DNA from: an uncultured Rhodopila sp.
Lineage (GTDB): Bacteria > Pseudomonadota > Alphaproteobacteria > Acetobacterales > Acetobacteraceae
Length of the DNA: 64,000 bases
NCBI GenBank assembly: GCA_903932145.1
Contig: CAIZFE010000035.1
Span: 1-64,000, forward strand
Reading direction: 5' to 3'
The position numbers and the translations under genes are program-made. The notes under the pieces were generated by a model. The model saw only the letters and a program-made list of their open reading frames with translations. It made no database searches and was not told the origin of the DNA. This document shows positions 1-64,000 of the stretch, in pieces. The stretch's first letter is position 1. Every line of letters begins with the position of its first letter.

Positions 1-141
1 CCACAGGCATCGTCAGGACGCTTCCGACTCTCGTCATGGCCCGGCGTGTCCGGGCCACCTGTGGCGGCAATGTCTTGGCATCGGTGGCCCGGACAAGCCG
101 GGCCATGACGAGAGTCGGAATCGTCCTGACGATGCCTGTGG
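1..141. repeat. Long near-perfect palindrome (REP/BIME-like)
   Basis: Bases 1-59 and 83-141 are inverted copies that match at 57 of 59 positions, with a 23-base spacer. The core reads like 'ggcccggacaagccgggcc' and recurs, in shorter or decayed form, at 13650-13686, 22301-22333 and 51402-51432. It lies 74 bases upstream of the first transporter gene and could fold as a very long hairpin in RNA. Origin as a dispersed palindromic element is inference. Confidence 0.85.
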
Positions 142-215
142 GATCAGCCCCGGCAGGGATCACGAAGGCCGCGCGCCCCATCGCCTCCGACGTACGCCGC
201 TAGACTCGCCCCGGC

Positions 216-1229
216 ATGGACGAAACCATCTTTCTCGCGCTGTTGCAGGACGGACTGACGACCGGGGCGATCTATGTCCTGCTCGCGGTGGGGCTGCTGA
301 TCGCGTTTTCCGTCACACGGGTGATCTTTATCCCGCAGGGTGACCTGGTATCGTTCGCGGCGCTGACCCTGGCCAGTATCATCTCTCATCGCGTTCCCGG
401 CACATTGTGGCTGCTTGATGGGCTGTGCGGCGCGGCGCTAGTCCTGTCGCTGATACGCGGGCGCTTTCGCGCGCTGCTGCCCTATGGCGTCGCACCCGCC
501 GCACTGACTTTGGCCTGCTGGGCCGCCGCCCGCTATGGCGTGCCGACCCCGGTCTCGATGCTGCTATCGCTGACCATCGTCACCGCACTGGGCCCGCTGT
601 TGTATCGCTTCGCCTACGAACCGCTCGGCGAGGCCGCCATGCTGCCGCTGCTGATCGTGTCCATGGCGCTGCATTTCGTGCTGATCGGCATCGCGCTCTA
701 CAGCTTCGGTGCCGAGGGCGTGTCCACCCCCGCCCTGACCGAGGCCAGCTTCGACACCGGCCCCATCGAGGTCTCCGGCCAGTCGCTGTGTGTCGGCCTG
801 GTGTGCATGGTCATGGTCGGCGCATTGCGCTGGTTCTTCGTTCGCACGCTCTACGGCAAGGCCCTGCGCGCGGCTGCATCCGACCGGCTCGGTGCCCGGT
901 TGATCGGCGTGGATCATGCCCTGAGCGGACGCGCCGCCTTCGCTTTCGCCAGCTTCGCGGCGGCGGTCAGCGGCCTGCTGATCGCGCCGATCACACCACT
1001 GTCCTACGACACCGGGTTTGAAATCGGGCTGAAAGGCTTCGTCGCGGCGGTGATCGGGGGGCTGGCGTCGTATCCGTTGGCGGCCGCGGGCGCGCTGGTC
1101 GTCGGTTTGCTGGAGTCGTTCTCCGGCTTCTGGGCCAGCGAATACCGCAACATCATCGTGTTTTCTTTGTTGATCCCGGTGCTGATCTGGCTGTCACTGT
1201 CGCGCGGCAATACCGAGGACCGGGCGTGA
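216..1229 (+). CDS. Branched-chain-type ABC transporter permease (LivH-like)
   Basis: A 337-aa, strongly hydrophobic inner-membrane permease of the LivH/HAAT family. The N-terminal stretch around residues 12-22 (DGLTTGAIYVLLAVGL) fits the family's opening helix, and the C-terminal part has the family's glycine-rich segment GFVAAVIGGLASYP. It starts at ATG 216 and its stop overlaps the GTG start of the next gene by 4 bases, so the two are translationally coupled. It would form one half of the membrane channel. Family members move branched-chain amino acids, but also amides, urea and aromatic acids. With a catabolic operon directly downstream, an aromatic or heterocyclic acid is the likelier cargo here (inference). 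No LivK-type binding protein is present in the visible sequence. Confidence 0.88.
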   Translation: MDETIFLALLQDGLTTGAIYVLLAVGLLIAFSVTRVIFIPQGDLVSFAALTLASIISHRVPGTLWLLDGLCGAALVLSLIRGRFRALLPYGVAPAALTLACWAAARYGVPTPVSMLLSLTIVTALGPLLYRFAYEPLGEAAMLPLLIVSMALHFVLIGIALYSFGAEGVSTPALTEASFDTGPIEVSGQSLCVGLVCMVMVGALRWFFVRTLYGKALRAAASDRLGARLIGVDHALSGRAAFAFASFAAAVSGLLIAPITPLSYDTGFEIGLKGFVAAVIGGLASYPLAAAGALVVGLLESFSGFWASEYRNIIVFSLLIPVLIWLSLSRGNTEDRA

Positions 1230-2962
1230 AGGGCGCACGCGCCGGGGTCGCGTTGTTGGCGTGCGCCGCGCTGCCGTTCATCTTGACGGAATACCAGGCC
1301 ACGCTTGCGGGCTTCGTCGGGATCGCGGCCATCGCCGCGCTCGGGCTTGTGCTGCTGACGGGGGTTAGCGGCCAGACCTCGTTCGGTCACGCCACGTTTC
1401 TTGGTCTTGCCGCTTACACCACAGCGTGGATGAGCCGGTATGGCGGCTGGCCGCCGCTGGCGGGCTTGCCCGCGGGGCTTGCCATCACCGGGGGCACCGC
1501 CTTCCTGTTGGGACTGATAACGTCTCGGATCTCGGGGCACTATTTGCCGGTCGCGACCATCGCGTGGTGCGCCAGTTTCTTCTACCTGTTCGGCGTCCTA
1601 CCCGGCCTCGGTGGTTTCAACGGCTTCGGAGAAATCCCGCCGCTGTTCCCCGGCATCACCCGAGGCACCGCCGCCGCGCTGATCGGCGTGGTGCTGATCG
1701 CGGCCTTCCTGTTGTGCGCCAACCTGCTGACCAGCCGGACCGGCCGAGCGATGCGGGCTTTGGCGCAAAGCCGGATCATGGCGGAGAGTTTGGGCATCGA
1801 TACCGCGCGGCTGGCTCGCTCGACGTTCGTGCTGGCCGCCTTGTTGGCCGGAGTTGCCGGTTGGCTGTTCGCGCATGTCCAGCGGTATGTCAGCCCCGCT
1901 CCGTTCGGGCTGAGCGCGAGCATCGAATATGTGTTCATGGTGGTCATCGGTGGGGCATCTCAGCTTGCCGGCGCGGTGATCGGCGCGGCCATCGTCGTGC
2001 TGTTGCGGGACCAACTGACCGAGTTGCTGCCGCGCCTGCTGGGATCGTCGGGCAACTTCGAGACGGTGGCATTCAGCATCGCGGTCATTTTGTTGCTGCA
2101 TTATGCCCCGCGCGGGATTGCCCCTGCGCTGTTCCGGGGCCGGGGTTCGGCGTTGCCGGATCGCCACACCGTGGCTTTGCCGACCCGGGCCATGCCGGCC
2201 GACGGCGCGCTGGTGCTGGAAACCACCGCCTTGGAGAAGCGTTTCGGTGGGCTGCTCGCGGCCAGTGGGATCGGGTTGTCGGTATGTGCGGGAGAGATCG
2301 TCGCGCTGATCGGCCCCAACGGCGCTGGCAAGAGCACGACGTTCAACCTCATCAGCGGGGCACTGTCGCCCAATGCCGGGTCGATCCGGATGCTGGGGCA
2401 TGACATTCAGGGACGTGGCGCCCGGTTTATTGCCCGGCAAGGCCTCGCGCGCACCTTCCAGCACGTCAAACTGCTGCCGGACGCGAGCGTCCTCGACAAC
2501 ATCGCACTCGGTGCCCATTTGCGCGGCCGCGCTGGAATGCTTCGGTCGATGCTGCGGCTGGACCGGGGCGAGGAAGCCGCGCTGCTGCACACCGCACGCA
2601 TCCACGCGGACCGCGTTGGCCTGACTGACGTGCTGCCCGATCCGGCCGGCAGTCTGCCGCTCGGGCGCCAGCGATTGGTGGAAATCGCGCGCGGGCTGTG
2701 CCTCGATCCGTGCGTGTTCCTGCTGGACGAACCGGCCGCCGGGTTGCGGTTGCAGGAGAAACAAGCGCTCGCCGATCTGCTGCGCGCGTTGCGCGACGAG
2801 GGCATGGCGATCCTGCTGGTCGAGCACGACATGGATTTCGTCATGGGGTTGGCCGATCGGGTGGCTGTGATGGATTTCGGCCAGATGATCGCCGAGGGGC
2901 GGCCGGAGCAGGTGCAGGACAACCCGATCGTGCAGGAAGCCTATCTGGGCGGCGTCGCATGA
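1226..2962 (+). CDS. Fused ABC permease-ATPase (LivM-LivG fusion)
   Basis: A 578-aa protein that joins two transporter parts. Residues 1 to about 300 form a LivM-type permease with many membrane helices (GQTSFGHATFLGLAAY is typical of LivM). From about residue 325 it is a LivG-type ATPase with Walker A GPNGAGKST near residues 362-370, a divergent signature LPLGRQ in place of LSGGQ, and Walker B LLDEPAAGL. It starts with GTG overlapping the previous stop. The stop overlaps the livF-like ATG (ATGA). LivM-LivG fusions are known in proteobacteria and fix the 1:1 stoichiometry of channel half and motor. Confidence 0.88.
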   Translation: MKGARAGVALLACAALPFILTEYQATLAGFVGIAAIAALGLVLLTGVSGQTSFGHATFLGLAAYTTAWMSRYGGWPPLAGLPAGLAITGGTAFLLGLITSRISGHYLPVATIAWCASFFYLFGVLPGLGGFNGFGEIPPLFPGITRGTAAALIGVVLIAAFLLCANLLTSRTGRAMRALAQSRIMAESLGIDTARLARSTFVLAALLAGVAGWLFAHVQRYVSPAPFGLSASIEYVFMVVIGGASQLAGAVIGAAIVVLLRDQLTELLPRLLGSSGNFETVAFSIAVILLLHYAPRGIAPALFRGRGSALPDRHTVALPTRAMPADGALVLETTALEKRFGGLLAASGIGLSVCAGEIVALIGPNGAGKSTTFNLISGALSPNAGSIRMLGHDIQGRGARFIARQGLARTFQHVKLLPDASVLDNIALGAHLRGRAGMLRSMLRLDRGEEAALLHTARIHADRVGLTDVLPDPAGSLPLGRQRLVEIARGLCLDPCVFLLDEPAAGLRLQEKQALADLLRALRDEGMAILLVEHDMDFVMGLADRVAVMDFGQMIAEGRPEQVQDNPIVQEAYLGGVA

Positions 2963-3684
2963 CTCTGCTGAGGGTTGCTGACCTTTCCGCCGGTTATGGC
3001 AAGGCGGAGGTCCTGCACGGTGTTTCGCTGTCCATCGCGGAGAGGCAGATCGTTGCGATCGTGGGTCCGAACGGTGCCGGCAAAAGCACGCTGATGCATG
3101 CGGTGATGGGGCTGTTGCCGCGCCGGGGAACGGTGTCGTTTAAGGGTGAGGACGCCGGCGACGCAGGCTGGATGGTCGAGCGCGGCGTCGTTTTGGTGCC
3201 GGAAACGCGGGCTTTGTTCACGGATATGAGCGTCGAGGATAATTTGGAGCTGGGTGGCTTCGCGCGGTGGAGACAGGGTGCGCGCGATCTGCGGCCGGTG
3301 ATGGATGAGATTTTCGGAATATTTCCTCGGCTGGCGGAACGGCGGCGGCAGTTGGCCGGCACGCTGTCCGGCGGCGAACGGCAGATGCTGGCGCTCGGGC
3401 GGGCGCTGATGGGGCGGCCCGCATTGCTGTTGCTGGACGAACCGAGCCTGGGGCTGGCGCCGAAAATTGTGGCGGATATCTTTCGGGTGATCGGCGCGAT
3501 GCGTGATCGCGGCATCGCCATCCTGTTGGTCGAGCAAAACGCCCGCGCGGCGTTGCAAATCGCCGATTATGGGTATGTGCTGGAGATGGGCCGCGTCGCC
3601 CTGCACGGGTCCTGCGAATCGTTGGCTGAGGATGCACGGGTGATCGAGACGTATTTGGGTCGGAAGCGGGGTGCGGACGGTTGA
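2959..3684 (+). CDS. Branched-chain-type ABC transporter ATPase (LivF-like)
   Basis: A 241-aa second ATPase of the transporter. The frame stays open further upstream inside the previous gene, but the family start (MTLLRVADLSAGYG) is the ATG at 2959 that overlaps the previous stop. Walker A GPNGAGKST lies near residues 36-44, the signature is LSGGERQ, and Walker B is LLLLDEPSLGLAP, the usual LivF form. With the two preceding genes it completes the HAAT-type import machine. The next gene block starts only 30 bases further on, but it is a toxin-antitoxin remnant that separates the transporter from the enzymes it probably serves. Confidence 0.88.
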   Translation: MTLLRVADLSAGYGKAEVLHGVSLSIAERQIVAIVGPNGAGKSTLMHAVMGLLPRRGTVSFKGEDAGDAGWMVERGVVLVPETRALFTDMSVEDNLELGGFARWRQGARDLRPVMDEIFGIFPRLAERRRQLAGTLSGGERQMLALGRALMGRPALLLLDEPSLGLAPKIVADIFRVIGAMRDRGIAILLVEQNARAALQIADYGYVLEMGRVALHGSCESLAEDARVIETYLGRKRGADG

Positions 3685-3714
3685 TTTTGTGTCCACATTT
3701 GTGTATGTATCTTG

Positions 3715-3996
3715 ATGCGCTTTTAATGGGACGAGCCCAAGAGAGTCATCAATCTTCAAGAACACGGCGCGGACTTCAAGGATGCCGCCGTGATCTTCGA
3801 TGGTGCCGTTCTGGAAGCCGAGGACAAGCGCACCGACTATGGAGAGGCGCGCTTTCGCGCCTTGGGCCGCGTTGGCGACGACTACTTTATGGTCGCCTTC
3901 ACTTGGCGCGGTGAGGCCCACCGCATCATCAGCGCGTGGAGATTGGACGATGAAGGCAAGCGACGATACGAAGCAATACTCGGCAGAAGCCCTTAA
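3715..3996 (+). pseudogene. brnT: BrnT-type toxin gene with stop at codon 4
   Basis: The reading frame from 3727 to 3996 encodes a clear BrnT ribonuclease toxin (WDEPKRVINLQEHGADF, later ARFRALGRVGDDYFMVAF and RIISAWRL). An in-frame ATG at 3715 gives M-R-F and then TAA at 3724-3726, where family members usually have a residue such as Glu before WDE. Restoring one base (TAA to GAA) would give the classic MRFEWDE start. The only downstream alternative is GTG 3790, which would drop about 25 conserved N-terminal residues. The toxin is therefore probably inactive. The end overlaps brnA by 47 bases, as in intact brnTA modules. A sequencing error cannot be excluded. Confidence 0.75.
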
Positions 3997-4225
3997 GGCC
4001 GAGCGCGCACGGGGAAAGACTGGCAACCGAGCGGATAGCCCCGTTTATCCGGTCGATGAGGATTTCTGGCGCAACGCCAAGGTGGTGATGCCGCCGCCGA
4101 ACAAGGCGTCGGTTCATCTGCGGATCGACGCGGATGTTCTGGAGTGGTTTCGGGCACAAGGCCGAGGGCACCTGAGCCGGATGAACGCGGTGCTGCGATC
4201 ATTTAAGGAAGCGCACGAACGGTAG
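3950..4225 (+). CDS. brnA: BrnA-type antitoxin
   Basis: A 91-aa antitoxin starting at ATG 3950 inside the end of brnT. The C-terminal half (SVHLRIDADVLEWFRAQG, then RMNAVLRSF) is the BrnA ribbon-helix-helix-like DNA-binding module; the charged N-terminal half would wrap the toxin. BrnA proteins bind BrnT and repress their own promoter. Because the partner toxin has a premature stop, this copy may now be a free antitoxin. The module sits between livF and the oxidoreductase genes, as if inserted into one transport-catabolism operon. Confidence 0.85.
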   Translation: MKASDDTKQYSAEALKAERARGKTGNRADSPVYPVDEDFWRNAKVVMPPPNKASVHLRIDADVLEWFRAQGRGHLSRMNAVLRSFKEAHER

Positions 4226-4281
4226 CGCCCTGGATCGAATCACCTTCATGGCGCATGATCCGCTGACACAAAGGGACCACC

Positions 4282-6426
4282 ATGGCTGAACGTTCGTTTG
4301 CCCGAGAAGTCGAACTGCTCCGCCTCGGCGCCGGCGCGGAATTCCGTGGCGAGGGCATCCTGGCGATCACCAAAGCCCTGCTGGAGAACGGCGTCGGCTA
4401 TGTCGCCGGCTACCAGGGCGCGCCGATCTCTCATTTGATGGACGTGCTGGCCGACGCCGCCGACATCTTGTCCGAACTCGGCGTCCATTTCGAAAACAGT
4501 GCGAACGAGGCAGCGGCGGCGGCGACGTTGGCCACGTCCATGATGTATCCGATCCGTGGCGCGGTGACGTTCAAGAGCACCGCGGGGACCAATGTCGCCG
4601 CCGATGCGTTATCCAATCTGGCGTCCAGCGGCGTCGTTGGGGGCGCGCTGATTATTTTGGGGGAGGATTACGGCGAAGGCTCCTCCATCATGCAGGAACG
4701 CAGCCACGCCTTCGCAATGAAATCGCAGATTTGGCTGTTGGACCCACGGCCGAATCTGCCGTCGATCGTTAGCATGGTTGAACATGGTTTTGCCTTGTCC
4801 GAAGCATCGAGTACGCCGGTGATGCTGGAGGTGCGAATCCGAGCGTGCCATGTGCACGGCAGCTTCACCGCCAAGGACAACCGGCCGTCGCCGTTTTCCC
4901 TGACTCAGGCGCGCAATGCGCCGGTGCGGGACACTGGTCGGATCGTTCTGCCCCCGGCGAGTTATGCGCAGGAGCGGGACAAGATCGCTCGCCGCTGGCC
5001 GGCCGCTGTTGCGTATATCCAGGCGCATGGACTGAACGAATTCTTCGACGGCGAGCTGTCCGAGGTTGGCATCATCCTGCAGGGCGGCATGTATAACAGC
5101 GTCATGCGGGCGCTGATGCGGATGGGGCTGGCGGATATCTGGGGCGCGTCGCGCGTGCCGCTTTATGTGCTGAACGTCACGTATCCGATGGTTGATCCGG
5201 AGGTTGTTCGTTTCTGCACCGGCAAGCGTGCTGTGATGGTAGTCGAGGAAGGCCAGCCCGACTTTATTGAACAGGCGTTGTCGCGAATCTTGCGCGAAGC
5301 CGATGTGCCCGCTCGGCTGTTCGGCAAGCGGGTATTGCCGATGGCCGGCGAATATACCGTCGCGGTGCTGGAAGACGGGGTACGTGGTTTCTTTACTGCT
5401 GCCGGCCTGGCGGAAGAACTGACACCACCGGCCAATGCCGCCGCCATGCTGGATGAGCCGGACGTGCGTGCATTGGCCTCGGTTGTGCCCGCGCGGCCGC
5501 CCGGCTTTTGCATCGGCTGTCCGGAACGTCCGATTTTCTCCGCAACGAAACTGGTTGAGAAGGAGCTTGGGCAGTTTCATATCGCGGCGGATATTGGCTG
5601 CCATTTGTTTTCGATTTTGCCGCCGTTCAATGTCGGGGCGACGACGATGGGGTTCGGGTTGGGACCGGCGTCGGCCTCGGCGTTGAATGGGGGCGAGGGT
5701 AAGCGGGTGCTATCGTTCCTCGGAGATGGCGGGTTTTGGCACAACGGGTTGAGTTCCAGCATTGCCAACGCTGTGTATAACAAGAGCGATAACGTTACGA
5801 TCATAGTGGACAATCATTACGCCGCGGCGACCGGTGGACAGAACGTGCCGTCTTCGCGGGCGTTGGTTGGCCGGCGCTCCACGGGGCACACCATCGCTAA
5901 GGCGATACGCGGTGTCGGGGCACGATGGGTCAGGCAGATCGACCGGACCTACGACGTGGCCCGCATGCGCGACACGTTGCGGGAGGCGCTGACGACGGCG
6001 ACTCGCGGGCCAAAGATCATCGTTGCGTCGTCAGAGTGCATGTTGAACCGTCAGCGCCGCGAAAAGCCACTGATGCAGGCGGCGGTGAAAGCCGGCAAGC
6101 GTGTCGTTCGCCCCAGGTTCGGCATCGATCAGGATGTCTGCACCGGCGACCATGCCTGCATGCGACTTTCCGGTTGCCCGTCATTGTCGTTGAAGTACAC
6201 AGGCGAAAAGCTGCGCGATGACCCCGTCGCGGTGGTGGACAATTCCTGTGTCGGCTGCGGACATTGCGGTGAGGTTTCACATGCCGCCGCGTTGTGCCCA
6301 TCGTTCTACCGAGCCGACATTGTCGAAAACCCTGGCTGGTCCGATCGCGTTCTGGCGCGTGTCCGCGGTGCGGTGATCGGCTTCTTGCAGCGCCGGCGCG
6401 CTGCTCGTCATTGGATGCCGGCGTAG
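4282..6426 (+). CDS. iorA: Indolepyruvate-type ferredoxin oxidoreductase, alpha subunit
   Basis: A 714-aa thiamine-diphosphate enzyme of the indolepyruvate/2-oxoacid:ferredoxin oxidoreductase superfamily, which turns a 2-oxoacid plus CoA into acyl-CoA, CO2 and reduced ferredoxin. The N-terminal pyrimidine-binding domain covers about residues 15-200. The TPP motif GDGGFWHNGL...NVTIIVDN is near residues 480-512. The C-terminus carries cysteine clusters (CTGDHAC..., CVGCGHC...C) for Fe-S centres. ATG 4282 follows a purine-rich site. It abuts iorB with no gap. The presence of CoA ligase and ring oxygenase genes downstream suggests that the natural substrate is an arylglyoxylate-like 2-oxoacid rather than indolepyruvate itself (inference). 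Confidence 0.88.
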   Translation: MAERSFAREVELLRLGAGAEFRGEGILAITKALLENGVGYVAGYQGAPISHLMDVLADAADILSELGVHFENSANEAAAAATLATSMMYPIRGAVTFKSTAGTNVAADALSNLASSGVVGGALIILGEDYGEGSSIMQERSHAFAMKSQIWLLDPRPNLPSIVSMVEHGFALSEASSTPVMLEVRIRACHVHGSFTAKDNRPSPFSLTQARNAPVRDTGRIVLPPASYAQERDKIARRWPAAVAYIQAHGLNEFFDGELSEVGIILQGGMYNSVMRALMRMGLADIWGASRVPLYVLNVTYPMVDPEVVRFCTGKRAVMVVEEGQPDFIEQALSRILREADVPARLFGKRVLPMAGEYTVAVLEDGVRGFFTAAGLAEELTPPANAAAMLDEPDVRALASVVPARPPGFCIGCPERPIFSATKLVEKELGQFHIAADIGCHLFSILPPFNVGATTMGFGLGPASASALNGGEGKRVLSFLGDGGFWHNGLSSSIANAVYNKSDNVTIIVDNHYAAATGGQNVPSSRALVGRRSTGHTIAKAIRGVGARWVRQIDRTYDVARMRDTLREALTTATRGPKIIVASSECMLNRQRREKPLMQAAVKAGKRVVRPRFGIDQDVCTGDHACMRLSGCPSLSLKYTGEKLRDDPVAVVDNSCVGCGHCGEVSHAAALCPSFYRADIVENPGWSDRVLARVRGAVIGFLQRRRAARHWMPA

Positions 6427-7905
6427 ATGGCCCGCCCAATCACCATCGCGGTGCTGGCCATCGGCGGCCAGGGCGGCGGCGTCCTGGTGGACTGGATCGT
6501 CGCACTGGCGGAGCGCGAAGGCTGGCACGCTCAATCGACCAGCGTGCCCGGCGTGGCGCAGCGCACCGGCGCCACGATCTATTATGTCGAAACGATTGCG
6601 CCCGAACCAGGACGCACACCGGTGTTTTCCCCGATGGCCGCACCGGGGGACGTCGATATCGTTATTGCCGCTGAATGGATGGAGGCCGGACGCGCGATTC
6701 AGCGCGGGCTGGTGACGCCGGATCGCACGACACTGATCGCGTCCACCCACCGCACGTTCGCAGTGTCGGAGAAGGAAATTCCCGGCGACGGCATGGCGGA
6801 TTCCGGCGCGGTCACGTCGGCCGCACGCGTGGCTTCGAAACGTTTCGTCGCTTTCGATATGGCGGCGATGGCGGATCGGGCGGGCAGCGTGGCCTCATCG
6901 GTGTTGTTCGGGGCGCTGTGCGGAACCGGGGCGTTGCCATTCCCGCGCGGTTCGTTCGAGGCAACGATTGCGGAAGCCGGCATTGGCGTCGCGGGAAGCA
7001 TGCGCGGCTTTGCGCTTGGTTTTGACGGTGTCGCCACGCCGCCGGTTGTTGTTACGGAACAATCTGCGCCGCGCATGCTGGCAGCGACAGGTTATGCGCC
7101 CTACGACGCTTTGCTGTCCCGTGCGGCCTTGTTGCCGTCTGACGCGCACGACATGCTGGCGGAAGGATTGCGCCATGTCGTTTCGTATCAGGACGTCGCC
7201 TATGGTGGTGTGTATCTGGACCTTGTTGAATCGGTCGCCGAACATGCGGGGCTGGTCGAAACCGCCGCGAAATACATCGCTCGTGCCATGGCCTATGATG
7301 ACGTGATTCGGGTTGCCGCGCTGAAAACGCAACCATCCCGCGCGGGACGCATTGGGCGGGAGATGGGTGGTCAGGTGGTCGCGGTGACCGAGTTCATGCA
7401 CCCTCGGATGGACGAAATTCTTGGGATGCTGCCGCCGGGTTGGGGTGAGGCGCTGGAACGCCGGCCCGGTGTCGTTGCGGCATTGGGTCGCGTGTTATGC
7501 GGACCCCGGCGCCTGCGCACCGACACGATCGTTGGGTTCCTGATGCTGTATATCGTCTCTGGCCTGCGCGGTTGGCGACGGCGAACGTTACGGTATGCTC
7601 GGGAATGGGTCCGGATCGATTCCTGGCTTGACACGGTTCGCGCCGTCGCGGTGGAGGACCCTGCCCTGGCCGCTGAACTGTTGGCGAACCAGCGGCTGAT
7701 CAAAGGCTATAGCGAAACCCATAGCCGGGGCCTGGATAAATTCACCCGCGTCATGGTCGCCGCCGAACGCCTGCGCGGACGCCCCGACGCCGCCGCCTGG
7801 GTGCGACGCCTGCGAGAGGCGGCATTGAAAGACGAACAAGGTTCCGCGTTGGATGAAGCGCTGCGAACCGTCGAATCTTTTGTCCGCGAAAGGATCCCGG
7901 CATGA
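6427..7905 (+). CDS. iorB: Indolepyruvate-type ferredoxin oxidoreductase, beta subunit (long form)
   Basis: A 492-aa partner of the preceding gene. The N-terminal about 200 residues are the gamma/beta domain of 2-oxoacid oxidoreductases (AIGGQGGGVLVDWIVALAE, VPGVAQRTGATIYY). The remaining about 290 residues are an extra helical domain (long-form IorB, DUF6537-like by recollection), absent from the about 200-aa archaeal IorB. ATG follows immediately after the upstream TAG. The end overlaps the next start by 4 bases. The two subunits would form the cytoplasmic enzyme; electrons leave by ferredoxin and could feed the Rieske oxygenase encoded next, which has no reductase gene nearby (inference). 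Confidence 0.85.
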   Translation: MARPITIAVLAIGGQGGGVLVDWIVALAEREGWHAQSTSVPGVAQRTGATIYYVETIAPEPGRTPVFSPMAAPGDVDIVIAAEWMEAGRAIQRGLVTPDRTTLIASTHRTFAVSEKEIPGDGMADSGAVTSAARVASKRFVAFDMAAMADRAGSVASSVLFGALCGTGALPFPRGSFEATIAEAGIGVAGSMRGFALGFDGVATPPVVVTEQSAPRMLAATGYAPYDALLSRAALLPSDAHDMLAEGLRHVVSYQDVAYGGVYLDLVESVAEHAGLVETAAKYIARAMAYDDVIRVAALKTQPSRAGRIGREMGGQVVAVTEFMHPRMDEILGMLPPGWGEALERRPGVVAALGRVLCGPRRLRTDTIVGFLMLYIVSGLRGWRRRTLRYAREWVRIDSWLDTVRAVAVEDPALAAELLANQRLIKGYSETHSRGLDKFTRVMVAAERLRGRPDAAAWVRRLREAALKDEQGSALDEALRTVESFVRERIPA

Positions 7906-9206
7906 ACTACCGCGACGATCCCGCCGCGCTGGGTGCCTTGGTCCGTGACGCCGAAGTGCATCGCGATGTCTATACTGATCCGGGCGTCTTCACGCTGGAG
8001 ATGGAACGACTCTTCGCGCATACCTGGATTTATGTCGGGCATGATTCGCAGGTGCCGAAGGTTGGCGATTATTTTGGTACCACGATCGGCGCCCAACCCG
8101 TGCTGATGGTGCGGCATGACGACGAAACGGTCCACGTCCTGTATAATCGATGCCCGCACAAAGGCACCCGCATCACGACGGAGACCTGCGGCAACACCGG
8201 TCGTTTTTTCCGCTGCCCATATCACGCCTGGAGTTTCCGAACCGACGGCAGTCCGGCCGCGTTGCCGCTGCCATCCGGCTATCAAAACGAAGCGTTCGTG
8301 GTCAGCCAGGCCGCTCAGGGCTTAACGCCTGTGCGGCATGTGCAAAACTACCGGGGCTTCGTCTTCGCCAAAATGTCCGATGCCGGACCTGGTTTCGCTG
8401 ATTATTTCGGAGATTCGCTGTCCAGCATTGACAACATGGTCGATCGCTCACCGGCCGGTCGGCTGGAGGTAGCCGGCGGCGTGCTGCGCTATATGCACAA
8501 CTGCAACTGGAAAATGCTGGTCGAGAACCAGACCGACACATGCCACCCGATGGTGGCGCACATGTCCTCGGCCGGCACGGCGATCGATCTGTGGAAACAG
8601 GCCGGCGAGCAAAATCCTAAACCGATGGCAGTGGAAATTTACGCGCCATTCATGTCGCCTTACGAATTCTATGAGAAGATGGGCATTCGCACCTGGGACA
8701 ATGGCCATGGCCATACCGGCGTGCATCACTCGATCCATTCCAACTATTCGGCGGTCCCCGGGTATTTCGACCAAATGGTCGCGGCCTATGGTGAAGCCCG
8801 CGCCAAGGCCATCCTGGATGAGAATCGCCACAACACGATCTACTTCCCGAACCTGATGGTGAAGGGGCCGATTCAGTTGCTGCGTCTGTTCAAGCCGCTC
8901 GCGGTTGATCGGACGCTGGTGGAGAGTTGGACGTTCCGGTTGGTCGATGCTCCGGATTTCCTGTTGGAACGTACGCTGGTTTACAATCGTTTAATAAACG
9001 CACCAACCTCGGTTGTCGGGCATGACGATGTGGAGATGTACGAGCGGGCCCAGGAGGGTCTAAAGGCCAACGGAAACCAATGGGTCAGTCTGCATCGGTT
9101 GTTCGAACCCGGGGAAGCCGCGGTGTCGGTTGATAACGGAACAACCGAACGGCAGATGCGTAATCAATATCGCGCCTGGGCGCGCTACATGGCGGTCGCG
9201 CCATGA
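7902..9206 (+). CDS. Rieske ring-hydroxylating oxygenase, alpha subunit
   Basis: A 434-aa catalytic subunit. Rieske 2Fe-2S ligands are Cys84, His86, Cys105 and His108 (CPHKGTR and CPYHAWSF). The mononuclear iron ligands in the catalytic domain are His215 and His220 in the segment ENQTDTCHPMVAHMSS, with the bridging Asp212 present. It would insert oxygen into an aromatic or heteroaromatic ring using electrons from an external reductase and ferredoxin. Start and stop both overlap neighbours by 4 bases. The beta subunit follows directly. No dedicated reductase is found in the cluster, so electron supply comes from elsewhere or from the Ior-linked ferredoxin. Confidence 0.92.
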   Translation: MNYRDDPAALGALVRDAEVHRDVYTDPGVFTLEMERLFAHTWIYVGHDSQVPKVGDYFGTTIGAQPVLMVRHDDETVHVLYNRCPHKGTRITTETCGNTGRFFRCPYHAWSFRTDGSPAALPLPSGYQNEAFVVSQAAQGLTPVRHVQNYRGFVFAKMSDAGPGFADYFGDSLSSIDNMVDRSPAGRLEVAGGVLRYMHNCNWKMLVENQTDTCHPMVAHMSSAGTAIDLWKQAGEQNPKPMAVEIYAPFMSPYEFYEKMGIRTWDNGHGHTGVHHSIHSNYSAVPGYFDQMVAAYGEARAKAILDENRHNTIYFPNLMVKGPIQLLRLFKPLAVDRTLVESWTFRLVDAPDFLLERTLVYNRLINAPTSVVGHDDVEMYERAQEGLKANGNQWVSLHRLFEPGEAAVSVDNGTTERQMRNQYRAWARYMAVAP

Positions 9207-9679
9207 TAACCCGGGACGACCTGATCGCGTTCGTCTATCACGAAGCACGTTTGCTGGATGAGCAACGATTTGACGAGTGGCTGGACCTGTTCGCTCCGGA
9301 TGGGCGCTACTGGATGCCGCTGGAGTATGGCCAGACGGATCGTCGGCTGATAGCATCATTGATGGACGACGACCTGTTTCTGTTACGACTGCGGGTGGAG
9401 CGGTTGAAGGGCAACCGAACCTACAGCCAGAAGCCTCGCAGCCGATGTCATCATCTTTTGCAGCAGCCTCAGATTGATGGGTTCGACGCTGAGTCGGGTC
9501 ATTACCGCGTGTGGACCGCGATGCACTATGTCGAAACCCGTCAGGATCAGCAGGATCTTTATGCCGCCTGGGCGACGCATGATTTAACGACGGTGGACGG
9601 CGCATTGCGCATTAGGATGAAGCGTGTGGATTTGGTGAATTGCGACGCTGCATTCGGCAGCATTCAGTTGTTTCTATGA
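9203..9679 (+). CDS. Ring-hydroxylating oxygenase, beta (small) subunit
   Basis: A 158-aa protein of the SnoaL-like small-subunit family. MITRDDLIAFVYHEARLLDEQRFDEWLDLF is the usual opening (given here in part), followed by GRYWMPLEYGQ and a C-terminal strand ending in SIQLFL. Small subunits pack with alpha subunits as alpha3beta3 and have a structural role. The gene overlaps both the alpha-subunit stop and the CoA-ligase start by 4 bases. Confidence 0.88.
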   Translation: MITRDDLIAFVYHEARLLDEQRFDEWLDLFAPDGRYWMPLEYGQTDRRLIASLMDDDLFLLRLRVERLKGNRTYSQKPRSRCHHLLQQPQIDGFDAESGHYRVWTAMHYVETRQDQQDLYAAWATHDLTTVDGALRIRMKRVDLVNCDAAFGSIQLFL

Positions 9680-11238
9680 TGCCGAACCATTCCCGGACCG
9701 TGTTCGAAGTCTTCTGTCGAGCGGCGGATGATTACGGGGATCGGCCGTGGGTGTGCGTTACACCGGAAACCGCGTCGGCTTATGGCATCGAGTCCGGCGA
9801 TGTGTCCTATCGTGCCGCTGGGGATGCGGTGACCAGTCTGCGCGACCGCTATGCAGCGGCTGGCTATGGACCCGGCCACCGCGTGGGGCTCTTGCTGGAA
9901 AACCGCCCGACTTTCTTCCTGCATTGGTTTGCGTTGAACGCTTTGGGTGTGTCGATCGTTCCGCTGAACCCCGACCTGCGGATGATCGAGCTATCCTACG
10001 TCATCGCCCATTCGGAACTTGTGGCTATCGTTGCCATACCGTCCCGCCACGCGGCCCTGCGAGAGGCCGGCAGCGTCCCTATTTCCTCCCCCGACGACAT
10101 GCCTGCCCCGGTCGCCCCCGGTGGTTCTGCTATTAACGAGGCCGCCCTGCTGTACACTTCCGGCACGACCGGGCGTCCGAAAGGCTGCGTCTTACCCAAC
10201 AGCTACTTCCTAGCGGCTGGCGCATGGTACGCGGGTCTCAGCGGCCTTGGAACGATGCGATTTGGCGTTGAGCGGATGCTGACGCCGCTGCCATTGTTCC
10301 ACATGAATGCGCTGGCTTATTCCGCGATGGCAATGCTGATGACGGGCGGCTGCCTGATCCCATTGGATCGTTTCCATCCGCGATCCTGGTGGGCGACCGT
10401 GCGCGATTCCCGGGCCAGCATTGTGCATTATCTCGGCGTTATGCCGGCGATCCTGATGGCGGACGCACCTGCTGCCACTGACCGCGAACACGCGGTTCGT
10501 TTTGGTTTCGGCGCTGGGGTCGATGGCAAGCTGCATGCGCCGTTTGAGGACCGGTTCGGTTTTCCGCTGATCGAGGCCTGGGCGATGACCGAAACCGGCG
10601 CTGGCGCGGTTGTGGCGGCGAATCAGGAGCCCCGGCACATTGGGACCTATTGTTTCGGCCGGCCGGGGCCGGATGTCGAATGCCGCATCGTTACGGACAT
10701 CGAGACGGATGACCAGGGCGAATTGCTGGTCCGGCATGCCGGTTCAGACCCTCGTTACGGTTTCTTCCGGGAGTATTTGAAGGACCCGGATGCTACGTCT
10801 GAGGCCTGGGCTGACGGTTGGTTCCATACCGGTGACGTTGTCCGGCGTGGCCTTGACGGTTCGTTACACTTTGTGGACCGGCGCAAGAACGTCATTCGCC
10901 GTTCGGGCGAGAACATCGCGGCTGTCGAGGTCGAAAGCGCGCTCCGTCAGCATCCGGCGGTCACCGCAGTGGCGGTCGCGCCGACGACTGACCCGGTTCG
11001 CGGCGAGGAAGTGTTCGCGTGCATCGTAACAAACGTCATACCCGGCGAAGCGCTGGCGCAGGATATCGTTAGATGGTGTATCGAACGTTTGGCCTATTAC
11101 AAGGCCCCCGGTTTCATTGCGTTCGTCCCGGAGCTGCCGCTGACATCCACCCAAAAAATCCAGCGTGCGGAGTTGCGTGATTTGATCGCGACGCTAACGC
11201 CCCATGACACGCGCTTCCTGAAGCGGCGCTCGGCATGA
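9676..11238 (+). CDS. AMP-forming acyl/aryl-CoA ligase
   Basis: A 520-aa ANL-superfamily adenylating enzyme. The P-loop motif YTSGTTGRPKG is at residues 160-170. Further motifs are EAWAMTETG and, in the hinge region, WFHTGDVVRRGLDGSLHFVDRRKNVIRRSGENI; the C-terminal lysine is in LTSTQKIQR. The frame is open upstream to 9640, but ATG 9676, which overlaps the beta-subunit stop (ATGA), is the natural start. It would activate a carboxylic acid, probably an aromatic or ring-cleaved intermediate of this pathway, to its CoA thioester. Confidence 0.88.
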   Translation: MMPNHSRTVFEVFCRAADDYGDRPWVCVTPETASAYGIESGDVSYRAAGDAVTSLRDRYAAAGYGPGHRVGLLLENRPTFFLHWFALNALGVSIVPLNPDLRMIELSYVIAHSELVAIVAIPSRHAALREAGSVPISSPDDMPAPVAPGGSAINEAALLYTSGTTGRPKGCVLPNSYFLAAGAWYAGLSGLGTMRFGVERMLTPLPLFHMNALAYSAMAMLMTGGCLIPLDRFHPRSWWATVRDSRASIVHYLGVMPAILMADAPAATDREHAVRFGFGAGVDGKLHAPFEDRFGFPLIEAWAMTETGAGAVVAANQEPRHIGTYCFGRPGPDVECRIVTDIETDDQGELLVRHAGSDPRYGFFREYLKDPDATSEAWADGWFHTGDVVRRGLDGSLHFVDRRKNVIRRSGENIAAVEVESALRQHPAVTAVAVAPTTDPVRGEEVFACIVTNVIPGEALAQDIVRWCIERLAYYKAPGFIAFVPELPLTSTQKIQRAELRDLIATLTPHDTRFLKRRSA

Positions 11239-12398
11239 AACGCCGAGGTTACGAAGGGGTTGCTGTCTGCGCGCCGATCAGTGTGCCGTATCGCCGGTAC
11301 TCGGTGGACAGCGCGCATTGGTGGATCGGGCGGGCGCTGCACGCGTTGACGCAACGAACCGGGTTGAAGCCGGCTGACATCGACGGACTGTCCGTCTCCA
11401 GCTTCACCCTGGCACCGGACACGGCCGTCGGGCTGACGCAACATCTCGGGCTGTCGCCGCGTTGGCTGGATCATGTCCCGATGGGCGGCGCGAGCGGGGG
11501 AGTCGCGCTGCGACGGGCCGCCCGAGCGGTGCAGGCGGGGGATGCGGATTTTGTGGCATGCGTGGCGGCGGATACCAATCATGTCGATAGTTTTCGCAAG
11601 ACGCTGTCGTCGTTTTCCCGATTTGCCCAGGATGCGGTGTATCCGTATGGTTCCGGCGGTCCGAATGCCAGCTTCGCTCTGATCACGCGGCATTACATGA
11701 ACCGAACCGGCGCGACGCGGGAGGATTTTGGCCGCATCTGCGTCGCGCAACGAGCCAACGCGCAACGATACGATGGCGCGCTGATGCAAAAATCTCTGAC
11801 GCTGGACGCTTACATGCGTGCGCGGGCCATCGCCGATCCGATCCATCTGTTCGACTGCGTCATGCCGTGTGCCGGCGCCGAGGCGTTCCTGGTCTGCCGT
11901 GAGGAAGACGCACAGGCCATGAAACTGCCGTTTGTGCGCGTCCTGTCCACGATCGAACGACACAACGCCTATCAGGACGATCCGATCCAGTACCGCGGCG
12001 GCTGGGCGCAGGACCGCGACAACTTCTGGAGCATGGCCGGCATCGCACCGGACGACGTGGACTTCTTGCAAACCTACGACGACTACCCGGTGATCGTAAT
12101 GATGCAGATTGAGGATCTCGGCTTCTGCGCCAAAGGCGAAGCACCGGTCTTCGTGCGTGACCACAGTCTGACCACGGACGGCGACTTTCCGCACAACACC
12201 TCGGGCGGACAGTTGTCGGTGGGACAAGCGGGAGCCGCGGGTGGCTATCTGGGGATGGTCGAGGCCATCCGGCAACTGACCGACGAAGCCGGCGCGACGA
12301 CCGTTCCGAATGCTCGTGTTGGCCTCGTGTCCGGCTTCGGGATGATCAACTACGACCGGGGCCTTGCCAGTTCCGCCATCCTGCTGGCCCGGTCATGA
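11235..12398 (+). CDS. Thiolase-fold protein without the usual nucleophilic Cys
   Basis: A 387-aa member of the SCP-x/thiolase-like group. Where classical thiolases have the nucleophilic Cys, this protein reads MGGASGGVALRRAARAV. The C-terminal GHP and Cys motifs are replaced by NTSGGQLSVGQAGAAGG. That is the pattern of non-thiolytic homologues that pair with DUF35 proteins, such as the Ltp2-ChsH2 type retro-aldolases of steroid side-chain degradation. The next gene encodes a DUF35 domain and overlaps by 4 bases, so a thiolase-like/DUF35 complex acting as an acyl-CoA aldolase is plausible (inference from that precedent). Confidence 0.8.
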   Translation: MKRRGYEGVAVCAPISVPYRRYSVDSAHWWIGRALHALTQRTGLKPADIDGLSVSSFTLAPDTAVGLTQHLGLSPRWLDHVPMGGASGGVALRRAARAVQAGDADFVACVAADTNHVDSFRKTLSSFSRFAQDAVYPYGSGGPNASFALITRHYMNRTGATREDFGRICVAQRANAQRYDGALMQKSLTLDAYMRARAIADPIHLFDCVMPCAGAEAFLVCREEDAQAMKLPFVRVLSTIERHNAYQDDPIQYRGGWAQDRDNFWSMAGIAPDDVDFLQTYDDYPVIVMMQIEDLGFCAKGEAPVFVRDHSLTTDGDFPHNTSGGQLSVGQAGAAGGYLGMVEAIRQLTDEAGATTVPNARVGLVSGFGMINYDRGLASSAILLARS

Positions 12399-13636
12399 CC
12401 GAACCACTGCTTCGTCCGCGTCGCAAGGACCCGCTCCGCAAAACGCGCGAGCCGTTGCTGCCGCAGGGCTTGCGCAGCCGCACCGCGCATGGACTGACGG
12501 CGGCGGCGGCGGAAGGCCGGTTCATGTTGCAGGTCTGCACCGATTGCGGGTTCACGCTGTATCCGCCACGCGATGCCTGCCCAAGCTGTCTGTCTGACCG
12601 TGTGCCATTCCATGATGTCGCCCCTGGTGGGATGGTTCTGGCCGAAACCACCATTCGCACCAGTACCGACCCGTATTTTCGGGAGCGTACGCCCTGGCGC
12701 ATCGGCACTGTGACGCTGGACTGCGGACCGTCGTTCGTTGCGCATCTCCATGGAGACGCCGCGGAAGGATCGCGTGTCGTCATGACCTTGCGCCTGGACA
12801 AAAGCGGCAACGCCGTCGCGATCGCCATGCCGGATAAGCCGACCTCGCATCAGGAGGACGATGTGCAACTGCGCGAACTGACCTGCGATCCGAAATTCCG
12901 CCGGGTGTTGATCACCGATGGCCGCAACGCCACCGGCCAGGCGATGGCCCGGGCGATGGCGGCGGCACAAGCATCGATTATCTTTGTTGGCATTGCCGAC
13001 CCATGGAAACCGTTCCCCGGCGAAACAGATTTGCGCGCCATTCCTTGTGTGGAGATCGTTCCGCTCGATATCACCGACACACGGTCGGTCGCTGACGTCG
13101 CTGGCGAGATCGCGCATCGTGTCGATATCCTTGTTAATACATCGGAACACCATCGAGCCGGAGGCATTATGAACCGGCATGGCCTTACGATTGCGCGTGA
13201 GGAAATGGATATCCGGTATTTTGGACTGCTACGCTTGGCCCAACACTTTGGGCCGACGATGCGGGCGCGCGGTGCGGACGGGGTCAATGCGGCGGCGGCG
13301 TTTGTTAATCTACTATCGGTGCATGCTTTGATGAACTGGCCGGAATTCGGTGCGTTTTCGGCTGCCGAGGCTGCGTGTCTTTCAGCGTCCCAGGCGCTGC
13401 GAGCGGAACTGCGGGGTGGCGGCGTGAAAGTTCTGAATATGTTCGCGGGCCCGCTCGATACGGAATGGTTTCAGTCCGTGCCGCCGCCCAAGCTGTCGCC
13501 CGCTGCTTTGGCAAAAGCGACCGTGGATGCGCTGCGAATGGGCATCGAGGATTCCTATGTCGGCGACATAGCGCAAGATATTCGCGCCCGCCTGGACGTG
13601 CAGCCGAAGGCGTTGGAACGGGAGTTGGGGGGATGA
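12395..13636 (+). CDS. DUF35 (Zn-ribbon/OB) fused to a degenerate SDR domain
   Basis: A 413-aa fusion. Residues about 45-150 form a DUF35 module: rubredoxin-like zinc ribbon (CTDCG, CPSC) followed by an OB fold (GGMVLAETTIRTS...FVAHLHGD). Residues about 167-405 form a Rossmann fold of the short-chain dehydrogenase family. Its cofactor loop is degenerate (TDGRNATGQAMA instead of TGxxxGxG) and the active-site YxxxK is replaced by FSAAE, that is Phe for Tyr and Glu for Lys, although the Ser (LLSVHAL) remains. The SDR half is probably catalytically dead or altered. It is coupled to the thiolase-like gene upstream. Confidence 0.82.
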   Translation: MTEPLLRPRRKDPLRKTREPLLPQGLRSRTAHGLTAAAAEGRFMLQVCTDCGFTLYPPRDACPSCLSDRVPFHDVAPGGMVLAETTIRTSTDPYFRERTPWRIGTVTLDCGPSFVAHLHGDAAEGSRVVMTLRLDKSGNAVAIAMPDKPTSHQEDDVQLRELTCDPKFRRVLITDGRNATGQAMARAMAAAQASIIFVGIADPWKPFPGETDLRAIPCVEIVPLDITDTRSVADVAGEIAHRVDILVNTSEHHRAGGIMNRHGLTIAREEMDIRYFGLLRLAQHFGPTMRARGADGVNAAAAFVNLLSVHALMNWPEFGAFSAAEAACLSASQALRAELRGGGVKVLNMFAGPLDTEWFQSVPPPKLSPAALAKATVDALRMGIEDSYVGDIAQDIRARLDVQPKALERELGG

Positions 13637-13649
13637 GCGCACTTAAAGT

Positions 13650-13686
13650 CCCGGGTGACCGGACCAAGCCCGGCCAGGACGGGGAC
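13650..13686. repeat. Partial copy of the dispersed palindromic repeat
   Basis: This string resembles one arm of the palindrome at 1-141 (ccgggtgaccggaccaagcc, then cggccaggacgggga). It fills most of the 58-base gap between the DUF35-SDR gene and the cyclase-family gene, the only sizeable gap in the enzyme chain. Confidence 0.6.
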
Positions 13687-13694
13687 AGCACATC

Positions 13695-14477
13695 ATGACA
13701 TCCGCCCTGACTGCCTTCGCCGCCGCACTGGCCACGGGAACGATTCGCGTCATCGACCTGACGCACACCCTGACGCCGGAATTCCCCACCATCGTTATGC
13801 CGCCGGAACTCGGCCAATGCGCGCCGTTTCGGATGGAGGAGGTGTCTCGCTACGACGAACGCGGACCAGCCTGGTACTGGAACAATTTCTCCATGGGCGA
13901 GCATACCGGTACCCATTTCGACGCGCCGATCCATTGGGTGACCGGCAAGGAACTGCCCGACAACGCGGTCGATACGATCCCGCCGGCGCATTTTCTGGCC
14001 CCCGCCTGCGTCATTGACTGTTCGGCGGAGTCAGCCGCTGATGCGGACTTCGTTCTGACCATTCCTTTTGTTGAGGCGTGGGAAGCCAAGCACGGCCGCA
14101 TTCCGCCGCAATCCTGGGTGCTGCTGCGCACTGACTGGCACAAGCGTCCGCCGAAGGCATACGTCAATCTGCTGGACGACGGCCCGCATTCACCCGGCCC
14201 CGCGCCGGCCGTGGTGAAATGGCTGGTTGAACAGCGGGACGTGCACGGGTTTGGCACCGAAACCATCGGCACCGATGCCGGACAGGCCGCGCATTTCAAC
14301 CCGCCTTATCCGGCGCATCATTACATGCATGGGCGCGGCCGGTATGGGCTGCAATGCCTGACAAACCTTGATCTGCTGCCGCCAACCGGCGCGCTGATCC
14401 TCGCGGCGCCACTGAAGATCCGGCAGGGTTCCGGCAGTCCTCTGCGTGTCTTGGCGCTTGTCGAGATAAACCCATGA
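13695..14477 (+). CDS. Cyclase-family metal-dependent hydrolase (kynurenine formamidase/isatin hydrolase type)
   Basis: A 260-aa protein with the family metal motif HxGTHxDxPxH, here His70, His74, Asp76 and His80 (HTGTHFDAPIH). Further family features are SWVLLRTDWHKR and the later GTDAGQAAHF. Known members open amide bonds: kynurenine formamidase removes formyl groups, and isatin hydrolase opens the isatin ring to isatinate. Given a 2-oxoacid oxidoreductase and a Rieske oxygenase in the same operon, an isatin-like lactam is an attractive substrate (inference only). The stop overlaps the next SDR start by 4 bases. Confidence 0.85.
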   Translation: MTSALTAFAAALATGTIRVIDLTHTLTPEFPTIVMPPELGQCAPFRMEEVSRYDERGPAWYWNNFSMGEHTGTHFDAPIHWVTGKELPDNAVDTIPPAHFLAPACVIDCSAESAADADFVLTIPFVEAWEAKHGRIPPQSWVLLRTDWHKRPPKAYVNLLDDGPHSPGPAPAVVKWLVEQRDVHGFGTETIGTDAGQAAHFNPPYPAHHYMHGRGRYGLQCLTNLDLLPPTGALILAAPLKIRQGSGSPLRVLALVEINP

Positions 14478-15190
14478 CCGTTGCGGTCGTCACCGGAGGC
14501 AGCACCGGCATCGGCGCGTCGATCTGTAGCCATCTGCTCGACGCAGGCTACTACGTCATTTCGCTGTCCCGCCGGCAGCCCGCCGATTCCCGCTGTCAGC
14601 ATGTGGAAGTGGATTTGCTCGACGCTGTCGCAACAACGCAGGCGGCACAGGACATCGCTCGACGCCATGCTATCACACATGTCGTTCACAACGCGGGTGC
14701 CATCAGAGCCGCCCTGCTGCCGGACGTAACCAGCAACGATCTGACAGCCCTGACGCAGTTGCACCTGAACGCCGCGCTGACGTTGACCCAGGCGGCGCTG
14801 CCATCGATGCGCGCCGCCGGCTTTGGCCGCATCGTCTTGATCTCATCGCGCGCCGCCCTCGGCCTGGCCACCCGCACCGCGTATTCGGCAACGAAAGCCG
14901 GCATGATCGGCATGGCCCGCACCTGGGCACTGGAACTCGCGCCTGACGGGATCACCGTCAACGTCATCGCCCCCGGGCCAATCCGCGAGACCGAAATGTT
15001 CCACGACGTGATCCCGGCGGACAGCGCGCGGGAAGAAGCCCTCGCCGCCGCCATTCCGGTCAAACGCCTCGGCGTACCCGACGACGTTGCGCGCGCGGTC
15101 ATGTTCTTCGCCAGCCCGGCCAGCAGCTTCATCACCGGCCAGACCTTGTTCGTCTGCGGCGGGTCCAGCATCGGATCAATAACAATCTAG
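14474..15190 (+). CDS. Short-chain dehydrogenase/reductase
   Basis: A 238-aa classical SDR. The cofactor motif TGGSTGIG is at residues 7-14, HNAGA follows around residue 74, the catalytic Ser is in LISSRAALG, and the intact YSATK holds Tyr and Lys. The tail includes the usual APGPIRET and GVPDDVARAVMFFASPASSFITGQ. It resembles FabG-type 3-oxoacyl reductases or dehydrogenases of ring diols. In contrast to the degenerate SDR half two genes upstream, all catalytic residues are present. It is coupled to the cyclase-family gene. Confidence 0.88.
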   Translation: MTVAVVTGGSTGIGASICSHLLDAGYYVISLSRRQPADSRCQHVEVDLLDAVATTQAAQDIARRHAITHVVHNAGAIRAALLPDVTSNDLTALTQLHLNAALTLTQAALPSMRAAGFGRIVLISSRAALGLATRTAYSATKAGMIGMARTWALELAPDGITVNVIAPGPIRETEMFHDVIPADSAREEALAAAIPVKRLGVPDDVARAVMFFASPASSFITGQTLFVCGGSSIGSITI

Positions 15191-15201
15191 GGAAACGCCC
15201 A

Positions 15202-15975
15202 ATGCGTATCTGGTATCAAAGCTACGTCGATTATGAAAATGGCGCCCAATACTGGGACATGCTGCGCGCCCACCTTTCCGACATTGTCGATCCCGGCACA
15301 ATCATCGACGTCCATGGCATCACGCCGCATGATTCCTACGCGCACCCGATCGTGGAGTTCCGTTGCGCGCGCGAAGTCATCTGCAACGCCGTCAAAGCTG
15401 AACGGGAAGGCTACGACGCGTTCATCATCGGCCATTTCCAGGACGCCGGGCTTTACGAGTGCCGTTCCGTCGTCGATATCCCCGTCGTCGCGCTGGGCGA
15501 GGCGTCGATGCTGCACGCGTGCCAACTCGGGCAACGGTCTGGGATCGTGACGATCAATCCGCGCTACATCTCCTGGTTCCATCACCAAATTCGCAAATAC
15601 GGGCTGGAACACCGGGTCACCGGCGTCCACGCCATGACGTTCGAACCGGGCGAAATTCTCAAAGCCTACGAAAGTGACGATCTGGCCAGGGAAGTGGAAC
15701 GAAAATACGCCGAGCAGGCCAGGCCGCTGGTGGCACAAGGCGTCGATGTGCTGATCCCCGGCGGCGGCATTCCGATGCTGCTGTTCTCCCGCATTCGCGG
15801 CCATAACGTCGATGGCGCGCCGGTCATCAACGGCATCCCCATCGTGGTCAAAGCCGCCGAAACCGCGGTGAAATTGCGCCGGCTGTGCGGGCTGGGGGTC
15901 AGCCGCACCTCGGATTACGTCAAGGCGCCACCGCATGTGATAGAAGAATTCCTGACGCACCCGAAAGGGCTGTAG
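15202..15975 (+). CDS. Asp/Glu/hydantoin-racemase-fold protein lacking both catalytic Cys
   Basis: A 257-aa protein that aligns along its length with the Asp/Glu/hydantoin racemase family (IPVVALGEASMLHACQLGQR is highly typical). In active racemases a Cys sits in the first segment (consensus like ACFSDPGL) and another in the second (LGCAGM). Here the segments read IIGHFQDAGL and LIPGGGIPML, so both cysteines are gone. Racemisation by the two-base Cys mechanism is therefore unlikely. A lyase, decarboxylase or binding role is possible. It lies 11 bases after the SDR stop and just before the binding-protein gene. Confidence 0.78.
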   Translation: MRIWYQSYVDYENGAQYWDMLRAHLSDIVDPGTIIDVHGITPHDSYAHPIVEFRCAREVICNAVKAEREGYDAFIIGHFQDAGLYECRSVVDIPVVALGEASMLHACQLGQRSGIVTINPRYISWFHHQIRKYGLEHRVTGVHAMTFEPGEILKAYESDDLAREVERKYAEQARPLVAQGVDVLIPGGGIPMLLFSRIRGHNVDGAPVINGIPIVVKAAETAVKLRRLCGLGVSRTSDYVKAPPHVIEEFLTHPKGL

Positions 15976-16004
15976 CCGCCGGTAAACCAGGAAGGAAACC
16001 AATC

Positions 16005-17018
16005 GTGCGACTTCTGACACGACGCAACGCCATCATCGCCGCCGCCGGAGCCGCCGCGATAGATGTCCGGCCCCTGCGGGCCGAAACCGCGCGGCTGCGG
16101 GTTTCATATGGCTACAGCATTGGATACCTACCGCTGATGGTCATGCGAGACCAGTCGTTACTGGAAAAGCATGCGGCGAAGCTGGGTCTTGGTAAGCTGC
16201 AGGTCGAGTGGCAGGTTCTCGACGGCGGCAACAACATCAACGATGCGATGCTGTCCGGGGCGTTGGATATCGCCGGCATCGGCATCCCCGGCTACCTTGT
16301 GTTGCGGGATCGCACCCTTGGCAAACGGCAGGAGATGACGGGAATCAGCGCGCTGAACGGCGGCGCGCTTTGGCTGAATACGATCGATCCGCGCATTAAA
16401 ACGCTGGCGGACTATACGCCGAAAGATCGGATTGCGGTGCCCGGCATCAAGACGTCGTACGCCGCGGTAGTGCTGGAAATGGCTGTGGCGAAAGCGTTCG
16501 GCATCGAGAACTACGCGAAACTGGACCCGATCACCGTGGGTATGCCGCATCCGGAAGCCTACGCCGCGATGATGTCCGGCGGGACGGAGATCAAGTCGCA
16601 CATGGCGTCCCCTCCGTTTTCTTACCAGGAACTGAAAAATCCGGCCGTGCATCGGGTTCTCAGCACCAGCGAAACGTATGGCGCGCTGACGATCCTGCTG
16701 AATATGACGCAACGTCAGTTCGCCGACGCCAATCCAGGAATTATCAAGGCGTTCCTGGCCGCTCAGTTGGAAGCGACCGGGTTCATCGCCGCCGACCCTG
16801 ACGGAGCCGCCGAAGCCTATACCAAGGGCACCGGGTTGAAGACACCCAAGGCCGCGTTGATCGAGATGCTGGCGGACCCGGAAAACAGTTACAGTCCAGT
16901 GCCGAACGGCAGCCTGATCTACGCCAGCTTCATGGCGCAGACCGGGATCCTGAAGGCGAAACCGGCAGCCTGGATCGATCTTTTCCTGCCCGAGCTGCAT
17001 GGGCAAGGCGGAAGCTGA
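16005..17018 (+). CDS. NMT1/THI5-type ABC transporter substrate-binding protein
   Basis: A 337-aa periplasmic binding protein. I chose GTG 16005 because a good ribosome site (aggaaggaaacc) lies just upstream and the protein then begins with a signal peptide (twin Arg, then IIAAAGAAAIDVRPLRA). The mature part shows the NMT1/SsuA pattern: SIGYLPLMVMRDQSLLEKHA, and GALDIAGIGIPGYLVLRD. It ends the catabolic block and may supply ligand to the transporter at 216-3684, although LivHMGF systems normally use LivK-type proteins. A clear paralogue lies at 55594-56598. The next gene converges from the other strand 9 bases away. Confidence 0.85.
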   Translation: MRLLTRRNAIIAAAGAAAIDVRPLRAETARLRVSYGYSIGYLPLMVMRDQSLLEKHAAKLGLGKLQVEWQVLDGGNNINDAMLSGALDIAGIGIPGYLVLRDRTLGKRQEMTGISALNGGALWLNTIDPRIKTLADYTPKDRIAVPGIKTSYAAVVLEMAVAKAFGIENYAKLDPITVGMPHPEAYAAMMSGGTEIKSHMASPPFSYQELKNPAVHRVLSTSETYGALTILLNMTQRQFADANPGIIKAFLAAQLEATGFIAADPDGAAEAYTKGTGLKTPKAALIEMLADPENSYSPVPNGSLIYASFMAQTGILKAKPAAWIDLFLPELHGQGGS

Positions 17019-17027
17019 CGCCAGCGT

Positions 17028-18203
17028 TTACTTCAGCGCCCGTAACCGCGCCGGCACCTCGGCGATCGCATCCAGTCCCACGTTGGCGAAGGCCAGCCGC
17101 AGGTGCCGGTCCTGGCCCGGTCCGAAGAACGGACCCACCAGCGACAACAGGCCGCATTCCGTGGCCAGCGCCTCGCCGGTTGCCATGGCATCGCGCTCAC
17201 CTTCGGGGATGCGCAGATAGGCGAAGTAGGTACCGAGCGCGTCGATGCGCCAGTTTTGCAGTTGGCCGACGCCTTCGCGGAACAAACGGGCGCGTTCGGC
17301 GATGATGGCGCGGTTATTGGCTTTCCAGCCGTGCAAATTGTCGATCGCCCAGGTCAGGCCCGGTAACGGGCCGCGCGGCGGGCAGATCTGCATCGTGTCC
17401 AGCACCTTGTTCAGCTCGGTGCGCACCGCCGGGCCGCACGCCATGGCGCCGACGCGGTGGCCTGCCACGCAGTAGGCTTTCGAAAACGAATAGAGGTGGA
17501 CAATGCCATCTCGCCAATCCGGGTCCTGGAACAGGGTGTGCGGCGGCGAGGCGCTTTCCGGCAGGAAATCCCGATACGATTCATCCACGATCAGCCACAC
17601 CCCGCGTTCTTTGCACAGGGCGGCGAAGCGGGCGATCAACTCGGGCGGATAGATGGCTCCGGTCGGATTGTTGGGGCTGATCAGGACCAGGGCTCGGGTG
17701 CGCGGGGTCATCAGGGCGGCGGCTATTTCGGGGTCGGGGATGAAACCGTCCTCGGGGCGGCAGGGCAGCGGCAGCGGTTCCAGCCCCTGCATCGTCAGGG
17801 CCATGGCATTATTGAAATACCAGGGGACGGGCAGCATCACCTGGTCACCGGGCTCGCACAGCACTGTCATCGCCATGGTGAAAGCGAGGTTGGCGCCGGC
17901 GGTGATGGCCACGTCTCCGGCGCTCAGATCCGACTGGTAAACCCGGTTGATGTCGGCGGCCAGGGCGCTTCGCAGGGCCTCGTCGCCATCGATGGTGCCG
18001 TAGCGGGCCTGGATCGGATCGCCGGCGCCCTCGGCCAGGCGGGCCGCGAGTTCGGGGTGGGTCGGGTAACCCGGCACCGCCTGGGTCAGGTCGATGATCG
18101 GGCCGGCGCGGCCGTCATAACGGGCGGCCCAGCCTTTGGCGGTTGGGATCGGGGCGGCGACGGTCGCGCGAATGCGGGGGGAGAGCGGAAGGGACATGGC
18201 CAT
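17028..18203 (-). CDS. Class I/II PLP-dependent aminotransferase
   Basis: A 391-aa fold-type I aminotransferase. The PLP lysine is Lys242 in SFSKAYCVAGHRVG. Family segments NPTGAIYPPE and LIVDESYRDF are present. The frame extends upstream to 18317, but the extra 38 residues look non-coding and ATG 18203 (MAMSLPLSP) gives the family length. It would exchange an amino group between an amino acid and a 2-oxoacid. The substrate cannot be read from sequence. It converges on the catabolic operon and could supply 2-oxoacids to the Ior-type enzyme (weak inference). Confidence 0.85.
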   Translation of the reverse strand: MAMSLPLSPRIRATVAAPIPTAKGWAARYDGRAGPIIDLTQAVPGYPTHPELAARLAEGAGDPIQARYGTIDGDEALRSALAADINRVYQSDLSAGDVAITAGANLAFTMAMTVLCEPGDQVMLPVPWYFNNAMALTMQGLEPLPLPCRPEDGFIPDPEIAAALMTPRTRALVLISPNNPTGAIYPPELIARFAALCKERGVWLIVDESYRDFLPESASPPHTLFQDPDWRDGIVHLYSFSKAYCVAGHRVGAMACGPAVRTELNKVLDTMQICPPRGPLPGLTWAIDNLHGWKANNRAIIAERARLFREGVGQLQNWRIDALGTYFAYLRIPEGERDAMATGEALATECGLLSLVGPFFGPGQDRHLRLAFANVGLDAIAEVPARLRALK

Positions 18204-18305
18204 AGTCTGCCGGGATATTGCAAGGTCGTGAAGACCCGATGCCGCCCCTGGATGCCGGCCGCCCTTTGGTCCAGCATACGATGACGACCAACGGGAGAAG
18301 CAAAC

Positions 18306-19091
18306 ATGGCGCAACAACCCATTCGTTTCGAAGACGGCGGCGCCTACGAACGGGCGATGGGCGTTTGGAGCCAGATCGCCGGACAGGTTTTTCTCGACTG
18401 GCTGGCACCCGCACAGGGCTTACGATGGGTCGATGTCGGCTGCGGCAACGGCGCTTTCACCGAACTGCTGATGCAGGGTTATGCGCCGATGGAGGCTCAG
18501 GGCGTCGATCCCTCCGACGGACAAATCGCTTACGCTCGGACGCGGGCGGCGGCGCGGGGCGCTTCGTTCCAACTGGGCGACGCAATGGCGCTGCCGTTCG
18601 AGGCCGACCGGTTTGACGCCGCCGTCATGGCGCTGGTGATCTTCTTCGTGCCCGAACCGGCGCGGGGCGTCGCCGAGATGGCGCGGGTGGTGCGTCCGGG
18701 CGGCGCGGTCGCGGCCTATGCATGGGACATGGAAGGCGGCGGCTTTCCGTTCGAACCGATCCAGGCCGAACTGCGGGCCATGGGTATCACGCCGACGCTG
18801 CCGCCGAGTGCTGATGCGTCCCGGGTGGAGGTGATGCGGGAGCTTTGGACGGGCGCGGGACTGGAGGCGATTGAGACGCGTGCCATCTCGGTGCAGCGTA
18901 GCTTCACGGATTTCGAGGATTTCTGGAGTGCGAGTACCGGGCTTGGGATGAAACCGATGCTCGCGTCGTGGTCGCCCGCAGACGTCGAACAGCTCAAGGA
19001 CCGGGTGCGGGCCCGGATCGGTGTAGAGGGCAACGGACCGGTGGTTCGGCAGGCCCGCGCCAACGCGATCAAGGGGCGCGTGCCGGAGTAG
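18306..19091 (+). CDS. Class I SAM-dependent methyltransferase (UbiE-like)
   Basis: A 261-aa methyltransferase with SAM motif I VDVGCGNGAFTELL near residues 39-52, the acidic motif II region GVDPSDGQI, and the post-motif segment LPFEADRFDAAVMALVIFFV. The start at ATG 18306 is preceded by gggagaagcaaac. It is divergent from the aminotransferase with about 100 bases between starts. It most resembles the broad UbiE/small-molecule group; no substrate is indicated by context. Confidence 0.82.
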   Translation: MAQQPIRFEDGGAYERAMGVWSQIAGQVFLDWLAPAQGLRWVDVGCGNGAFTELLMQGYAPMEAQGVDPSDGQIAYARTRAAARGASFQLGDAMALPFEADRFDAAVMALVIFFVPEPARGVAEMARVVRPGGAVAAYAWDMEGGGFPFEPIQAELRAMGITPTLPPSADASRVEVMRELWTGAGLEAIETRAISVQRSFTDFEDFWSASTGLGMKPMLASWSPADVEQLKDRVRARIGVEGNGPVVRQARANAIKGRVPE

Positions 19092-19265
19092 GTAGGCGCA
19101 TCAACCGGTCCGTGTTCGAGGCGAATGGGTACCGGCGAAAGAATATCTGTTCGCGATGCAGTCCGGGGCATGCGGGTTGTCGGCATTGAAGGCGCGGGCA
19201 ACACCGAAAATGCACGGTTCCGGGATGAATTTCGTGCGGGACCGTGCTATGTTGGGTGCTGGATC

Positions 19266-19490
19266 ATGGGAGGTCTCATGGACGGTGTTGCGATCGAACC
19301 CGGGGCGAAGATCAGCACCGCGGAGATGGGGCGTCGTCGACGGGCATTGCGTCAGGCCGACGCAAGCAATCGTCTTGAGGGGCAATATCGCAGCGCGGCG
19401 AGTGAGCCGATTTTCGAAGCGTTCGTCCGCGGCGAGATCGAATACGAGGACATTCTGCCTCGCCTGAAAGCCATCCATCATCATCCCTGA
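19266..19490 (+). CDS. VbhA-like antitoxin (Fic inhibitor), orphan
   Basis: A 74-aa protein (alternative start ATG 19278). The segment RRRALRQADASNRLEGQ matches the VbhA antitoxin helix of Bartonella and holds the Fic-inhibitory motif (S/T)xxxE(G/N) as Ser34, Glu38 and Gly39. The tail EAFVRGEIEYEDILPRLKA also fits the VbhA family. In class I Fic systems the Glu blocks ATP in the toxin's active site. No Fic domain (HPFxxGNGR) is encoded anywhere in this window, so the antitoxin appears solitary or acts on a distant partner. Confidence 0.72.
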   Translation: MGGLMDGVAIEPGAKISTAEMGRRRRALRQADASNRLEGQYRSAASEPIFEAFVRGEIEYEDILPRLKAIHHHP

Positions 19491-19578
19491 GCTGATAGCA
19501 ATATGAAATAGTTTTATCGCGGGTCAATGGCTTACACACGCTCCTTGGCCAATGGCCGCACCTCGCGTGACCCGATCT

Positions 19579-20157
19579 CTAATCCGCGGAGACGGTTCGG
19601 TTGACCTCTGCAACAACACCGCCGTAAACCTCTGCCAGCGGCAGTTCGATACCAATCTCCGGCAGCTGCAGGATCGCATTGGGGCCGGCAACAATCTCCG
19701 ACAACCAATCCTCTCCCCGCCGGGCAAAGACAATCGCCGCGACCCGGGTCTGTTGCAGGATAATGTATCGCTGGATCGACGGCGTGGCCCGATAGTCCGC
19801 GTTCTTATCGATCAGGTCGGTGCTGGCGGTCCCGTCGCTCAGAACCTCAAACACCACCACCGGGTTATCTACAATTATCGCGGTCGGCGGCACCGGCTGG
19901 CACACCACGAAGGCGTCGGGGTAGCGTCCTTTTCCGTCCACAACGATTTTCACATTCGGGCCGTAGGGGCGGCAGGGCTTCCCTGCCAGCCGGTTATCCA
20001 GAGCCTTTTGCAGATTGAAGGTGATCCGGTCGTGCCCGGCCGTTCCCCCGGTCATGGCGACCGGTGCGAACCCATCGAATTCGTAGCGCAGCTCCTGCTG
20101 GTCCTCCCACGCGAGGAACTCGGCCAGCGTCATCGGCTTTTCCAGGGCAACGCTCAT
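19579..20157 (-). CDS. Uma2-family (DUF820) restriction-like endonuclease
   Basis: A 192-aa PD-(D/E)xK-fold protein. MTLAEFLAWEDQQELRYEF is the typical opening; catalytic-site segments are YPDAFVVC and FEVLSDGTASTDLIDK. Uma2 proteins are very common in cyanobacteria and many soil bacteria, usually as solitary genes, and their cellular role is unknown. It starts at ATG 20157 and converges with the VbhA-like gene. Confidence 0.8.
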   Translation of the reverse strand: MSVALEKPMTLAEFLAWEDQQELRYEFDGFAPVAMTGGTAGHDRITFNLQKALDNRLAGKPCRPYGPNVKIVVDGKGRYPDAFVVCQPVPPTAIIVDNPVVVFEVLSDGTASTDLIDKNADYRATPSIQRYIILQQTRVAAIVFARRGEDWLSEIVAGPNAILQLPEIGIELPLAEVYGGVVAEVNRTVSAD

Positions 20158-20766
20158 GTCAAGACCTCTAGCACGGCTGAAGCCGCCACTCCAGCTTCAC
20201 GACCTCGACCACCGGGGCATTTGCATTTCAAATACTGGTCCGGCGACGGCACGTTATGAAGCGGCCGAAGGACGCGCTTTTTTTTGAAGGCGGATCAACG
20301 CGCCGCCACCCAACCGGAATTCTCCGAGTATAGAAGTACCAGGAGAACCGCATTTGGCCGGCAAACCGCGACCGGACAACACCTTCGGTCTTATCTCGCT
20401 ACGGATTGGGCATCGAACCTCGGTGGATACGGCCCCGGCGCGCGCGGTGCCGGGGCGGCGCCTGGCCGATCTATCGGTCAAAGAATCAATGATATCAAGG
20501 ATATCAAATGATAAGATTCGGGGGCGAGCGGTCCACGGTCATCATTTGCCATCCTTGATATCATTGACTCCTGATCACTTGATTGCTTGCTGATCGCGAC
20601 ACAACGTCCTGGTTAGAGCACGCCTCGAGGCAAGCGGGCCCGGGACACGATCCCCTGCAGGTTTGAACCCTCAGATGCGATAGCCCGGCCTCGGCCACTG
20701 CCTCACCATCAGAAAACCCCCATCAGTAGGCTGCGAAACAGTCACGAGGACACCAGAACGCGCGGG
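20158..20766. other. 609-base gap with an inverted repeat and no clear gene
   Basis: I see no recognised protein here. A T8 run lies at 20278-20285. A possible 79-aa frame starts at TTG 20354 with AGGAG eight bases upstream, but its product resembles nothing I know. The notable structure is the 17-base inverted repeat annotated separately. A tRNA-like string near 20607-20675 does not fold as a tRNA. Confidence 0.5.
20486..20567. repeat. 17-base perfect inverted repeat with 48-base loop
   Basis: Bases 20486-20502 (tcaatgatatcaaggat) and 20551-20567 (atccttgatatcattga) are exact inverted copies. Each arm itself contains the palindrome gatatc. The AT-rich arms stand out from the GC-rich surroundings. 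Possible roles are a recombination end, a protein-binding site or a decayed mobile-element terminus; nothing in the sequence decides. Confidence 0.7.
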
Positions 20767-21762
20767 CTACACCGGCAGCCGCATCAGCCGGTCCGCATTG
20801 CCGTGGGCGATCTTCGCGCGATCGGCCGTGGACACCGGCAGCGCGTCCAGAAACGCCCTCGCCCGCGCATTCGAGGCGAACGGGTAATCGACCGAGAACA
20901 GGATGCGGTCCACGCCGAACGTCATCAGCGCCGCCATGAACGGGACCATCGTGAAGAATCCGCTGGTCGTCAGCCATACCTGATCCACCAGGGTTTGTTT
21001 GACCGTGCGCGACAGGTGGGATTTCGCCTCGTTCGCGGTGGTTTCGTCGATACGGTCCAGCATGAAGGGCAGCGCCTCGCCCATATGGCCGATGACGATC
21101 TTCAGGCGCGGGTGGCGGTCGAGGGCGCCGCTGAGGACCAGGCGCAGCGTGTGGATCGCGGTCTCGGCGTGCCAGCCCCAGGCGGCCTGCGTCATGATGA
21201 AGCCGAAATTGCCGGGCAGGTTGCTGTAGTAGGCGTCGCGAACGGGATGCACCGGGATGCCGGGGTGGATGTAGATCGGCAGGTCCAACGCTTCCGCGCG
21301 CGCCAGGATCGGCTCGAACATCGGGTCGTCGAGGAAGCGGCCGTCGGTGGCGCCGTTCACCAGCACGCCATGGAAGCCGAGGTCTTCGACACAGCGTTGC
21401 AGTTCGTCAGCCGCGGCTTCGGGGGCGAGCATGGGAAGATGGGCGAAGCCTCGGTAGCGGTCGGGGTGGCGGGCGCAGGCTTCGGCCAGCGCGTCGTTGT
21501 AGGCGCGGGCCATGGCGATGCCAGGTTGCCCCGGCACAAGATCGGCGCCGGGGCCGGCCACCGAGAGCACCTGCACGGTGATCCCGCTGGCGTCCATGTC
21601 CGCAAGGCGGGCGTCGCCGAGGTCGGCGAGCTCATTGCGTTTGATGGTCTGGCCCCAGACAACGCCGGGGCCTGGAAAGCCACGGCGGGCGATGGCGTCG
21701 GGGGCGATGCCGGCGACGATGCGGGGGACGGTGAAGTGTTCTTCCAGGGCGACGATGCGCAT
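20767..21762 (-). CDS. Amidohydrolase_2 family protein (ACMSD/resorcylate decarboxylase type)
   Basis: A 331-aa TIM-barrel metal enzyme. Metal-site features: EEHF near residue 8 (ExH form), His in IYIHPGIPVH, His in IGHMGEALPFMLDR, and Asp in FSVDYPFASN. Members of this subfamily are usually non-oxidative decarboxylases of aromatic or muconate acids rather than amidohydrolases. ATG 21762 starts 132 bases from the divergent gene at 21895, with a palindromic operator between. It may handle a product of the catabolic operon 4 kb upstream (inference). Confidence 0.85.
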   Translation of the reverse strand: MRIVALEEHFTVPRIVAGIAPDAIARRGFPGPGVVWGQTIKRNELADLGDARLADMDASGITVQVLSVAGPGADLVPGQPGIAMARAYNDALAEACARHPDRYRGFAHLPMLAPEAAADELQRCVEDLGFHGVLVNGATDGRFLDDPMFEPILARAEALDLPIYIHPGIPVHPVRDAYYSNLPGNFGFIMTQAAWGWHAETAIHTLRLVLSGALDRHPRLKIVIGHMGEALPFMLDRIDETTANEAKSHLSRTVKQTLVDQVWLTTSGFFTMVPFMAALMTFGVDRILFSVDYPFASNARARAFLDALPVSTADRAKIAHGNADRLMRLPV

Positions 21763-21859
21763 TTTTGTTTGCTCCCGTGTTGATCGGGCGGGAGCGTGGC
21801 ATGGCGCGGGCGGCTTGGCGATATCGGTGGCTCAGGGTCTCAGGGCATGCACGCGAGTG

Positions 21860-21888
21860 TTGACATATAATAACTAACATGTTAGTAA
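21860..21888 (+). promoter_or_regulatory. Promoter with embedded 14-base palindromic operator
   Basis: TTGACA at 21860-21865 and TAGTAA at 21883-21888 are 17 bases apart. The spacer and the start of the -10 hold the perfect palindrome ACTAACATGTTAGT (21873-21886). A bound dimer would cover the promoter. The predicted transcription start, about 7 bases after the -10, falls on or next to the ATG at 21895, so the message may be leaderless. TetR- or MarR-type operators look like this; the regulator is unknown. Confidence 0.55.
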
Positions 21889-21894
21889 AAATGC

Positions 21895-22728
21895 ATGGAG
21901 CACACGGCGCCACCCTTGACGCGGCCTGCCACGACCGATCCCACACAGGGCCGGGCCGGCCGCACCGTGCCAGAACGCCTGGCCGCCTTGCTGCATGTCG
22001 TCCGCGTCTTGCTTGGTCACGGCCGCCGCCTCGCCGAAACCGTCCCGCATCGCATCGCCGATGTGGAATTCGCCATCGTGGCCGGGGTCTGCGGTACCTA
22101 CACAATGCCGACCATCCTCGTCCGATTACAACGCGGCATCCTGCGCGCCATGGCGTTGGAGCGTTACTTGCTCGCCCGCGCCGCAAAAGGCCGCGAGATC
22201 GGATTCGTTTACTACAAGGACCCGCGTGAGCGCATGCCGGCCAAGCCGGCAGCGAAACCGCGCGAGGGGGAGCCGGCTTCCGGAGAGGCGGCCAGTGAAG
22301 GCCCGGGTGGCCGGGCCAAGCCGGGCGATGACGAAAGGGCGCCCAAGCGTCCCTCGTTCGATCCGGACGATCTCCGAATCCCCACACCGGAGGAACTCGA
22401 CGCCGAGGTGCGCCGCCGGCCGGTCGGCCGCACCATCCTGTCTATCTGTATGGACCTCGCGGTCATCCCCGGGTTCTGCACCGGCCCATTCTGGAACCAG
22501 ATATCCGACACGCTCATGAACTACGGCGGCAGCTTCACCACGCTGTTTAAAATGCGGGAACACCGCGCGACATCGTTTCAGAAAGAGCGAGACAAAAAGC
22601 CGGACACCTGGGGCTTTGCCTGGAGGCACCCGCCGCTGGAGACGGTTCGCCAGGTGCTTGGGTACCTGATCGGCGAGGCGCCCATTGTGGATCCGCCCGG
22701 CCCGCTTCTGGCCACAGCTCCTCCCTGA
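21895..22728 (+). CDS. Protein of unknown function, 277 aa
   Basis: I do not recognise a domain. The N-terminal about 100 residues are helical and Arg/Leu-rich (VPERLAALLHVVRVLLGHGRRLAETVP). Residues about 117-165 are low-complexity, charged and Pro-rich. The C-terminal part has FDPDDLRIPTPEELDAEVRRRPVGRTI and a conserved-looking Cys/Trp segment (GFCTGPFWNQI). The linker includes EGPGGRAKPGDDE, encoded by a copy of the dispersed palindromic repeat (22301-22333), so the element has been absorbed into the frame. It has no ribosome site, in keeping with a leaderless start. Confidence 0.7.
   Translation: MEHTAPPLTRPATTDPTQGRAGRTVPERLAALLHVVRVLLGHGRRLAETVPHRIADVEFAIVAGVCGTYTMPTILVRLQRGILRAMALERYLLARAAKGREIGFVYYKDPRERMPAKPAAKPREGEPASGEAASEGPGGRAKPGDDERAPKRPSFDPDDLRIPTPEELDAEVRRRPVGRTILSICMDLAVIPGFCTGPFWNQISDTLMNYGGSFTTLFKMREHRATSFQKERDKKPDTWGFAWRHPPLETVRQVLGYLIGEAPIVDPPGPLLATAPP
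22301..22333 (+). repeat. Dispersed palindromic repeat inside a coding frame
   Basis: The bases gcccgggtggccgggccaag followed by ccgggcgatgacg match the arm of the element at 1-141. The copy is in frame in the 277-aa gene and encodes part of its low-complexity linker. Confidence 0.65.
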
Positions 22729-22913
22729 CTCCCATCTTCCCGGACATGCGTCGCACCCTCTGATTCCGGGGACGTGTTCGGCGCGCCCGGTCAATGGTGA
22801 GCTTTCTTCCCGCCAGGCGGCTGAACCGAACCACCATCCGGATTGGACCGCCCTGGTCATGTTCAGAATGTTACGGCGTTTCGCAGTTCGCACGTTCACC
22901 CGACTGCCCCGGG

Positions 22914-23265
22914 TCAAGGTCCGGACGGAGGGCGGTTCAAACTCCCTCGGAGTTTGTCATCCAATCCGTCGATATCGTCCTCAACGACATCCCAGATACG
23001 GCGTGTATTGGTGCGGAAATATTCGTGGACGATCCTGTCGCGGGTTCCGGCGATCGCCCGCCATGGAATGTCCGGGTTAGGCCGCTTTGAACGCTGGACC
23101 GATGTTCTTTGCGGCCGCTCCGATGACCGCAATCGAGTAGAGGACTGATCTCACGATCGCTGGCCGGGCCGAGAACGCGGCGAAGTCCATGGTTGCCGTG
23201 TCGGCACGGATGTCGGCCACAGCCGAGAGGATATCCTGGATCCATTCGCGGTCACTGCGCGCCAT
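22914..23265 (-). pseudogene. hepT: HepT-type toxin gene broken by a 1-base frameshift
   Basis: The first frame (ATG 23265 to stop 23077) encodes a normal HepT N-terminus (MARSDREWIQDILSAVADI..., then IGAAAKNIGPAFKAA). The rest of the protein continues in another frame: NPDIPWRAIAGTRDRIVHEYF and WDVVEDDIDGL, with the catalytic RX4HXY motif (RDRIVHEY). On the minus strand the junction reads GCC-TAAC-CCG; removing one T gives GCC AAC CCG and restores one frame. The toxin is therefore probably inactive unless ribosomes shift. The start overlaps the mntA stop as in intact modules. Confidence 0.8.
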
Positions 23266-23570
23266 CAGAAGATGGCCACGTGCTCAAGCTCGAACGTCGC
23301 GCGTACCGTTGGGCGAAAGCTATCGATCTCCCCCAGATCGACCCGGCGGTGCAGGGTATCTTCCAGAAAAAGGCGGGTCTCTTCCATGCGGATCAAGGAG
23401 AAAGAGCGGCCGGGTTCGATTTCCACGGCGATGTCCACGTCACTGTCAGGGCGATCCTCGGCACGGACAACCGACCCGAACACCGACAAATGACGCACAC
23501 CGCGGCGGCGGAGTTCGGGTTCTTGCTTCGCGAGTTGCAGGCGCACATCGTCGAGCGCGTTCGCGGTCAT
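23265..23570 (-). CDS. mntA: MntA-type nucleotidyltransferase antitoxin
   Basis: A protein of about 101 aa (from ATG 23570; an upstream ATG at 23600 would add 10 residues). The minimal nucleotidyltransferase motif GSx10DxD is seen as FGSVVRAEDRPDSDVDIAV. MntA proteins add AMP to a Tyr of HepT and so switch the toxin off. The neighbour HepT frame is shifted, so this antitoxin may no longer have a local target. A second HepT/MntA module lies at 39853-40640. Confidence 0.82.
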   Translation of the reverse strand: MTANALDDVRLQLAKQEPELRRRGVRHLSVFGSVVRAEDRPDSDVDIAVEIEPGRSFSLIRMEETRLFLEDTLHRRVDLGEIDSFRPTVRATFELEHVAIF

Positions 23571-23660
23571 GGGATCCACCCTGGTTCGAACTGCGCTCAT
23601 AATTAGGCGAGTCGGGCCGGAGGTGCCAAAGGATCCTTTTTCCGCATCGACGAACCACGT

Positions 23661-24922
23661 CTATGGCGCGGTCTCGTCCAGCTTCAGGACCTCACCGGCC
23701 AGATACAGGCTGCCGCAGATCAATACGCGAGCCGGTGAGGCATCGCGCGGAATGTCACGTAGCGCATCGGCAACCCTGGGGCCGGGTCTGGCCAGACCGC
23801 CGGACGCGGCCACGATCGACTCCACCGGCAACGCCGAGTGTTGGTCCGGCTCCCGCACCGCCCACACGGTCGAGGCCACCGGCAGCAACGGCCGCAAGAA
23901 TTCGGCGGAATCCTTCGCCTGTTTCATGCCGACGATCAGATGGACCGGGCGGTCGCCCCAGCCCTTCAGGTGTTGCGCCAGGACGACCCCGGCGCCGGGA
24001 TTGTGACCGCCGTCCAGCCACAACTCCCAATCCGGCGGCAGCATCGCGGCCAAACGCCCATGCAGTTGTTGCAGGCGGGCTGGCCACTCGGCGCGCGCCA
24101 GGCCGGATTCGTGGAATGGCAGGCCGGCGGCGCGCAGGGCGGTGATGGCGATTCCCGCGTTGTCCTGCTGGAACAGACCAGGCAGCGACGGCGCCGGCGC
24201 TTCGATGGTTGCCGACGCGTCGGCATAGCGAAAACCTCCGGCCAACGGCTCGATATCCCAGTCCCGGCCACGCAGCCGCACCGGCGTGCCGAGAGCCTCG
24301 GCGTGGTCGAGCAGAATGCGGCGGACGTCGTCGGGTTGCGCGCCGATCGCCACCGGCACACCGGGTTTCATGATCCCGGCTTTTTCCGCCGCGATGATCT
24401 CCACCGTCGGACCCAGCAGCTCGCGGTGGTCGAGCGAGATGGAGGTGATGGCACAGGCGGCGGGGTTGCCGATGACGTTGGTGGCGTCGCCTCGGCCGCC
24501 CAGCCCGACCTCCAGGACGCACAGATCGGCCGGGGTCGCGGCGAACAGGTCGAACGCGGTGGCGGTGATGACCTCGAACACCGTGATCGGGGCGTTGGCG
24601 TTGATCCGCTCGATCCGCTCCATCGCGGCCAACAGTTGCTCGTCCGACACCAATGCCCCGGCGACGCGGATGCGTTCGTTAAAGCGCACCAGATGCGGCG
24701 AGGTATAGACGTGAACGCGCAACCCGGCCGCCTCGGCCATCGCCCGGACGAAGGCGCAGGTGCTGCCTTTGCCGTTGGTGCCGGCGACGTGGATGATCGG
24801 CGGCAGCATGCGTTCGGGCGATCCCAGCCGTTCCAGCAGAACCCGCAGCCTGTCCAGGCTGAGGTCGATCAGCCGTGGATGCAGCAGCGCGAGGCGGTCG
24901 GCGATCTGGTCGATCTGGTCGT

Positions 24923-24926
<4 letters not shown>
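23661..24926 (-). CDS. folC: Folylpolyglutamate synthase/dihydrofolate synthase
   Basis: A 421-aa Mur-ligase-family enzyme that joins Glu to dihydropteroate and lengthens folate polyglutamates in the cytoplasm. The ATP loop AGTNGKGST is at residues 48-56. Further family segments are SPHLVRFNERI, FEVITATAFDLFA and LEVGLGGRGDATNV. Its ATG overlaps the accD stop by 4 bases, the usual accD-folC arrangement of alphaproteobacteria, which supports both assignments. Confidence 0.95.
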
Positions 24927-25789
<863 letters not shown>

Positions 25790-25972
25790 GCGCGCGTGGA
25801 TAGCGGGGGCCGGTTCGGGGGGCAAGCACGAGGCCCGGGGTCAGGCGTGTTTTTATGCTATTCCGGGCCAAGGAGGGGTCTGGCGGCTGGCAAGATCGTC
25901 GATGTCTCTGTTCAAAAAGGCCGGCGTAACCGTGAAAGTGCGGTCGTCCTGGCTGCGCGGGACTTTTGGACC

Positions 25973-26257
25973 ATGAACGATACGCTGAAAGGTTGCTCGC
26001 TGACCGACGTTCTGGAGCGGCTGGAGAAGGGCAAGATCGGGCACCGCGCGGCGATGGAGTGGCTGAATGTCTCCAGCTACGACGATTTGGTGGAGATCAC
26101 GCATGTCAACGGCCGGCTAATGCCGGGGCACCAGCCGATGCGGGTTTCGGCGGAGACGCGGGCACTGGTGCGATCGATTTTCCGGCCAGCGCCGTGGTCC
26201 GCGATCAGTCGCGCACGATCGGGCAGGTGTCGTCCTTCGCCCAGTCGCCGAAGCTGA
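25973..26257 (+). CDS. Small protein of unknown function, 94 aa
   Basis: MNDTLKGCSLTDVLERLEKG opens a plausible helical protein; the next part includes AAMEWLNVSSYDDLVEITHVNG and RVSAETRALVRSIF. I do not recognise a family. The last about 18 residues overlap the end of the rhodanese gene on the other strand and become Arg/Ser-rich, so the true end may have been altered or the frame may be partly spurious. It is divergent from accD. Confidence 0.4.
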   Translation: MNDTLKGCSLTDVLERLEKGKIGHRAAMEWLNVSSYDDLVEITHVNGRLMPGHQPMRVSAETRALVRSIFRPAPWSAISRARSGRCRPSPSRRS

Positions 26258-26990
26258 GGTAGTACACGCGCACGTCGTCGAACCCGGCGCGCACCGCCGC
26301 CGCCGCTCCGAACGCCGCGCGTCCGCCGCCTTCGCAGTGGGTCACGATATGGTCGCCGGGCTCGAAGCCGACGCGATCCAGCATGGCGCGGACCTCCGAC
26401 GCCGGCTTGACCCGGCCATTGTCGAGCAGGTCGGTGTGGGAGAGATGCCGAGCGCCGGGCAGATGGCCGCCTCGGGCGTTCTTACGTTGGTCCTCGCCGG
26501 TGTATTCCGCTCGGGTGCGGGTGTCAAAGACGTGCGCCTCGCCGTTGAGCTGGGTCTTCAGCGTGGCGCGATCCACCAGGCCGACCGCTCCGGCATTCGG
26601 TCTGGCCTTGAAGCCGCTGCCGGGGCCAACACCTTGAGGCACCGAGGCGTCCGCCAACGCCGGCCAGCCGCCGTTCACGATGACCGCCCTGGCACCGAAA
26701 TATTGCAGAATGAACCAGACCCGGGCGGCGTTGGTCATGCCGCCCGGGTCATAGACAACCGCCGTCGCTGTGTCGTCGATACCGAGATCGGTGAGGGTCT
26801 TTTCCCAATAGGCGGTGTTCTCGAAGCCGCTGCCGGGAATTTTCGCGGCGGTGTCCCAGTCGTTGGACGGCGCGCGGATCGCGTTCGGTGCATGACCGGC
26901 GGCGAACGCGGCGGCGTCGCGGGCATCGAGATAGCGCACCGGTCCGAGGGCGGTGATCGCGTCAATTTCTACGAATGGGTCGCTTGGCAT
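26205..26990 (-). CDS. Rhodanese-type sulfurtransferase (two-domain)
   Basis: A 261-aa tandem rhodanese of the thiosulfate/3-mercaptopyruvate sulfurtransferase family. The first domain lacks catalytic residues (VVYDPGGMTNAARVWF). The second holds the active-site loop with Cys219 (THCEGGGRAAFG). EYTGEDQRKNARGGHLPGAR is typical of the interdomain part. It transfers sulfane sulfur to thiol acceptors. The CEGGGRA loop differs from the rhodanese CRKGVT and mercaptopyruvate CGSGVT loops, so the donor is uncertain. Confidence 0.88.
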   Translation of the reverse strand: MPSDPFVEIDAITALGPVRYLDARDAAAFAAGHAPNAIRAPSNDWDTAAKIPGSGFENTAYWEKTLTDLGIDDTATAVVYDPGGMTNAARVWFILQYFGARAVIVNGGWPALADASVPQGVGPGSGFKARPNAGAVGLVDRATLKTQLNGEAHVFDTRTRAEYTGEDQRKNARGGHLPGARHLSHTDLLDNGRVKPASEVRAMLDRVGFEPGDHIVTHCEGGGRAAFGAAAAVRAGFDDVRVYYLSFGDWAKDDTCPIVRD

Positions 26991-27240
26991 GGTGCGTTCC
27001 TGGCAGCTCTGGGGTTCCCGAGGCCGCAGTATCGCAGGGTTCTCCGCGGTTGTGCAGGGCCGGCCACAGGCAGCCGGAAACGGCGAAGCATCGATGCTAA
27101 AAGCAACTGAATATGCGACCGCACAGGCCGATCAGCGTGAATAGTGTGATCCGCGCCACGGCAGGACAGTTCTTTATCGGATCGGTTGGGTTTGGACGGT
27201 CGACGCTTATATGGAACCAGCAGCGTGATTTAAGGTCTGT

Positions 27241-30200
27241 GTGATAGGAATGAAATTGGTCCACCACATCGGTGCTCGCCGGGGCTTCCTGTGGTCTGGA
27301 CGCATGGCCACGCTGCTGAACACGGTTATTGTCGCTGTCATTTGTGCGGCCACGGGTCTGGCGATCTGGTTCAACCACGAGGCGGCGTTTGAACAGCATC
27401 AGCGCGGCATGACCAGCATGGGCGGGGTATTGGCGGAACAGACGGCACGCTATGTGCAGGTGATCGATCTGATTGTGCAAGAAGTTCAGACCCATACTGA
27501 GGCGATGGAGATCGAAGGCGTCGCGGACCTCGCAAGCCGGCTCGAAGGGCCGGAGATTAAGGCCTACCTGGCTGAACGTGTCAGGAATGTCCCGCAGGCA
27601 AACGCCATCGTTCTGATCGGGCGTGACGGCACGACGTTGAACTCGTCACGGGAGAGAGCCGTCCCCGCGGTCAATTTGGCCAATCGCGATTATTTCAGGT
27701 ACTTCCAGACTCACAACGATCCTGGCTTGTTCATCGGATCGCCATCGATCGGCCAAGTTACCGGTCGATTGAACCTGTTCTTCGCCCGACGCATCAGCGG
27801 ATCCGATGGCCGCTTTCTGGGGCTTGTCCTGGGCGTGGTGGACATCCGTTATCTGGGGGAACTCTACCACACCGCCAGCGAGCATCTGGGCGAAGCGGTT
27901 ACACTATTGCGCCATGATGGCACCATGCTGATGCGCTATCCGAATCCAGAGGCAGCCATTGGCGTGAAGTTGCCAACAAGCTCGGCGTGGTATGACCGGG
28001 TCGCCCGAGGCGGCGGCATTTACCTTACGGCTGGTGTTCTCGACGGTATCCCAGGTGTCGTCTCGGTGCATCCGTTGCACGATTATCCATTGGTCGTGAA
28101 CGTGTTGTTGCAAAAAGCAATCGTCTTCGCCGAATGGCGCACGCAAACGGTCTATATGATCGCGTTTGCTCTGCTTGCCACGCTCGCCTCCACGGCCCTG
28201 TTTATCGTGCTGGCCCGCGATTTCCGCCACCAGGTCGTGCAGAACGCAAAGCTGCGGGAGTCGGCGATGCGGTTGAGCGAAAACCAGCAGATGCTACGCT
28301 CCTATGCCGAGATGTCATCAGATTGGTTCTGGGAGCAGGATACGGATTTCCGCTTCACAACCGAATCAACCATCCCCTTCATGAATGCCCGCAACATCAC
28401 CGGCAAGACACGCCGTGAACTCGCCGATTCGGCGATGCGCGAAGAAAGATGGACCGCCCATGAGGCTGATTTAGCGGCCCGCCAACCCTTCCGCGACTTT
28501 CGCTGGGACAGGATAGGGTCGGACGGCGCCCTCCGCTTCATCAGCACGAGTGGCGATCCTGTCTTCGATCGGCATGGAGTCTTTGCCGGCTATCGCGGGA
28601 CCGGTCGCGACATCACCGCGGAAGTCCGTGCGAATGCCCGACTGGCCGAGGCCAATCGCGAGTTGCGGCTTGGCAGCCAGCAAATCGCGGCGGTGTTAGG
28701 TAATATAACTCACGGCGTCTGTCTGTTCGATGGCGCACATCGGCTGGTGGTGTGGAACCGCCGCTACGTTGAGATCTATAATCTGCCACCCGAGGCGGCC
28801 CAATTCGGCTGTTCACTTCAGGACACGTTTCGATACCGGGATCTAACGGGGACCGCGGCTGACATGTCACCGGCCGAGCATCAAGCTTGGCTTGTCAGAC
28901 TCGGCGCAGCCACCCAGCCGTCGAGCCGGGTCGTGACGCTCAAAAACGGCCGGGTCGTCATGATTCACCATCAACCAATGGCCGGTGGCGGCTTCGTCGC
29001 GACCCATGAGGACATCACCGAACGGCAGAAGGCGGAAGCCAGCCTGGCGTTCATGGCCCAACATGATGCCCTGACCCGCTTGGCCAACCGCGCCTTGTTC
29101 AACGACCGGCTCGCACAAGCCATCGCCCTGCTCGGGCGTGGCACCCAATTCGCTCTGCTGTGTCTGGACCTGGACCATTTTAAAATGGTCAATGACACGC
29201 TGGGCCATCCGATCGGCGATGGGTTGCTGCAAGGCGTGGCGGACAGGTTACGCGCGTGCGTGCGTGAGGGAGACACCGTGGCCCGTTTGGGTGGCGACGA
29301 ATTTGCCATCATCCAAACAGGCGTTGCGGATACCGGCGACGCGGAGATTCTCGGCGCCCGGATCGTCGAGGCCTTTCGCGCGCCCTTTGACGTGATGGGT
29401 CACCAAATTCCGGCCGGGATCAGCGTCGGGGCAACAGTGGCGCCCGACGATGGCGCGTCCGCGGAAAAACTGCTCAGGAACGCCGATATCGCGCTGTATT
29501 CCGCGAAAACCGACGGCCGTGGCACGGTTCGGTTTTTCGAGCCGGAGATGGACGCCCGCATCATCAAACGTCGCGCCATGGAACGCGACCTCCAGGATGC
29601 CATCGTTCGCGACGAGTTCGAAATCTACTACCAGCCGCTGATCAATCTGGCGGCCGGCACGATCACCGGGTTTGAAGCATTGCTACGCTGGCACCACCCA
29701 ACTCGTGGGATGGTCCCGCCAGACGAATTCATCCCCGTCGCCGAAGAAACGGGTTTGATCGTCGAGATCGGCGCCGGGGTGCTGCGCAAGGCCTGCTTCG
29801 AGGCGGAGAATTGGCCGGCGGACATCAAGGTTGCGGTCAACCTGTCACCGGTGCAGTTCAGAAAGCCGAACCTGTCCGCCACTGTCGAGCAGGCGCTGAC
29901 TGCCTCGGGCCTGCGTCCGGAGCGGCTGGAACTGGAGATCACGGAATCGGTGTTGCTGCATGACAGCGCCGGCACGTTGACGGCCCTGCATGAGTTTCGC
30001 GCCATGGGTGTGGCCATCGCCCTGGATGATTTCGGCACCGGATACTCATCGTTGAGCTATCTGCGCAGCTTTCCGTTCGACAAGATCAAAATCGACAAAT
30101 CCTTTGTGCGTGACCTGATGACGAACAAAGAGTCCATGTCGATCGTTCGCGCCGTCGCCGGATTAGGGCAAAGCCTGAACATCAAGATATTGGCGGAGGG

Positions 30201-30363
30201 CGTTGAAACATTGGAGCAGCTAGAAGCCTTGAAGCAAGAAGGCTGCACGGAAGTGCAGGGTTACCTTTTCAGCCGCCCGATGCCCGCCGGCGAGGTGCCG
30301 GGGTTGATCGAACGCTTGAGATGTATCGATCAGTTTCTATACTCAAAGACGCCGATAATCTGA
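27241..30363 (+). CDS. Membrane sensor with PAS, GGDEF and EAL domains
   Basis: A 1040-aa c-di-GMP signalling protein (ATG 27250 is an alternative start). An N-terminal helix (about 25-43), a periplasmic double-CACHE sensor (NRDYFRYFQTHNDPGLFIGSP) and a second helix (about 305-325) are followed by two PAS regions. The GGDEF domain has an intact GGDEF at residues 684-688 and an RxxD inhibitory site (REGD) five residues before it. The EAL domain has EAL at 812-814, and later DDFGTGYSSLSYL. Both making and breaking of c-di-GMP are possible by motif. It stands alone and converges with the giant PEP-CTERM gene. Confidence 0.93.
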   Translation: MIGMKLVHHIGARRGFLWSGRMATLLNTVIVAVICAATGLAIWFNHEAAFEQHQRGMTSMGGVLAEQTARYVQVIDLIVQEVQTHTEAMEIEGVADLASRLEGPEIKAYLAERVRNVPQANAIVLIGRDGTTLNSSRERAVPAVNLANRDYFRYFQTHNDPGLFIGSPSIGQVTGRLNLFFARRISGSDGRFLGLVLGVVDIRYLGELYHTASEHLGEAVTLLRHDGTMLMRYPNPEAAIGVKLPTSSAWYDRVARGGGIYLTAGVLDGIPGVVSVHPLHDYPLVVNVLLQKAIVFAEWRTQTVYMIAFALLATLASTALFIVLARDFRHQVVQNAKLRESAMRLSENQQMLRSYAEMSSDWFWEQDTDFRFTTESTIPFMNARNITGKTRRELADSAMREERWTAHEADLAARQPFRDFRWDRIGSDGALRFISTSGDPVFDRHGVFAGYRGTGRDITAEVRANARLAEANRELRLGSQQIAAVLGNITHGVCLFDGAHRLVVWNRRYVEIYNLPPEAAQFGCSLQDTFRYRDLTGTAADMSPAEHQAWLVRLGAATQPSSRVVTLKNGRVVMIHHQPMAGGGFVATHEDITERQKAEASLAFMAQHDALTRLANRALFNDRLAQAIALLGRGTQFALLCLDLDHFKMVNDTLGHPIGDGLLQGVADRLRACVREGDTVARLGGDEFAIIQTGVADTGDAEILGARIVEAFRAPFDVMGHQIPAGISVGATVAPDDGASAEKLLRNADIALYSAKTDGRGTVRFFEPEMDARIIKRRAMERDLQDAIVRDEFEIYYQPLINLAAGTITGFEALLRWHHPTRGMVPPDEFIPVAEETGLIVEIGAGVLRKACFEAENWPADIKVAVNLSPVQFRKPNLSATVEQALTASGLRPERLELEITESVLLHDSAGTLTALHEFRAMGVAIALDDFGTGYSSLSYLRSFPFDKIKIDKSFVRDLMTNKESMSIVRAVAGLGQSLNIKILAEGVETLEQLEALKQEGCTEVQGYLFSRPMPAGEVPGLIERLRCIDQFLYSKTPII

Positions 30364-30454
30364 AAATTTAAATCCTATCGTTTACTGATCGAGATTGCCA
30401 TTTTGGTTCGATAAACAAATATTTATCAATACTGCTCTCACTCGGCAATCGCGC

Positions 30455-30485
30455 CCGGCCCGCACAGCAAGTCTGCACGGGCCGG
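30455..30485. terminator. Hairpin between convergent genes
   Basis: Arms ccggcccg (30455-30462) and cgggccgg (30478-30485) form an 8-base perfect stem with a 15-base loop between the GGDEF-EAL stop and the PEP-CTERM stop. No T-run follows directly on either strand, so intrinsic termination is only suggested. Confidence 0.45.
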
Positions 30486-30501
30486 CATATCGGCCTTTCC
30501 T

Positions 30502-33500
30502 CTAGGAAGCGATCGCCAGGGAACCCGTGAGCCGCCGCCGGCGCAGGGTGCGCAGGAACGCGACCGCCATGCCGAACAGACCGATGCTGGCGGGCTCCGG
30601 CACGTCGGTCGAAGCCAGCGTGATCGACGCGGACAACGCATCCGCCGAGTCGGTCCCGCTGTAGATCACCGGCGCGGTGATCGGGTCGAACAGGTTTTGC
30701 GCCAGCAGGTTCTGACCGCCCGCGGCCGCGGCTGCATCAACCGTGCTGCTGTCGTTGGCACCCGACGCATAACCCACCACGAAATTCACCCCGAACGCGC
30801 TGTTGACCCCGGTCATCAGGAACGACACGTCCAGCGTGACCAGGCCGTTAACCGACGTCGTGGCCAGCGAATCCACCGCGTTACTGAAGTCCGAGGTCAG
30901 GCTGGAGGCAGAACCCGACAGCGACTCCGACATCAGGTTGACGCCGTAGGCTTTGACCGAGAACTCCACATCCGTCGGCGAACCGCTGCCCTGTGCATTC
31001 AGCAGTCCGAGAACGAGATGGGAGGAACCGGCGCTCAGACCCAACTGAGCCAGGTTGACGGTTATGGAGACATCGCCACTGCTCGTCGAGCTGGTGGCCG
31101 ATCCGACGTCGCTGCCGCCGATCGCCCCGAACGCCAGTACGCCGGACCCGGATGTGGTGAGCATCGACGAGACCGCGGTATGGCCGCTCATGGCGCTGGC
31201 TGCGTTGGCGGCGGACGGTGCCGCGGTGGCGGCGGAGAACGCCTGATAGCCCAGGTTGACGGTCGACATCCCGGCCGAGCTGCCGCCATTGGCCTGTGAC
31301 TGCGACGTGATCCCGCTGCCCGCTCGGACAGTCTGCGAGGTCGCGGAGACTGTCACGTTGTCGCTGCTGCTGTTGGCTACGGCCATGCCGGTGGAGCCGG
31401 TGTTGCCGTTGGTGACCGTGTTTGCGGTCGCCTGTTGGCCGGCCGTGGTCGTGGCCACGGATTTCGCCTGCGCCACGCCCTGGACCCCGCCGCCGGTTGC
31501 CCCGGTGCCGCCGGTCGCCGTGGCATTCGCGTTGGCGGTCCCACCGGAGGCAGCCATTGCTGCCTGGCTGAATGCGCCGCCGCCGTTGGCGCCCGAGCCG
31601 GTGCCGTTGCCAGTCCCTCCCGTGCCACCGGTCGCAGTGGTGTTCACCGTCCCGGTGGTCGCGGTGCCGCCCGCCTGCGCGGTGCCGGTGCCACCAAGTC
31701 CACCATTGCCGTTGGCGATTCCGGTGCCCCCGTTGCCGCCCGTGCCCCTGCCGGTCGCGTTCACGTTCGTGCTGGTGGAGATGGTCTGGTAGGTTGAGCC
31801 GCTCGCACCCGCACCGCCGTTCTGCGCTGAACCGCCAGCAATGCTGCCGGCATTGCCACCAGAGCCACCGTTCGCGGCAAGGCTCGTAACTACGACTGCG
31901 GACGTGGTATCCGCGAGGCCGAGGGCGAAGGAAGCCGCCCCGCCCTGGCCTGCCACGCCACCGGCGCTTCCACCGCCGGTGCCGCCGGTAGCTGTGCGGG
32001 TTAGATTAAGCGTCCCCGCGGTCGCGACAGAGGTGGTTGTTTCAGTCTGCAACGCTGCTCCGCCTGATCCGCCGTTGGCGAAATTGCTCCCGGCGCCCCC
32101 GGCTCCGCCATGTAAGGTCACGCTGGAGATAGCGCCGCTGGCCAGGCTGGCCGTCTTGGCCGCACCGTTGGCGCTGCCGCCAGATCCGCCGCTGAAGCCA
32201 GACCCGATACCTGCGCCACCCGTTCCGCCGGACACCGTCACCGACGCGTTGGACTGCTGGCCGGATGAGCTCGTCGTAGTCGCCGAACTGGCCCCCAAAG
32301 CCCCGCCGCCAGCACCACCGTTTCCCGTCGTGGTGGCAGCGCCACCCGTTCCGCCAACGATGGTCAGCGAATTCGTTGCGGCCTGCGTGGTGGACGAAGC
32401 CGAATCGGTCCCCAATGCCGATCCGCCGGCGCCACCGGTTCCGCCACTTGCGCCATTGCCGCCGAGACCGCCGGCAACATATGAATTCGTTGCGGCTGTG
32501 CTGGCGCTGGACAAGGTTGTGTTCGTCTCGATGGCCACCCCGCCGTTGCCGCCGGCTCCACCATTCGCACCGGTGCCGCCGGTGCCGCCGGTCACATTGT
32601 CCTGCACATTGGTGGATCCGGCGGTTGCCGATACGGTCTGACCGATCGTGATGGCACCGCCCGCCGCCCCGGGGTTGGCGGCGCCGCCGGTGACGGCCGC
32701 CGGTGATCCACCTGCGCCGCCGACACCTTGGATCAATGTGTTGACGGTGCTGGAAGTACTGTCGATGAATCGCGAAGTGGCGGCAACCGAGCCGCCGAGC
32801 CCGGCGGCGCCGCCACCCGTGGTGCTGCCGCCCGCGCCTCCGATAGGGGCATCCCCGTTTTGGTTCAGGTTGAGGAACTGCCGCAGATTCAATGTGCCGC
32901 CGTTGGTGGTACCCGCTGCGATGTTGGCAGCATTGATATTGGCGCCGGCGCCGCCAGATGCGCCACTGGCGCCAGCCCCGCCTACGCCGGCGTAGAGGAC
33001 GGACCACGCCGTTGCGGCATTGACGCCGGTGACAGTGGAGGAACTGAGCGCGGTACCGCCGGTGCCTCCCGTAAAGCCAACGCCGGTTCCGGTGCCGCCG
33101 GCGCCCCCTGTTGCGGTCACAATCGACTGGGGTCCCGCGCCGGTGGTGGTCGTGCCCGTTGTTGCCGAACCGTTCGACAACGCCGTTCCGCCGGTGCCGC
33201 CATTGCCCGTCGTGGTGGCGCTGCCACCCATTCCGCCGCGGACGGTTACCACAGCCGTTGCGGCCTTCGTGGTGGATGACGCCGAATCTGTTCCCGACGC
33301 CGAGCCGCCGGTGCCCCCTGTTCCGCCATTTGCGCCATTGCCGCCATGACCGCCTAACACTTCCGAAATCGTTACGGCAGTGCCGGCGCTGGACGAGGTT
33401 GTGGTCGTCTCGGTGGCCCCACCGCCGATGCCGCCGGCCCCACCATTCGCACCGGTGCCGCCGGTGCCGCCAGTCACCTTGTCCTGCACGTTGGTGGATC

Positions 33501-34962
33501 CGGCGATTGCCGATACGGTCTGGCCGATCGTGATGGCACCGCCCGCCGCCCCGGGGTTGGCGGCACCGCCGGTGACGGCCGCCGGCGATCCACCTGCGCC
33601 GCCGACACCTTGCATCGATGTGTTGACGGTGCTGGAAGTACTGTCGATGAATTGCGAAATGGCGGCGACCGAGCCGCCGAGCCCGGCGGCGCCCCCACCC
33701 GTGGTGCTGCCGCCTGCGCCGCCGGTAGGGGCGTCCCCGTTTTGGTTCAGGTTGAAGAACTGCTGTAGATTCAATGTGCCGCCGTTGGTGGTACCCGCTG
33801 CGATGTTGGCAGCATTGATATTGGCGCCGACACCGCCAGATGCGCCGCTGGCGCCAGCCCCGCCTACGCCGGCGTAGACGACGGACAACGCCGTTGCGGC
33901 ATTGACGCCAATGGCGGTGGAGGAACTGAGCGCGGTACCGCCCGTGCCGCCGGCATTGCCAACGCCGGTTCCGATGCCGCCGGCACCGCCCGCTGCGGTC
34001 ACGATCGATCGGGGTCCCGCGCCGGTGGTGGTCGTGCTCGTGGTCGCTATACCGGTCGACGAAGCGGTGCCGCCGGTGCCGCCATTGCCGGACGTACCCG
34101 ACGATCCGCCGGTGCCCCCGGCGACGGTAGCGGTGAGTATCGAATTATCGACACCGTTGGCTGTGGAGGAGCCGGTCGCGACGCCACCCGAGCCGCCATT
34201 GAAGCCACTGCCGGCGCCCGATCCGCCTGCGCCGCCGAACACATAAACGACCGAATTGGGCGTTTGGCCAGTGGCGCCCGCCGTCGCCGAACCGGCGCCC
34301 GAGGCCGTTCCGCCGGCGCCGCCAATGCCCGTCGTGGTCGCGTTACCGCCCGCTCCGCCGCGGATAGACAGCGACGTTGTTGCCGCCTGGGTGGCGGATG
34401 ACGCCGAGCCGGTTCCGGCTGCTGCGCCACCGGTCCCGCCGGTTCCACCCGTTACACCGTTGCCGCCGCCGCCGCCGGTGCCGGTCGCGTTGGCGGCGGC
34501 TGCGCCCTGGGTATTGGCAGCCGTCGCGTCCGCCTCAGCCGCGCCGCCGATACCGCCGTTACCGCCAGCATTGGTTGTGCCGGTCCCACCGGCCGCCCCA
34601 CTGCCGCCCGTTCCGCCGGTGGCGGTTGAGTTGGCGGTGCCGGTCCCGCTGCCAGCCAGACTGGTGTTCGAGGATGCTGTGTCGGCACTGCCCGCACCAC
34701 CGGTCCCACCAGGGTTGCCGGCTGCTCCGGTACCACCTGTACCTCCAGTACCACCCGCCGCATTCGCGGTATTGGTCGCGTCGGTCGGGGTGTTGGCGGT
34801 GGCGCTGCCGGCGGTGCCGGTTCCTCCCGTGGCACCCGTGCCAGCGGTCGCGTTGGCCCCCGCGGTGCCGTTGTTGGTCACCGAAGCGGCTGAGGCGGGA
34901 TTTGCGGCCGCCAACATCGCCATGAACGCGGCGGCACTGAAACCTGTGGTCGGGCGGGTCAT
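30502..34962 (-). CDS. Giant Gly/Ala/Thr-rich PEP-CTERM surface protein
   Basis: A 1486-aa secreted protein. I start it at ATG 34962 (MTRPTTGFSAAAFMAMLAAANPASA), a clean signal peptide with AxA cleavage; the open frame above this has only TTG/GTG starts. Residues about 35-1180 are GGxGG-type repeats rich in Gly, Ala, Thr, Ser and Asn, and I see no cysteine. Residues about 1250-1440 look globular (GAIGGSDVGSATSSTSSGDVSITVNLAQLG). The C-terminus is a PEP-CTERM signal: VPEPASIGLFG, a hydrophobic helix and RRRR, which an exosortase would process. No exosortase gene is in the window. The protein contains an 882-base tandem duplication. It is preceded by a BLUF-TetR regulator gene on the same strand. 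Confidence 0.88.
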   Translation of the reverse strand: MTRPTTGFSAAAFMAMLAAANPASAASVTNNGTAGANATAGTGATGGTGTAGSATANTPTDATNTANAAGGTGGTGGTGAAGNPGGTGGAGSADTASSNTSLAGSGTGTANSTATGGTGGSGAAGGTGTTNAGGNGGIGGAAEADATAANTQGAAAANATGTGGGGGNGVTGGTGGTGGAAAGTGSASSATQAATTSLSIRGGAGGNATTTGIGGAGGTASGAGSATAGATGQTPNSVVYVFGGAGGSGAGSGFNGGSGGVATGSSTANGVDNSILTATVAGGTGGSSGTSGNGGTGGTASSTGIATTSTTTTGAGPRSIVTAAGGAGGIGTGVGNAGGTGGTALSSSTAIGVNAATALSVVYAGVGGAGASGASGGVGANINAANIAAGTTNGGTLNLQQFFNLNQNGDAPTGGAGGSTTGGGAAGLGGSVAAISQFIDSTSSTVNTSMQGVGGAGGSPAAVTGGAANPGAAGGAITIGQTVSAIAGSTNVQDKVTGGTGGTGANGGAGGIGGGATETTTTSSSAGTAVTISEVLGGHGGNGANGGTGGTGGSASGTDSASSTTKAATAVVTVRGGMGGSATTTGNGGTGGTALSNGSATTGTTTTGAGPQSIVTATGGAGGTGTGVGFTGGTGGTALSSSTVTGVNAATAWSVLYAGVGGAGASGASGGAGANINAANIAAGTTNGGTLNLRQFLNLNQNGDAPIGGAGGSTTGGGAAGLGGSVAATSRFIDSTSSTVNTLIQGVGGAGGSPAAVTGGAANPGAAGGAITIGQTVSATAGSTNVQDNVTGGTGGTGANGGAGGNGGVAIETNTTLSSASTAATNSYVAGGLGGNGASGGTGGAGGSALGTDSASSTTQAATNSLTIVGGTGGAATTTGNGGAGGGALGASSATTTSSSGQQSNASVTVSGGTGGAGIGSGFSGGSGGSANGAAKTASLASGAISSVTLHGGAGGAGSNFANGGSGGAALQTETTTSVATAGTLNLTRTATGGTGGGSAGGVAGQGGAASFALGLADTTSAVVVTSLAANGGSGGNAGSIAGGSAQNGGAGASGSTYQTISTSTNVNATGRGTGGNGGTGIANGNGGLGGTGTAQAGGTATTGTVNTTATGGTGGTGNGTGSGANGGGAFSQAAMAASGGTANANATATGGTGATGGGVQGVAQAKSVATTTAGQQATANTVTNGNTGSTGMAVANSSSDNVTVSATSQTVRAGSGITSQSQANGGSSAGMSTVNLGYQAFSAATAAPSAANAASAMSGHTAVSSMLTTSGSGVLAFGAIGGSDVGSATSSTSSGDVSITVNLAQLGLSAGSSHLVLGLLNAQGSGSPTDVEFSVKAYGVNLMSESLSGSASSLTSDFSNAVDSLATTSVNGLVTLDVSFLMTGVNSAFGVNFVVGYASGANDSSTVDAAAAAGGQNLLAQNLFDPITAPVIYSGTDSADALSASITLASTDVPEPASIGLFGMAVAFLRTLRRRRLTGSLAIAS
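32306..34069 (-). repeat. Tandem duplication, 2 x 882 bases, in the PEP-CTERM gene
   Basis: Bases 33188-34069 and 32306-33187 align in register with an offset of exactly 882 bases (294 codons) at several checked points. Both copies encode YAGVGGAGASGASGG, NINAANIAAGTTNGGTLNL, a QNGDAP segment, FIDSTSSTVNT, AVTGGAANPGAAGGAITIG and GSTNVQD. Copies differ by scattered substitutions, so the event is not very recent. Boundaries are approximate. Confidence 0.8.
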
Positions 34963-35412
34963 GAAGGGCACTGGCGAGTTCCTTTGCGATGGCGTGTGGA
35001 AACGCACCAATTTTGCCTCGTTTGTGCAAAATTGATACTATTGCGCTCATTTTAGGGATTATTTCGACAGATAACAGGAAAATTACTTGGACTGAGTCAG
35101 TTTTAAATCCTGATTTGTTCTCAAAAACCAGTTGAGGGTTCAGTAGCGACCGTCGATGCCTCATCGTCATCGGGCCTGTTCCCAACCGCACCAACCTGGA
35201 TGGTGACGCCAAAGCGCCCTCAATGTCCGCTGGCGTGATCGATCTTCCGCCGCGACTTGTCGTTGCTGGCGGACTTTGTGGACAGGACGGGCCGCAAATC
35301 CAGGGCGAGCGTGACTGGCCTTGCTCACTGTCATCGGTCGCCTGGCAGTGCGTACCATCAACCCGGGCGCCCAGACGCCGCTGCCTCGCGCGGCCCCCCC
35401 CCCCCGGCGGAC
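34963..35412. other. 450-base regulatory gap upstream of the PEP-CTERM gene
   Basis: There is no gene. Bases about 35015-35140 are strikingly AT-rich compared with the surroundings and probably hold the promoter of the giant gene. The end nearest the BLUF-TetR gene holds a run of 12 C (35394-35405). I could not fix -35/-10 boxes with confidence. Confidence 0.5.
35394..35405. repeat. Homopolymer run of 12 C
   Basis: Twelve consecutive C lie 7 bases beyond the stop codon of the BLUF-TetR gene (G-tract in its transcript). Long G/C tracts slip easily during replication. Its place after the stop means length change would not alter that protein but could affect mRNA 3' structure. Confidence 0.9.
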
Positions 35413-36426
35413 CTAGTCCGGCGCGGCGCGCAACGCACTCAGCAACATGCCCGCCATCCGGTCCTGAACCCGCTCCGTCTCCATCGAGTCAGGGTCGTTC
35501 AACGCGATCATCTTCATCGCGCTCGCGAAGGCCGCCAGCGCCGAGGCCACCACCACCTGGTTCGGCACGGGCTCGTTGCGGGAATATCCACGCTTCATGG
35601 ACGCGCGAACGTCCGCGGCGAGGTTGAACAGGTCCTCGTAGGGCACCTCGTGATAATGTCGTAGAAAGTGCAGGGCCAGCTTTTGCGGCATCCTGTCTCG
35701 AGGCCAATATTTCACCATCGTCATTTGAATGACGCTGTCTACGAACTGAGCGTTACTGGTCATTGCATGGTTCGCGAGGAAATCGCGGAACACGCCGAAG
35801 TGGTGCAACTGCCTGCGGCGAACAAAGGTCCGCAGCAGGTCGCCTACTCCGCCGAAATAGCGGTACGCGGTTTGACGGCTGATATTGGCGTTGCTGGCAA
35901 CGTCCTCCATCACCAGATCCTTGCCGCCGTCGCGGACCAGCAGTTGGAAGGCGGACGCAAACAGGCGGTTGACGGTTGTCATCGCCCGCCTCTGGTTCGG
36001 CGCCACGCGGATCTGATCGATGGCGAGGTTCGTCTGTATCGGGCTGCCAAAGTCTTCCTCGGGGGATTTCCGCAGCGCCTCCACCCGAGCCATGAAGGTG
36101 GCGATGCCTTGTTGGACCGCGTCGGGCAGGTCGGGCGGGGCGGCGTAGGCCATCGGCTGCCCGGGGAATGCGCGGTCCATAACGGGCCGGTCGAGAATGA
36201 CCAGCAGATCGGAATGCCGCAGATCCGCTTCGATCGAACGATAGAGGTCCTCTACGACCAGATGCTCGCCTTCGAGGACCTGGAGAAAATGTCCGTCACT
36301 ATAGCTCAGTTGTCCCGTAACGCCGATTGCCTCGTTTTTGGCTCGGGTGCTCGCCAGCATGGCCAGGATATCCTGGTTACTCCAGCGTATGGGGGTCGTA
36401 CTGCGAAAGACGAGGCAGCGGAGCAT
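35413..36426 (-). CDS. BLUF-TetR fusion transcription regulator
   Basis: A 337-aa protein with two parts. Residues 1-95 align throughout with BLUF flavin photoreceptor domains: Asn31, Gln49 in HFLQVLEG, Met92 and FPG-x-PM. The photochemically essential Tyr (as in AppA Tyr21) is Phe7 (CLVFRS), and the conserved Trp is Gln90. Residues about 145-202 form a TetR helix-turn-helix (MEDVASNANISRQTAYRYFGGVGDLL), followed by a helical ligand/dimer domain. It would be a one-component DNA-binding regulator in the cytoplasm that may bind flavin. It lies between trpA and the giant PEP-CTERM gene, all on the minus strand, so that gene is its likeliest target (inference). Confidence 0.85.
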   Translation of the reverse strand: MLRCLVFRSTTPIRWSNQDILAMLASTRAKNEAIGVTGQLSYSDGHFLQVLEGEHLVVEDLYRSIEADLRHSDLLVILDRPVMDRAFPGQPMAYAAPPDLPDAVQQGIATFMARVEALRKSPEEDFGSPIQTNLAIDQIRVAPNQRRAMTTVNRLFASAFQLLVRDGGKDLVMEDVASNANISRQTAYRYFGGVGDLLRTFVRRRQLHHFGVFRDFLANHAMTSNAQFVDSVIQMTMVKYWPRDRMPQKLALHFLRHYHEVPYEDLFNLAADVRASMKRGYSRNEPVPNQVVVASALAAFASAMKMIALNDPDSMETERVQDRMAGMLLSALRAAPD

Positions 36427-36457
36427 GCGATCTGGCCCGGGTAGTGACGTGGACCAG

Positions 36458-36480
36458 GTCTCGCCGAAAACGGCGGAGAC
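36458..36480 (-). terminator. Possible terminator after trpA
   Basis: A hairpin of gtctcgccg and cggcggagac (one bulged base, AAAA loop on the plus strand) lies just beyond the trpA stop. There is no T-run after the stem. It may end the trpBA message before the BLUF-TetR gene. Confidence 0.35.
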
Positions 36481-36488
36481 TTGCGCCC

Positions 36489-37304
36489 TTAGCGCCGAAC
36501 CGCCGCCGCCAATCCTCGAACCTGATCCAACACCTTTTCCACTGCCCCCGGCAACGCTTTTCCATCGGCATCGAGGTTCGCGGATAGCGTATCGATCAAG
36601 GCCGAGGCCACGACGGCCGCATCGGCAATACGCGATGCCGCACCGGCTTGCTCCGGAGTGCGTACGCCGAACCCGATGGCGATCGGCAGGTTGGTCGCTT
36701 TGCGCAACCGAGGGATCGCCGCCTCCAAATGCTCGGACGACGCACTGCGGGTGCCGGTGATGCCGGTGATGCTGACGTAATAGACGAACCCGGAACTGCC
36801 ATTCAGGACGTGGGGCAGGCGCTCGTCATCAGTGGTGGGGGCAATCAGGCGGATGAAGTCCAGGCCGTTGGCGTTGCTGAAGGGCAGCAGCAGGTCGGCT
36901 TCCTCGGTCGGCAGGTCAACGATGATCAGGCCGTCCACGCCGGCCTTGGCGGCATCGACGCAGAAGCGTTCGGGGCCGTAGGACAGGATCGGGTTGAGAT
37001 ACCCCATCAGCACGACCGGCGTCGCGTTGTCGTCCACCCGGAATTCACGCACCATGGTCAGGATGTCGGCGACTTTGACCCCGGCGATAAGGCCGCGTTT
37101 CGCGGCCGCCTGGATGATCGGGCCGTCGGCCATCGGGTCGGTGAACGGCATGCCGATCTCGATCAGGTCGGCGCCGGCGGCGGGCATGCCGCGCAGCAGG
37201 GCCATCGAGGAGGCGTGATCTGGGTCCCAGGCTTCCAGGAACGGAATCAACGCGCCCCGGCCCTGGCGTTTCAGCTCGGCAAACCGAGCGGCGATGCGGC
37301 TCAC
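36489..37304 (-). CDS. trpA: Tryptophan synthase alpha subunit
   Basis: A 271-aa subunit that cleaves indole-3-glycerol phosphate to indole. Catalytic Glu49 and Asp60 ([17 protein letters not shown]) fall at the same numbers as in E. coli. [14 protein letters not shown] and [11 protein letters not shown] are also present. An oddity: the segment that is usually TAGDP reads FLEAWDPD, with Trp26 where Gly is normal. Its ATG overlaps the trpB stop by 4 bases. Confidence 0.95.
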
Positions 37305-38539
37305 AGCTTCACCCCCAGGTGTTCGGCAACCGCGAAGATATCTTTGTCACCTCGGCCACACAGGTTCATCAGGATAATCTCGTCAGCCTTCATCGTCGGC
37401 GCGAGTTTGGTCACGTAAGCCAGCGCGTGAGCCGGCTCCAGCGCGGGAATAATACCCTCGGTGCGGGTGCAGAGCTGGAACGCGTCCAACGCCTCGCGAT
37501 CCGTGGCGGACACGTATTCGACGCGGCCGATGTCGTGCAGCCAGGAATGTTCGGGGCCGATGCCGGGGTAATCAAGGCCGGCCGAGATGCTGTGCGCCTC
37601 GATAATCTGGCCGTCGTCGTCTTGCAGCAGATAGGTGCGGTTGCCGTGCAGCACGCCGGGACGCCCGCCGGTCAGGCTGGCGGCGTGTTCGCCGGTCTCG
37701 ATCCCGTGGCCACCGGCTTCCACGCCGATCAGGCGGACGGATGTGTCATCCAGGAACGGGTGAAACAGGCCCATCGCGTTCGATCCGCCACCGATGCAGG
37801 CGACGGCGGCGTCGGGCAGGCGGCCCTCGGCTTGTTGCATCTGGATTTTGGCTTCCTCGCCGATCACCGACTGGAAGTCGCGCACCATCTGCGGATACGG
37901 GTGCGGGCCGGCGACGGTGCCAATGAGGTAGTACGTGTCGGTGACGTTGGCGACCCAGTCGCGCATCGCCTCATTCATCGCGTCCTTCAGCGTGCCGGCG
38001 CCGGAGGTGACGGGTTTCACCTCGGCACCGAGCAGCTTCATGCGGAAGACGTTGGGCGATTGGCGTTCGACGTCGGTGGCGCCCATGTAGATGGTGCAGG
38101 GCAGGCCGAACAACGCGCACATCGTGGCGGTGGCGACGCCGTGCTGGCCGGCGCCGGTCTCCGCAATGATGCGGGTCTTGCCCATCCGCCGCGCGAGCAG
38201 GATCTGGCCCATGCAGTTGTTGGCTTTGTGGGAACCGGTGTGGTTCAGCTCATCGCGTTTGAAATAGACCTTGGCGCCGCCGAGGTGTTTCGTCAGGCGC
38301 TCCGCGAACCACAGCGGACTGGGGCGGCCGACGTAATGCGTCAGGTGGTGCTTCAGGTCGGCGTCGAACGCCGGGTCGGCCTTGGCCTCGTTGTAGGCTT
38401 GCTCCACAGCCAGGACGAGCGGCATCAGCGTTTCCGCGACGAAGCGGCCGCCGTATTCGCCGAAGCGGCCACGGTCGTTGGGGCCATCCCTTAGCGTGTT
38501 GGTGCGCAGGCTGTTGGTCCCCTGGGGTGCGATGGTCAA
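37301..38539 (-). CDS. trpB: Tryptophan synthase beta subunit
   Basis: A 412-aa PLP enzyme that joins indole and serine. PLP-binding Lys105 lies in [31 protein letters not shown] is the usual start region and [10 protein letters not shown] the phosphate loop. The frame is open to 38635, but I choose TTG 38539: it gives the family start LTIAPQG, and aaggagag (38545-38552 on the minus strand) lies 5 bases upstream. trpF, often upstream, is not adjacent here. Confidence 0.94.
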
Positions 38540-38713
38540 ACTGGCTCTCCTTGCGGGAGCGGTTCTAGACATTGGCTGCGTTTGGTCAAGGCGGACGGAC
38601 AGGCGGTGTGGCGGGCTGGCCTGCGATTTGCCCACCTAATCCGCTTGACCCTGGGGTTCAGAGCACGCTCTCAGCGGCGTCTCAAAAGCCACACCATGAG
38701 AATTTATCCCACA

Positions 38714-39322
38714 TCATGAGACATCGCTCTTGGCCTTATCCTGCCGGTCAGCATTTGTGTTGCCCACGGCCGCCGGTCCAATGGGTGCGGCCTGGTTGGT
38801 CGGATGATCTTTGATGGATAGAAGAGCGAGGTTGCTCTGTCCCGAACGATCTGGGGCGGCGGATCGCGGGACCATACTTGGTATCGGTGGGGCATCACTG
38901 CTGCGATACCCGTATCGCCCCGCATCTCGGCCCATAGACTGTGCGGTGTCATCCTGCCGGCGGATCGGAGCGAATGCCGGCCTGCCGAAGGCGGCGGGCA
39001 GCATAGTGGTGCCCGGTTGCGCCGCCCCGGACCGCGACGCAGTCGGGTCGGGCTGCATGGAGAACGAGGGATCGGCAATATCCCCATAAACGGTTTCCAG
39101 CACCCCGGTCAGGTTCGGGGTGAGTCCGTCACCCAATATGCCGCCGGCCAGGCCGGCATCGCCGCCGATCACGACGGGAATAGCGATTGGATCGAAGATG
39201 CCCGCTTCCGCCAATGCCGCGGTTGGATCCTCATCCCCGCACACAAGCACGGCCGCGATTGAGACCCGATCGAAGTCAGGAAGGCGGTCCAACGGATTGT
39301 CGCGCACGGGTCGATCCCACAA
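38714..39322 (-). CDS. Protein of unknown function, 202 aa
   Basis: The frame starts at TTG 39322 (or GTG 39307) behind an AT-rich stretch and the ribosome-site-like aaggaac. The N-terminal half is ordered-looking and Gly/Ile-rich (VSIAAVLVCGDEDPTAALAEAG, cut here; FDPIAIPVVIGGDAGLAGG). The C-terminal half is Pro/Ser/Asp-rich and low in hydrophobics. I know no family. The upstream sequence composition supports it moderately; it could also be a gene remnant. Confidence 0.4.
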   Translation of the reverse strand: MWDRPVRDNPLDRLPDFDRVSIAAVLVCGDEDPTAALAEAGIFDPIAIPVVIGGDAGLAGGILGDGLTPNLTGVLETVYGDIADPSFSMQPDPTASRSGAAQPGTTMLPAAFGRPAFAPIRRQDDTAQSMGRDAGRYGYRSSDAPPIPSMVPRSAAPDRSGQSNLALLSIKDHPTNQAAPIGPAAVGNTNADRQDKAKSDVS

Positions 39323-39852
39323 GTTCCTTATATGTTCCTATCAAAATCAAAGAGAATTTGCAAGAAAAATATCTCCCGGAACCAGGAAACGCGGCGGTTC
39401 GGCTACAAATGCACGGGTATGTCGCAACGGTCGCCCACCGCGCTGGATTCCGGGAAAGCGAGGCTAACGGAACCCGAAACCGCCGGCCGATGCCTGACCG
39501 ATGGTCGTGCGCGGGACCGTATCCCAATGGACCGTATCCCAATGGGCCGGGTCATTAAAGCGCGCGGGTCTCATCCGGCACCGGATCGCCGTGTGCGATC
39601 AAATCCGCGACCACACGACACATCAGGGCGGCAACCCGCATGGCTTTGAACCCGATCGGTTCTTCGTATTGCTGAAGTGCCGGGACATTGCCCCCGTGGC
39701 CGTTGCGATTGACGCGACAGCCTCCTGATCGTTCCGGTGGTGCCTGATTGGCGTTGCTAAGCGACCGGAGGCAGCCATCAAGAGGAGCGGGGCGTGGTTC
39801 TGAACATCGATAGCCTCGGTTACTATATGTGCGAAAGATAACATGTGCACAA
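39323..39852. other. 530-base gap, no recognised gene
   Basis: Several short frames cross this gap but none shows a family signature. It contains an exact 15-base tandem direct repeat (gaccgtatcccaatg at 39515-39529 and 39530-39544). Just before the next gene the sequence atgtgc occurs twice, 16 bases apart, in an AT-richer promoter-like segment near 39826-39850. Confidence 0.5.
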
Positions 39853-40311
39853 ATGGATGATGCCATGACGGACGGCACAGCATTCCTCTCGGTTCGGGTA
39901 CCCGAAAGTGTCCGCAATCGCGGGAAAGCGGTCGCGGCCCAGCGGGGTGAGCGTGTCCAGGATCTCGTCGGTGGGCTGATCACACGCTTTCTGGAAGAGG
40001 CCGAGCGGCAGCCGCCTCAACTCGGGCCTGTTCTTGGGCGGTTGCGGGCGCTGGAGACGCCACTGCGCGCCAGGGGGATCGACGCGCTTTTTGTGTTCGG
40101 TTCGGTGGCGCGCGGCGACGCCCGGCTTGACAGTGACGTGGACGTGGCGGTCGATTTCACGCCCGGTACCGAGGTTTCGCTGTTCGAGATCGTCCGTATC
40201 AAGGAAGAATTGGAGGCCGCGCTCGGACATGCGGTGGATATCGGCGAGCGTGCGACGATGACCGAGCGGGTTGCCGCCTCGGCTGGGCGCGATCTGGTGC
40301 GGGTATTCTGA
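39853..40311 (+). CDS. mntA: RHH-MntA fusion antitoxin (nucleotidyltransferase)
   Basis: A 152-aa protein (ATG 39853; ATG 39865 also possible). Residues about 8-48 look like a ribbon-helix-helix DNA-binding domain (FLSVRVPESVRNRGKAVAAQ, then DLVGGLITRFLEEAE). Residues about 65-150 form a minimal nucleotidyltransferase with GSx10DxD (FGSVARGDARLDSDVDVAV). Ordinary MntA lacks the N-terminal domain; the fusion would let the modifying antitoxin also act as the operon's repressor (inference). Its stop overlaps the HepT start by 1 base (TGATG). Confidence 0.82.
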   Translation: MDDAMTDGTAFLSVRVPESVRNRGKAVAAQRGERVQDLVGGLITRFLEEAERQPPQLGPVLGRLRALETPLRARGIDALFVFGSVARGDARLDSDVDVAVDFTPGTEVSLFEIVRIKEELEAALGHAVDIGERATMTERVAASAGRDLVRVF

Positions 40312-40640
40312 TGGTCGGGGATATCGGGGATCGATTGAAGGACATGCAAGCGGCGGCGAGCGATTTACTCAATTTCGTTGGAGACATGGAAACGGACGCG
40401 TATCACGCACTACCGCATGCCGACCGGATGGGTTATCGGGCGGTCAAGAACGCCCTGATCGAACTCGGCGAGGCCGCCAAGACCATTCCCGACGAAATTC
40501 GGCGACGATATCCCGAGGTGGACTGGAAAGGGTTCTCCGGCCTGCGGGACATGATCGCCCATCGGTATTTTGGTATCGATACAAGCAAGCTGTTGCCAAT
40601 CATCAAGACGGAGGTGCCTGGATTGCTTTCAGCGGTTTAG
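40311..40640 (+). CDS. hepT: HepT-type ribonuclease toxin
   Basis: A 109-aa HEPN protein with the catalytic RX4HXY motif intact (RDMIAHRYF). The middle segment ALIELGEAAKTIPDEIRRRYPEVDWKGFSGLRD is typical of HepT (cited here only in outline). HepT cleaves RNA and is silenced by AMP added to the motif Tyr by MntA. Together with the preceding gene it forms a complete module, unlike the frameshifted one at 22914-23570. Confidence 0.88.
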   Translation: MVGDIGDRLKDMQAAASDLLNFVGDMETDAYHALPHADRMGYRAVKNALIELGEAAKTIPDEIRRRYPEVDWKGFSGLRDMIAHRYFGIDTSKLLPIIKTEVPGLLSAV

Positions 40641-40885
40641 AGGGAACTTGGCTCGATCCGCGGCGGTGGTCAGGATAACAGTGATAAACCGGAGTGACCT
40701 GAAACGCCCGCGGAGGCCGTCAACTCATTGTTCCGGCGTTAACGGGCCATCGTGGACCACGGCGAACCGCAACCGCCTGAGATTGCCAGCGGTTCGACGG
40801 CTCCTCACGCCCAAACCTAAGCGATTGTTTTCTTTTTGTAAGGAGTGTAATTGGCTCGTACCACATGAGATCGACAGGAGCCGAA

Positions 40886-41500
40886 ATGAGCCTGCGTAAA
40901 TGTTTGCGCGAGCCGATCGCAGAAATCGAGATTGCCGCTCACCGCCTCAACGATGCGGTGTCCGCTCATCTGCGAGGCGAACGGGACGTTGCCGAAGTGC
41001 TTTTGCACCAAGCTAACGATCAGGTGGTCCGGGATTGGCTCTACTCAGTTTGGGGCAAAGAAACCCAATACAACCGACGGTTCCGGGTGCTGAATAATCC
41101 GCCTGAGGTGCCCAAAGATCAACGTGCCAAACCGCGAGACGCCACGAACGAGACAAAACGCGCGATCCATATGAGAGATGGATACTATTGTCGGTTCTGC
41201 AAGATCCCGGTTATTCGCGGCGAAGTGCGGTCACTTATCCACAGAGAATATCTTGAGGCGGTGCCTTGGGGTACAACAAATGACTCCCAGCATGCTGCGT
41301 TCCAGTGCATGTGGGCGCAATATGATCATATTCTGCCGCATCAACGTGGTGGCTCCAGCAGCATCGAAAACGTGTACTTGACGTGTGCGGCCTGTAACTA
41401 CGGCCGAGGGAGTCATTTACTTGAGGAGCTCGATTTAATTCATCCCGGCCTTCACTCGGCACGCCTCGGGAATTGGGACGGCCTCCAGCGATTTCGATAG
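40886..41500 (+). CDS. HNH endonuclease
   Basis: A 204-aa protein starting at ATG 40886, with caggag 5 bases upstream. The C-terminal HNH fold has zinc-binding pairs (CRFC and CAAC) and the core QYDHILPHQRGGSSSIENVYL, with His and Asn of the motif. The N-terminal about 85 residues are helical and unassigned. It is near the HepT/MntA module but not coupled. Such solitary HNH proteins are often linked to defence or mobile DNA; nothing here shows which. Confidence 0.8.
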   Translation: MSLRKCLREPIAEIEIAAHRLNDAVSAHLRGERDVAEVLLHQANDQVVRDWLYSVWGKETQYNRRFRVLNNPPEVPKDQRAKPRDATNETKRAIHMRDGYYCRFCKIPVIRGEVRSLIHREYLEAVPWGTTNDSQHAAFQCMWAQYDHILPHQRGGSSSIENVYLTCAACNYGRGSHLLEELDLIHPGLHSARLGNWDGLQRFR

Positions 41501-41632
41501 CACGAACGGATATATGAGGACGAATGCATGCGTCCCATCCGGCGGGGACCGGCAATGTCCCGCATGGGTGCCAAGTTTTGGCTCCTAATCGTTATGTGAA
41601 CCTTCGAACCCGGGGGAAACGTCGTGCAGTTG

Positions 41633-43162
41633 CTACCCCGCGTTTCCCCCAGCCTTCCCAGCCGCGAACCGCACCGCCTCCTCCGCCGCCCGCACCAGCG
41701 CCCGAGCCTTCTGCCGTGTTTCCTCGTATTCGGCCTCAGCAACCGAGTCCGCCACCACGCCAGCCCCGGCTTGGACGTACATCACCCCGTCCTTCACCAA
41801 AGCCGTGCGCAGCCCGATGCACGTATCCATCGCCCCGTTCGCGGCGAAATACCCGATGCAGCCGGCATAAATATTCCGCCGGTCCGGCTCGATCTCCTCG
41901 ATAATCTCCATCGCCCGCACCTTCGGCGCGCCCGACAGCGTCCCCGCCGGAAACCCGCCAACCAGGGCGTCCAGCGCGTCCAGCCCGTCACGCAGCCGTC
42001 CCTCGACGTTCGACGAGATATGCATCACATGGCTGAAACGTTCGACGATAAAGCTCTCCGTCACCTTCACCGACCCGATCGCCGATACCCGGCCGACATC
42101 GTTGCGGCCCAAATCCAGCAGCATCAAATGCTCGGCGCGCTCCTTCGGGTCGGCCAGCAGTTCCGCCTCCAGCGCCTGATCTTCCTCATGCGTCGCGCCG
42201 CGCTTCCGCGTCCCCGCCAACGGCCGCACCGTCACCACGCCATCGCGCAGCCGCACCAGAACCTCCGGCGACGACCCCACAATAGAGAATCCGCCAAAGT
42301 CCAGGAAGAACAGAAACGGCGCCGGATTGATCCGCCGCAGCGCCCGATACAGCGACAACGGCGGCAACGCGAACGGCACCGAAAACCGTTGCGAGATCAC
42401 AATCTGAAACGCATCGCCCGCCGCGATATATTCCTTACACCGCGCCACACCCGCAATAAACTCCTCCTTCGAGAAATTCGATCCCGGTTCGGGGGGCTCC
42501 GGCAGCATCACCGGCGGCGGCTGATGCGGCAATGGCCGCTCCAAAGCCGCCTCCGCCGCGTCCAGCCGAACCAAAGCCCGCTGCCACGCCGTTTCCGCCG
42601 ATACGTCGCCAGCCGGATACGCCGGCGTCACCAGCGTCAGTTCATCGTTCACGTTGTCGAAAATCGCGAACAGGGTGGGGCGCATCATGATGCCCTCGGG
42701 CACGCCGATGACGTCGCGGTTCTTGACCGGCAGAATCTCCATCTGCCGCACCATGTCGTAGCCCAGATACCCGACCAGCCCGCCCGCCATCGGCGGCAGA
42801 TGCGCCGGCACGTCCAACTGCGTTTCCGCGATCAGCCGGCGCAGACTGTCCAGCGGAGGCAACGCCTCCTGCACGAACGCATGCGGCGCCGACAACGCGT
42901 GCCGGTTGACCGAGGCAACCACATCCTGGCAGCGCCAGATCAGGTCCGGCTGCATGCCAATCACGGAATACCGCCCGCGCGCAGCACCGCCCTCCACGCT
43001 CTCCAACAGGAACGAATTCGGCTGACCATGCGCCAGCTTCAGGAACGCGGCGACCGGAGTTTCCAGATCCGCCACGGTCTTGCGCCACACCAGGCTGCCG
43101 CGTCCCGAGTCATAGGCCAGACGGAAAGCGACAAAGCCGGGGGTCACAGACACGTTCATCAT
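41633..43162 (-). CDS. trpE: Anthranilate synthase component I
   Basis: A 509-aa enzyme making anthranilate from chorismate with TrpG. The feedback site segment FLLESVEGG is at about residues 47-55; the C-terminal catalytic domain has EEFIAGVARCKEYIAAGDAFQIV, SPEVLVRLRDG and LVGGFPAGTLSGAPKVRAMEII. I take the first of two ATGs (43162) after gagagag. trpG, which often follows trpE, is absent downstream, where an HNH gene converges. Confidence 0.93.
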   Translation of the reverse strand: MMNVSVTPGFVAFRLAYDSGRGSLVWRKTVADLETPVAAFLKLAHGQPNSFLLESVEGGAARGRYSVIGMQPDLIWRCQDVVASVNRHALSAPHAFVQEALPPLDSLRRLIAETQLDVPAHLPPMAGGLVGYLGYDMVRQMEILPVKNRDVIGVPEGIMMRPTLFAIFDNVNDELTLVTPAYPAGDVSAETAWQRALVRLDAAEAALERPLPHQPPPVMLPEPPEPGSNFSKEEFIAGVARCKEYIAAGDAFQIVISQRFSVPFALPPLSLYRALRRINPAPFLFFLDFGGFSIVGSSPEVLVRLRDGVVTVRPLAGTRKRGATHEEDQALEAELLADPKERAEHLMLLDLGRNDVGRVSAIGSVKVTESFIVERFSHVMHISSNVEGRLRDGLDALDALVGGFPAGTLSGAPKVRAMEIIEEIEPDRRNIYAGCIGYFAANGAMDTCIGLRTALVKDGVMYVQAGAGVVADSVAEAEYEETRQKARALVRAAEEAVRFAAGKAGGNAG

Positions 43163-43169
43163 CTCTCTC

Positions 43170-45083
43170 TTATCGCGGTTGAACGACGCTATCGACGTTC
43201 GCCTGATTGATTTGCGGTTTGGCCCGCGCCCGCACGGCATCGACGAACACCGCCGCCATGTCGTTGCTCAAAGACCGGGCGATGGCCTCGCGCGCTTGAT
43301 CGTATCCGGCTTTATCCAGCGCCGGATCGGGCGTCACGATTTCGGTCAACTGGCCGACGACAAAGCCCTCCGGCGTTTCGACCATCGTCGTTTCGCCCTT
43401 CTTCATCCCGAACAGCACGCGCTGCAATTCCTGCGGAATGCCGGCATCGGGTGCGTTGCGCGTCACCAACGGACTCAGCCGCGGCGTCACGCCGGCAAGC
43501 CGAGCGGCGCCGGAGAACGTGGCACCGCCCTGAACCTCGGTCATCAACGCCGTTGCCGCATGGTCCGCTTCGCGGCGGCGCTGATCAGCCGCCCAATCCT
43601 CGGCAACCCGCGCCTTCACCTCATCGTAGGGCTTCTGACCCGGCGGAATGATGCTTTCCCCGGTCAGCGCATAATACGCGGACCCGCCGGTGGAGGGCGT
43701 CGGCACTTCGGTCAACTGTGCCGGATCGCCCGGTCGCGCCTGGAAGGCGGCGGCGATGATAGCGGCTTTTAGTTCTGCCGGGCCAGGGATGGGCGCTGGT
43801 TCCCCGGCCTGCGTGTTACCCTTCGCATCCAGCGTCCCGGCCACTCCGGCAACGCCCAGCTCGCTCGGCAGATCGTCCAGGCTGGTGCCGTTACCCAGCA
43901 ACTGGTCCAGCTTATTGGCACGCTCATACATAACGTCGGCAGCCTTGCTGGCGAGAATCCGGCTGCGCAGGGCATCCTTCGCCTGATCGAAGCTGGTCAC
44001 CGAACCAGCGGCGATCTTGGTGACCTTCACCACGAACCAGCCCAACTGTCCCTGCACCGGGGCCGAAACGGCATCGGCCGGGGCGGAGAACACCGCCTTC
44101 GCCAGATCGGGATCGGGGAACTGCACCTCCAGCGCGTCGTCCTGGGTGATCGCGGCGGCCCCGTCCGCCTGCGCCGCGGCCTGCATCGCGGTCCAATCCG
44201 CGCCGGCGGTCCATTTCGCCGCCAACGACACGGCCTTGGCCTCATCCTGCGCCGAGATCACCTGCGCCGACCGCTTTTCCGGGGTCACGTAGTCCGACTT
44301 ATGCTCGTTGTAGGCGGTGTGCAGTTCCTCGTCAGTGACGGAGATTTCCGAGGCCAGGGACTGCGGCGACAACTCGATCGCCTTGATGCGGCGATATTCC
44401 GGCGTGGTGTAGCTGTCCGGGTGGTTGCCGTACCAGCGGTTCAACACGTCCTCTTCAGGGGCGGCCGGGTCGGGTTCGGCGGACAGCGGAAACACCGCGA
44501 TGTCAGCGGAGCGCTTTTCGTATTCCGAGGCATACAGCGGCTTGACCTCGGCATCCGGTGCCACCACCGAACCGGTGATGGTGGAAATCAACTGCCGCTG
44601 CGCGACGTCGGCGCGAAGCTGCGTCATGAAGCGGGCCTCGGTGAAGCCATTCTGCTGTAGGACCGACGCGAACACGGCGCGGTCGAACTGGCCATCCCGG
44701 CCTTTGAACGCCGGCATCGCCCGCACGGCAGCGGCCAGCGCGTCGTCGGGGGTGACGACGTGAAGGTCTTCTAATTCCTTGCCGATGGCCGCCTGGGCGA
44801 TCAGGCGCTCCAACGTCTGCTGGCCGACCCGGCGACGCAGATCGGGCGTGGCCTCCTGCCCGGACGGCAGGTCGCGGGTCTCCAGCGCCATGGCGCGTTG
44901 GTATTCCGTCTGGAAGGCCGGGATCTCGATGGTTTGGCTACCGACCTTGGCGACCCAGGTTGGCGGCCCCATCAGACGGAAGATATCGCCGCTGATCCCC
45001 CATCCCACGAAGGAGACGGCCATGATCACGAAGAACCCTTTGGCAATCCAGGAATCGGCGTAGCGGCGGAATTGGGAGATCAT
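43170..45083 (-). CDS. ppiD: Periplasmic-facing peptidyl-prolyl isomerase (PpiD/SurA type)
   Basis: A 637-aa membrane-anchored folding factor. One N-terminal helix (IAKGFFVIMAVSFVGWGISG, about residues 13-32) is followed by the SurA_N-type chaperone domain (PAFQTEYQRAMALE, RLIAQAAIGKELEDL) and parvulin-like regions (about 260-365). It assists folding of outer-membrane and periplasmic proteins. Start ATG 45083. It lies 7 bases upstream of trpE, a neighbourhood common in alphaproteobacteria. Confidence 0.88.
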   Translation of the reverse strand: MISQFRRYADSWIAKGFFVIMAVSFVGWGISGDIFRLMGPPTWVAKVGSQTIEIPAFQTEYQRAMALETRDLPSGQEATPDLRRRVGQQTLERLIAQAAIGKELEDLHVVTPDDALAAAVRAMPAFKGRDGQFDRAVFASVLQQNGFTEARFMTQLRADVAQRQLISTITGSVVAPDAEVKPLYASEYEKRSADIAVFPLSAEPDPAAPEEDVLNRWYGNHPDSYTTPEYRRIKAIELSPQSLASEISVTDEELHTAYNEHKSDYVTPEKRSAQVISAQDEAKAVSLAAKWTAGADWTAMQAAAQADGAAAITQDDALEVQFPDPDLAKAVFSAPADAVSAPVQGQLGWFVVKVTKIAAGSVTSFDQAKDALRSRILASKAADVMYERANKLDQLLGNGTSLDDLPSELGVAGVAGTLDAKGNTQAGEPAPIPGPAELKAAIIAAAFQARPGDPAQLTEVPTPSTGGSAYYALTGESIIPPGQKPYDEVKARVAEDWAADQRRREADHAATALMTEVQGGATFSGAARLAGVTPRLSPLVTRNAPDAGIPQELQRVLFGMKKGETTMVETPEGFVVGQLTEIVTPDPALDKAGYDQAREAIARSLSNDMAAVFVDAVRARAKPQINQANVDSVVQPR

Positions 45084-45285
45084 GAGACGCAACAGACCCG
45101 GAAATAGGAAACGGCGTGCAGCCTATACGGCGCCGGGAGGAACAAGGCCAGCGGTCGTGTGCGGGGAAAGATCTCGCAGGCATTGCGTGCCCCGCTATCG
45201 CGGGTTGAACCGGCCGACACGGGTGTTGCGGTAGCGTGACATAGACGCGGCGAGGGGCGGCAATCCCGGCCCCTCGCTTATCGGA

Positions 45286-45420
45286 CTACCTGAACCATAC
45301 CGCGAGCATCAACGCGGCAACGCTGGCGACAGCCGGCGTGACCCGCCATCTTTTGGTCGGGGGTTCGGGAGAATACCAATACCTCTCGTACCAGTCATGA
45401 TCGGGTTGGAACGGGTTCAT
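45286..45420 (-). CDS. 44-aa membrane miniprotein
   Basis: A short gene with an excellent ribosome site (aaaggagagcaaag directly before ATG 45420). The product begins MNPFQPDHDWYERYWYSPE, continues with a basic stretch TKRWR, and ends with a hydrophobic helix VTPAVASVAALMLAVWF. The Trp/Tyr-rich front and the single C-terminal helix suggest a small inner-membrane protein. Function unknown. It sits between ppiD and the monooxygenase gene. Confidence 0.65.
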   Translation of the reverse strand: MNPFQPDHDWYERYWYSPEPPTKRWRVTPAVASVAALMLAVWFR

Positions 45421-45537
45421 CTTTGCTCTCCTTTGATCGGGGAGACCAAGACCTATCCGGAGTCCAAAACGTTGACTGTGAAGCGTTTCACACCATCCGC
45501 AAAAGATGGTGTGCCCTTCTGGATGGTTGCGGAGCGC

Positions 45538-47037
45538 CTATCCGTAAACGAACGTCCCGTCATCCAAATCGATCGCCGGAAACTCGTCTTTCTCCGCCCA
45601 GTAATCCTGGGTGTGCTGCCACTGTGGCTTATCCCCGCGCTTCGGCAGCAGATGCATTCCGCGCATGATATAGCCCGGATTGAAATTCTCCGGATCGATC
45701 CAAGGCAGCAATGGCATGTCCTTGTCCTCCTGCCGCAGGGCCGGCATCACGCGGTGTGCGCCTTTTTCATCCATGTGCTTCAACAGCCGGCACACGAAAT
45801 CCGCCACGAAATCCGAGCGCAACGTCCAACTGGCCCGGAAATAGCCGAACACCCAGGCCATGTTCGGCACGCCGGTAAACATCATGCCACGGAACGTCAC
45901 CGTATCGGCGAATACCAGCGGTTCGTCGTCGATGGTGAAGGCGATGTCGCCCAACACATTCAGGTGGAAGCCGGTCGCCGTTACGATGATATCCGCCTCA
46001 AGCGCCTTCCCCGACTTCAACTGAATACCGGTCTCGGTGAACCGCTCAATTTCGTCGGTAACCACCGAGGCTTTTCCGGACGCGATTCCCTTGAACAGAT
46101 CAGCATCCGGCACGAACGCGATGCGCTGCCGCCACGGCCGGTAGCTCGGCGTGAAATGCGTTTCCACATCGTAATCCGGACCCAACTCGGCCCGCACGGC
46201 ACCGAGCAGTTCCTGTTTGACCTTTTCGGGTTCGTTGAACGACCGGCGGGTGAACACATCCTGTTCAAAAAGAATCTTCTTCCGAACGATCTCGTGAATC
46301 CACTCCTCCTGGATGTGCAACGCCCGCAATTCCTCGGCCAGAGCGATCGCATTGCGTCCGGTGCGAAAATAGGTGGGGGAGCGCTGCAACATCGTCACAT
46401 GCTCGACGTCGGCCGCGATAGCCGGCACCAGCGTGGCGGCGGTGGCGCCCGAACCGATGACCACGACCTTCTTGCCCTTGTAGTCCAGATCCTCCGGCCA
46501 TGTCTGCGGGTGAACGATCGTGCCCTTGAAGCTGTCCATCCCATCCCACTGCGGCGTGTAGCCGACCGAATGGCGATAGTATCCCTGGCACATCCACAGG
46601 AAGTTCGCGGTGAACCACACCGATTCCCCGGTGTCGGTGCGGGTTGCCTCGATCGTCCAAAGATTCGTCTTGCTCGACCAACTGGCTGCCGAGATCTTGT
46701 GGTGATAGCGGATGTGGGGCGCCAGCCCGTTTTCCTCGATCACCTCGCCCATGTAGGATCGGATTTCGGCGGCGGTGGCGATTGGAGCACTGGTCCATGG
46801 CTTGAAGCGATAGCCGAAGGTGTGCAGGTCGCTGTCCGACCGGATGCCGGGGTAGCGATGGGTCCACCAGGTGCCGCCGAAACTGTCCTGCGCTTCCAGC
46901 ACGACAAAGCTCTTGTCGGGACACTGTTGAGTCAGGTGGTAGGCGCCGCCGACTCCCGAAATCCCCGCTCCGACGATCAGGACGTCGAAATGTTCGGTGG
47001 CCTGCGCGGACCGGGTGAGGGTGGCTGTCTCGCTCAT
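45538..47037 (-). CDS. Baeyer-Villiger-type flavin monooxygenase
   Basis: A 499-aa FAD/NADPH monooxygenase. FAD-binding GAGISG is at residues 23-28, the NADPH loop GSGATA at about 195-200, and the exact Baeyer-Villiger fingerprint FxGxxxHxxxWP spans Phe170-Pro181 (FKGTIVHPQTWP). Such enzymes insert oxygen next to ketones or oxidise N/S atoms. The region GGTWWTHRYPGIRSDSD is typical. It is divergent in function from its neighbours and probably a single-gene unit. Confidence 0.9.
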   Translation of the reverse strand: MSETATLTRSAQATEHFDVLIVGAGISGVGGAYHLTQQCPDKSFVVLEAQDSFGGTWWTHRYPGIRSDSDLHTFGYRFKPWTSAPIATAAEIRSYMGEVIEENGLAPHIRYHHKISAASWSSKTNLWTIEATRTDTGESVWFTANFLWMCQGYYRHSVGYTPQWDGMDSFKGTIVHPQTWPEDLDYKGKKVVVIGSGATAATLVPAIAADVEHVTMLQRSPTYFRTGRNAIALAEELRALHIQEEWIHEIVRKKILFEQDVFTRRSFNEPEKVKQELLGAVRAELGPDYDVETHFTPSYRPWRQRIAFVPDADLFKGIASGKASVVTDEIERFTETGIQLKSGKALEADIIVTATGFHLNVLGDIAFTIDDEPLVFADTVTFRGMMFTGVPNMAWVFGYFRASWTLRSDFVADFVCRLLKHMDEKGAHRVMPALRQEDKDMPLLPWIDPENFNPGYIMRGMHLLPKRGDKPQWQHTQDYWAEKDEFPAIDLDDGTFVYG

Positions 47038-47114
47038 GGGGCTGGACCTTCTTGGTTTTGTCGGGACGAAGGCGCTGGCTGGCGATACCCGCCCGCCAGC
47101 GCCGCATTATACAG

Positions 47115-48185
47115 CTAGCCCGCCGCGACCAACTCCGCGATCGCGGTGCCGACGTCCACGGTCCCGGCCTGACCACCCATGTCTCGCGTCTTCGGGCCAC
47201 TGTCGCGCAGTAGGGTTTCGATCGCATCAACGATCGCCTTGCCGGCCTCGGCTTCACCCAGATGCTCCAGCATCAGAGCGGCCGACCAGATCTGGCCGAT
47301 CGGGTTGCAGATGAACTTGCCGGCGATATCCGGCGCCGATCCATGCACCGGTTCAAACATCGACGGGAACACCCGCTCCGGATTGATGTTGGCACTGGCG
47401 GCGATGCCGATGGACCCGGCAACAGCCGGTCCCAGATCGGACAGGATGTCCCCGAACAGGTTGGAGCCGACAACCACGTCGAACCAATCCGGGTGCTGCA
47501 CGAAATGGGCGCACAGGATATCGATGTGGTACTGGTCGGTGCGGATTTCGGGATACTGCAAGGCCATCTCGGCAAAGCGCTCGTCCCAGTAGGGCATCGT
47601 GTGGATGATGCCGTTCGACTTGGTGGCGGACGTCACATGCTTCTTCGGACGCGTCATCGCCAGTTCGAAGGCATGCTTCAGGATCCGGTCCACGCCCTGA
47701 CGGGTGAACACGCTCTGCTGCGAGACGAATTCGCGGTCGGTGCCGGGGAACATGCGGCCGCCCACGGAGGAATATTCGCCCTCGGTGTTTTCGCGCACCA
47801 CGTAGAAATCGATGTCAGCCTCGGTGCGCCCGGCCAGCGGCGTGCGCACACCCGGCAGCAGCTTGCACGGGCGGACATTGGCATACTGGTCGAAGCCCCG
47901 GCGGATCGGGATCAGCAGACCCCACAGTGAGACATGATCCGGCACACCAGGCCAGCCGACCGCGCCCAGCAGGATCGAGTCGGATTTCGCAAGCTGATCG
48001 AGACCGTCTGCCGGCATCATCATGCCGGTGTTCTTGTAGGTCTCACAGGACCAATCGTAGTGCGTGAGATTGAGGTCGAAGCCGAAGCGGCGCGCGGCGG
48101 CGTCCATGACCTTCAACGATTCGGGCACGGTTTCCTTGCCGATCCCGTCGCCAGGGAGAACCGCGATGTTGTGGGTGCGCGTCAT
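47115..48185 (-). CDS. Tartrate dehydrogenase/decarboxylase (isopropylmalate dehydrogenase family)
   Basis: A 356-aa NAD-dependent beta-decarboxylating dehydrogenase. IAVLPGDGIGKETVPE opens the fold; YDWSCETYKNTGMMMP and LLIPIRRGFDQYANVRP are characteristic of the tartrate dehydrogenase branch; metal-binding DILSDLGPAVAGSIGIAAS follows. The frame extends upstream to 48251, but ATG 48185 (MTRTHNIAV) is preceded by aggaaacag. It acts on tartrate, malate or related acids in the cytoplasm. Confidence 0.88.
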   Translation of the reverse strand: MTRTHNIAVLPGDGIGKETVPESLKVMDAAARRFGFDLNLTHYDWSCETYKNTGMMMPADGLDQLAKSDSILLGAVGWPGVPDHVSLWGLLIPIRRGFDQYANVRPCKLLPGVRTPLAGRTEADIDFYVVRENTEGEYSSVGGRMFPGTDREFVSQQSVFTRQGVDRILKHAFELAMTRPKKHVTSATKSNGIIHTMPYWDERFAEMALQYPEIRTDQYHIDILCAHFVQHPDWFDVVVGSNLFGDILSDLGPAVAGSIGIAASANINPERVFPSMFEPVHGSAPDIAGKFICNPIGQIWSAALMLEHLGEAEAGKAIVDAIETLLRDSGPKTRDMGGQAGTVDVGTAIAELVAAG

Positions 48186-48260
48186 CAGTCTGTTTCCTCG
48201 GGTAAGCGTTGGCAACAGGGATAGCGGACCTGCCAAATTCCGACAACTCACCCGGGCAAT

Positions 48261-48716
48261 TTACGCCGCGGCCGCGGTCCAGACGCCATCGTTGCGCAGG
48301 CACAGGTCGGCCGGTTCGTGCTGCAGGTCGTCGATTTCTTGAAGCAGGGTGATCACTCTGACCGCCGTGTCATGGCCTCCGGCCTTCAGCGCATAGAACA
48401 TACGCAGGGCACTGTCGGCGGCACCGGGTAGGTCTTTCCCGGGTTCCGCTTCCCAGCGGGCGACGGAGCCGCGCTGTTGCCGCAGCACGCGGGCAAGACC
48501 TTCCTGCGAAAGCCGCAACATACTGCGCAGGAAACGTGCGTCCTGGCCTTGCAACGGCGTGTGCCGGTCAAGGATAGCCAGTGCGATGCGTTCGTGCAGC
48601 TTGCGGGCGTCCTTGATCGACACACCTTCGCCATGCCTTGTATTGTGGACCGTGTAGCCGTTCTGCAGATACACATAGTCCAGGCCACAATCCGTATAGT
48701 GATAACCGTCGGTCAT
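48261..48716 (-). CDS. XRE/MqsA-like antitoxin
   Basis: A 151-aa protein. The N-terminal part (YHYTDCGLDYVYLQNGY) resembles antitoxins paired with DUF4258 toxins. Residues about 65-95 form a helix-turn-helix (RSMLRLSQEGLARVLRQQRGSVARWE). Its ATG overlaps the upstream gene's stop by 4 bases (ATGA), showing one toxin-antitoxin operon with toxin first. The HTH would repress the operon. Confidence 0.75.
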   Translation of the reverse strand: MTDGYHYTDCGLDYVYLQNGYTVHNTRHGEGVSIKDARKLHERIALAILDRHTPLQGQDARFLRSMLRLSQEGLARVLRQQRGSVARWEAEPGKDLPGAADSALRMFYALKAGGHDTAVRVITLLQEIDDLQHEPADLCLRNDGVWTAAAA

Positions 48717-49072
48717 TGTTTCCAATCCATCCATTCCACAGTCTTCACGAACAGCGTGTCATCATCCGTGGCGATAAGCGTCACAATCCCGGCGTCCCTG
48801 GTGCCGGGCATGCGTTTGATCACAATCACCTTCCAGGCCCTCTCGTCCTCCCGGATAGGCGGGTGAGGCACCGAACCGGTTTCGAGGATCGCGAACAGGT
48901 CTTCGGTGATGAAGTCGATACCTCCAAAACGTTGGCGGCTGCGTTTCAGCGCATGCCGGCTGACAATAACATTATCTGTATTCCGGACCCTTTCGCGGAT
49001 GATGCGTTCGGCTTCATCGCAGCGCAGATTGTCCCATCGAACCGGACGCCGGAACGGGATCAGATCACCCAC
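48713..49072 (-). CDS. DUF4258-type putative toxin
   Basis: A 119-aa protein. I choose GTG 49072 with ggaggag upstream; a TTG at 49093 is possible. The DUF4258 segment is NVIVSRHALKRSRQRFGGID, then ILETGSVPHPPIREDERAWKVIVI and the C-terminal TLFVKTVEW. This fold is related to RelE/MqsR-like ribonucleases. The coupling to an HTH antitoxin supports a type II module; activity is untested. Confidence 0.72.
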   Translation of the reverse strand: MGDLIPFRRPVRWDNLRCDEAERIIRERVRNTDNVIVSRHALKRSRQRFGGIDFITEDLFAILETGSVPHPPIREDERAWKVIVIKRMPGTRDAGIVTLIATDDDTLFVKTVEWMDWKQ

Positions 49073-49263
49073 GATCGCGCTCCTCCGCCTCAACGTGTAC
49101 CAATATGATACATAGCTTCGAGCGTGGCAACATAATTCTCAGCCTCCTGCGATGACACGCAGACTTTAACCAGCCAATAGTTGCCAAAAGGTTAACGCGT
49201 GGCCCCTATGGGATTATTCCCCCGAGCGGGCTATTGCTGTGGCCAGACCCAGCGAGAACCGGC

Positions 49264-50697
49264 ATGCACATCGCGACCTCCCCCGCTTTCAAGGAAAACG
49301 CCCACGCGGCGCTGGCCAACGCTGGCCTGCAAAAAGCGCTCGCGCGCAGCGGCCCCAGCTTCATCGCTCGGCGAGCCTCAGCCGTCGCGAACCTGCCGGA
49401 GTTCGAACAACTCCGTGACACCGCCCGCGACATCAAGAACCACGCCCTGGCGAACCTGGATTTTTATCTGGAAGCCTACGAGGCAAAGGTTCTGGAAACC
49501 GGCGGCAAAGTGCATTGGTGCGCGGACGCGGAAGAGGCCCGTGAGGCCGTACTCGCTATTTGTCAGGCGGCGGGCGCCCGCACCGTCACCAAGGGCAAGT
49601 CGATGATCGGCGAGGAAATCGCCATCAACGACCATCTGGAAAAGCACGGCATCACGCCGGTCGAAACCGATCTGGGCGAATACATCATCCAGCTCCGCCA
49701 CGAGCTGCCCAGCCACATCATCGCCCCTGCCTTCCACCTGAACATGGAGGACTGGGAAGAAGCATTCCGAAAAGCCCATACCGATCTGCCGGTCGATCGC
49801 CAGTTCAACGAACGCCGCGACGTGCTGATCGAGGCGCGCAACAAGCTGCGCTCCAAATTTCTCGCCGCCGATGTCGGCATCACCGGTGCCAACTTCCTGG
49901 TCGCCGAAACCGGCAGCAGCATCATTGTCACCAATGAGGGCAACGGCGACCTGACGCAGACACTGCCGCGCGTCCACATCGTGCTGGCCAGCATCGAGAA
50001 ATGCGTGCCGACGCTCGAGGACGCCACATCCTTGCTGCGGGTGTTGGCACGATCCGCGACCGGCCAGGATTTCTCGGTTTACACCACGTTCTCCACCGGC
50101 GCCCGCCGGCCCGGCGACCTGGACGGGCCGGAAGAATACCATGTCATCCTGATCGACAACGGCCGTTCGGCCATGATGGGCACCGAGTTCCAGGAGATGC
50201 TGCGCTGCATCCGCTGCGCCGCCTGCATGAACCATTGCCCGGTCTATGGCGCCGTCGGCGGACACGCCTACGGTTGGGTTTATCCCGGCCCCATGGGGTC
50301 GGTCCTGACCCCCGGCCTGATCGGCGTGGAAAAGGCGGGGCATTTGCCGAACGCCTCCACCTTCTGTGGCAAATGCGAAAGTGTCTGCCCGGTTCGCATC
50401 CCGTTGCCAAAGCTGATGCGCCACTGGCGCGAGCGAGAATTCGAGCGGCACCTGACCCCCGCGACGGTTCGGGCCAACCTCGCGCTGTGGGGCTTCTTCG
50501 CCCGCCGCCCGTCGTTGTATCGGCTGGCAACCCGCGCAGCCGTGTTCGGTATGGGTCTGCTCGGGCGTAAGAAAGGCCGCTTCAAATCCATGCCCGGGGC
50601 GAGCGGCTGGACGGAGGGCCGCGACCTGCCGGCGCCCGAGGGCGACACGTTCTTCTCTCGGTACGCCAAGGCACAACGTGCGGGACAAGTATCATGA
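49264..50697 (+). CDS. lutB: Lactate utilization iron-sulfur protein LutB
   Basis: A 477-aa ferredoxin-like protein of the L-lactate oxidation complex. Two [4Fe-4S] motifs are seen: CIRCAACMNHCPVYGAVGG and CGKCESVCPVRIP. The N-terminal LUD domain has ETGSSIIVTNEGNGD. Start ATG 49264 (MHIATSPAFKENA). The stop overlaps lutC by 4 bases. The third component LutA (the CCG-domain protein) is not next to this pair. Confidence 0.9.
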   Translation: MHIATSPAFKENAHAALANAGLQKALARSGPSFIARRASAVANLPEFEQLRDTARDIKNHALANLDFYLEAYEAKVLETGGKVHWCADAEEAREAVLAICQAAGARTVTKGKSMIGEEIAINDHLEKHGITPVETDLGEYIIQLRHELPSHIIAPAFHLNMEDWEEAFRKAHTDLPVDRQFNERRDVLIEARNKLRSKFLAADVGITGANFLVAETGSSIIVTNEGNGDLTQTLPRVHIVLASIEKCVPTLEDATSLLRVLARSATGQDFSVYTTFSTGARRPGDLDGPEEYHVILIDNGRSAMMGTEFQEMLRCIRCAACMNHCPVYGAVGGHAYGWVYPGPMGSVLTPGLIGVEKAGHLPNASTFCGKCESVCPVRIPLPKLMRHWREREFERHLTPATVRANLALWGFFARRPSLYRLATRAAVFGMGLLGRKKGRFKSMPGASGWTEGRDLPAPEGDTFFSRYAKAQRAGQVS

Positions 50698-51359
50698 GCA
50701 AGCAGTCGATCCTGACGGCGCTTCGTCGCGGCCTGAAACGCGGCCCCCTCCCTGCGGATCAGGCCGCCATGTTGCACGGGCGTCTGTCGCAGCATCCGCC
50801 GCATTTGATCCCGGCGCGATCTCGGTTGCCGCACCCCGAACAAGTCGATCTGTTTGTACAAAACGTTGAAAAAGAGTTCGGGTCGGTGACCCGTGTGGAG
50901 GACATGGACGCGGTGCCGGGTGCGGTCGCCGACTATCTGGCCGCCCAGAACCTGCCCAGCGCTTTCATCATGGCGCCCCATCCGGAGCTACAGGCGATCC
51001 CCTGGTCGGCGCGTCCGTTGCTGGACATCCGCGAAGGCCGGGCGCAGGCCAGCGATGCGGTCAGCGTGCAGCATGGTTTCGCGGGCATCGCCGAAACTGG
51101 CACGCTGATGCTGCCCAGCGCGCCGGAACGCCCGGTAACGCTGAACCTGCTGGCGGATACAGAGGTCGTTGTGCTGCGGCCTTCCGCGATCGTCGGGGCC
51201 TACGAGGAGGCCTGGGATAAGCTCCGCACGGAGGTGGGTGCCATGCCGCGCAACGTCATGCTGATCACCGGCCCGTCCCGGTCGGCTGATATCGAACAGA
51301 CGCTGGAACTCGGGGCGCATGGGCCGCGGCGGCTGCATATCGTGTTGGTGGAGGGCTAA
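50694..51359 (+). CDS. lutC: Lactate utilization protein LutC
   Basis: A 221-aa LUD-domain protein. The conserved core QHGFAGIAETGTLMLPSAPERP and the end GPSRSADIEQTLELGAHGPRRLHIVLVEG (cited in part) are typical of LutC/YkgG. It starts at the ATG overlapping the lutB stop. With LutA and LutB it oxidises L-lactate to pyruvate. Confidence 0.9.
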   Translation: MSKQSILTALRRGLKRGPLPADQAAMLHGRLSQHPPHLIPARSRLPHPEQVDLFVQNVEKEFGSVTRVEDMDAVPGAVADYLAAQNLPSAFIMAPHPELQAIPWSARPLLDIREGRAQASDAVSVQHGFAGIAETGTLMLPSAPERPVTLNLLADTEVVVLRPSAIVGAYEEAWDKLRTEVGAMPRNVMLITGPSRSADIEQTLELGAHGPRRLHIVLVEG

Positions 51360-51366
51360 ATACCAA

Positions 51367-51461
51367 TCCGCGTTGAGACTGACGTACGGCTATTCCACGT
51401 CCGTCATGGCCCGGCTTGTCCAGGCCATGACGATGGGGGCGAGAGTCGGCATCAACGCGGA
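51367..51461. repeat. Second long palindromic element
   Basis: Outer arms tccgcgttga (51367-51376) and tcaacgcgga (51452-51461) are exact inverted copies, and so are the inner arms cgtcatggcc (51402-51411) and ggccatgacg (51423-51432). The inner core is the same dispersed element as at 1-141. It lies 8 bases after the lutC stop and could end that transcript. Confidence 0.75.
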
Positions 51462-51598
51462 CTGCTATAACGCGGTATCTATGCTGCCAGGTCCCCGGAG
51501 ACGGGGTTCTGGCGAAGCCGGAGCAGGATCGCCCCGGCTTCGATCAGCACGATTCCCGGCAACGCCTGAACGGCCGCCGATGCAAGCCCCAAATGGAC

Positions 51599-51889
51599 TT
51601 AGCGTGTCAGCAGACGGCCACCGACATAACCCAGTCCGAGCAGCACCAGCAGCGCAAGCACCGGCTGTGCCTCAATCTGCTGGCCGAGTGCCTTGGCAGA
51701 TTGACACCCTTCGATGGCGGCGTCGTGATAAAGACGTGCCACGCCGTCCCCAATTCGATTGGCGGCGGTCTGGGCACCGTCGGTGGCGCCAGTTTTGAGG
51801 TGGGCGAGCAGATTGCCGATGTCGCGCCTTAGCGCGGCAACGTGATCCTGTAGGGCAGTGACGGTCTGGTCGGCGGCGGTGTCGCTCAT
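51599..51889 (-). CDS. Small membrane-anchored protein (DUF883/ElaB-YqjD-like)
   Basis: A 96-aa protein from ATG 51889 with aggag 10 bases upstream; the longer open frame to 52054 has no support. The layout is an N-terminal amphipathic helix (VTALQDHVAALRRDIGNLLAHL), a linker and a C-terminal hydrophobic helix ending LGYVGGRLLTR. This is the pattern of DUF883 proteins, which are tail-anchored in the inner membrane and have been linked to ribosome association in E. coli. Confidence 0.72.
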   Translation of the reverse strand: MSDTAADQTVTALQDHVAALRRDIGNLLAHLKTGATDGAQTAANRIGDGVARLYHDAAIEGCQSAKALGQQIEAQPVLALLVLLGLGYVGGRLLTR

Positions 51890-52371
51890 GATATGAAATC
51901 TCCTGAAAAAGTTAGGCATCGGTTCGGCCGGACCGTCGGCGTTTCCGCGACATAGCGCGCGGAATTCCTGCACGGTCCTGGCTGTATTCACTAAACTCGC
52001 CCCGGCACATTCCGTAGTGGATGTGCAATGGGATTCGGCATGAAATACTTCCAAGGTCCCGTTTTTATTCGCGAAAACCCAAAAAACTATATTCCAAAAA
52101 TATAGTTAAATACAGCCCGGCCAATTTCCAGAGTCGGAAAATACCCACCACGCTCGGCCCCGTGCGATTCGTCTCGGCCGGCGCCACACGCCATCGCGCG
52201 ATGCTCTCCGCCGGATAGGTATTTTCCGATGCTTCCGCAACACAAGTGTTGGCGGTTATCCATCTCTTGAGAACCGCTCGATCTGCGTCCGTAACCCAAT
52301 ATCCGACAATTGCCGGGCTGCGTCGATGGCGGCGCCGATCGGTCAACGTTTCCAGGAAAAGGAATACATCC
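51890..52371. other. 482-base gap with an AT-rich hairpin
   Basis: No gene is recognised. A perfect 9-base stem (aactatatt at 52085-52093 and aatatagtt at 52099-52107, 5-base loop) sits in a short AT-rich island (about 52060-52112). It may mark a promoter or a regulatory site for one of the flanking divergent genes. Confidence 0.5.
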
Positions 52372-52779
52372 ATGTCAATGACCCGTTCGACAAGAATTCT
52401 CGCTGGAGTCGGCGTCATGCTGGCGGCCTTCGGCGTGCACTCGATTGCTCCTTCTTTCGCCCAGGGCGTACAGCAGACGGTGACGTTGATGAAGATCGAT
52501 CAGTCGACGCTCGCCACCGGCTACCGCACGTCCAAAGTCGTCGGCAGCGCGGTGCTGAACGAAGCCAATGAGACCGTCGGCACCATTGATGACCTGATCG
52601 TCACGCCCACCGATCAGGTTCCGTTCGCGGTGCTTTCGGTCGGTGGCTTTCTCGGGATGGGCACACGCTATGTTGTCGTGCCAGCCAATGCGCTGACCGT
52701 TGTGGACAAACACATGCTGCTACGCGGCGCCACCAAGGACTCCCTCAAGTCGTTGCCCTCGTTTCAATATGCCTACTGA
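52372..52779 (+). CDS. Exported PRC-barrel domain protein
   Basis: A 135-aa protein with a signal peptide (MSMTRSTRILAGVGVMLAAF, then SIAPSFAQG). The mature part is a PRC barrel: SKVVGSAVLNEANETVGTIDDLIV and FAVLSVGGFLGMGTRYVVVP. Such exported single-PRC proteins are common in alphaproteobacteria and are often stress-related; the exact role is unknown. Ribosome site aaaaggaa precedes ATG 52372. Confidence 0.85.
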   Translation: MSMTRSTRILAGVGVMLAAFGVHSIAPSFAQGVQQTVTLMKIDQSTLATGYRTSKVVGSAVLNEANETVGTIDDLIVTPTDQVPFAVLSVGGFLGMGTRYVVVPANALTVVDKHMLLRGATKDSLKSLPSFQYAY

Positions 52780-52793
52780 CGCCTTCGCTAACG

Positions 52794-52819
52794 CTAACTG
52801 GCCGCACCCGGCCGGTTAG
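52794..52819 (+). terminator. Hairpin after the PRC-barrel gene
   Basis: Arms ctaactggccg (52794-52804) and cggccggttag (52809-52819) pair over 11 positions with one mismatch and a 4-base loop, 15 bases after the stop. No T-run follows. Confidence 0.5.
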
Positions 52820-53122
52820 CACCTTACAGCAGCAACTGCCTACGCCCTAGCTGTGAGCGGTTTGGGCGTGGTCATCAGGATTGCCGCAGCTCAGGTACCG
52901 ATCGGGCTGCGGCGGTACGCCCTAACCACTATTACGCCACACTTGGCCCGGCTGGCCAAAGGCAAGTTCTGCCGCCATCTCAAGGAGTTCCGGCCGCTTA
53001 TGTCGCCGCACAATTGACAGGCTACTTCAAGAGGCCAGGATAGGTGATATCGCCAGACGTCGGACACGATCGATGCGTTGCAAATGGGTTGCCTGGTGTC
53101 CCTGGAAACAGGAGCGGGTCGC
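52820..53122. other. Gap before the patatin gene, no clear gene
   Basis: One 50-codon GTG frame (about 52868-53017) has a basic product I do not recognise, and it may be chance. No repeats or promoters stand out beyond the hairpin at its left edge. Confidence 0.4.
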
Positions 53123-54193
53123 ATGCCGGAAGAACAGCCGACAAGCCGCAAAACGGCCGGGCAGCCAGAGAGCGCCACAGGGCGGAAGCGAATCAAGCTG
53201 GCCTTGCAAGGCGGTGGCTCGCACGGCGCGTTCACCTGGGGCGTGATCGACCGCCTGCTTGAGCATGGCGGTTTTGAGGTGGAGGCGATCGTCGGGGCCA
53301 GTGCGGGAGCCGTCAACGCCGTCGTCCTGACCTACGGACTCGCGATGGGAGGGCCGGATGGCGGGCGCGAGCGGCTATCGGATTTTTGGCATCGCACCTC
53401 GGCGGCCGGCCGTTTCAGTCCGCTTCAGCCAACCTTGTTCGACAAGCTGTTCGGATTTGGCAGTCTGAAATTCTCACCGCTCTGGCATTTTCATGACATG
53501 CTGTCGAAGATATTTTCACCGTATGAGATCAATCCAGGGAACTTCAATCCGTTACGAGATCTCCTGTTGGAAGTGGTGGATTTTGAACGTCTGGATGCGT
53601 CGCGCAACGGACCCGAATTGTTTGTCTGTGCCACCAATGTACTGAACGGGCGATTGCGTGTGTTCCACCGGCCCGAGATCACGGTCGACTCGATCATGGC
53701 CTCCGCCACGTTGCCGTTTCTGTTCCAGGCGGTCGAAATCGACGGACAGTCTTATTGGGACGGTGGCTATTGCGGCAACCCGCCAATTTTTCCATTGATC
53801 TATATGGGAGGTGGGCGAGACATCCTGATCGTGCAGATCAATCCAATCAACATCCCGACGGTCCCAAAAACCGCTCGCGCGATCCTTGATCACGCCGCCA
53901 CGCTGTCGTTCAATTCCAGTCTGATGCGCGAGATGCGGGTCATTAAATTCGTCCAGGATTTGATCGACCGTGGCGAACTCGATTCGGCAAAGCATATGCG
54001 CACGCTCATCCATACCATCGACGCCGAACAGGAACTGGGTTCCTTCGACGTTTCGTCAAAGTTCAACGCCGACCTCGAATTTCTTTTGCACCTGTTCGCC
54101 CTTGGACGCGCCAAGGCGGACATCTTCATTGATAAACATTACGACGATATTGGCATCCGTTCTTCAACCGATATCGTCGCGAAATTCCTGTAA
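53123..54193 (+). CDS. Patatin-like phospholipase
   Basis: A 356-aa serine lipid acyl hydrolase. Oxyanion loop GGG (residues 30-32, LALQGGGSHGAF), nucleophile Ser60 in GASAG, and catalytic Asp213 in DGGY form the Ser-Asp dyad. I start at ATG 53123, which has caggag at a sensible distance; the frame is open further up. Its length and the C-terminal segment FALGRAKADIFIDKHYDDIG match the bacterial patatin group of rhizobia and acetic-acid bacteria relatives. It probably acts on membrane lipids or storage granules; the site of action is not clear. Confidence 0.88.
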   Translation: MPEEQPTSRKTAGQPESATGRKRIKLALQGGGSHGAFTWGVIDRLLEHGGFEVEAIVGASAGAVNAVVLTYGLAMGGPDGGRERLSDFWHRTSAAGRFSPLQPTLFDKLFGFGSLKFSPLWHFHDMLSKIFSPYEINPGNFNPLRDLLLEVVDFERLDASRNGPELFVCATNVLNGRLRVFHRPEITVDSIMASATLPFLFQAVEIDGQSYWDGGYCGNPPIFPLIYMGGGRDILIVQINPINIPTVPKTARAILDHAATLSFNSSLMREMRVIKFVQDLIDRGELDSAKHMRTLIHTIDAEQELGSFDVSSKFNADLEFLLHLFALGRAKADIFIDKHYDDIGIRSSTDIVAKFL

Positions 54194-54211
54194 ACTGGCA
54201 CGGCCTCGGAC

Positions 54212-55390
54212 CTATTTGCGTCCTCGGGACCTCGGAAGCACCAACAGAACCGCGCTCAGCAGTGCGCAGGCAGCGCCCACCATGTAAGCGCCGCGATAAC
54301 CTCCCTGTGCTGCCACCGCCGCGCCGAAGATGGGTGGAACCGCCATGCCGCCGAAGAAGAAAATCGCCGTGCCCAGACCCGTCGCCTCGGTTCGCCGTGT
54401 CCCACCCAACATGGCGTATTCCGCATAAGCGACACCGGTATAGCCCCCGGCGGTGCAGCCCGCGAGGACCGCGTTCGCTGTTACCACCCAAACCGGCCAG
54501 CCCGGCGCGTATAGTCCGGTGACCGCAGCGGACACCGCCAGTCCAACCCCATGCACCGCCAATGTCTGAGCCGGTGTCAGGAACCGATCCGCGATCCACC
54601 CCCAGATCGGACGGCTGACCGACCCCGCGATCTGATAGGCGGCGAGAATCTGACCGGCTTGCACGAGGCTCAGGCCCACCACGGTTGTCAGTTGCACGGT
54701 CATGAAGGCGACCAGGCAAAGCGCCAGTCCCGCGTAGACAAAGGCCGAGACCGAAAGCCTCCGAAACCGTGAGTCGCGTAGCAACACGAACGGCTGCCAG
54801 AGGGTTCGGCCGAGCACCCGTCTTTGAGGTTCGCGGTCGATATCCCATCGTTTACGCGGAATTTCCATCAGCGCGATCAGCAGCAAAACCGGCCCCAGTT
54901 CGGTCAGCAGCGCGGCGCGCCAGCCGATCGCCAGCACCAAGGGGGGCAGGATCAGCGCTGCCAGGACACCTCCCAGCGGCACGCCGATCTGTCGTAACGA
55001 CATGACCAGATTGAAGACCGGTTGTGGTGTCTGCGGCACCAGCAAATGCGTGCTGGCCGGCGCGGCGGCTCCGTAGCCGAGGCCCAGGACAACGGCGGCC
55101 AGGCCAAGTCCGGCGACGCCGGAACCCAGGGCCGCGAGGGCGAGCATACCCGCGGCGGCCAGCAGAACGGCTTGTGTCGCTCGCACACCGCCATACTTGC
55201 GGACCAGTCCGGGCGAAACCAGAGCCGACAGGATACCCACCCCATAGGCGGTCGCCACAAAACCGCCCACCAGCGTGCCGCTGACATTCAGGTCGAGCGC
55301 GACCTCCGGGGCGACGGCGGGCACGGAGTACAGCGCCATGGTTGCCAGCGTCTGAACGGCCAACGTGGCGGCCAAGGGCCAGAACGGCAT
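54212..55390 (-). CDS. MFS transporter
   Basis: A protein of about 392 aa with about 12 membrane helices. The MFS loop motif between helices 2 and 3 is seen as GILSALVSPGLVRKYGGVRAT. The start is uncertain: ATG 55390 (MPFWPLAATLAVQTLATMAL) gives the family length but has no clear ribosome site; TTG 55423 or GTG 55537 would lengthen it. Substrate unknown. It is divergent from an NMT1-type binding protein gene. Confidence 0.82.
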   Translation of the reverse strand: MPFWPLAATLAVQTLATMALYSVPAVAPEVALDLNVSGTLVGGFVATAYGVGILSALVSPGLVRKYGGVRATQAVLLAAAGMLALAALGSGVAGLGLAAVVLGLGYGAAAPASTHLLVPQTPQPVFNLVMSLRQIGVPLGGVLAALILPPLVLAIGWRAALLTELGPVLLLIALMEIPRKRWDIDREPQRRVLGRTLWQPFVLLRDSRFRRLSVSAFVYAGLALCLVAFMTVQLTTVVGLSLVQAGQILAAYQIAGSVSRPIWGWIADRFLTPAQTLAVHGVGLAVSAAVTGLYAPGWPVWVVTANAVLAGCTAGGYTGVAYAEYAMLGGTRRTEATGLGTAIFFFGGMAVPPIFGAAVAAQGGYRGAYMVGAACALLSAVLLVLPRSRGRK

Positions 55391-55593
55391 CGAGCGCAGC
55401 AGGCTGGCGGTTGACGGCTTGTTCAAGACAAACAGACGCGGGTTGGTGGAAGCGTGGCCATGCGGTTGGAAGTCCCTCGGTCGTCGGGGCCGGACTCTGA
55501 CATCGACGGACGGTGGCGTCGATGCCGGGACCCGCACCGTGGCGGCATGCGGCGTTCGCGGTTATCAATGTCGCCAATAGGGGAGAGTAAAAT

Positions 55594-56598
55594 ATGCGCC
55601 GGCGCGATCTGGGTTTGGGACTTCTGGCGATGCCCGCTTTGGGGCGTGGTGCGCGGGCCGAGGCATCCACGGTTCGGATCGTCAGGCAAATCGGTCTGCC
55701 GCATTTGCCGCTGATGGTGATGGAACACGAAAAGCTCGTCGAGAAGCACGCCGCCCGGTTGGGCTTACCATCTTTGGTGACATCCTGGGCCACGTTGGGC
55801 GGACCCGGTGCCATGATCGACGGCCTGTTGTCGGGCCAGGTCGATTTCGGCGTGGTCGGCGCGCCGGGCCTGTTGACCCTGTGGGACAAGACGGTCGGAA
55901 CTGCTCGGGAAGTGCGCGCCTTGAGCTGCGTGCAATTGCAGCCGTTTTTGCTGGTCACCAACAATCCGGCCGTAAAGACTATCGCCGATTTTACGGAAAA
56001 GGATCGCATTGCGGTTCCGACGGCAAAAATATCGGCGCAGGCGTTGTGTCTGGAGATGGCGGCCGCGCAACTGTGGGGTGATACGAATTACGACAGACTC
56101 GATCCCCTGACGGTCACGCTTGGACATCCGGAAGCCGCGGCCGGCGTCATGTCGGGCAAGTCACCGATTAATAGTCATTATGCCGTTTCACCATTTTACT
56201 ACTATGAGCTGGCCACACCCGGGGTGCATCTGGTGCTGAAGTCGTCCGAGACGTTCGGCGGCAATCATGTCAACGGCACGTTGGTCGCGGCACCGGGCTT
56301 CGCGAAGGAGAACCCGATCATCACCGCCGCGGTGCTGGCCGCTCAGGAGGAGGTCAATCAACTGATCGGCAGCCACCCGGAGGACATGGCACGCATCTAC
56401 ATCGACAGCGCCAGGGACACCCACGGTGTAGAGGAGATGACCCGCATCATTGTCGATCCCGACAACGTCTGGACGACGGTGCCACAGAAGCTGATGGTGT
56501 TTGCTTCATTCATGCATACAGTCGGACGCCTGAAGCACATGCCGGCCGCATGGACGGATATGTTCCTGCCCAATGTCCACGGTGGCCAGGGGAGCTGA
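55594..56598 (+). CDS. NMT1/THI5-type substrate-binding protein
   Basis: A 334-aa exported protein with a short signal (MRRRDLGLGLLAMPALGRGARA). The mature start RIVRQIGLPHLPLMVMEHEK, then LVEKHAARLGL, closely parallels the protein at 16005-17018, so they are paralogues. DKTVGTAREVRALSCVQLQPFLL and a C-terminal MPAAWTDMFLPNVHG also align. No ABC permease is adjacent. Ribosome site ggggagag precedes ATG 55594. Confidence 0.84.
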   Translation: MRRRDLGLGLLAMPALGRGARAEASTVRIVRQIGLPHLPLMVMEHEKLVEKHAARLGLPSLVTSWATLGGPGAMIDGLLSGQVDFGVVGAPGLLTLWDKTVGTAREVRALSCVQLQPFLLVTNNPAVKTIADFTEKDRIAVPTAKISAQALCLEMAAAQLWGDTNYDRLDPLTVTLGHPEAAAGVMSGKSPINSHYAVSPFYYYELATPGVHLVLKSSETFGGNHVNGTLVAAPGFAKENPIITAAVLAAQEEVNQLIGSHPEDMARIYIDSARDTHGVEEMTRIIVDPDNVWTTVPQKLMVFASFMHTVGRLKHMPAAWTDMFLPNVHGGQGS

Positions 56599-56726
56599 CG
56601 CTGTCGCTGTCGCCACAGATCTTATGATCAGGGATAGTTCCGGCAGCCAAATGTTGATGACGGCATTGCACGGAACAAATGACCGGCCGCAGCGGCCGGT
56701 CATTTTAGATATACTGCAAATGAATC

Positions 56727-57827
56727 TTAGGCTTTCAGGCCCAAAAGCCGAGCGGCATTGCCGCCCAGGATGGCGGCGGTTTGGGCCGGATTCAGGGTCG
56801 TGGTCGCAAGCACATGATCGACCGGATGCATCTCCCATTGATACGGATAGTCGCTGCCCAGCATGATCTGGCTGGAACCGACCTGCGCGACGAGATGACG
56901 CAGGGCCTCGGGCGTGAAGATCAGCGAATCGAAATAAATCTGATTGAGGTATTCGGTAGGTTTTTTCTTCAGACCAACATTGGGATCGCAGAACGCCGGC
57001 GCGACGAAGCAGGCGTGATCGGATCGCGGCGCATATGATCCCAGATAGCCGCCGCCATGGGCCGCCAATACCTTCAGGCCCGGAAATTTATCGAGAGAAC
57101 CGTCAAAGATCAGGTGCTGGAGCGCAATCGTCGTCGCCAGCGGATTGCCGATCGTGTTGCCCAGCCAGCCATTGCCGTGCATGCGCTTATCGAGTTCCGG
57201 CACACCCTGAGGATGAATAAACAGAACGGCGCCCAGTTCCTCGGCTTTCGCCCAGACCGGATCGAATTTAGGGTTTGAGAACTCATCGCCGGCCACCTGA
57301 TCGCCGATGGCAGCGCCTTTCATCCCTTGTTTCTTCATCGCCGTTTCAAGCTGCTGCACCGCCAGCGCCGGGTCCTGCAAGGTCAGCGACGCGAACGCAG
57401 CGAACCGGTCGGGCTTGGACGCAACCAGTTCCGCCAGCTTTTCGTTCTGGATGGAGACGATTTTCTCGCCGAGGTCACGGTCGGTTTTATACCAGAATGG
57501 GTTGATCGACAGCACTTCGAGGTCGATCGCTTGTTTGTCCATCGCGGCGATGCGCTCGTCGATAGCCAGCCACGCCTCGGCGCTGTTGTTGATGGGCGGG
57601 GTCAGCATTTTCGCCCCGGCTTCACCCATCAGGTTGGCGGATTCGTGAAACAGGCAATGCGAATGGACGTCGATCGTCTTGATGCGTTTGCCGCTGACCA
57701 GGACCGGCCGGCGTGCTGGCCGGGCCGAAACCGATTGGGCATGCGCGGCGCCGGCTACGCCGCATCCGCAGAAGACCATGCCGGCCGCGGCGGCCGCTCC
57801 GGCCAGGAAATGCCGTCGTGAATTCAT
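56727..57827 (-). CDS. Tat-exported amidohydrolase_2 family protein
   Basis: A 366-aa metal hydrolase/decarboxylase. The N-terminus MNSRRHFLAGAAAAAGMVF is a Tat signal (SRRHFL). Metal motif HxH is in IDVHSHCLF; further ligands: LFIHPQGVPELD, LAAHGGGYLGSYA and Asp in MLGSDYPYQW. It is related to the cytoplasmic protein at 20767-21762 but is exported folded to the periplasm, which is unusual for ACMSD-type enzymes. It may process the ligand of the neighbouring binding protein (inference). Start ATG 57827 with gaggggaaac upstream. Confidence 0.86.
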   Translation of the reverse strand: MNSRRHFLAGAAAAAGMVFCGCGVAGAAHAQSVSARPARRPVLVSGKRIKTIDVHSHCLFHESANLMGEAGAKMLTPPINNSAEAWLAIDERIAAMDKQAIDLEVLSINPFWYKTDRDLGEKIVSIQNEKLAELVASKPDRFAAFASLTLQDPALAVQQLETAMKKQGMKGAAIGDQVAGDEFSNPKFDPVWAKAEELGAVLFIHPQGVPELDKRMHGNGWLGNTIGNPLATTIALQHLIFDGSLDKFPGLKVLAAHGGGYLGSYAPRSDHACFVAPAFCDPNVGLKKKPTEYLNQIYFDSLIFTPEALRHLVAQVGSSQIMLGSDYPYQWEMHPVDHVLATTTLNPAQTAAILGGNAARLLGLKA

Positions 57828-58000
57828 TGTGTTTCCCCTCAAAATACGGACTGTGTCGCCGCGGCTGGTTTGCCACCCGGCAGACATTTCGATCGTCTCA
57901 CAGTTTCCGGCTGATGGCCAAACCCCGGGGTTCCGCAACCGCACGATCAACTTTCCGTGATGTCCGGAACCGTTCGTGGTGGAGTCCTAAGGGGACTGGT

Positions 58001-60562
58001 ATGCCGAAAGCAGATGGCGACACCCAATCGCCGGGGAAACCTTTGGCTCATAGAATCGATCCGCGTGCCGGCGCATATACGTGGCACCTGTCGTTGGTTG
58101 GACTGATCGTTGGCCTGTTGTGGGCTGGCATCGGCTTCAATCTCTGGCATGAATATCGGGCAGCGGAGATGGGCGCGGAGAAGGACGCCGCCAATCTGGC
58201 GCGGACGTTTGGTGAGGATACCATCCGAACCGTTGAATCCGTTGATCAGACGCTGCTGTTTCTGCGTCAGGCCTACCAGCACGATCGTGCCGGGTTCGTC
58301 TCCGGAACATGGTCGATCGGGCATGCCTTCCTTGACGAGCTACATGTTCAATTGTCTCTGGCCGGTCCTGACGGCCAGGTCGTGTGGTCCAACCTGAGTT
58401 CGTCACACGCTGATATCAACGTTAACGACCGCGAACACTTCCTGGTCCAAAAGGAAGCCGTAAACGACACCCTGTTCATCAGTTCGCCGCTGGTTGGGCG
58501 CGTATCGGGGAAATTGACCATCCAGTTTACCCGCAAGCTGTTCGCGCCTGACGGATCGTTCGATGGCATCGCGGTCGTTTCGCTCGATCCCACGACTTTG
58601 TCGCGTTTCTACGACTCAATCTCGATCGGAAAGGGCTCGATTGTACTCGCCACGACGGATGGTGTCGTCCTGGCCCGATCGCCGGAACAGCTTTCGCTGA
58701 TCGGTAGCCATTTAGCGCCGGAGATGCAGGCCCGCCTTTTACAGGGCGCATCGGGCAGTCCCTACCGCGTGATCAGCGTACTGGACCACGTCGAGCGGAT
58801 ATTCAGTTCGCGATTGGTCGAGGGGTATCCCTTGATGCTGTCCGTCGGGCTGGCAACCGAGGATGTCTTCGCCCCCTATGAACGCAGCAAGCGGATTTAT
58901 GTCGCGGTCGGCATTTTGCTTTCGGGTGGCAGCCTCTTCGCCGGCCTTGTCATACTACGCCAGCGGCGATCCGTACATGACTCCCGGCGGGCTTTGGCCG
59001 CGACACTGGAGAATATCTCCCAGGGCATCGCGATGGTGCGCGCGGATGGCAGTGGACCCGTGCTCAATCAGCGGGTGATCGACATTTTGGGTTTGCCGCC
59101 GCAGGTGCTGACGGAAAAAATAACGTTCCAACAGATTATCGATTGGCAGACCGCCAACCATGAATTTGGCGATCCGGCCGACCGTGACCCGCACCTCCAA
59201 CGTGGATTGGCGGTCGGGAGCGATCCTCAGGGCAATTACACCTATGAACGCACGCGGCCAAACGGGACCGTTTTGGAGGTCAGAACTCACAGTCTTCAAG
59301 ACGGCGGTATGGTCAGGACCTTCACCGATATAACAGAGCGCAAACTGAACGAAGCGGCGTTGATCGCCGCGCAAACCAGGGCCGCCCACGCCGAACGCAT
59401 GCAGGCTCTGGGGCAATTGGCCGGAGGCATCGCGCACGATTTCAACAATATCCTGCAAGCCGTGCAGGGGGGCGCCAGCCTGATCCAGAAGCGCGCCGCC
59501 GACCCGGACAGCGCACAGCGCTTCGCCCGGATGATTTTGGATGCGACCGAACGCGGCACCTCCATCACACGGCGACTGCTGTCGTTCGCGCGCCGCGGCG
59601 ATCTGCGAGCCGAACCGGTTGACCCGGCGGAATTACTGACGGGACTGCGCGACGTACTGACCTATACGCTGGGCAGCTCCATCGCGGTCGAGGTCGCGCT
59701 CTCCCCGGCGTTGCCACCGCTGTTGGCCGACAAGGGCCAGTTGGAGACGGTCATTGTCAATCTTGCCACCAACGCACGCGACGCGATGCCGGATGGAGGC
59801 ACCTTGACCTTGTCGGCGACCGTCGAAACGGTGACGGAAACAGCGACCCACCCGGCCGATCTGCGGCCCGGCTGGTATATGCGGCTTTCGGTGACCGATA
59901 CCGGCACAGGGATCGATCAGTCCAACCTGACGCGCGTGCTGGAACCGTTCTTCTCCACGAAACCCCCTGGCCAGGGCACGGGCCTGGGCCTGTCAATGGC
60001 CAAAGGATTCGCCGAACAAAGTGGCGGCGGCCTCTCGATCGATAGCGGATCGCTCCTGTCCGGCGCTGATCCCGGCGTCCCGCACGGAACAACCGTCACC
60101 CTTTGGCTTCCCGTCGCGCCCTGGACCCAAACGCCAATGCCGAGAACGTCGGAACCGGACATAATGCGAGGCGACACTGGCCGGCGGGTTCTGCTGGTGG
60201 ACGATGAGCCGATGGTACGGGCGACATTGGCGGATGCGCTGCAGGATTTCGGCTATACCGTGCTGGTCGCGGTTGATGGCACCGAGGCGCTCGACATGCT
60301 GATGTCACGCGGCGCGGAGATCGATGTGCTGGTGACTGACCTTTCAATGCCCGGGATCGACGGGCTTGAGTTGATCAGGCGGGCGCAAAGCCACCGTCCG
60401 GGATTGCCCGCCGTGCTGCTGACCGGCTACGCGGGGCACGGTGCGCAGTTGGCGATTGGCGATTCGGTTCGCGGCGCTTTCTCGTTGCTGCGGAAACCGG
60501 TGACCACGGCCCAGCTTGCAGACCGGATAGAGGCGCTGTTGGCGGTTGCGCTGGCGGACTGA
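58001..60562 (+). CDS. Hybrid sensor histidine kinase (dCACHE-PAS-HisKA-HATPase-REC)
   Basis: An 853-aa membrane kinase. Helix 1 (about 29-47) and helix 2 (about 300-318) flank a periplasmic double CACHE domain (SSSHADINVNDREHFLVQKE). A PAS region follows. The phospho-accepting His is His479 (GGIAHDFNNILQ), N-box NLATNARDAMPDGG, G-boxes DTGTGID and GQGTGLGLSMAKG. A C-terminal receiver domain has DDEP and phospho-acceptor Asp780 (VTDLSMPG) and Lys in LLRKP. ATG 58001 follows aagggga. No separate response regulator lies next to it, so phosphate would go on via an unlinked partner. Confidence 0.92.
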   Translation: MPKADGDTQSPGKPLAHRIDPRAGAYTWHLSLVGLIVGLLWAGIGFNLWHEYRAAEMGAEKDAANLARTFGEDTIRTVESVDQTLLFLRQAYQHDRAGFVSGTWSIGHAFLDELHVQLSLAGPDGQVVWSNLSSSHADINVNDREHFLVQKEAVNDTLFISSPLVGRVSGKLTIQFTRKLFAPDGSFDGIAVVSLDPTTLSRFYDSISIGKGSIVLATTDGVVLARSPEQLSLIGSHLAPEMQARLLQGASGSPYRVISVLDHVERIFSSRLVEGYPLMLSVGLATEDVFAPYERSKRIYVAVGILLSGGSLFAGLVILRQRRSVHDSRRALAATLENISQGIAMVRADGSGPVLNQRVIDILGLPPQVLTEKITFQQIIDWQTANHEFGDPADRDPHLQRGLAVGSDPQGNYTYERTRPNGTVLEVRTHSLQDGGMVRTFTDITERKLNEAALIAAQTRAAHAERMQALGQLAGGIAHDFNNILQAVQGGASLIQKRAADPDSAQRFARMILDATERGTSITRRLLSFARRGDLRAEPVDPAELLTGLRDVLTYTLGSSIAVEVALSPALPPLLADKGQLETVIVNLATNARDAMPDGGTLTLSATVETVTETATHPADLRPGWYMRLSVTDTGTGIDQSNLTRVLEPFFSTKPPGQGTGLGLSMAKGFAEQSGGGLSIDSGSLLSGADPGVPHGTTVTLWLPVAPWTQTPMPRTSEPDIMRGDTGRRVLLVDDEPMVRATLADALQDFGYTVLVAVDGTEALDMLMSRGAEIDVLVTDLSMPGIDGLELIRRAQSHRPGLPAVLLTGYAGHGAQLAIGDSVRGAFSLLRKPVTTAQLADRIEALLAVALAD

Positions 60563-60610
60563 GGCGATGCGTTCGATCGCTCAAGAGGAGCGGTTGGTTT
60601 ACCGGCGTTG

Positions 60611-60658
60611 GCCGGGTGCCGGGTGCCGGGTGCCGGGTGACAAAGTAGCACCCGGCAC
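60611..60658. terminator. Tandem heptamer ending in a strong hairpin
   Basis: Four exact copies of gccgggt (60611-60638) run into a perfect 10-base stem: gtgccgggtg (60630-60639) and cacccggcac (60649-60658), 9-base loop. It lies between the convergent kinase and reductase genes and may terminate both transcripts. The copy number of the heptamer could vary. Confidence 0.6.
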
Positions 60659-60688
60659 TCGAACCCATATCCAGTACCGGCCAGATCG

Positions 60689-61684
60689 TTAGATAAACAC
60701 CCCGGCCATGCCGCCGGCCGGATAACGTGTCCCCGCCGCGGCCCCAACGGGCACTGCCGCGGAAATCCGCGCCACGTCATCGGCCGACAGCCCGACGTTC
60801 AAAGCGCCGACGTTTTCGTCCAACCGAGCGGCCTTGCGAGTTCCCGGAATGGCGACGACATCGGGACCCTGCGCCAGCAGCCATGCCAGAGTGACCTGTG
60901 CGGACGTGCATCCCTTCTCCGCCGCAATGGCTTCGATCTTCACCACCAACGCCCGGTTTTGCTCGAAATTTTGCTCCTGGAAGCGGGGATGCACGGCCCG
61001 CCTGCCATCGATGTCAGAAAAGCTTTTGATCGCACCGGTCAGAAAGCCGCGCCCCAGCGGCGAGTATGCCACAAAGCTGATCCCCAATTCAGTTGTCATC
61101 TTACGGGTTTCCTCGGCATCCTCGCGATACAGCAGCGAATACTCCGTCTGCACCGCCGCGATCGGATGCACCGCATGCGCTCGCCGGACCCGGTCGGGTG
61201 CGGCTTCCGACATGCCGAGGAACCGCACCTTGCCCTGCTGGACCAGCCTGGCCATGGCGCCGACGGTGTCCTCCACCGGGACATTCGGATCGACGCGGTG
61301 CTGATAATACAGGTCGATCACATCGACCCCGAGGCGCTTCAGGCTCGCCTCGCACGCCTCCATCACATACTCGGGACGGCCATTGACCCCGTTCGATTGA
61401 CCGGGGCGTTGCGTCTGGCCGAATTTGGTCGCCAGCACCACCTGGTCGCGACGTCCCTTCAGGGCGCGACCGAGCACTTGCTCGTTATGGCCCCAGCCAT
61501 ACATGTCGGACGAATCGAAATGATCGACGCCAATGTCGATCGCATGGCGGATCAGGTCCTCCGATTCAGCATCGTCGGCCGCGCCATAGATACCGGACAG
61601 CGACATGCAGCCCAGGCCGATGGCCGAGACGGACAGGCCGCCCTTGCCCAATGCACGATGTTCGAGGGTTGGCTTGGTTGCCAT
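60689..61684 (-). CDS. Aldo/keto reductase
   Basis: A 331-aa NADPH-dependent reductase of the AKR superfamily (YajO/Tas-like group). Catalytic Asp and Tyr are in HFDSSDMYGWGHNEQVLG, Lys in VVLATKFG, and His in DLYYQHRVD. The C-terminal cofactor region is DVVAIPGTRKAARLDENVGA. It reduces aldehydes or ketones; the substrate is not indicated by neighbours. Confidence 0.9.
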   Translation of the reverse strand: MATKPTLEHRALGKGGLSVSAIGLGCMSLSGIYGAADDAESEDLIRHAIDIGVDHFDSSDMYGWGHNEQVLGRALKGRRDQVVLATKFGQTQRPGQSNGVNGRPEYVMEACEASLKRLGVDVIDLYYQHRVDPNVPVEDTVGAMARLVQQGKVRFLGMSEAAPDRVRRAHAVHPIAAVQTEYSLLYREDAEETRKMTTELGISFVAYSPLGRGFLTGAIKSFSDIDGRRAVHPRFQEQNFEQNRALVVKIEAIAAEKGCTSAQVTLAWLLAQGPDVVAIPGTRKAARLDENVGALNVGLSADDVARISAAVPVGAAAGTRYPAGGMAGVFI

Positions 61685-62011
61685 TGGATGTGCCTCCAGT
61701 TGTGGTTACGGCGATTGTCGGCCGGGATTATGGGCGGGCACGGGCTGCCGCGCCAGGGCATGAACGCGAAGGCGATGCGGCCACCTGAGGTCGTTTCGAC
61801 CATGGGCTGAAACCGTCTTCGGCGCCAAAGCAGAACCGGCGAGCGATTGAACCACCGATGGCCTGGATTTTGTTCCGGGTAACAATCAGAAGGCGCATAT
61901 GCGATGCGGGTCTGTTGATGCCGATGTTGGCCGGCTTCACCCACCATCAATGCCACTTTTTCCACAAAAACATTATAATACATCCGAGACAACTCTCAGG
62001 GCACGCGGTTG
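61685..62011. other. Gap between divergent genes with promoter for the MCP gene
   Basis: No gene is supported; minus-strand frames here lack family signatures. The right end is AT-rich and holds TATAAT at 61974-61979. Confidence 0.45.
61950..61979 (+). promoter_or_regulatory. Likely sigma-70-type promoter of the MCP gene
   Basis: ATGCCA (61950-61955, 4 of 6 to TTGACA) and a perfect TATAAT (61974-61979) are 18 bases apart, 33 bases before ATG 62012. Confidence 0.45.
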
Positions 62012-64000
62012 ATGAACAGGTTTCTGGTTACACTGCGTCGTCGCGTGGCCGGCGTGGGGATCATTCCCCGGCTGTTGCTGGCCTCTCTGGCAGCGGTCGT
62101 CATGGCCGTGTTCGTGGTGCAGGCATGGACGCTGCATATCGTTGGAGAGTCGGAAGACCACGCCGCGCAACTGCGGCTGGACGTCAATCTCGCGGTTCTG
62201 AAAGCCGAGTTGCAGCATCGCGGCACTGATTGGCGCCTGAGCGATGACCAGAAGCTGACTCTGGCCGGGCAGCCGGCCGAGGGACTTGCGACCGTGGTTG
62301 ACGATGTTGGCCGGATCACACAGGGCCTGGTAACGATATTCGCTGGCGATACGCGTGTGGCAACGACCGTCAAGCGCCCGGATGGATCGCCCGCGACCGG
62401 AACGAAACTCGCACCCGGACCGGCGCACGACGCAGTGGTCGGCCAAACCCAATCTTATCGTGGGACCGCGGATATTCTCGGCACGCGGTACTTCACCGTT
62501 TATGAGCCATTGCGCGATCAGGCCGGCCGTCAGGTTGGCATCCTGTTCGTGGGCGTACCAAATGCAAGCGTCCAGGCCATGCTGGATAAAATTGTCAGGC
62601 AATCGTCCCTGGCGGCACTCCTGGTGATTCTGGTCGTGGCTGCAATCCGGTGGCTGATGCTCCATGCCACCATGCGTCCGCTTCAGGCCCTGGCGAGTGC
62701 GGTACGCTCCATCAGTGATGGCCAGTTCGACCTTTCCGTGCCCTGTGCCAATCGTTCGGACCAACTCGGAGACATTGGCCGGGCGGTGGAAATGTTGCGG
62801 GAAAAGGCTCAGCGGGGCCAGGCGTTGGAGGCACAGGCGACGGCGGCCCGGGACGCCGCCACGAGACGGCAGCAGGCCATGGACGACCTGACGCAGGATT
62901 TTGGAACGTCGGTATCCGGCGTGCTGGAGGGACTGGTCGACTCCGCCCGGTCGATGCGTGGGGCAGCGGGGGAGATGGCCGATGCCGCCGAACATACCAG
63001 CAGGGATATGATCGCCACCAGTACGGAAGCCGACTCATCCTCGCAGAACCTCTCCAGGGTCGCCGCCGCCGCCGAAGAACTGACCGCCAGCGTGAATGAG
63101 GTCTCCCGTCAGGTCGGCGAAGCCGCTCAGGCCGCGGAAGAAGCCGTGAAGCAGGCCAGGACAACGGATGTGACCGTCCGAAGCCTCAGTGAGGCTGCCA
63201 AGCAGATCGGCGAAGTTGTCAGCATGATCAGCAACATCGCTGCCCAGACCAATCTGCTCGCGCTGAACGCGACCATCGAGGCGGCGCGTGCCGGAGAGGC
63301 GGGCAAAGGTTTCGCGGTCGTCGCCAGCGAAGTGAAGCAACTGGCGACCCAGACCGCTCAGGCGACCCAACAAATCGGAGTGCAGGTCAACGCCATCCAG
63401 CTCGCCACCGAGGAAGCCGCCGTCGCGACCCGCGGTGTGACTGGCGCGATCGGCAGAGTGAGCGATGTCGCGAGCGCGATCTCCGCGGCGGTGCGGGAAC
63501 AAGGATCCGCCACAAGAGAGATCGCGGCCCAGGTTCACGCGGTGGCAGAGGCCACCACCAAAGCGTCCCGAGCGCTGTCTGATGTGACGACCACGTCCGA
63601 ACGGTCGGGCGTGATCAGTCAGACAGTGCTGGTAGCGTCCGACAAGGTGACAGAGATTTCTGCCACCCTGCGTGAGGACATCGATCATTTCATGACGGCG
63701 GTGCGCCAAAGTCAGAAAAGCGCGGATCGCCGTCAATATGAGCGGATTCCAGGCGACCAGGCGGCGGTGACACTGCGCATCGACACGCATGGGCCGGTAT
63801 CGGCGTCGCTCGTGGATATCTCGTTGGGCGGGGCAGGCTTGTCTTGCGGCATTCCCTGCAAAGCGGGCACCGAGATTTGGGTCACGCTCCCTGGCAGCGG
63901 CCTGGACGTTTCCTCGCGTGCCGTGAACATCCGAAACAACGTGCTGGGTGTCGCCTTCCGGCAAGATGCGCCAACGCTCTCCAAGGTCAGGCAGGCCATC
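62012..64000 (+). CDS. Methyl-accepting chemotaxis protein with C-terminal PilZ domain (partial)
   Basis: Open to the window end (663 codons, no stop). Helix 1 (about 18-40), a periplasmic single-CACHE-like sensor (about 42-190, [16 protein letters not shown]), helix 2 (about 195-212) and a HAMP domain ([19 protein letters not shown]) precede the signalling coiled coil, whose tip reads [19 protein letters not shown] near residues 408-427. After it comes a PilZ domain: RxxxR at Arg574-Arg578 and DxSxxG at Asp602-Gly607. PilZ binds c-di-GMP, so this chemoreceptor probably reads c-di-GMP as well as an outside ligand. Confidence 0.9.

Follow-up and report, generated by a model that had tools for sequence, protein, structure and literature searches.

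BLUF photoreceptors such as AppA, PixD, BlrB, BlsA, OaPAC/bPAC and BluF/BlrP1 share one fold, a common pattern of Asn, Gln and His residues and the N-terminal position of the sensor domain. Their photochemical Tyr has been called strictly conserved throughout the BLUF proteins (PMC9486806), and Phe has been placed at this position in engineered variants, including TePixD Y8F (structure 8i98), AppA Y21F/Y56F/W64F and OaPAC Y6F. A 2014 survey counted 64% of the BLUF proteins as short and 34% as combined with EAL; it reports that HTH effectors occur quite often among LOV and BLUF proteins taken together, and its main text does not mention TetR (PMC4844311). In Escherichia coli, BluF is reported to antagonise the repressor BluR in a biofilm-modulating pathway (PMC3509220). 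TetR-type one-component repressors (UidR, FadR, MtrR and others) combine a helix-turn-helix with an all-helical C-terminal domain. Only one paper in the literature searched paired a BLUF domain with the TetR family, and this paper deals with CryB. The sequence-only reading knew of no characterised BLUF-TetR protein; among the titles listed in our searches there was likewise none, and they covered mostly non-subscription literature, so that absence is unproven.

We analysed a stretch of 64,000 nucleotides from an uncultured Rhodopila sp. (contig CAIZFE010000035.1 of assembly GCA_903932145.1), hereafter the window. It encodes a protein with the following features.

35413..36426, minus strand: BLUF-TetR regulator gene, 337 aa, ATG start, stop codon TAG at 35413-35415
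36142..36426, minus strand: BLUF domain, residues 1-95 (Pfam, beta-alpha-beta-beta-alpha-beta fold in AlphaFold2, Foldseek)
36001..36141, minus strand: linker, residues 96-142 (helix at 102-120; AlphaFold2 pLDDT below 50 at 117-139)
35416..36000, minus strand: TetR-type region, residues 143-337 (profile, AlphaFold2, Foldseek)
35836-35958, minus strand: helix-turn-helix, about residues 157-197, within the TetR-type region
36406..36408, minus strand: codon 7, TTT, Phe at the photochemical Tyr position (alignment and codon reading)
36157..36159, minus strand: codon 90, CAG, Gln at the semi-conserved Trp position (alignment and codon reading)

The window protein has the fold, the Asn/Gln/His pattern and the N-terminal sensor position of the BLUF photoreceptors, but it lacks both Tyr and Trp and its effector is of the TetR type. 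Compared with the TetR one-component repressors, it has the same helix-turn-helix and all-helical C-terminal domain and adds an N-terminal BLUF domain and a linker. It looks like a fused version of the E. coli pair, likewise connecting a BLUF input to a DNA-binding repressor; BluF and BluR, however, are two proteins, a working photoreceptor and a MerR-type repressor, whereas here the photochemical residues are lost and a TetR-type region is part of the same chain. The engineered Tyr-to-Phe mutants carry the same substitution, but the window form is natural and additionally lacks the Trp.

The fused architecture had been proposed from the sequence, and it was borne out. The Pfam BLUF model (PF04940) scores 73.5 bits over residues 3-92 (E=1.5e-20), its cut-off being 25. 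TetR_N (PF00440) matches residues 157-197 just under its threshold (22.5 bits against 24; E=9.6e-5), and the NCBIfam TetR models all stayed far from their own cut-offs (22.6 bits against 224.9 for the best). A profile built from the TetR halves of the nine full-length BLUF-TetR members matches 136 distinct PDB sequences at E<=0.01, with solved TetR regulators among its matches and UidR as the best of these (E=3.2e-10). The AlphaFold2 model, computed from a 54-row alignment with four full-length rows, has a mean pLDDT of 85 and a pTM of 0.60. A predicted structure lacking the BLUF fold in residues 1-95 had been named beforehand as refuting, and the claim survived this test, because AlphaFold2 gives the BLUF fold at the N-terminus, with block pLDDT values of 87-98 over residues 1-100. 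The second part (residues 143-333) is modelled as all-helical, consistent with a TetR-family fold with an N-terminal helix-turn-helix and a C-terminal ligand or dimerisation domain; the linker is of low confidence at 117-139. Searched as a whole with Foldseek, the model finds its best PDB matches in AppA, OaPAC and TePixD, among them the engineered Y8F form 8i98. The TetR half alone gave a best E of 4.7e-4, with only three matches at E<=0.001 and TM-scores of about 0.3-0.7, and TetR-family proteins made up most of the best 50 titles. By homology and predicted fold, the window protein is a member of the BLUF domain family. The name "BLUF photoreceptor" is unsuitable for it, since it has Phe7 in place of the Tyr.

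The pocket Asn and Gln are present (Asn31, AAC; Gln49, CAG), and these are presumably the positions that contact the flavin. Asp68, Arg70 and His71 are also kept in the pocket region, and Met92 (ATG) is present, so that the retained residues named from the sequence were read correctly. We then compared the protein at 19 positions, chosen because at least 85% of the 173 other BLUF domains share the residue there. It departs at only two of them, 7 and 90, exactly the replacements noted beforehand; if two departures fell at random among the 19, this pair would be hit with a chance of 1/171. In 184 distinct BLUF domains from the fetched loci, the Tyr column holds 180 Tyr and four Phe. Three of the latter belong to BLUF-TetR proteins (window, G005:C7 and G090:C184). 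The fourth, L111, was rejected as an apparent frame artefact, a normal BLUF start being present there in another frame, and it was left out of the 19-position count. Phe thus occurs in 3/10 BLUF-TetR domains against 0/173 others (Fisher 1.2e-4, L111 left out; 4.6e-4 if it is counted as 1/174), in a sample that is non-random and largely drawn with patterns near the Gln motif or by similarity to the window protein. All 87 non-TetR BLUF domains from genomes of the window's family have Tyr. The Trp is present in 166 of the 171 non-TetR domains with a residue there (L111 included), and its loss accompanies Phe: two of the three Phe members lack it (Gln, Ala) against 5/177 Tyr members (p=0.004; L111 and three rows gapped at position 90 were dropped).

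A sequencing or assembly error at codon 7 could also account for the Phe, as TTT is one base from TAT. We consider this barely credible: Tyr codons (TAT or TAC) do reach Phe in one base step, but Gln90 would need two further changes (TGG to CAG), and Phe, encoded as TTC, is also found in the G005:C7 and G090:C184 members, from genomes of two other genera.

Published mutants indicate what the two losses would mean. BLUF proteins with Phe at the Tyr position are reported as photoinactive in every case (PMC9486806), in agreement with the earlier inference that the canonical photocycle is lost. OaPAC Y6F is photoinactive, yet its flavin still undergoes photoreduction, for which W90 is the donor that remains (PMC9486806). 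Because this donor is a Trp, the window protein, having lost Tyr and Trp alike, should lack the photoreduction route as well; therefore no BLUF photocycle and poor photoreduction are to be expected. AppA Y21F/Y56F/W64F is described as photoinactive and flavin-bound; a mutant additionally lacking W104, and thus all four Tyr and Trp donors, still held the flavin, whose lifetime of 3.8 ns falls within the free-flavin range (PMC7005313). Flavin retention is not assured, since the Y7A and W92A proteins of BlsA were largely insoluble, the Y7A exchange also strongly altering the light response in cells (PMC6695109). Light sensing by another route, a slow redox switch driven by flavin photoreduction from a different donor, would draw on the reported photoreducibility of Tyr-to-Phe mutants (PMC9486806) and could use, for example, Tyr42, which aligns with Tyr56 of AppA. 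But the donor left in OaPAC Y6F is the very Trp that the window protein lacks, and the AppA flavin without its four donors behaves much like free flavin by its lifetime, which makes this route very improbable.

The reading that we favour, tentatively and at somewhat less than an even chance, is that of a one-component repressor whose BLUF pocket keeps its flavin without a photocycle and reports a light-independent signal to an adjacent gene for a PEP-CTERM protein. The N-terminal domain would probably descend from a working blue-light sensor. With Tyr7 replaced by Phe and Trp90 by Gln, both nearby electron donors would be gone while the conserved pocket residues are kept; the hydrogen-bond photocycle would then be impossible and the flavin poorly photoreduced. 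The pocket would most likely still bind flavin and signal its redox state or occupancy. Alternatively, within the same reading, the repressor may be locked in one state.

The BLUF-TetR proteins as a group bear on whether this pocket is still in use. Met92 is replaced in 6/10 of them against 8/171 other BLUF domains. Such drift at signalling positions would fit a pseudo-receptor, in which the BLUF domain has neither flavin nor signalling and serves as a dimerisation or stability module, while the helical C-terminal domain of the TetR half reads an ordinary small-molecule ligand. TetR proteins usually carry a ligand pocket of their own, which adds to the appeal of this explanation. Against it, all ten BLUF-TetR proteins retain Asn31, Gln49, Glu52, Asp68 and His71, and 17 of the 19 conserved positions in the window protein are more than the drift of an unused pocket predicts. 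We therefore regard a pseudo-receptor as rather unlikely. The seven Tyr members of the group depart at one to four of the 19 positions, and other BLUF domains at 0.68 on average. The two other Phe members depart at five and four positions, so their losses are less selective than that of the window protein.

The BLUF-TetR protein of the window is not unique but belongs to a small family, of which we found ten genes in 8/397 genomes of the window's taxonomic family. This count includes the G090 gene, the C-terminal part of which is truncated, apparently by a frame break, and leaves out G167, where a BLUF ORF with a stop is followed by the contig end. The eight other full-length members are 26-33% identical to the window protein. 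At E<=1e-25, the 18 other genomes of the genus that were listed gave no BLUF-TetR match, and the class and phylum samples (385 and 398 genomes) contained no full-length BLUF-TetR besides that of the genome itself; the other matches there, in four and seven genomes, cover the BLUF half only. None of the 14 matching plasmid records covers 80% of the query. Pattern scans of genome contigs, which were non-exhaustive, gave no relative when started from the single sequence; with a four-sequence alignment, 80/100 loci were kept, and three of them hold a full-length BLUF-TetR gene, on the MAG contigs of G110, G241 and G020 that had been found before. Several further BLUF genes were seen on the way. 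At L044:315-740, an ORF of 142 aa is 41% identical to the BLUF half of the window protein over 112 residues and stops about where the linker would end, near a contig end, possibly a split BLUF-TetR gene. L102 and L114 each have two BLUF domains close together. The window's own genome carries three other BLUF genes outside the window, all with Trp and, where readable, with Tyr in two of the three, as well as a further BLUF match with two in-frame stops that appears broken (G000:C101:119980-120171).

The Tyr position was checked across these relatives, as had been suggested: seven of the ten keep Tyr, and three, in three genera, have Phe. Because most members keep Tyr, the ancestor of the Phe form was probably a one-component regulator that sensed light. 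The tree requires three changes to Phe, although it is poorly resolved, with long branches and most forks unresolved. A single clade of all Phe forms gave a p-AU of 0.042, and a clade of the window protein with G005:C7 alone was not rejected (0.107). A single origin is thus weakly disfavoured by the sequences, and the natural Phe forms perhaps arose three times.

The genes around the regulator provided a candidate target.

30502..34971, minus strand: Gly-rich PEP-CTERM protein of about 1,490 aa, probable target, sorting motif at 30535-30606
27241..30363, plus strand: dCache-like/PAS-GGDEF-EAL c-di-GMP protein, in the same 10.7-kb stretch
36489..37304, minus strand: trpA, directly upstream of the BLUF-TetR gene with a 62-base gap, preceded by trpB

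The PEP-CTERM match of the window lies 0.5 bit under the Pfam cut-off (20.2 against 20.7 bits) and above that of TIGR02595 (18.2 against 16); in the genome search it scored 27.5 bits, above the cut-off. An exosortase is encoded in the same genome (E=2.1e-62). The protein is rich in Gly, Thr and Ala; no DNA tandem array was found in its gene, nor any other Pfam domain. With neighbouring genes called by a length and GC heuristic, a PEP-CTERM gene adjoins BLUF-TetR at five of the ten loci (window, G241, G020 on both sides, G089 and G090), at distances of 185-762 bases and in varying arrangements (same strand, convergent and divergent). The Poisson chance of finding it at five or more of the ten loci is 1.3e-5, for a link that was noticed post hoc and is uncorrected for other families that could have stood out instead. 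This estimate uses all PEP-CTERM matches up to E=1 per genome (26 in the window's own genome, 58 in G020, 45 in G241, 21 in G089, 34 in G090, 32 in G110, four in G005 and two in G015) and spans of 6.9-11 kb, and it ignores clustering. The background is, if anything, overcounted, since 6/14 control genomes also have matches at this loose limit, none of them above the cut-off. In G015, which has two BLUF-TetR copies, a giant RTX protein comes after each of them; these RTX proteins share 74% identity over their best segment, and the pair therefore probably reflects one duplication. At the remaining 3/10 loci, G110 and both of G005, neither PEP-CTERM nor RTX was among the immediate neighbours scanned. 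Taken together, these neighbourhoods suggest that the targets are surface or matrix proteins. A PAS-EAL gene is present at the G090 locus, as a GGDEF-EAL gene is at that of the window. Two TetR-only relatives were also inspected: one in G090 (G090:C33; L046:2700-3476 and 4384-4761), without BLUF, is separated by about 0.9 kb from a further PEP-CTERM gene, and for one in G313 a simple motif search found no PEP-CTERM within about 10 kb. The literature searched contained nothing joining BLUF with exosortase.

If the regulator represses this gene, an operator may be expected before it, and one palindrome is a lead.

35008..35034, no strand: weak candidate operator, perfect 9+9 inverted repeat with a 9-base spacer, CAATTTTGC-N9-GCAAAATTG

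It lies within 34963-35412, the stretch singled out beforehand for DNA sites, 36 bases ahead of the GTG (34971) at which the PEP-CTERM gene probably starts, and is the sole perfect copy in the genome, with four other sites at three mismatches. Its score was reached by 2/60 shuffles, in a control that discriminates poorly, because the best palindromes in 10 of the 19 intergenic stretches scored in this way were reached by at most 3/60. The three strongest palindromes, one in G241 and two in G020, look like terminator hairpins. No common motif was seen by eye across the BLUF-TetR loci, and scans for sigma-70-like promoters and for terminators found nothing between 34900 and 36800. The palindrome is thus a weakly predicted operator.

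To follow the history of the locus, we located trpA in 11 of 12 genus relatives searched. The gene after it in these relatives is one that we take to be accD: it follows directly or after one small gene in 5/11, after a GGDEF-EAL insertion in one more, and is absent from the fetched stretch in the other five. In the window, 10.7 kb with the BLUF-TetR, PEP-CTERM, GGDEF-EAL and rhodanese genes separate the two. At the corresponding position, BLUF-TetR had no match in any of the 11 relatives. The PEP-CTERM protein was unmatched in their stretches as well, which is weaker evidence because the protein is of low complexity and was masked; a different PEP-CTERM gene occurs in L233, one of the 11 stretches. 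The GGDEF-EAL gene was unmatched at the junction in 10/11 relatives, and the eleventh has a different GGDEF-EAL gene there (L229:2890-6114, 44% identical), hinting at an insertion hot spot. The genes between trpA and accD look acquired in the window, perhaps together. On the other side of the trp genes, between trpB and an anthranilate synthase gene, a nucleotidyltransferase and a HepT-like gene (39829-40640, plus strand) form a probable toxin-antitoxin module, adjoined by an HNH endonuclease gene (40865-41500).

An accessory gene that arrived only recently might also be heading for decay under relaxed selection, with no sensing function left. The absence from the matching place in the 11 relatives, the apparent frame break in the related G090 gene and the more scattered departures of the two other Phe members all go in this direction. 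But the window ORF is intact, its codon-position GC (0.65/0.41/0.78) is of a coding type like that of the adjoining trpA and trpB, and both of its departures hit the two electron donors. Decay is thus improbable for the window gene. The favoured reading remains that of a TetR-family one-component regulator, most likely a repressor, which would act on the adjacent gene for a PEP-CTERM surface protein.

More broadly, the BLUF-TetR proteins may form an unrecognised one-component class devoted to surface or matrix proteins, with three known members turned into dark flavin sensors by removal of their donors, an idea that we put forward with rather more doubt than belief. The Tyr is gone in all three Phe members and the Trp also in two. 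The adjacency of BLUF-TetR and PEP-CTERM genes is a new observation, and it proposes a type of regulator for exosortase-sorted surface proteins. The compact one-component layout might provide repressors that are light-controlled (Tyr forms) or light-blind (Phe forms). With natural Phe forms in one fused architecture, a light-independent flavin or redox function of BLUF becomes testable. If the idea is true, these proteins would be a natural test of what function remains once the photochemistry leaves a photoreceptor.
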